22,772 nt of DNA from a virus: positions 1 to 22,772 of the IMG/VR virus record IMGVR_UViG_3300034418_004668. One strand, given 5' to 3'. Made by a program: the position numbers and the translations under genes. Each line of letters begins with the position of its first letter. Within the stretch, counting starts at the first letter, position 1. A model generated the notes under the pieces. It saw only the letters and a program-made list of their open reading frames with translations. It was not told where the DNA came from and searched no databases. Below, piece after piece: positions 1 to 22,772 of the stretch.

Positions 1-1
1 G

Positions 2-406
2 CCAGACATCTTGGTCATTGACTCGCTGCAGAAGGTCAGCTCCAAAGAACTAACGGACGAGCAAGCAGTCAAGAACCTCATCCACTACCTGGCTATGGTG
101 CGGGCCAAGTATTCGTGTGCCATGCTGATGATTCACCACAACCGCAAGAAACCTAACGATGGGCAGAAGAAAGGTGTGGAACTGTCGGATGTGTACGGTT
201 CTACGTACATCACCACAGACGTAGACTTTGTGCTGTCGCTCAAGACCGTGGATGGGGACCTGCTGCAAGTCGACACGCTGAAGAACAGGTTGGGTGCCAC
301 GTTCGAGCCGTTCAACATTACCCGCAACCCAGACGACTTAAGCTTCACCACAGACCTGGGCAACATTTTTAACCAGTTCGCAAAGGACAATGACATTGAA
401 ATTTGA
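2..406 (+). CDS. RecA/DnaB-fold replicative ATPase or helicase, C-terminal part (5' end outside window)
   Basis: The frame is open to the left edge, so this is the C-terminal part of a longer gene; the TTG at 11 is only an internal codon. The first visible residues, PDILVIDS, have the hydrophobic-strand-plus-Asp form of a Walker B motif. They are followed by MLMIHHNRKK, like the strand and His sensor of RepA/DnaB-type ATPases, then VYGSTYITTDVDFVLSL and KNRLGATFEPF. These match the order seen in the C-terminal halves of DnaB, RepA and KaiC-like ATPases, where KNRxG sits near the subunit interface. The Walker A part is not in the window. The gene overlaps polA by 17 bases (390-406), so the two are probably translationally coupled. 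A hexameric helicase unwinding DNA for the neighbouring polymerase is the natural reading; a RepA-like or RecA-like recombination ATPase is the alternative. Confidence 0.75.
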   Translation, partial: PDILVIDSLQKVSSKELTDEQAVKNLIHYLAMVRAKYSCAMLMIHHNRKKPNDGQKKGVELSDVYGSTYITTDVDFVLSLKTVDGDLLQVDTLKNRLGATFEPFNITRNPDDLSFTTDLGNIFNQFAKDNDIEI

Positions 407-2159
407 TGACATCAATGCGGAAAGCTTAGCCGTGCTAACTAAGTTAGGTAACCCTAACTTAGTTATTGCTGTGGATACCGAAGCTACCGGGCTCAGTGTG
501 GCCAGCGGCGAAGACAAATGTATCGGTGTCAGCATCGCAGCCGTCGTAGACGGCACAGCGTATAGTCATTACTTTCCTTTCAACCACCCGACAGGTGACA
601 ATTGCAGTGCAGAAGTTCTCAGCCTGCTCAAGCAGACACTAGAGGGAGACAATACCCTAGTATTCGTCAACGCCCAATTCGACATCCTGTCGCTTGAAAC
701 AATCGGTATCTACACGGAGCACACCGACATCATTGACGTGTCGGCTATGGCCCACTTGATTAACGAGAACAAACCGTACAACAAGGGCTTGGATTCGCTG
801 GCACAGTATTACCTGAAGGTAGATGGCAAGGTCAAAGACCCAGAGATTGATAAAGAAAAGAAAACAGGCTGGCAGAACACGACTTGGCAGCAGATGTGGG
901 ATTACGCAGTACTTGATGCGGTATTGACGTGGAGGTTGTGGGACTTATTGCGCAACACGCAACAGTGGCGTGAGGTCGAGGATGTTGTGTGGCCTCACAA
1001 GCAGGACCTGATTCGTGTGTTGCTGTCGATGAAGCGGCACGGGGTACGTATTGATGTGCAGCTTGCTCAGCAGTATGTGCAGCGTGGTGAGGACCGCATG
1101 GTTCAGATAGAAAAAGAGTTGGGGATAAATCCTGCAAGCCCGAAGCAGATGAAAAAACTTTTGATTGATGACCTTGGGTTGCCGGTAGTGAAGCAGAGTG
1201 TGAAGACTGGTGCTCCGAGTTTCGACAAAGAGGCCATGTTAGCGTACGATTTGATGCTAGAAAAGCTCGAAAACCCCGTTGCGAAGCTCATTAAAGAGTT
1301 TCGGGGGTGGCAAAAAGCCGTCAGCGCCTCATACAGGCCCTATATTGACCTGGTTGATGTTGATGGTCGACTTAGGTGCAGTTATCGCCTCCACGGGACT
1401 GCTACGGGCCGACTTTCTTGCGCCGAACCCAATTTGCAGCAAATTCCAAAAAGTTCCGACAAAGAATGGAACGGTAAAGTTAAAGAATGCTTTATCCCGG
1501 AAGATGGCTACACACTTATCAATGCCGACTTCTCGCAGCTCGAATTACGTCTCGCAACCGCATACGCTGGGGAACAAGAACTCAAAGAGGTATTCAACGA
1601 GGGGCGTGACATCTTCACCGAGATGTCCAAACAGCTAGGCATGTCCCGTCACGACACCAAAACCCTCGTATACTCCATGCAATACGGGGCAGGAGAACAA
1701 CGCCTGATGAACGCCTTTGGTGTCGACAAGGAAACAGCCAAACAAATCAGACAAAACTACTTCGACACCTACCCCCACTTCCGCAGGCTAAACGAACGAT
1801 GCACAGCCAAAGTAGAACAGACCGGCGAAATACGCATATGGTCTGGGCGTGTCCGACACTTCGAAAACCGCAACGAAGCATACAAAGCCATGAACAGCCT
1901 CATCCAAGGCGGAGGGGCAGACATCGTAGAACGAATCATGGTCAAATGTTTTAAAGAGCTAGAAGGACCGGAGTGTCGTATGTTGCTACAAGTCCACGAC
2001 TCGATTACATTTGAGGTTAAGGAATCCGTAGTACCCCAATACATAGAAAAGATACGAACATTAATGGAAGACGTCAACGCCGTAACAGGTGAGGTTGACT
2101 TCGATGTTCGATTTGCTGTCGAGGTAGAAAACTGGGTTCCACAGGAGGACGGGAAATGA
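390..2159 (+). CDS. polA: DNA polymerase I family (family A) with 3'-5' exonuclease domain
   Basis: This is a replicative phage DNA polymerase of 589 residues. The N-terminal DEDDy proofreading domain shows Exo I D29-x-E31 (VDTEATG), Exo II N94..F97-D98, and Exo III Y172-x3-D176. The polymerase domain has TGRLSCAEPNLQQIP at 339-353, motif A NADFSQLELR with D380 and E385, the O-helix R420-x3-K424-x3-Y428-x3-Y432-G433, and motif C VHDS with D537. Tyr428 aligns with E. coli Phe762, as in T7 polymerase. Motif C has Ser538 where most family members have Glu (HDE). There is no 5'-3' exonuclease domain, as usual in phages. The ATG at 390 is required because the first catalytic Asp is only 28 residues downstream; an AAAGGA precedes it at unusually close spacing. 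The start overlaps the upstream ATPase. A perfect 13-bp palindrome lies in its early codons. Confidence 0.97.
   Translation: MTLKFDDINAESLAVLTKLGNPNLVIAVDTEATGLSVASGEDKCIGVSIAAVVDGTAYSHYFPFNHPTGDNCSAEVLSLLKQTLEGDNTLVFVNAQFDILSLETIGIYTEHTDIIDVSAMAHLINENKPYNKGLDSLAQYYLKVDGKVKDPEIDKEKKTGWQNTTWQQMWDYAVLDAVLTWRLWDLLRNTQQWREVEDVVWPHKQDLIRVLLSMKRHGVRIDVQLAQQYVQRGEDRMVQIEKELGINPASPKQMKKLLIDDLGLPVVKQSVKTGAPSFDKEAMLAYDLMLEKLENPVAKLIKEFRGWQKAVSASYRPYIDLVDVDGRLRCSYRLHGTATGRLSCAEPNLQQIPKSSDKEWNGKVKECFIPEDGYTLINADFSQLELRLATAYAGEQELKEVFNEGRDIFTEMSKQLGMSRHDTKTLVYSMQYGAGEQRLMNAFGVDKETAKQIRQNYFDTYPHFRRLNERCTAKVEQTGEIRIWSGRVRHFENRNEAYKAMNSLIQGGGADIVERIMVKCFKELEGPECRMLLQVHDSITFEVKESVVPQYIEKIRTLMEDVNAVTGEVDFDVRFAVEVENWVPQEDGK
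436..465. repeat. Perfect 13-bp inverted repeat inside the polA 5' coding region
   Basis: The arms TAACTAAGTTAGG (436-448) and CCTAACTTAGTTA (453-465) are exact reverse complements separated by the four bases TAAC. The element lies 46 bases after the polA ATG and encodes part of the Leu-Thr-Lys-Leu-Gly-Asn-Pro-Asn-Leu-Val stretch just before the Exo I motif. The RNA would fold as a 13-bp hairpin on either strand. No U-run follows on the + strand, so it is not a standard terminator. A regulatory RNA hairpin, a protein-binding site or chance are all possible. Confidence 0.8.
2143..2148 (+). promoter_or_regulatory. Strong ribosome binding site for the 31-residue peptide
   Basis: AGGAGG lies within the last codons of polA, seven bases before the ATG at 2156. 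It is a full anti-16S match and is the main evidence that the very short following frame is translated. Confidence 0.75.
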
Positions 2160-2251
2160 TTATCTATGAATGCCCCCACTGCCAATACATGGATAGTGAT
2201 GCGGAGCTTGCAGAAACACACTGCATAGATAGAGACCAAAACTTATGGTAA
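2156..2251 (+). CDS. 31-residue zinc-finger-like micropeptide
   Basis: A 31-codon frame starts ATGA over the polA stop and ends TAA over the start of the next gene (ATG at 2245), so it fills the gap between polA and the resolvase exactly. The peptide has C6-P-H-C9, then Leu18, then H22-C23. This is C-x2-C-x12-H-C, close to the front part of a classical C2H2 finger (C-x2-C-x12-H). The rest is acidic and hydrophilic. The AGGAGG at ideal distance and the coupled stop/start on both sides argue strongly that it is a real gene. What it binds is unknown. A DNA-binding or polymerase-associated accessory is only a guess from position. Confidence 0.7.
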   Translation: MIIYECPHCQYMDSDAELAETHCIDRDQNLW

Positions 2252-2658
2252 TAAGCGTAGACCCCGGCGAAACCAGCGGCATCGCCTTCTGGGAAGATGA
2301 CGGTACCTTCATTAGCCGCACCACCTACGACCTAGACGACATACTAAAATTTACTGCCACCACCAACCAACCCATTAAAACAATCGTGTGCGAAGATTAC
2401 AGGCTTCGACAGGGCAAACAAATGGTGCAAACAGGGTCACGATTTATAGCCGTCCAAATCATTGGTGCCCTCAAATCAATGGCGCAACGCATCGGAGCAA
2501 AGTTTGTCCTCCAACCAGCCAACGTCCTCACCGTTGCAGCCCTACATAGTGGCGTTAAGCGCCCAAGCAACCACGCCAAAAGCCATGATATAGATGCCTA
2601 CAATCATGGCTACTACTACTTCGAGACTAAAGGCCTTCTTCAACCAAAACCCCTATGA
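2245..2658 (+). CDS. RuvC-like Holliday junction resolvase (RNase H fold)
   Basis: The 137-residue protein starts MVISVDPGETSGIAFW, the first beta strand of RuvC-type nucleases with catalytic D6 followed by Gly and Thr/Ser. The second acidic site is E50 in TIVCEDYR, and the last is at D115/D117 in SHDIDAYNHGYYY, a typical end of phage crossover resolvases. This gives the expected three to four carboxylates of an RNase H-fold endonuclease that cuts branched DNA. It is shorter than E. coli RuvC (173 residues), as phage forms often are. Its role is probably to resolve replication and recombination intermediates before packaging by the terminase. The start overlaps the stop of the 31-residue peptide, and no strong independent ribosome binding site is seen, so coupling is likely. 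It is the last + strand gene before the convergent terminator. Confidence 0.88.
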   Translation: MVISVDPGETSGIAFWEDDGTFISRTTYDLDDILKFTATTNQPIKTIVCEDYRLRQGKQMVQTGSRFIAVQIIGALKSMAQRIGAKFVLQPANVLTVAALHSGVKRPSNHAKSHDIDAYNHGYYYFETKGLLQPKPL

Positions 2659-2666
2659 TAACATTG

Positions 2667-2704
2667 AATGTCCTCGCAGTTACCGTCCTAGCTGCGGGGA
2701 CATT
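2667..2704. terminator. Convergent rho-independent terminator
   Basis: AATGTCCTCGCAG (2667-2679) pairs with CTGCGGGGACATT (2692-2704) to give a 13-bp stem with one G-T position and a 12-base loop. On the + strand it is followed by AAATTTTATTT, a loose U-rich tail. It sits exactly between the last + strand gene (ends 2658) and the last - strand gene (stop codon at 2703-2705, inside the stem). It should stop early transcripts and probably late ones too, although the U-tract is poor in the - direction. Confidence 0.85.
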
Positions 2705-2975
2705 AAATTTTATTTAAATGGTCTTCAATTCTTTTTACAGCGTCTTTGATGCTTGACCCGCCGTTAGTTTTAACCTCATGTTCGACACCCATTAGACGTG
2801 CCTCTATCTTGTCCAACCTGTCGGGAAGCTCAGAAATAATTTCGATGGTGTGTACAACCTTAGATATGAATGGCCAAATTTTGATAAGAGTCGCGACAAG
2901 AGCGGTAATTAAAAATACGGTCCAAATAATTGGGCCGTAATCCATAAGAAATTGGGACGCTTGTTCGGGGTTCAT
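2703..2975 (-). CDS. Small membrane protein with coiled-coil tail (holin candidate)
   Basis: The 90-residue protein has one clear membrane segment at about residues 14-36 (IIWTVFLITALVATLIKIWPF). A helical, charged region follows (PDRLDKIEARLMGVEHEVK) and then NGGSSIKDAVKRIEDHL. This layout, one N-terminal helix then a heptad region with an NGGSS-type motif, is seen in small actinophage membrane proteins that often lie near lysis genes (the DUF2746-like type). It is the last gene of the late - strand operon. The preceding gene ends only four bases upstream and carries a G-rich ribosome binding site. A holin or accessory lysis role is inferred from size, topology and position. No endolysin is in the window to confirm it, and a structural membrane-interacting role remains possible. 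Confidence 0.6.
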   Translation of the reverse strand: MNPEQASQFLMDYGPIIWTVFLITALVATLIKIWPFISKVVHTIEIISELPDRLDKIEARLMGVEHEVKTNGGSSIKDAVKRIEDHLNKI

Positions 2976-2979
2976 CTCA

Positions 2980-5900
2980 CTAAAATCCCCTACCTTCTTG
3001 ATTGGCCTGTTGTTGTTCTATCTCTGCAAATCTAATATAGCTTGGGCGGCTGTAATCAATCAACCCCACACCTGTCAGCCAGTTTACAGCAGAGATAAGT
3101 TGGTCACGAGACTCCTTGTTACCCAGCTCAAACTGGAGCTGCGGGTCCATAGCACCCTTAGTCAAAAGACTGTACAGCGAACCTGTGACGCTTTGACCCG
3201 ACACATTTGCAAGGTAGTTTACGCCAGGAAGCGACGAGTCAATGTAATCACTATAATCGCGGATGCGGGACTGTGTGCCCAGGCGTGTACCAGTAAGCAA
3301 TTCAATAGGAATCTTTAGTGCGGGGTTTGCGTTGTTCAAAACCGTGTCGATAGGGTTACCGCTAGCAAACTGATTAAACACATCGAATGTAGTAATACCC
3401 GGTCTAAATCCGTAGTATCGACCACCGGCCTCAAACTGGGGGCCTTCCATTTGCTCCGACAGGAAGCTTGGGAACAGCTGGTCGGCAGGGAACGGGTCGT
3501 ACAAAGAATCAGGATTAATGCCTGCCGCTACTGCAACGTTATATGAAGCTTTGTTGAGCGCTACGACACGCCCAGGATTCATAACAAGTGTTTCTAGCAC
3601 CGCCTGTATAGCCCCACGGTTCCAGTGATAGAACGGCATAACACGGCGCAAATACTTCTTTTCTTGCACAGACAACGTAGCCATGTCGGGGTGGTACTTC
3701 GACACGCGCTCCGCAATTAAATCAAACAACTCGTCTTTGCTAATTTTCTTAGGGTCAACTGTGGTACCAAAACCACGAGTCAGAATCTTGCCCTGCTGAG
3801 CCTTTTCCAGCATCTGCAAAGCGTGCTGCATACGAACAAACGTGTCACGCCCCTCAGCAATCTCGGTAATAATTTCTTCAGCCCTACCACCCCGAGAAGC
3901 AACACCAAGAGACGTGACAGCAAACGTCTTTTCCAACGCCCGGCTAGCAGTGTTAGTAATAACATCATCATCGTCCAACAGCGGGGCGTCCACATCCTGT
4001 TTTGCCACACCCCCCTGTCGAGTCAACAAACCTTCACGCTGCCTAGCAGGAATCAAAATACCCTTACCAAAGAAAAGTTCCCGCATAAGCTCATCGGCAG
4101 TCAAAGAACCAAAACGACCACTCGACATTACTGTCGTGTTCTTAGGAATATCTGTAATGCCCTGGTAGTTCATTGCTTTAACTAAGTCGATATCGCCGTA
4201 ACCGCCACGCATAGCCATTAATTGAATAGCCTTCTTGGAAGAAGACAAAGCCGCAAACCCGCCCTCAGCCAAGTAAGTCAAAGTAATATCACCAATCATG
4301 TTACGAATGTGGTGACCAGGGCGGGGCAGCGTAACCGCGTACTTCCATGTGTTAGTAATGGGGTCTAACGTAGTCCTCACAAACTTGCCAAAACCACCCT
4401 CAAACTGCTTACTCGTCTTAGCAAAATTATCGATAGCTTGGAACATTTCGGCAGCATCAGGGTCCATGTACAAAGGCTTGTCGCCCAAGTAACGCCCGTA
4501 ACGGCTGTCGTCGCCCGCAACAATCTTTACAAAACCCTTCTTAGGGCTACGGCTAGCCAGGCCCAGCTCCAACGCTTTGCGCTGGAACTGAGTAACAAAC
4601 GCAACCTCAGACGACAGCTGTACCATTGCACGGTTAGTGCGGTACATGAAATCCAACACATCATCTACAGGCCACGTACGCCACTGATTCAACAACTCAG
4701 CAGTAATCTCCTCCTGTGTCGGAACCCTACCCGCACGGGCAGCGTTTTCAGTAGCCGTCTTTAAAGCCAAATCCTCATCAAAGAAAACACCGCGAGGAGG
4801 CGTCCTAGCAGCACCATCCGTGCGACCCAACACAGCCGCAAACTCCATTACCTCATTAATAGCTTCGCGCCCCGCACCTGTTCTAAAAAACGAGTTACCC
4901 AACAGCACGTTTTGAATGTCGTCAGTCTGGTCAAAGAACCGGGCCATCATAGGCCGAAGGTCGTCTTCAGCTTTACGCAAAGTAGTTCCAGCAGTCGAAC
5001 GAACACCCCGTTGAATGTTCTCAAATGCTTGCTGCAAAACAGTGCGCTTACCGCCTTCAACAGCAGGCTGTGCGTAAGCGTCATTCTTAGACAAAGCTTG
5101 TAGATTCTTTAAGAATGGTTTGTTAAACATGGCCATCATGTTGCCCTGAGCAAAGAACAACCTAGAGCCCCACAGCATTTCTTGTACATTCATACCGGCT
5201 TTGGCGTCAAAGAACCGCTGTAGAGGAGCAAGAATCTTTAAAGCACCCGCAACAACACTTGCCCTACCCTGTGTAGCCGCAGCATCGTGACGCCTAGCAG
5301 CGCTCAAACTAAATTCGTCAGCAATATCTGCAGCTTCGTCAGCAGACACTCGCATCCGCTCAATAATTCGAGCGGCCTCATCCATAATACGCAAAGCACC
5401 CTGCTCAGCGTTCTCCATCAAAGCTTCTTGGGCTTTCTCTACCTTGGCCTTGTTGCCCTTAGCCACACCGTCAGCTATTTCTTCAGTCAACTGGGCGGCC
5501 TTACTAACCTCAGGGCCAATACCCGCAGTGACAACGCCCTGAGCAATAGTTTGACCTAGCTCTGTCGTAGGAACAACAGTAGCCATGTCTTCGACAATTG
5601 CAGCAGGCTTAGCTGCTACACGGATTTGCTCAGCAGTTTTCTCAGCGTTACTAAACAAATCAGTAATAAACTCTGCTGCTTCAGCAGAAAGTTGCTTACC
5701 TTCCACAAGGCCACGGCTTTTGTAAGTTGTTGTGTTAGCAGTCACCACACCTTGTAATGTTTCGCGGGCCGCAACGATACCTTCCGCAATGTTGTCTAGC
5801 ATTTTAGTTGCGGAAAGTTTTTTATTGCCTACTTTAATGCTGCGGCCCGCGGCTGCGGCATCTGCCAAACCATTCACCATATCCACGCCAGCAGGAGATT

Positions 5901-8349
5901 TTTTAGAGGTCAAGATAGCTAAGACTTCTGCTTTATTTCCAGTTTCAATAGCCCGTGCAATTGCGTAAGCAAATACCTGTGGAGGCAACGAACCATCAAA
6001 AAGCTTAGAATTTTTTTGGCCAATAGGAGACCTGGCGTTAAACCAGCTAGCAGCCAACCAGCTAGAACCAGAGCCTGTCGGCGCATCCATGACATCCGAC
6101 ACAGTGCGCCATGCTTGAGACCAAGAAATCTGGTGAGTAACACCATCCAACCTAAACACAGGTGCCAAACCCTGTTGTTTAAGCAAATCATCCGCTAACT
6201 CAAAAGCAACCAAAGCATCACGCTCTTTTTCACGGATAAGTTTAGCGCCCTGGAACGGCCCCCCTTGTCGAGTACCCAAGAAAATAGATGCCCCAGATTC
6301 GGTTTGGTAAAACTTGTTTAAACTAATCATCAAATCACGAATCAACGCTGCTTGAGAATCTGCGTTTAAATCTTTAGGTCTGACCGCACGACCTTTACCA
6401 AACTCCAGCTCCGTCTTTAACGTACCTTTGCGGTCATAGGGGTACACACCCTTTTGATATTTGCCGTCTAACTGGTTACGAATCCAATCAGGCAAAACTT
6501 CCGCAACAGCTTCTTTAATTGCAGCAGTTCTAGCAGCAATGTTTTGCACCACCCCACCAGAATCTGCGGCTGTCTCACGCAAACGAGTAGTAACAAAATC
6601 ATCTACGTCAGCTTTGCGGCTATTAGTTTCTACGCGGGCTGCCACATTTTCAGGCGTAACATTAGGAATATCATCAATACTTCGAGACAGCTGAGCCTCA
6701 GCAATAGCCCTCAAGTTTGCATCGTCTTCAAACAAACGCAAGAAACGACCCGTCAAAGTCTGGGCACCCGCACCTGCCAAAGCATCAATAGCACCAGTCT
6801 CTTTAAGCACTGCATCAATGTCGTCCAAGAACTTAGACATAACTTTGGGATTAAACGCCTGCAAATTAGCAAACAACTCTTCGCCCAACAGCTCAGCACC
6901 ACGAGCCCGCTCAGCATCATCAAGATTCTTCAGGTTGCGAACAACCGTAGCAGCGACACTAGCCTCCGCAGCCTCCTGTACACGAGCAGCCGGTGTCGTA
7001 GCATTACCCAAAAGGTCAACACCCTTACCGCTTTGCACACCCGCCGCGTAACGCTTATACGCAGGCTTCAAAACAAGCTTATTAATTGCTTCTCTAATTT
7101 CAGGCAACTTAGTGTCGCGTGCCAAACGCAAAACGTTACCAACTGACGGTGACGCTCCCAAAGGCTCAAACAAAATACTTTCCCGAGGAACAGACAATTT
7201 AACACCGGCAATAGCCTTATCAGCACCTACAGACTCAGACCACTTAGCAAACGCAATAGGCTTACCCGGCTTAGCCTTAGGCGCAGGAACAGCTTTCTTT
7301 AATCCCTCAAAGAACGAATCCAACTCACTACGCAAATTAACTTTCTTACCGCCGACAGTAGCGGTACGGGCATTGACAACCTCACGCAAAGATTTCAGTA
7401 CCGACTCGCTAGCCGTGGCCCCGCCCTTGGCCGCAGTTTCTACAAGGTCGTCTGCAACTTTCTGCGACGCTTGGGCTGCGGGAAATGGGGTAGCTTCCGC
7501 ATACTTAGGAATAATCTTGTAGCCGTTACTGCCGCGAGCAAGTTTAGAAGTCTCGCCCAAATTAACAAACGGTCTTGTAGTCCGAGACCGAATCTTGCCC
7601 AAAGCTTCCTCAGCAGCTTGCCTAGTAGGAAAGTTCTGCACACGAGTTTTACCGCTAACTGTCGTAGTCAAATCAAACGTAGGCTTCTCGCCAAAAGCTT
7701 TCAGGCTAGGACTAAACTGCTCAACAGGCACAACATCAGCAACTCCTGGCAACCCCACCTTTTCACCCGTAGCAATTCCCCTAGTAACCGCCCCCGCCTC
7801 TTTACCAACTTTGGCAGCGCCCTTAGCAGCCCAACCACCAGGCACCAACCACAACGGGTCCAATAGCACGTCACCCACAAAACCAAGAGCGCCTTTAACA
7901 GACGGGTCAACGTTGTTAGCAACATCTACGTAATTAGGGTCATTACGATTGTCGACATCCGACTGGCGCTCAATAATTTCTGACCAATATGGTTTATTCG
8001 CCGGGTCGTCCGAAAAGAAGCCAGTAAATGGTGAAGCTATTAAACTTCCGACAGCGGACAGCGCTTCTTTAGTTGCGCCCGCCTCATCGCCAGACACCCG
8101 CAACTCTCTAACTTTGTCAAAACGTTCGGGCAGCTCTACAGTCTTCATTGCCGGATTGCTAATAACACGCATAGGGCGTGACAGAATATCGACAGTGCGG
8201 CCCAAGAAACCTAATTCTTGTTTAGGAGCTGGGAGGTCGGGAAACTCTACCGGCTCGCCGGTGGGCTTTGCCCGCCCGCCAGTCAGTTGAGAATAGTAAA
8301 GATTTACGTATTCGCTGAACCTGTCGGAGCTAGGAGGCTGTTCAGCCAT
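2980..8349 (-). CDS. Giant putative internal virion / DNA ejection protein (1789 residues)
   Basis: This is the largest gene here. The N-terminus has GFLGRTVDILSRPMRV and, further on, VGDVLLDPLWLVPGG; similar Asp-Val-Leu-Ser and LLDPL segments occur near the start of very large phage structural proteins. The middle is Ala-rich and helical (about residues 950-1060). Near residue 1345 lies PRPGHHIRNMIGDI and near 1570 VMPFYHWNRGAIQAV, both typical of that family. No peptidase, lysozyme or tape-measure repeats are evident, and there is no clear signal peptide. Size and position, after small virion proteins and with nozzle and adaptor upstream, fit the role of T7 gp16-like proteins that are packed in the head and enter the host with the DNA. 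That role is inferred. The start is well supported: AAGGAG lies five bases before the ATG, and the upstream stop codon lies just before it. Confidence 0.75.
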   Translation of the reverse strand: MAEQPPSSDRFSEYVNLYYSQLTGGRAKPTGEPVEFPDLPAPKQELGFLGRTVDILSRPMRVISNPAMKTVELPERFDKVRELRVSGDEAGATKEALSAVGSLIASPFTGFFSDDPANKPYWSEIIERQSDVDNRNDPNYVDVANNVDPSVKGALGFVGDVLLDPLWLVPGGWAAKGAAKVGKEAGAVTRGIATGEKVGLPGVADVVPVEQFSPSLKAFGEKPTFDLTTTVSGKTRVQNFPTRQAAEEALGKIRSRTTRPFVNLGETSKLARGSNGYKIIPKYAEATPFPAAQASQKVADDLVETAAKGGATASESVLKSLREVVNARTATVGGKKVNLRSELDSFFEGLKKAVPAPKAKPGKPIAFAKWSESVGADKAIAGVKLSVPRESILFEPLGASPSVGNVLRLARDTKLPEIREAINKLVLKPAYKRYAAGVQSGKGVDLLGNATTPAARVQEAAEASVAATVVRNLKNLDDAERARGAELLGEELFANLQAFNPKVMSKFLDDIDAVLKETGAIDALAGAGAQTLTGRFLRLFEDDANLRAIAEAQLSRSIDDIPNVTPENVAARVETNSRKADVDDFVTTRLRETAADSGGVVQNIAARTAAIKEAVAEVLPDWIRNQLDGKYQKGVYPYDRKGTLKTELEFGKGRAVRPKDLNADSQAALIRDLMISLNKFYQTESGASIFLGTRQGGPFQGAKLIREKERDALVAFELADDLLKQQGLAPVFRLDGVTHQISWSQAWRTVSDVMDAPTGSGSSWLAASWFNARSPIGQKNSKLFDGSLPPQVFAYAIARAIETGNKAEVLAILTSKKSPAGVDMVNGLADAAAAGRSIKVGNKKLSATKMLDNIAEGIVAARETLQGVVTANTTTYKSRGLVEGKQLSAEAAEFITDLFSNAEKTAEQIRVAAKPAAIVEDMATVVPTTELGQTIAQGVVTAGIGPEVSKAAQLTEEIADGVAKGNKAKVEKAQEALMENAEQGALRIMDEAARIIERMRVSADEAADIADEFSLSAARRHDAAATQGRASVVAGALKILAPLQRFFDAKAGMNVQEMLWGSRLFFAQGNMMAMFNKPFLKNLQALSKNDAYAQPAVEGGKRTVLQQAFENIQRGVRSTAGTTLRKAEDDLRPMMARFFDQTDDIQNVLLGNSFFRTGAGREAINEVMEFAAVLGRTDGAARTPPRGVFFDEDLALKTATENAARAGRVPTQEEITAELLNQWRTWPVDDVLDFMYRTNRAMVQLSSEVAFVTQFQRKALELGLASRSPKKGFVKIVAGDDSRYGRYLGDKPLYMDPDAAEMFQAIDNFAKTSKQFEGGFGKFVRTTLDPITNTWKYAVTLPRPGHHIRNMIGDITLTYLAEGGFAALSSSKKAIQLMAMRGGYGDIDLVKAMNYQGITDIPKNTTVMSSGRFGSLTADELMRELFFGKGILIPARQREGLLTRQGGVAKQDVDAPLLDDDDVITNTASRALEKTFAVTSLGVASRGGRAEEIITEIAEGRDTFVRMQHALQMLEKAQQGKILTRGFGTTVDPKKISKDELFDLIAERVSKYHPDMATLSVQEKKYLRRVMPFYHWNRGAIQAVLETLVMNPGRVVALNKASYNVAVAAGINPDSLYDPFPADQLFPSFLSEQMEGPQFEAGGRYYGFRPGITTFDVFNQFASGNPIDTVLNNANPALKIPIELLTGTRLGTQSRIRDYSDYIDSSLPGVNYLANVSGQSVTGSLYSLLTKGAMDPQLQFELGNKESRDQLISAVNWLTGVGLIDYSRPSYIRFAEIEQQQANQEGRGF

Positions 8350-8361
8350 AACAACTCCTTA

Positions 8362-9453
8362 CTAGTATCCCCTAGATTCTAGCGCGTTTAGCAGCTGTTC
8401 TGCCGTGCTTAGGTCATAAATAGGTTTTTGACCATCCTGCGGAAGAATCAAACTAAGCAAAAGCTCGCGGTTCAATCTCCGCTGCTCAAGCTCCGGCTCA
8501 GCAGCTGCCTGAGCAACATCAAAAGCAAACTGCCTTTCAGCAAGCATGTCACGGAAACTTGGTCCCTCAGGCCCCCTAGCGGAAGCCTGAGCAGCTGCCT
8601 GGCGGCCCTGCTCCTCCATCAACAACGACTCGTTCAAACGGTTCTGCAAAGCAGCAAGAACAGCAGCATTCATCTCAGTGCCCTGCTGCTGTGCAACCTG
8701 GGCCATCTGAGACCCAAACCCGCCAGCAGAAGCACCATAACGCTCTGTAGCAGCCTGACCCCCAGCTAGGCCCTGCTGCAATTGACTGACGGCCTCAGCC
8801 TGCGACAAAGCCATAGGGTTTACGACAGCAGGGGCTGCCTCCTCAATACCGAGGCGAGCAAGCTGGTCAGCTGCTTGCTGCTGTGCAGAACTGTAAGCGT
8901 CACCGACGTTACCAATAGCGCTGCCGTACACATCGCCAATACCTGTCGAAGCCCCACCATAAATGTCCTGGATACGGCCAACGTTAGCGGCAGCTTCTTC
9001 GCCCAAAGCGTTATACATAGCCTGAATCTGGGCGTTAATTTGCTGAGCTTGGTCAGTCAGAGCTTGACGATAAGCAGAATAATCGGGCCCTGAAATACCG
9101 CCCCCGCCCCCGATTACTTCAGTGGGGGTAGGCATTACTTCAGCTGGCTGGTAGTTTGCACGTTCTCTAGCCATACGTTCGCCTCCTGCACTAGAAGGCC
9201 TACGTCCCGTCAAATAAGCAGGCGCAATTTCTGGTTCGACAGGAAGAGTCTGGCTAAATGTTTGAGGAGGCACAAAACCGGGGCCTCCTGGAGCAAAAGT
9301 TCCAGGAGCGCCTCCCAAAACTGTGCTGCCTAAAGCCCTAGAAAAAGCGTCAAAGGGGTTGGGTATCGACTCTCTGTCGGGGCCCGGAACCGTAAATCTA
9401 TCATCTGTAACAGGAAGCTGATTAGATTCTATTTTAAGCTGTTGCTTAGCCAT
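8362..9453 (-). CDS. Gln/Ala-rich putative internal virion protein with 11-residue repeats
   Basis: The 363-residue protein is not recognised by family. The first 120 residues are Pro/Gly-rich and probably disordered, with GRRPSSAGGER at 84-93 and a run of five glycines near 115-119. The rest is Ala/Gln-rich and helical. Three consecutive 11-residue units at 161-193 (IQDIYGGASTG, IGDVYGSAIGN, VGDAYSSAQQQ) suggest a regular helical or filament-like segment. The C-terminal part is charged and coiled-coil-like. The start ATG shares one base with the upstream stop (TAATG at 9453). With its neighbours it forms a block between the nozzle gene and the 1789-residue protein, where podoviruses place internal core and ejection proteins. 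T7 gp14/gp15-like function is a positional inference. Confidence 0.7.
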   Translation of the reverse strand: MAKQQLKIESNQLPVTDDRFTVPGPDRESIPNPFDAFSRALGSTVLGGAPGTFAPGGPGFVPPQTFSQTLPVEPEIAPAYLTGRRPSSAGGERMARERANYQPAEVMPTPTEVIGGGGGISGPDYSAYRQALTDQAQQINAQIQAMYNALGEEAAANVGRIQDIYGGASTGIGDVYGSAIGNVGDAYSSAQQQAADQLARLGIEEAAPAVVNPMALSQAEAVSQLQQGLAGGQAATERYGASAGGFGSQMAQVAQQQGTEMNAAVLAALQNRLNESLLMEEQGRQAAAQASARGPEGPSFRDMLAERQFAFDVAQAAAEPELEQRRLNRELLLSLILPQDGQKPIYDLSTAEQLLNALESRGY

Positions 9454-10226
9454 TAGAAACCTGCACCTCCCGCAGCCGCCATAGCAGCCCTCAACATAGC
9501 ATCACGCTGAGCAGCCTGCTGGCGCTCCTGAGCCTGTGTACGCTGCTGAGCAACCTCAGTAGCCAAATCCTGCCCAAACCTTCCACGAGCCGTCTCCATG
9601 GCCTCCAACTGCTTATTCAAGCGGTCTTGGAAAGCCCCAAAAGTTTTAGCAAAATCAGACGAACGCAAAGTACCACGAGCCGCAAACTCATCCCGAGTAC
9701 CACGAGTACCGCGAGCCGCAGAACTGTACGGGTCATACACACCCTCAATATCAAAGGCACCCGACACAGGGGCTACTGCAACCGCAGGTGCGCCTGCTTC
9801 ACCCTCAGCCGACAATGCCGCTGTTTGGGGTTGGTCCAGCTGCTCCAGAACATTAGGCATTGCTTCGAAGCCTTCTGCGGGGCGGTAACCGAGACCACGT
9901 AGTCCGGTCATAAAATCTTGTCCATAGCGTTCGCCTCGTGTGGTTGCCCCGGTTTCGAAGTCTTGGAGAGCGCGTTGGATAGAGGCAATTTGTGCGTTGT
10001 AGGCTGCATCACGCCAGTTCAAGGGGCGAGGCGCTTGAGGGGCGGGAGCTGGAGCGGGCTGTACGTTGCCCAAAGTTTGAGTAGGTGCGTTGTTTTTAGC
10101 TCCATAAGCAACAGGGTTAGTTACTGCTTGCTGCCCAAGAGGTAGCCTCCGCGAAGCAACATCGCTAACTCTATTTCTTTTAGCGGCTTCCTGGTCTGCT
10201 TGGCGAGGATTCATTACAGACACCAT
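9453..10226 (-). CDS. Ala/Arg/Gln-rich putative virion protein
   Basis: The 257-residue protein is unrecognised. It begins with a low-complexity, basic, Pro-rich region (QTLGNVQPAPAPAPQAPRP) and continues with helical Arg/Gln-rich segments (LEAMETARGRFGQDLATEV). It ends in an Ala-rich helix with QRDAMLRAAM and a Gly/Ala tail. There are no membrane segments or catalytic motifs. Both ends are TAATG one-base overlaps (9453 and 10226), so translation is tightly coupled to its neighbours. A second in-frame ATG five codons in (MNPRQ) is a possible alternative start. Composition and position suggest a structural or internal head protein; that is inference. Confidence 0.7.
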   Translation of the reverse strand: MVSVMNPRQADQEAAKRNRVSDVASRRLPLGQQAVTNPVAYGAKNNAPTQTLGNVQPAPAPAPQAPRPLNWRDAAYNAQIASIQRALQDFETGATTRGERYGQDFMTGLRGLGYRPAEGFEAMPNVLEQLDQPQTAALSAEGEAGAPAVAVAPVSGAFDIEGVYDPYSSAARGTRGTRDEFAARGTLRSSDFAKTFGAFQDRLNKQLEAMETARGRFGQDLATEVAQQRTQAQERQQAAQRDAMLRAAMAAAGGAGF

Positions 10227-10498
10227 TACTTACCCCCAATAAGGTTCGTAATAAACTCCACAATGTCAAAACGCTTACGGTCAGGACCAAAAAACGCATC
10301 ATTAATATCCATAGCAGGCTTATTCATACCCTCACCAGGAACCGTGCTGCCCATCTCCTCCGGCTGCATACGAGCCATGTACGCACGAATCATTGCGTCA
10401 CGGTCACCACCAGCCGACGAAGGCCTGCGAGGAGGGGCATCGTAACTCTGTCGAGGCGAAGGAATATCGCCACCGTAGTTCTTCATTTGACCAGGCAT
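10226..10498 (-). CDS. Small putative virion protein (90 residues)
   Basis: This is an unrecognised hydrophilic protein. It carries RRPSSAGGDRDAMIRAYM at residues 24-41. The RRPSSAGG part is repeated almost exactly in the 363-residue protein two genes downstream, and the RDAMIRA part recurs in the adjacent genes. The C-terminus (KRFDIVEFITNLIGGK) is a short amphipathic helix. The start follows a TAAGGA in which the upstream stop codon is part of the ribosome binding site. The end is a one-base TAATG overlap with the next gene. It lies within a chain of coupled small genes. Confidence 0.65.
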   Translation of the reverse strand: MPGQMKNYGGDIPSPRQSYDAPPRRPSSAGGDRDAMIRAYMARMQPEEMGSTVPGEGMNKPAMDINDAFFGPDRKRFDIVEFITNLIGGK

Positions 10499-10507
10499 AA
10501 TTATTCC

Positions 10508-10651
10508 TTAAGATGAAGTCTTACCAGGCATGGACGACAGGCGGTTCATCATGGCACGTTCACGAGCTTTCTTCTTCATTTCCTCGTCATCCATCACAGC
10601 GCTCTTCTGCGGTGCCAGACGGTTACCCATAGTAGATTTGTCCCGGTACAT
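10508..10651 (-). CDS. 47-residue basic protein
   Basis: A 47-codon frame, MYRDKSTMGNRLAPQ onward, is rich in Lys, Arg and Met and contains KKKARERAMMNRLS at 27-40. It is unrecognised. Support comes from context: its ATG forms a TAATG overlap with the upstream small gene, an AGAGG lies a few bases further up, and its TAA forms the ribosome binding site of the downstream gene. Without this frame and the next one, 10499-10829 would be an unexplained hole of about 330 bases in an otherwise gap-free operon. Confidence 0.65.
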   Translation of the reverse strand: MYRDKSTMGNRLAPQKSAVMDDEEMKKKARERAMMNRLSSMPGKTSS

Positions 10652-10830
10652 TATTTAAGCCTCTTCTGTATAGCTCGGCCCCGTGCAGCTGCCATGTTGT
10701 CCACGAGGTTTGGGTACGGACGCCCAGCCGCCTTAGCACGGGCCTTAGCCTGTGACTTCTGTGCTGGCGTTAGAGATTTCCGCTCGCTCTTCGGCTTGGG
10801 ATTTTTGGTCTCCCACACTTTCTGGGCCAT
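10651..10830 (-). CDS. 59-residue very basic protein
   Basis: A 59-codon frame starts MAQKVWETKNPKPKSERKSL and continues with a Lys/Arg/Ala stretch (QAKARAKAAGRPYP). It ends AAARGRAIQKRLK. The protein is strongly basic and small, which could suit nucleic acid contact or packing inside the head, but no family is recognised. Both ends are TAATG one-base overlaps (10830 and 10651). Its C-terminus is strikingly like that of the upstream 65-residue protein (AAARRDALLRRLS). Confidence 0.65.
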   Translation of the reverse strand: MAQKVWETKNPKPKSERKSLTPAQKSQAKARAKAAGRPYPNLVDNMAAARGRAIQKRLK

Positions 10831-11027
10831 TACGACAATCTCCTCAGTAAAGCATCGCGCCTTGCGGCTGCTTTAACGTCACGCTGTTTGTATCCGCCCT
10901 TATTAGTTACTTTACCAACAGTTGGCATGGGACGTCCACTCCCATAATGCTTCTTTCCCGCAGCATAAGCGTTAAATCCGCCGCCCCCCTGAGCAGGCCC
11001 GCTGTATTCCTTACGAAACCTGTTCAT
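10830..11027 (-). CDS. 65-residue basic protein
   Basis: An unrecognised small protein with a Gly-rich front (GPAQGGGGFNAYAAGKKHYG) and a basic helical C-terminus ending KAAARRDALLRRLS. It lies directly after the nozzle-like gene. Both junctions are TAATG overlaps. It belongs to the chain of small, basic, coupled genes that leads to the larger internal-virion candidates. Confidence 0.65.
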   Translation of the reverse strand: MNRFRKEYSGPAQGGGGFNAYAAGKKHYGSGRPMPTVGKVTNKGGYKQRDVKAAARRDALLRRLS

Positions 11028-12571
11028 TAGGTGATTTCCTTAGACACTGTTTGCTTCGAGTTGACATACGTCATCAATGAAAACAGTCTAACAGGCGCAT
11101 CCGCGTTAGTACCTGTCGTCTCAAAAGACACGGTGAAGTAGATTTGCCGGAACCGTAGCGATTTCAGGAACTTAGTGAAGACACGACGGAATGTTATCGC
11201 GGTTTCTGTGACGCTTGTCGATACAGGGGCTGCCCCAGAAGCAGGGTTTGCCCACGCATTAGACAAAGAAGCAGCCCAAGTCTGAGACAACAAAACCTGC
11301 CACGTTGTAGAAAAAGATTGTGTAATAGGATGCGCTGTGCCTACGACAGTGCCTTTAAACCTGGCATCCAAACCCCACCAAAACAGGCGCTTGTAAATAG
11401 AACTGGCCTGGTAATTAAAGTTTTTAGTTTGAATGTTGCATGTCATGGTCTCTGTTACGCCAGAAACATAGTCGTCTGTGATTTGCAGTAGCGGGGCAAC
11501 CCTAGAGCCGCCAGCAGCTACCGCCGTGTTGCTGTGAGTCAAAACAATCGACTGGTCTAGGTTATTGCTCAAGTACTCCATCTTGCACAAAGAACCGTAA
11601 GTGTCCGAAGACCAGGTAGTCCAAGCCCGTGTGCGGAGACTGTACACAAACATTTGGTCAAAATATGTGAAAATAATGCGGCGGTTAAACTCCGACACAG
11701 CATAGTTATTGTGAAGCCCCACCGTACTAGTCGAAGTAAACGGTGTTTTAACGTTAATCTGTGACGCCCGGCTGTTTGTAAACTCGTACGCTTTTTCGTC
11801 ATACATAAAATAAATGTAGGACTCAAACTGGGTAATCGCATACCGCGAGTTCAACCCCACAGTAGGCAGAATCAATGACACAACAGCCGCTGCAGGGTCA
11901 GTCGTGTACTGCAAACCAAACGTAGAATTAGTGCGAAAAATCAGCAGCGTGTTAAAGTACACAATAAGTTGGACAATGTTCTGACCGTCCCCCGTACCAA
12001 TGTCAGCAAAATCGTTAGTTACCTGCCACAAACTAGGGTCTGCAAGAGTTCGAGACCTATACAAACGGGTACCCTGGTTTGTGCTGTCACGGCCCTCCGC
12101 AACCCACAAACGACCTTTAAACGACACAATGCACTCGCCCTCAGGCATGTTCGCGTCAGCCACAAAACCGCCCGCAACAGTCCAATACCCGCCAGGATTC
12201 GTAGACCCGACAGGGGCAGTCAACCAAGCTTTGTCATCAAACTGTACAAACCCAGCAGCCGCAATAGTATTAGTAATAAGAACCCAAGCAGAGCCGTCAA
12301 AATAATATGTTTTAGAGTCTCCATCGCTGGCAAGCAAATACGACTCAGTTTGAGACACCTGAAAAGTACCCAAAAACTCAATATCGCCCGTTGCCGCAAG
12401 TGGAAAATCAATGCCTAAATCTTGGATGGGCGGGCGGGATTTTAGCGAACCGTCCAGGTCAAGCTCAAAGTTGTTGCAGACTGTCAGCTCGTTGTCTGCA
12501 ATAGCGGTAGGGTCGCTGAATGTGTTAAGGCCACCGACGAACGGGCCCACCTGTATTGGTGTACCGGGCAT
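11027..12571 (-). CDS. Tail nozzle / tail tubular protein B-like structural protein
   Basis: The 514-residue protein starts GPFVGGLNTFSDPTAIADNE, followed by NNFELDLDGSLKSRPP. This N-terminal pattern (GG..., conserved Asp/Pro, NN, hydrophobic residues, KRPP-like end) is shared by the T7 gp12 nozzle and P22 gp10-type tail proteins and marks the first blade region. The remainder is beta-rich with many aromatic and Gly residues, as expected for a beta-propeller, with no membrane or enzyme motifs. It is shorter than T7 gp12 (794 residues). It should sit under the adaptor and form the lower part of the short tail. It follows the adaptor gene directly, as in other podoviruses. The upstream stop codon is part of TAGGAG, which serves as its ribosome binding site. 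Confidence 0.75.
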   Translation of the reverse strand: MPGTPIQVGPFVGGLNTFSDPTAIADNELTVCNNFELDLDGSLKSRPPIQDLGIDFPLAATGDIEFLGTFQVSQTESYLLASDGDSKTYYFDGSAWVLITNTIAAAGFVQFDDKAWLTAPVGSTNPGGYWTVAGGFVADANMPEGECIVSFKGRLWVAEGRDSTNQGTRLYRSRTLADPSLWQVTNDFADIGTGDGQNIVQLIVYFNTLLIFRTNSTFGLQYTTDPAAAVVSLILPTVGLNSRYAITQFESYIYFMYDEKAYEFTNSRASQINVKTPFTSTSTVGLHNNYAVSEFNRRIIFTYFDQMFVYSLRTRAWTTWSSDTYGSLCKMEYLSNNLDQSIVLTHSNTAVAAGGSRVAPLLQITDDYVSGVTETMTCNIQTKNFNYQASSIYKRLFWWGLDARFKGTVVGTAHPITQSFSTTWQVLLSQTWAASLSNAWANPASGAAPVSTSVTETAITFRRVFTKFLKSLRFRQIYFTVSFETTGTNADAPVRLFSLMTYVNSKQTVSKEIT

Positions 12572-12579
12572 GGCCGCTC

Positions 12580-13236
12580 CTAGATAAGTTCGAACGTAAT
12601 GTTAGTTTCGTACGTCATGGTGGCTGCCAGACGCTCCTGCTCCCCACGCTCTGCAACACTGGCACTGTACTCGGCCTGTTTTACAGCCATCAGCTCAGGG
12701 TTTTCGTCCATTTCGTAAGCCTTCATCAAAACAAAGTTCACAACGTCTGTAAAGCATTCGTTAGGCAGCGACAGCACATCTGTCGACACAGAAGTAATAT
12801 CCGTAGGCTGTGCGTTGTACCGAATCGTCATTGTGTAATTTTTGTTCGGTTTAGGCCAGAAAGTTACGTCTCCGCCCCAGGCATACCAGAACTGGGGAGC
12901 CCCAGTCTCTGTGCCTTCGGGGTCGGCCAAAGAAATACTTTCCTCTGCCTGAGAAATGGGGATGTTACCGACACGGCGGCCATCTAACAAAAGAGACGCC
13001 AAAGAGTCAATGCGGGGTGTCACAGAAGTAAGAGAATACGTTGCAGTACCTGCGGTAACAGGCAATGTTGCTGTCGTCTGCAGAATCTGGTTTTGCTTAG
13101 AAATGTCTACTTGTGCTTCGTTAATCCAGCGCACAATATCGGCGTTAGTTAGCTGCACACCGGCTTCGTCACCGAAAATTCTTTTGACAGCATCATAAAC
13201 GTCACCGACAGTCTTAGTAGGGGAGCTGTAAGTCAT
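12580..13236 (-). CDS. Head-tail adaptor (tail tubular protein A-like)
   Basis: The 218-residue protein begins with a helical region, TVGDVYDAVKRIF, then NADIVRWINEAQVDISKQN. This RWINEAQ-type helix is typical of podovirus adaptor proteins (T7 gp11 is 196 residues; phage adaptor families such as DUF6682). A beta-rich middle (TATYSLTSVTPRIDSL, FWYAWGGDVTFWPKP) and a C-terminal helix with alternating Glu and Ala follow, which is the usual adaptor layout. Twelve copies are expected to bind the portal from below and receive the nozzle. The start overlaps the upstream gene by four bases (ATGA). Confidence 0.78.
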   Translation of the reverse strand: MTYSSPTKTVGDVYDAVKRIFGDEAGVQLTNADIVRWINEAQVDISKQNQILQTTATLPVTAGTATYSLTSVTPRIDSLASLLLDGRRVGNIPISQAEESISLADPEGTETGAPQFWYAWGGDVTFWPKPNKNYTMTIRYNAQPTDITSVSTDVLSLPNECFTDVVNFVLMKAYEMDENPELMAVKQAEYSASVAERGEQERLAATMTYETNITFELI

Positions 13237-13703
13237 CGACCAAACTTCTTTCCGTTATGAGTAAATGTGTGGAGCTTGCTCCGTCCCCCGCTCATAGCGA
13301 ACTCACCAAATTCTAGGATATCTTCTAATTCGTCTTCGCGCCTCTTCAAATCCATTAATTTTTTAGCATTTTCTTCCGCCTCGATACGTTTCAGCACGTT
13401 CTCGGCACCGTGGCGCACAATGTCACCGTCAAACAGCCACGCCAAAACCTTGTGAGGTTCTTTCATCTCTTCCTGCGACATGTAACGCACAATGTACTGG
13501 GGGGCGTTATCAGGGCTGTCCAGGATGGCCCAAGGCTTCTGTTTCTCCTCAGGTGTGGTCCTGTCCTTCACGGGAATGTATACAAGGCTGTACGTGGGCT
13601 TTAAGTCCTGCAAAACCTGTGCAAAATGCACGTGGTCATCGTTTACAAACTCGCCCAAATCTGAGTTGTATACGTTCGCTGATTGTCCTAAATACGTTTC
13701 CAT
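13233..13703 (-). CDS. Unrecognised late protein (156 residues)
   Basis: No family is recognised. The N-terminal two thirds look globular (YSLVYIPVKDRTTPEEKQKP, then QYIVRYMSQEEM). Residues about 100-130 form a highly charged helix (LKRIEAEENAKKLMDLKRRE), probably a coiled coil. The C-terminus is basic (HTFTHNGKKFGR). It lies between the fibre-like gene and the adaptor, so a head-completion or assembly role is possible. The four-base overlap with the adaptor supports co-translation. The upstream gap is 14 bases and holds only a weak TAGG-type site. Confidence 0.65.
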   Translation of the reverse strand: METYLGQSANVYNSDLGEFVNDDHVHFAQVLQDLKPTYSLVYIPVKDRTTPEEKQKPWAILDSPDNAPQYIVRYMSQEEMKEPHKVLAWLFDGDIVRHGAENVLKRIEAEENAKKLMDLKRREDELEDILEFGEFAMSGGRSKLHTFTHNGKKFGR

Positions 13704-13717
13704 GGGCCTAGTTTAGC

Positions 13718-14833
13718 TTATACCCCAGCGATTTGGCCCCAGGTAAGGCCGCTCTGGTTAACCCATTCTGTTCCGTCATAGATAAGAAAATCGTCTGCTG
13801 TTGCGCTCGTAATTTGCACGTCATCTAAATCGTGCATGTGACTACTGGGCAAAGCACGCACAATAATACGACCACTGGTGTCACTAACACGAGTAACAGC
13901 TGCAATTGGTTTACGCCATGCCGGAGCAGCAGGCTGTGTTTTTGTTAACTCGCCTGGGTTGCTTGCGTCACTGTACAGCAAATCACCAAGCGCCCAACCC
14001 GCGTAATCAGTTTTAATGTGGTCAATAAAACCAAACTGCATAACAAAACCAAAGCCGTCTGCAGCAATTTCTTGGTATGTAATACCAACAATGTAGTTGT
14101 TGTCGTAACTTCCGTTAGATGATGCTGGGGTAACAGTTACGGTGTCTCCGGCGGCCCCAGCAAACATCACAACTTTGCCTTTGCCGATAGCTGTCGTACC
14201 AGAAGCGTTTTTAACCCTAAAACCGTGCTGCAAACCCGTACGCAGGTTTACGGCATCCGGCAACCCCACAACCAAAGTGTCAAAGTCAGCATCCCACGAA
14301 ATCTCGCCCTCTTCAGGGTCGTGGCCTGCCGCAGTATCAAAATCAATGTAATCAACCTCAGTCAGGTTACCGACAGCAGAACCGTCAAAACCAACCGTTT
14401 GAGTGCCACTGTCGTACGTAATAGGCAGTGTGGCTGCGACCACTCCAGTAGGTCCGGGAGGGCCAGCAGGTCCCGTGTCACCAGTATCTCCCTTAGGTCC
14501 GACAGGTCCTACACTGGCAGCAAAAACAGTCCCATCAAACAAATACAGCGTGTCGTCCGTCGTATCAAACCAAATATCGCCCGTGGCGGGGTCTGTAGGT
14601 TCCACAGTACCCACGGTGACAGTAACCCCAGTACCAGCTCCCCCTGCGCCGTTAACCCACTGACCAGAAGCCTCATCGTAAACAAGAGTCTGGCCGTCCT
14701 CCACATCGGTCAGAGTGACCGTCAAAATCTGCTTGCCAGCGTTATCGCTGTAAAACTTCCATTCATAATCCGACAGAGAAAGGCCCTCAGGCAACGCAGA
14801 AACAGCCTGGTAAAAGAGAAACTTATTTTCCAT
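13718..14833 (-). CDS. Collagen-like fibre / head or tail decoration protein
   Basis: The 371-residue protein contains seven Gly-x-y collagen triplets at about residues 109-130 (GPVGPKGDT, GPAGPPGPTG). Two copies of a phage-fibre type motif flank the protein: GQTLVYDEASGQWVN near 48-61 and DDFLIYDGTEWVN near the end. The central part contains GDLLYSDASNPGELTKT, also usual in trimeric phage fibres. These features indicate a trimeric surface fibre or spike. It lies immediately downstream of the major capsid gene, separated by a strong terminator, rather than after the nozzle. A head fibre or capsid decoration is therefore as likely as a tail fibre. The GGAG before the ATG lies right behind the terminator. 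Confidence 0.75.
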   Translation of the reverse strand: MENKFLFYQAVSALPEGLSLSDYEWKFYSDNAGKQILTVTLTDVEDGQTLVYDEASGQWVNGAGGAGTGVTVTVGTVEPTDPATGDIWFDTTDDTLYLFDGTVFAASVGPVGPKGDTGDTGPAGPPGPTGVVAATLPITYDSGTQTVGFDGSAVGNLTEVDYIDFDTAAGHDPEEGEISWDADFDTLVVGLPDAVNLRTGLQHGFRVKNASGTTAIGKGKVVMFAGAAGDTVTVTPASSNGSYDNNYIVGITYQEIAADGFGFVMQFGFIDHIKTDYAGWALGDLLYSDASNPGELTKTQPAAPAWRKPIAAVTRVSDTSGRIIVRALPSSHMHDLDDVQITSATADDFLIYDGTEWVNQSGLTWGQIAGV

Positions 14834-14840
14834 AACGCTC

Positions 14841-14883
14841 CAAAAGATGATGGCCCAACCCCATTATAGGGGCTGGGCCATCA
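14841..14883 (-). terminator. Strong terminator after the capsid gene, with TATAAT loop
   Basis: In the - strand transcript a 15-bp stem (TGATGGCCCAGCCCC pairing with GGGGTTGGGCCATCA, one G-U) closes a six-base loop and is followed by UCUUUU. The stem spans 14848-14883 and the U-tract 14841-14847. It lies 15 bases after the capsid stop codon and just before the fibre gene. It should lower transcription of the fibre and downstream genes relative to capsid protein. The loop reads TATAAT on the - strand, an exact -10 hexamer, but no -35 element is seen at the proper distance. Confidence 0.9.
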
Positions 14884-14898
14884 TTATGGCGAGGCTAC

Positions 14899-16119
14899 TT
14901 AGGCCTCAGTGATGTCCTCGATAACACCGTGGCTGTTACGACGGTCAGTACCAAGCTCGTGGTATTCAACCATGCGAGCGTAGTATGCGTCGTAGTCACC
15001 GCTGGCGTCACGAACCTGCTTCCACATCGACCCATCGCGGTCAATGAAGTGCCAGTCCTCATCGCGGTAGTAGGTCAGTGCGTCTTCGTTGATGAACCAC
15101 TGCTTGTTGAGCGGTGCGTCAACGTCAGCCACCACAGGGATTTCTCCGCTGTCAGTGGTGAACGCAAGACCGGAGAATCCACCAGTGAACTCCTGAGTGT
15201 TAACCGTCTGGCGCAGCTGCGACAGGAGGTTAAAGTACGCACGGCGAACACCGAGCGACTGCAGGATAAGAGTGGTGGAGCCACCCTTGGTGCGGATGCT
15301 GTCAACCATGTTAATCATCAGGCTCTCAGACAGTGCGCGGTTGGTGCCGCTGTTGGAGTCAACAGAAGCCTTCCACTCGGGCTCAGCCGTCGGGTCGATG
15401 TTGTAAAGCGTTCCAGAGTCGCTAACAATTGCAGCAAGACCAGTAAGCTCACGGTTACCAGAAGCCGCCACACCAGAGCCCTTGCGAACAATGATGTCAG
15501 CAGCGGCGAGAGCGGTAGCCGGGGTGGTGGTGAAGGTCACAGTGTTAGCACCAGCAGCGAGGCTCACAGAAGCAACAACCAGTCCGGTGTTGTCAACGGT
15601 GGTACCCGTCTGGGTGTCTACAACAGAACCAACCTGGAACAGGCGAGCGTCAGCCACGGGCACGGTTGCACCAGTGTTAGCTCCGGTTGCGACACCAATG
15701 GCACCGTTTCCAGAACCGTAAACCTGGCGGTTCATGTCCTTCTTAAGGTCGTTCTTCAGACCCTCGACCTCGTTGTCCAAAGCCTTAGCGAAGGCCTTGG
15801 AGTCAGTGTCGGAGAGGCTGATAGCCTGACCAGTCAGCTGAACTCCACCGTATGCGTACTTCAGACCCACACGAGCGGCAGCGTGTCCCTGCTGACCGGG
15901 GGTAGGAAGTGCCTCGGACTCGAAACGAGACCCGATACCGCTGTTACGGCGAGTGTGGATGGGGAAAGTTACGTACTTTCCGCCAACTTCGTTGGTGACA
16001 CCAGAGCCGCTGCGAGTAATACGCTTCAGCGCAACGATTTCATCGTTAAGCTGCTCGCGGATACGTCCCTGGTACACCTCCTTGAGATATGACTCAATAG
16101 TTGCAAGAGTTGCAGCCAT
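14899..16119 (-). CDS. Major capsid protein (HK97-like fold)
   Basis: The 406-residue protein has the expected size and pattern. A helical N-terminal arm (LATIESYLKEVYQGRIREQL) leads into a beta-rich E-loop region (KYVTFPIHTRRNSGIGSRFE). It continues with KYAYGGVQLTGQAISLSD and a long spine-like helix (LDNEVEGLKNDLKKDMNRQVYGSGNG). The C-terminal part includes ADVDAPLNKQWFINEDALTYY. It lies directly after the scaffold gene, and no prohead protease gene is visible, which fits assembly on a separate scaffold. Codon use is strongly selected: few A-ended Leu or Ser codons, leaving the opposite strand free of stops over more than a kilobase, as expected for the most highly expressed gene. AAAGGAAAG precedes the ATG, partly inside a small hairpin. 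Confidence 0.9.
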   Translation of the reverse strand: MAATLATIESYLKEVYQGRIREQLNDEIVALKRITRSGSGVTNEVGGKYVTFPIHTRRNSGIGSRFESEALPTPGQQGHAAARVGLKYAYGGVQLTGQAISLSDTDSKAFAKALDNEVEGLKNDLKKDMNRQVYGSGNGAIGVATGANTGATVPVADARLFQVGSVVDTQTGTTVDNTGLVVASVSLAAGANTVTFTTTPATALAAADIIVRKGSGVAASGNRELTGLAAIVSDSGTLYNIDPTAEPEWKASVDSNSGTNRALSESLMINMVDSIRTKGGSTTLILQSLGVRRAYFNLLSQLRQTVNTQEFTGGFSGLAFTTDSGEIPVVADVDAPLNKQWFINEDALTYYRDEDWHFIDRDGSMWKQVRDASGDYDAYYARMVEYHELGTDRRNSHGVIEDITEA

Positions 16120-16123
16120 TGTC

Positions 16124-16147
16124 TTTCCTTTCGTTGTTGAAAGGAGA
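16124..16147 (-). promoter_or_regulatory. Hairpin overlapping the capsid gene ribosome binding site
   Basis: CCTTTC at 16127-16132 and GAAAGG at 16139-16144 are inverted repeats around a six-base loop, extended by one more pair at 16126/16145. In the - strand mRNA the 3' arm is the GAAAGGA that includes the purine-rich ribosome binding site of the capsid gene. The hairpin could tune capsid translation or protect the 5' end of a processed mRNA. It is short, so this is tentative. Confidence 0.4.
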
Positions 16148-16160
16148 TTAAACCTTTAGA

Positions 16161-17009
16161 TTACCGACCCTGTTCAAGCGACGAGGCGATGAGACTTTGC
16201 ACATCATTCCTTGACAACTTGCCGAGCGGTTTCGCCTGCTGTCCTCCAGGCACGCCTCCCGAAGTGGGAAGCAATCTTGGGGCCGAATCTCCTGGTCGCG
16301 GTACTGCGCGAATTCGGTTTACTGTTTTATCGACATACTCTTGAGCAATGTCAGACAGCTTTACTGCCTTTCCAGTGCTCTGAAGTTTAAACGCCGCCCG
16401 CATCAAAACTTCCTGCACATCATCATCCGAAAAGTCAGGATGTGCAGACTTGAGTTCACCGATTTCCTGTTCGAGAGCGACATCCGCTTCCTGCTGAACC
16501 CTCATCTGCTCCTGTTGTGCCAGGAACTCTTGCATCTGCTGTTGCTGCTGCTCCAGCTGTGCAAGACGTGGGTCGACAGGTGCTTCGCCAGTCTCATTCG
16601 TAGCTTCCTCTTCATCTACCGCATCCTGCATTTCTTGCGCAGTTTCCGGCAGTCGACCATTTTGCTTAAGGAATTCACCTAAAGCGTTGTAGATAACTTC
16701 AGGCTCCGTGTCGAGTCTCTGAGCAATAACTGCATAATTCTGCAGCTGCTCCGGTGAACCCAGCTCGTTGTACTGCTTGAGCTGCTGATTCAACGAAGAA
16801 ATGCGGGATTCCGCATTCTTGTCAAAGTTCTTAAGGTCTTCCTGAATGTTATGGAAGCTAACAGGGTCGAGTTTTGAACGCAATGAATCCCAAGCAGGAT
16901 TCCCCCCCGACTCGTCGGTTGGTTGCTGCTCAGTTGTTTCCTCTACGGGCCCTGAAGAATCCACAACCTCCGTCGAGGTTTCTGTCTCTGTACCTGTAGT
17001 TTCGTCCAT
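16161..17009 (-). CDS. Capsid scaffolding protein
   Basis: The 282-residue protein lies just upstream of the major capsid gene and has scaffold composition. The first 35 residues are Thr/Glu/Asp-rich and disordered. Helical segments follow (FHNIQEDLKNFDKNAESRIS), then a Gln-rich coiled coil near 148-175 (QLEQQQQQMQEFLAQQEQM). The basic C-terminus (VNRIRAVPRPG, then SRNDVQSLIASSLEQGR) is the part that in other phages binds the capsid protein. It should direct procapsid assembly and leave before or during packaging. No protease signature is present. AAGGAG lies six bases before the ATG, and a promoter candidate lies in the gap upstream, so scaffold and capsid may be boosted as a unit. Confidence 0.82.
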   Translation of the reverse strand: MDETTGTETETSTEVVDSSGPVEETTEQQPTDESGGNPAWDSLRSKLDPVSFHNIQEDLKNFDKNAESRISSLNQQLKQYNELGSPEQLQNYAVIAQRLDTEPEVIYNALGEFLKQNGRLPETAQEMQDAVDEEEATNETGEAPVDPRLAQLEQQQQQMQEFLAQQEQMRVQQEADVALEQEIGELKSAHPDFSDDDVQEVLMRAAFKLQSTGKAVKLSDIAQEYVDKTVNRIRAVPRPGDSAPRLLPTSGGVPGGQQAKPLGKLSRNDVQSLIASSLEQGR

Positions 17010-17058
17010 CGTGTTCTCCTTATCGCCGTACCTCCCAGTGAGGCCCTAGCTATTAACG

Positions 17059-17087
17059 GATTTAATTGTACTGTATTTAGTTGTCAA
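17059..17087 (-). promoter_or_regulatory. Candidate sigma-70-type promoter for scaffold and capsid genes
   Basis: The 90-base gap between 17009 and 17100 is one of the few real gaps in the late operon and is AT-rich. On the - strand it contains a perfect -35 hexamer TTGACA (17082-17087), followed after 17 bases by TAAATC (17059-17064), a weak -10; shifting by one base gives TTAAAT with 16-base spacing. It reads towards the scaffold and capsid genes. Confidence 0.5.
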
Positions 17088-17099
17088 TCACGCACTTTA

Positions 17100-17291
17100 T
17101 TAAGAAAGAGCGTGAATCGCGTACGTCAGGTCGTTGTAGGTCATTTTCAAGACCTCAGCGTTGGTGTACGTAGTTGCATCGATAGCCTGAAGCTCAGTAC
17201 GAAGCTGAGAAACAGTCTTACGACCATAGTTTCTAGTGGGACGATATTCCTGCTGAGGAAGTGTATCGGCCACAACATCGAAATCTGCCAT
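17100..17291 (-). CDS. Unrecognised small late protein (63 residues)
   Basis: A 63-codon gene between portal and scaffold. The first 25 residues are polar (MADFDVVADTLPQQEYRPTR). The rest is predicted helical (KTVSQLRTELQAID, then NAEVLKMTYNDLTYAIHALS). It is mildly acidic with no known motif. Its ATG follows the portal stop by two bases (TAACCATG), with GGAG inside the end of the portal gene. Position suggests a head-assembly accessory, but nothing in the sequence fixes its role. Confidence 0.65.
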   Translation of the reverse strand: MADFDVVADTLPQQEYRPTRNYGRKTVSQLRTELQAIDATTYTNAEVLKMTYNDLTYAIHALS

Positions 17292-17293
17292 GG

Positions 17294-19423
17294 TTATACT
17301 CCTTGTTCAGGGGCCATGTCGGGTACAGCCCCATTAGGAGCCATCATAGCACCTGGGCCCATTTGAGGACCACCCTGACCGCCTTCAGCAGGCGGCTGTC
17401 CGGCCATCATCTGGGCCATTGCACGCTGCTGCAGAATCTGCTCGTGCTGGGCCACGTGGTCGGCAAACTGAGCTTTCAGCTCGTCAGGCAAAATTTCGTA
17501 TTCTTGCGACATACGGAATTTGTTGTGCGTCTCAATGTGGACCTCGTGAACATCAAAGTCATCGACAGGAATCACAGCAGGCGCTGGCATGTTCTCAATT
17601 TCAGCCATAATGTTGGGGTCCTGCATGGCCTCGGGAGGCAAGCTAGCCATAATCTCTTGCATGGCCTCCATGCGCTTAGCCTCGATTTCCTCCAACGACA
17701 TCATCTTCATCTTGATGTTCTCACGCTGGGCTTTACGCTCTGCCACATTCATGGTGTCCATAATCTTCTGCACACCACCAACCTCAAGCATTCTCGCAGC
17801 TGTCGGCTGGTCGATAATACCGACAGCAAACATGTCCATTACACGGGCTTCCTGAGCAGCCTTAGACTTAGCAAAGCTGGAACCGGGCTCAATACGAATG
17901 TCAGTACCAGAAGCAATGTCAGCCCCCCGCAACTGCATTGTGTCGAACGCACCATCCGCACCGATTGTCCGAATCTTACGGGGCAAGTCAACATACTGCA
18001 CAAACAACTCAATGGTCTGTGTAGCAATCTTCTCAATACCCGCCTCGATGCTTTGGAACTGGGGCGTCAGATACTGGTTAGATGCTTCCTGCAAGTACGA
18101 GATAGCCGTACCAGAAGTAACACCAGGAGGTGTGTCGCCACGCGACACTTCCCGCTCACCAGAAATATCAATCCAGTCATTCAACACACGCTCCTGCTGG
18201 TCCAGGTAGTACTGGGGCAGAGGCGACAGAGGCAAAGGCTGGGGTGGTGCCATACCAGGCTTGTACTGGATAACCAGGCCAGGCTCGTTAGTCAGCTTAG
18301 ATGGAACAATAGAACCCATCGGCGCAATCAGCTGTGGCTTGGCCATGCGGCGTCCGGCCTCAGAAATCTCTGACCGCAAACCGTTGTACTCTTTCTGCAG
18401 CTGCGACAGGTCCACAATGGGGCTATCAGCGTAGAACGTTGCGGTGGGGATGTGCTCAAACTTGGTGAATGGGTACATGCCGTGGCCGTAGGGGAAGCCG
18501 TCACGGTGAACGCTGATGAGAACGTCGTCAACGCTGATAATGACACCGCCCTGAGGCAGAAGCTTAGTAGCGCCAGGCTTTACCCAAGTTTCGTAAACAA
18601 TGACACTATCCGGTGCCTTACTGTTACCAAGGTTGAGATAAGCCTCATCAAGGATTTGGTTAGCAGCAGAAGTACTAGGAGCCAACTTAATATCGCCAAG
18701 TTCTTTAGCGAAGTAATGTTGCGCCCAAGCCACTGGTTTAGTGTATGCGTTAATGACAAAAGGCTGGTCTTCAATGTCTTGCTCCCGTACATCAGGCACG
18801 AACAGGTGAAAAGGGGTTACGTGCCCATACTTGATGTCTCCGTACTCGCCGGAAACTTTATCGACACAGTACGGGTCCCAGTGTGTCTTAAGGAACCCGT
18901 TACCTGTAACAATGGTCCACCAGATGGCACGCGACATGTGCTGTCGCAGCTTCTTAGAGTCACTGATGGAGGTCCAAGCCTGCTCAGCTGCAAAAGCTGC
19001 ACGCTGGTCCTGGTCCTCGCTGGACGCAGGAATGGCTTGAGCGGTGGGAAATGACGAGAGCATCTTCGACATTTCCCACCGAACATAGGAGCGGATACGG
19101 TTGATGGTTTTCCGCTGGTGGTAGTACGGCTTACGCGGGGTAAACAGTTTGTCTCGGTAGTCTTCAGGGAAATTACCGCGAGTCTGTTCTACCCAGTGGT
19201 GCCCATAAAACATTGACATGTTGTGAAACCACTGCAGCTGCTTTTGGCTACGAGCAGTTTTAGCCTTAGTCCATTCGGACTGTACCCAAGCAACTAGCTT
19301 TGCAGCCTCTTCGCTTTCACGGTACTTCTCAATGTTTAAACCGTCCTCAGGTAATTTAATTACCGTAGAACTCTGGGTCAACTCCAGTGAGTTCAGCGAA
19401 TAGTTGTCTGGCGTCTTGGGCAT
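17294..19423 (-). CDS. Portal protein (P22/podovirus type)
   Basis: The 709-residue protein is close to P22 portal size (725). It begins with a helical clip/wing region (KLVAWVQSEWTKAKTARSQKQLQWFHNMSMFYG), typical of phage portals. It continues with PRKPYYHQRKTINRIRSYVRWEMSK, the usual lead-in to the portal core, and WTIVTGNGFLKTHWDP. A stem/crown-type region has LQKEYNGLRSEISEAGRRMAK and RGDTPPGVTSGTAISYLQE. The last 70 residues are Met/Pro/Gln/Gly-rich and probably disordered. Twelve copies should form the DNA channel at one capsid vertex and dock terminase and adaptor. The start is supported by GGGAGA eight bases upstream. The first 68 bases of the gene overlap the end of the upstream 137-residue frame. 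Confidence 0.92.
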   Translation of the reverse strand: MPKTPDNYSLNSLELTQSSTVIKLPEDGLNIEKYRESEEAAKLVAWVQSEWTKAKTARSQKQLQWFHNMSMFYGHHWVEQTRGNFPEDYRDKLFTPRKPYYHQRKTINRIRSYVRWEMSKMLSSFPTAQAIPASSEDQDQRAAFAAEQAWTSISDSKKLRQHMSRAIWWTIVTGNGFLKTHWDPYCVDKVSGEYGDIKYGHVTPFHLFVPDVREQDIEDQPFVINAYTKPVAWAQHYFAKELGDIKLAPSTSAANQILDEAYLNLGNSKAPDSVIVYETWVKPGATKLLPQGGVIISVDDVLISVHRDGFPYGHGMYPFTKFEHIPTATFYADSPIVDLSQLQKEYNGLRSEISEAGRRMAKPQLIAPMGSIVPSKLTNEPGLVIQYKPGMAPPQPLPLSPLPQYYLDQQERVLNDWIDISGEREVSRGDTPPGVTSGTAISYLQEASNQYLTPQFQSIEAGIEKIATQTIELFVQYVDLPRKIRTIGADGAFDTMQLRGADIASGTDIRIEPGSSFAKSKAAQEARVMDMFAVGIIDQPTAARMLEVGGVQKIMDTMNVAERKAQRENIKMKMMSLEEIEAKRMEAMQEIMASLPPEAMQDPNIMAEIENMPAPAVIPVDDFDVHEVHIETHNKFRMSQEYEILPDELKAQFADHVAQHEQILQQRAMAQMMAGQPPAEGGQGGPQMGPGAMMAPNGAVPDMAPEQGV

Positions 19424-19769
19424 CTAAGTCGTCTCCCGCTGCAAGGTTAGGGTTCCTGGCTGCAATTCTTTCCGATTCAGCCTCGTCGGATGGGTCGTAG
19501 TCCTGGTAACCACTATAATCTAAAGTTTGATTCATCGCTTGAATTTGTTGAAAAGCGAGAGGGTCGCTTGAAGCGACTAGTGCTTGCGCTTTTGAGTTCA
19601 GCTCCGTCAGTGTCTTTATCGACTTCTGGTGCTCCTGTTGCTGCGTCTTCAAGATTTCCGACTGCTGCTCCAGCAGCTGTGTGATTGCTTTCTGGCTCCA
19701 CAGGTACTGCAGCACCAACAGGGACAGTAGAATCAGTGAGAACACGCTCAACAAAATTATTGATAACAT
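19356..19769 (-). CDS. Membrane-anchored coiled-coil protein, embedded in two neighbouring genes
   Basis: The 137-residue frame has a strong N-terminal membrane segment (residues 2-24, LSIILLSVFSLILLSLLVLQYLW). A Gln/Glu/Lys coiled-coil region follows (QLLEQQSEILKTQQQEHQK), then an acidic C-terminus ending ELTGVDPEFYGN. It overlaps the upstream 175-residue frame by 257 bases in another frame and the portal gene by 68 bases. An AAGGAG lies ten bases before its ATG, inside the upstream gene. The topology resembles spanin-type proteins, but no second spanin part is identified and the host wall type is unknown. A shorter product starting at Met79 (19535), giving 59 residues and only a 23-base overlap, is the conservative alternative. 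It has no visible ribosome binding site. Confidence 0.6.
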   Translation of the reverse strand: MLSIILLSVFSLILLSLLVLQYLWSQKAITQLLEQQSEILKTQQQEHQKSIKTLTELNSKAQALVASSDPLAFQQIQAMNQTLDYSGYQDYDPSDEAESERIAARNPNLAAGDDLDAQDARQLFAELTGVDPEFYGN

Positions 19770-20040
19770 CGCTTTTTAGCTCCTTCATTGCGTCGTTGTA
19801 GCCTTCTTCGTACCACTGTTTTTTCTTAAGTACAGCAGTCTGAGGCTCTCCTTCGTCAAACAGCCCAGCCAACTGAGCCATCTCTCGTAGTGCTTCTACC
19901 GACAGGTAGATTCGGCCTCGGTCAATGACGTTCTTGCTCAGGTCTACACCTGTGTCAATGAATGGGCCTTTGCTTGTCCTAGTAATCCAGCAAACACCGG
20001 GGGCGAGTGCTGGAGCGTCCGTTAGGAAGAATCTGCTCAT
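19513..20040 (-). CDS. Unrecognised late protein (175 residues), 3' half overlapping the next gene
   Basis: This gene starts at a TAATG overlap with the terminase stop. Residues 1-100 look globular (GVCWITRTSKGPFIDTGVDL, RGRIYLSVEALREMAQLAGL, KKQWYEEGYNDAMKELK). Residues about 100-175 are Ala/Ser/Thr/Asp-rich and likely disordered, and this is the part that overlaps the 137-residue frame. No family is recognised. Position between terminase and portal suggests a packaging or head-assembly accessory. The conserved-looking N-terminal half makes the gene itself convincing. The exact importance of the C-terminal half is uncertain because the same DNA also codes for the membrane protein. Confidence 0.68.
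   Translation of the reverse strand: MSRFFLTDAPALAPGVCWITRTSKGPFIDTGVDLSKNVIDRGRIYLSVEALREMAQLAGLFDEGEPQTAVLKKKQWYEEGYNDAMKELKSDVINNFVERVLTDSTVPVGAAVPVEPESNHTAAGAAVGNLEDAATGAPEVDKDTDGAELKSASTSRFKRPSRFSTNSSDESNFRL
19780..19785 (-). promoter_or_regulatory. Internal ribosome binding site that supports the embedded start at 19769
   Basis: AAGGAG on the - strand, ten bases before the ATG, inside codons for Lys-Glu of the 175-residue protein. It decides in favour of the longer (137-residue) form of the embedded gene over the Met79 start. Confidence 0.5.
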
Positions 20041-21623
20041 TAGTAGTAATCTCCGTATTCTGCGATAACGGTAGGTCCGTCATCTCGTGCTCTATCTTCT
20101 GCGAACTCGACGTTGGGGTCTTCTCGCATTTTCAAAAGCAGCTCCTCGTATCTTAGCGTAGTGGGAGCGTCTTGGGTACCCGCCGAATCATCGACAGGTT
20201 TTAAATCAGGCCGTGTCGTAGCAAAGTAGCGGGCAGAGTCGAAAGCGTGGTCGTCCTTTTTGTGTACAACTTCCTGCTTATTCATCTCGTATGCCATTTT
20301 GTCTGAGCTGTACGATGACCACCGCAGCTTTTTTAGCTCACGAATAAAGTTGGCACAGTTACGAGAAATAACCCATTTGGGCCGGTCTGGGCCCCAACGA
20401 GTGTCGTTACGGCGTCTAAAATATGCTTGCATCTTTTCGATACCAACCATCACATCGTGGGGTATGCCCTCAACGTTCACGTAAACCCCGTGGAGCGCAT
20501 ATTCTTGAATAATCGATGTCCCAGTCACCCCATTGCGTTGTCGCATCGCAGGGTCGCCCATACGCTCTACAGAGTCAGGTTTACGGCCCCAGCTAAGCTC
20601 TCGTTGTTTCACCAGCTGTGCGTGCTCCGACACAATCATGTTTGACTGGTAATGCTCCGCAAACGTCACAATATCCCCTGTCGGAGACACTGCGTGCCAC
20701 AACCAAGCCGTCGGGTTATTCAAACCGTGGTCGACAGAGGCGTACACAGCCCAGTTCTTAGGCACATCGCCAGGACCAAAGTCCACTAAATAACGGTCAA
20801 TGTTTTGGCCAAAATCAGGAAACACCAAACCACTACGAGCAACAAAGTCACCCTTCTCACGAATATCCCGCTCTTCCTTGTTCATCCCCATCATGTAAAA
20901 GTTCATGTCGTCATTGTCAGCCTCAATGTACGGGTTCTGCTCAGCCGACAAAGTAAACGTGTCAATTTCCTCTGCTTTGCCCTCTTTTGCAGGCTCCCAC
21001 AGCAAATCAAACGTCCAACCCATACCCTTAGTTGGTGTGGCCGCAATAACCCAAAACCCGTTGTAGTCAATTAGACGCATCATGGACTCGTTAAAAATGT
21101 TCTGAGGGGGCTCCTCGTCAAAGAAGATTCCGTGACGAGGAACACCACCCAGCTTCATCATGTCCATACCCCAGGTAACAAAATCAATTGTTGACCCGTT
21201 GTCGAACGTCAGAATGTAGTTGGTTGCATCCCAACTCTTAGACCAATCACCATCCTTAAGGTAGGAACGTGGTATCCACCTTTTCATTTTAGGCAAAATA
21301 ATCTGTTCGATACCTTTGGCAACGTCTACAACGACAAACCTAAGCTGTACAGGTCCAGACCCCCATGAAGGTGGGCGCTTAAGAAATGGGTGAGTATTTG
21401 TAGCCCACCAGATAGACTCAACGACTTCAGCGTCGGTTTTTCCTCCACGGTTACCTCCAGAAATAAACCGCCCACGTTTGTCAGATTTATGAAACCTGAG
21501 CTGCTCCGGGTAATCCCTTTCCCCATAATTAAGAATATTGGGTTTGTGAATTGACTGGTCAAGCTCAGCAACGGCAAGCTGTAAAAGCTCAGCCGGTGTC
21601 GGTTGTCTCTGCTTCGTAGGCAT
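20040..21623 (-). CDS. terL: Terminase large subunit
   Basis: The 527-residue protein is the packaging motor with nuclease. The ATPase domain shows Walker A GGNRGGKT at 56-63, Walker B IFFDEE at 166-171 with catalytic Glu170, and the coupling motif AATPTKG at 194-200. The nuclease domain shows an RNase H-fold arrangement of acidic residues: D298 in YASVDHG, D357 in RMGDPAMRQR, and D457/D458 in KKDDHAFDSARY. Size and order fit phage TerL proteins. It should cut the concatemeric DNA and pump it through the portal using ATP. Its start shares one base with the stop of the small 102-residue gene, which takes the position usually held by the small terminase subunit. The C-terminal 50 residues are acidic and probably flexible. 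Confidence 0.96.
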   Translation of the reverse strand: MPTKQRQPTPAELLQLAVAELDQSIHKPNILNYGERDYPEQLRFHKSDKRGRFISGGNRGGKTDAEVVESIWWATNTHPFLKRPPSWGSGPVQLRFVVVDVAKGIEQIILPKMKRWIPRSYLKDGDWSKSWDATNYILTFDNGSTIDFVTWGMDMMKLGGVPRHGIFFDEEPPQNIFNESMMRLIDYNGFWVIAATPTKGMGWTFDLLWEPAKEGKAEEIDTFTLSAEQNPYIEADNDDMNFYMMGMNKEERDIREKGDFVARSGLVFPDFGQNIDRYLVDFGPGDVPKNWAVYASVDHGLNNPTAWLWHAVSPTGDIVTFAEHYQSNMIVSEHAQLVKQRELSWGRKPDSVERMGDPAMRQRNGVTGTSIIQEYALHGVYVNVEGIPHDVMVGIEKMQAYFRRRNDTRWGPDRPKWVISRNCANFIRELKKLRWSSYSSDKMAYEMNKQEVVHKKDDHAFDSARYFATTRPDLKPVDDSAGTQDAPTTLRYEELLLKMREDPNVEFAEDRARDDGPTVIAEYGDYY

Positions 21624-21931
21624 TACGCCGTCGAGTTGTCAGTGGCTCCGAGACGAACAAGAATAGCATTAACCGACAAACGCCAAGCATCCGTTGCCCG
21701 CGAACCCGCAATCGTTTGACCCTCCAACAACAAGGCAGAGTCACCACCATCATGTACGTGGTCGCCAGGAGCTGCCTGGTTGGGGCCGGGGCCTAAAGTG
21801 TGGTGCTGTGCTTCTGCACGGGCATCCAAATCACTATTCGTGTGAAAATCCTCCACAGCTTGTGCGGGAGGTTTTGGGTTTTCGTCAGCACCAAACGTGC
21901 CGGGGTTATCGTCAGACGACAACATAGACAT
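21623..21931 (-). CDS. Small protein with HxH motif upstream of terminase (102 residues)
   Basis: A small acidic protein with a disordered front and a central AQHHTLGPGPNQAAPGDHVHDG. Such HHTLG...PGxHxHDG segments are met in phage structural and terminase-adjacent proteins and resemble metal-binding or trimer-core motifs of fibre tips. A short Ala/Leu-rich C-terminus (LSVNAILVRLGATDN) follows. It occupies the small-terminase position, but no helix-turn-helix can be seen, so TerS is not claimed. An AGGAGG five bases before the ATG, containing the stop codon of the exonuclease gene (TAGGAGG), gives a firm start. Confidence 0.65.
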   Translation of the reverse strand: MSMLSSDDNPGTFGADENPKPPAQAVEDFHTNSDLDARAEAQHHTLGPGPNQAAPGDHVHDGGDSALLLEGQTIAGSRATDAWRLSVNAILVRLGATDNSTA

Positions 21932-21940
21932 AACTACCTC

Positions 21941-22675
21941 CTAAATGCTTCTCATTGTACTCGTAGCCTCGCTTTTACTGCCACGTTGCCACTTGCCACA
22001 ATCCGCACACTTAAACCTGCGGTACTGAGCTGTAGCCGTAGTCTCCAAACCACGAGACTGCAAATGGTCCGACCCGCACGATACACAAGCCTCAGGCCTG
22101 CCATCAATAAGGGCTCGGTTCGGGTGATTCTTAATCCACGGCAAAAACTTTTCATACAAACCAACAAGCAAGTTTACGTCCTGAATCTGGTACTTTTTCA
22201 TCTCACGCCAAGCCTTATCATCGCCTGACATGCACTTAATCCACAGCTCAAACCCGCTGTGCTTAACCTTCGCCCCCATACCAAGCTTCTGAGCAACATA
22301 ATCCAGCTTGTTAGACGGGAACCGAAACCGTTGCTTAGCGACACGCATCAAATCAATTTCCTTATGCGGAGACGGAGGCAGCATGTCGTTTTCAATAAAC
22401 TCGCGGTACAAATGCTTCACATCAAAGCCCGCACTGTTCCAACCCACAACAGCATCAGCATCATCTAAAAGCTCATGTATAGCTTTAAGCATGTTGGCTT
22501 TACCATCGTGGTGGACTGAGCTAAAGTGGACTTTACGTTGCCCATACCAGCGGGCACCGAAACAGATAACTTCGGTAGAACTAACCAGTTGATTTATCGA
22601 AACGTTCTGATTCCATAGACCCCACACGTAAGCCAAGTTTGGCGACGTTTCAAGGTCTAACAAAAGTATCTTCAT
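21941..22675 (-). CDS. DEDDy 3'-5' exonuclease with C-terminal zinc ribbon
   Basis: The chosen start at 22675 gives 244 residues beginning MKILLLDLETSPN; it has AGGA a few bases upstream. The open frame continues another 32 codons upstream, but that stretch lacks conserved features and would overlap the divergent gene at 22723. Exonuclease motifs are D7-x-E9, N80..F84-D85, and Y162-x3-D166, matching the RNase H-fold DnaQ/YprB-like family. The last 50 residues add a zinc ribbon with C197-x2-C200 and C223-x2-C226. It is the first gene of the late - strand run, separate from polA, which has its own proofreading domain. A role in DNA processing, host DNA degradation or end trimming is possible. 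The substrate is not evident. Confidence 0.85.
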   Translation of the reverse strand: MKILLLDLETSPNLAYVWGLWNQNVSINQLVSSTEVICFGARWYGQRKVHFSSVHHDGKANMLKAIHELLDDADAVVGWNSAGFDVKHLYREFIENDMLPPSPHKEIDLMRVAKQRFRFPSNKLDYVAQKLGMGAKVKHSGFELWIKCMSGDDKAWREMKKYQIQDVNLLVGLYEKFLPWIKNHPNRALIDGRPEACVSCGSDHLQSRGLETTATAQYRRFKCADCGKWQRGSKSEATSTMRSI

Positions 22676-22722
22676 AAATGTCCTAACCGTCTGGACAATC
22701 TTAGCGTAAAAAGGAGCAAAAA
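22676..22722. promoter_or_regulatory. Divergent start region between late and next early gene
   Basis: This 47-base gap separates two genes that are transcribed away from each other. It should contain or adjoin start signals for both directions. On the - strand TAAGAT is a passable -10, but no good -35 is found at the right distance. On the + strand I see no convincing pair. The only clear signal is AAGGAG at 22711-22716 for the + strand gene. Confidence 0.35.
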
Positions 22723-22772
22723 ATGGATAATGTCGAGTTTGTTGGTGGAGTAGCGTGTCCCGTAGACCCAAT
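22723..22772 (+). CDS. Start of an unidentified + strand gene (cut by window edge)
   Basis: ATG at 22723 follows AAGGAG with six-base spacing. The frame then stays open to the edge (MDNVEFVGGVACPVDP). Sixteen residues are too few to name the protein. The single Cys followed by Pro-Val-Asp-Pro could be the start of a small zinc-binding protein, but that is not supported yet. Its divergent orientation marks the left boundary of another + strand block. Confidence 0.55.
   Translation, partial: MDNVEFVGGVACPVDP

Follow-up and report, generated by a model that had tools for sequence, protein, structure and literature searches.

Gene arrangement at the locus

The window, i.e. the whole stretch of DNA analysed (22,772 nucleotides, positions 1 to 22,772 of IMG/VR virus record IMGVR_UViG_3300034418_004668), carries on its minus strand the genes of the terminase large subunit (TerL), of two small proteins called here outer and inner, and of the portal, in this order. 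The TerL and portal assignments are firm. The features of the locus are listed below in window coordinates.

20040-21623, minus strand: TerL gene (phrog_2)
19513-20040, minus strand: outer gene, ATG start, 175 amino acids
19356-19769, minus strand: inner gene, ATG start, 137 amino acids
19513-19769, minus strand: two-frame overlap of outer and inner genes, 257 nt (inner frame = outer frame +1)
17294-19423, minus strand: portal gene (P22_portal, phrog_156)
19356-19423, minus strand: inner/portal overlap, 68 nt at the start of the portal gene
19780-19785, minus strand: AAGGAG, Shine-Dalgarno (SD) sequence of the inner gene, 10 nt from the inner ATG
19776-19778, minus strand: TAA in the inner frame, two codons upstream of the inner ATG
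19710-19769, minus strand: predicted transmembrane (TM) helix of inner, residues 1-20
19533-19565, minus strand: inner motif DPLAFQQIQAM
19482-19496, minus strand: inner motif DPSDE
19516-19572, minus strand: constrained C-terminal end of the outer protein, FKRPSRFSTNSSDESNFRL

The first-pass annotation had reported 257 bases common to two minus-strand frames, an inner gene entering the portal gene by 68 bases, and AAGGAG ten bases ahead of the inner ATG. The coordinates of the shared segment proved exact, with both frames open across it; the portal overlap was borne out by the coordinates, and the SD sequence was seen at 19780-19785.

Both reading frames are maintained

Sixty IMG/VR loci matched the inner protein and 39 the outer protein. 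All 59 first-round loci that were readable through both frames had both of them open, and most of the 59 shared a 685-nt unit without indels and an identical 257-nt overlap. Twenty-four representatives, less than 97% identical to each other (mean nucleotide identity 75%), were compared. The third frame contained 7-15 stop codons in every one of them, and the outer frame, when followed past its own stop, met 1-6 stops within the next 29 codons. The position of the outer stop was identical in 24/24.

In a codon permutation, synonymous codons were shuffled with the inner protein kept, and the outer tail was scored for openness. The tail was open with P values of 0.015-0.69 per sequence (24 representatives). 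The product over 18 divergent lineages was 2.5e-19, or 2e-27 with uniform codons, figures that are indicative rather than strict p-values owing to shared ancestry. Chance overlap was thereby ruled out. Stops in one frame across the overlap, which had been named as the observation that would speak against two coding frames, were looked for in the relatives and found in neither frame. Both frames are conserved and stop-free far beyond chance, as in an overlapping gene pair, in agreement with the initial claim that both are coding. The outer/inner pair is thus almost certainly, as judged from sequence comparison, a case of dual coding, and the relatives demonstrate its conservation.

Selection within the overlap

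Selection was measured by counting site classes in the style of OLGenie. Within the overlap the inner frame had a dN/dS of 0.38 (0.30-0.48) when controlled for the outer frame, and purifying selection acts on the inner protein throughout this segment. The outer frame gave an NN/NS of 1.19 over the whole overlap and 1.33 without the last 13 codons, indicating a linker without constraint at the amino-acid level, whose exact sequence may therefore not matter. The C-terminal end of the outer protein (15-17 residues), in contrast, was constrained, with an SN/SS of 0.22 (0.07-0.43) based on few SS sites. Suppression of synonymous sites, proposed earlier as a check, was detected at this end: the third-position diversity of the inner gene was 0.177 in codons 72-86 vs 0.437 in codons 87-115 (MWU p=0.0004). 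The inner motif DPLAFQQIQAM accounts for part of the constancy of the outer end. Positions that are free in this respect are also largely fixed, e.g. inner Ala78 is encoded by GCG in 22/24 representatives, which specifies outer Asp169. Selection was detectable in both frames, in the outer frame only at its C-terminal end.

Since the linker is unconstrained and the end constrained, the outer tail can be described as a linker that is kept free of stops and has a conserved end. One could also suppose that only the inner gene matters and that the outer tail is chance read-through held open by the codon bias of inner, as the linker evolves free of amino-acid constraint (NN/NS 1.19) and one large clade has short-tailed outer proteins. 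This is quite unlikely in view of the codon-permutation product (2.5e-19 over 18 lineages), the same stop position in 24/24 representatives and the suppressed synonymous change over the 15-17 C-terminal residues; moreover, the short outer forms still overlap the inner gene by 74-140 nt in the same frame. If one of the two frames is a more loosely constrained passenger, this role falls to the outer tail and not to the inner gene.

Translation start of the inner gene

The sequence [AG]AGGAG lies exactly 10 nt upstream of the inner ATG in 24/24 representatives. Elsewhere in the outer gene only 22% of the Lys/Glu codons end in G. The actual inner start of two loci (L030 and L031) is an in-frame ATG one codon earlier. 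Most close relatives have an in-frame stop two codons ahead of the inner ATG, and in divergent relatives, too, a start codon is found where the TM segment begins, in many cases accompanied by an SD core. The portal gene has an SD core of its own in 24/24 representatives. Inner homologues beginning only at the equivalent of Met79, which would have contradicted an upstream start, were not encountered; the homologues use the same upstream ATG.

Because SD sequence and ATG are fixed, an in-frame stop lies upstream and divergent relatives are alike, internal initiation is favoured, and the inner protein is very probably made in this way. Ribosomes would begin its synthesis within the outer gene, at an ATG served by a separate SD sequence, and a frameshift would be unnecessary. 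The +1 offset of two frames that are both open across the overlap could in principle allow a programmed frameshift yielding an outer-inner fusion. This is highly improbable, given the 10-nt spacing of SD sequence and ATG in 24/24, the in-frame stop that most close relatives have two codons upstream of the ATG, and the conservation of the inner TM segment and N-tail directly from the ATG.

Distribution and age of the nested pair

A wider search was made with inner sequences only, and about 75 distinct loci were examined, 64 automatically and 11 by hand. The nested pair was present in every one, in the same frame relation and with overlaps of 74-332 nt, and the order TerL - outer/inner - portal was kept down to about 30% identity. 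As only inner sequences served as queries, the presence of outer is an independent result. The most divergent loci (L237 and L238) contain TerL, a ribbon protein, a nested TM gene and the portal.

Named phages with the pair are Microbacterium phage Shocker, Cellulosimicrobium phage DS1 and eight Arthrobacter phage records of the Jasmine group (Jasmine and Adat, two records each, Casserole, Brad, GurgleFerb and Nellie). DS1 and the eight Arthrobacter records have no annotated inner gene. Shocker gp19 (L088, 7949-8200) is annotated from an internal TTG and so lacks the TM segment; read further upstream, its frame also encodes a TM segment and has an ATG at 7850 preceded by GGAGG, and the annotation is 33 codons short at the N-terminus. 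The pair is conserved in a group of podoviruses, short-tailed viruses that infect at least some actinobacteria; phages of the genera Arthrobacter, Microbacterium and Cellulosimicrobium are among them. In 84,980 bacterial and archaeal genomes that were scanned there was no relative and therefore no prophage or host link. The gene pair was not described in the literature searched, which took in few subscription papers.

The initial suggestion that a new membrane gene had been overprinted in the tail of an older one did not survive this comparison: both genes occur in every relative found, with strong selection on inner and weak selection on the outer tail. Young overprinting of the inner gene was ruled out by its presence in all relatives found, including the most divergent. 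Both genes are old, inner being the more constrained of the two. In a portal tree with midpoint root, long overlaps occurred on both sides and short overlaps in two places; under this arbitrary root the long overlap would be the simpler ancestral state.

Podoviridae ctEqG8 (L091, 7885-8175) contains a ribbon protein gene in which an ORF is nested, again in the +1 frame; the product of this ORF lacks a TM segment and the DPL motif. The ORF is either a remote variant or an unrelated overlap, and ctEqG8 was excluded from the locus counts. In the Microbacterium podoviruses ArMaWen (L322, 33137-33776) and Burro (L323, 38743-39370) TerL is followed by two small genes overlapping by 47 and 29 nt, respectively. 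These genes are dissimilar to the outer/inner pair, the gene order differs, and the portal is located elsewhere.

Properties of the two proteins

The AlphaFold2 (AF2) model of outer (mean pLDDT only 60) consists of a small N-terminal beta domain (pLDDT about 80), a helix (residues 67-104) and a disordered tail (106-175). It agrees with the globular N-terminus noted on first reading, and the predicted disorder from residue 106 also places the overlap in a disordered tail, as had been thought. Divergent outer proteins have an N-terminal CxxC...CxxC with both Cys pairs intact, for which reason outer is probably a zinc ribbon that has lost its ligands in the clade of the window. The ligands are present in the outer proteins of L154, L156, L161, L162 and DS1; in the window's clade, which has lost them, the GPFIDTG motif around their positions is retained. 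No match to outer was found among PDB sequences or by Foldseek search with its model. The outer protein of the Arthrobacter branch constitutes phrog_37518 (Jasmine gp13, unknown function); the nested inner gene matched no PHROG of its own. Outer would be a small ribbon-like protein of the cytoplasm; its disordered tail would be encoded by the same DNA as the membrane helix, coiled coil and DPLxxQxxQAM motif of inner.

Inner has an N-terminal TM helix, a long helix with coiled-coil periodicity, the motifs DPLxxQxxQAM and DPSDExE and an acidic C-terminus. Its AF2 model is a single long helix (residues 2-68, pLDDT mostly >90), and past the TM segment hydrophobicity has a period near 3.5-3.6, typical of coiled coils; the membrane helix and coiled coil proposed in the first-pass annotation are thus both predicted. 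Residues D69, P70, L71, Q74, Q77, P93 and E98 are invariant and D92, S94, D95 and E96 nearly invariant in 34 proteins. No curated family was found for inner in Pfam or NCBIfam. We infer that it forms an oligomer.

In 37 inner proteins the N-tails before the TM segment contained 0 K/R and 14 acidic residues, and the C flanks (15 residues past the TM segment) carried charges of +70/-49. This pattern suggests that inner is probably anchored N-out/C-in. The prediction rests on divergent relatives, because the TM flanks in the window's own clade are nearly neutral. With this orientation the helix, the motifs and the acidic tail would face the cytoplasm.

Possible functions of the inner protein

The first-pass annotation had pointed to a likeness to nested spanin genes. 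Rz is N-in/C-out, with an outer-membrane lipoprotein as partner in Gram-negative hosts (PMC6139136). Inner has the reverse topology, as far as can be predicted (the prediction is weak in the window's clade). Outer starts with MSRFFLTDAPALAPGVC and has no hydrophobic signal, reading its sequence revealed no signal peptide or lipobox, and its N-terminus is globular in the AF2 model. The named relatives infect Arthrobacter, Microbacterium and Cellulosimicrobium, which are Gram-positive. The likeness is not supported: predicted topology, the hosts known for named relatives and the missing lipoprotein partner led to the rejection of a spanin as the best reading.

The window inner protein had no significant match to a spanin family (phrog_89, E 0.008). 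Weak matches to PHROG 'Rz-like spanin' were obtained with 4/34 inner members (best E 0.0004), and the match to TIGR03495 LysB had an E value of 0.0055 and 17 bits vs a cut-off of 92.75. The Rz-like matches look like TM/coiled-coil bias. Together with the single TM segment and the coiled coil, such matches could suggest a lysis protein in a wider sense (holin, antiholin or i-spanin-like). This we consider unlikely: the predicted orientation is opposite to that of Rz (PMC6139136), the hosts of the named relatives are Gram-positive, outer lacks a signal peptide or lipobox, weak matches of this kind are typical of coiled-coil bias, and a second small membrane gene with TM segment and coil (2703-2975) ends the structural genes. 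An Amidase_2 search for a lysis cassette in ten related records was empty. The protein encoded at 2703-2975 (minus strand, 90 amino acids, one TM segment and a coiled coil) matches only phrog_9869 (unknown function, E 4e-7) and has a related gene in L164; we take it to resemble actinophage holin-like proteins.

Internal proteins of podoviruses enter the host membrane during DNA entry. Inner could similarly be an ejection protein or minor component of the virion that is packaged close to the portal and passes into the host membrane as DNA enters, and this is the main rival to a role in assembly. It would suit a small TM protein with a helical coil whose gene lies among head genes next to the portal gene, in a group whose named member Jasmine is a podovirus (PMC5513430). 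Inner does not match known ejection proteins, however, and its conserved cytoplasm-facing motifs suggest a role on the producing side, which leaves this alternative rather doubtful. A candidate for a large internal protein of the virion is the 1789-aa product of 2980-8349 (minus strand) in the structural module; it matches only phrog_36598 (unknown function), with the best similarity near the C-terminus.

In T4 the portal begins to assemble at the inner membrane, aided by the chaperone gp40 (PMC9958956). By analogy with T4, gene position (inner adjoins the portal gene, with a 68-nt overlap) and topology favour an assembly role, in which inner, synthesised shortly ahead of the portal protein, might form an oligomeric adaptor that is tethered to the membrane and serves the assembly of the portal or prohead. 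No match to an assembly factor was found for either protein by sequence (Pfam, NCBIfam, PDB), nor by Foldseek search with the outer model, and a role of inner in portal/prohead assembly is a guess that we regard as possible rather than probable. The statement as a whole, comprising the nested pair, internal start, N-out/C-in anchoring and a portal/prohead assembly adaptor, has in our estimate slightly less than an even chance. More speculatively, inner may represent an unrecognised family of membrane-tethered head-assembly factors, encoded by an ancient nested gene fixed in the TerL-portal module, that ties prohead assembly to the membrane in Gram-positive hosts.

As an example of dual coding in tailed phages the pair is clean and old, and gene callers have dropped or cut its nested member. 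It illustrates how the frame of a disordered tail can stay open for another frame with almost no selection at the amino-acid level. Its presence in the culturable phages Jasmine, Adat and Shocker makes it testable, and a role of inner in portal assembly, if real, would argue for prohead initiation at the membrane of Gram-positive hosts.

Comparison with known systems

Like lambda Rz/Rz1 and other embedded or overlapped two-component spanins, the pair consists of two out-of-frame genes on one strand, one product of which has an N-terminal TM segment and a coiled coil. However, the spanin TM protein is N-in/C-out whereas the predicted topology of inner is reversed, the spanin partner is an outer-membrane lipoprotein where the partner here would be a cytoplasmic ribbon-like protein, and spanins act in Gram-negative lysis while the present pair lies between TerL and portal. 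With overprinted viral gene pairs, reviewed in PMC8227390, it shares the same-strand out-of-frame overlap and the combination of a constrained and a loose, disordered product. It differs from these in that it is old and fixed across a whole divergent phage group, and in its location in a head-morphogenesis module with an internal SD start. The resemblance to T4 gp40 concerns the proposed role only, i.e. helping the portal initiator (gp20 in T4) to assemble at the membrane; the two would be analogous in role, with no claim of homology in sequence or fold.
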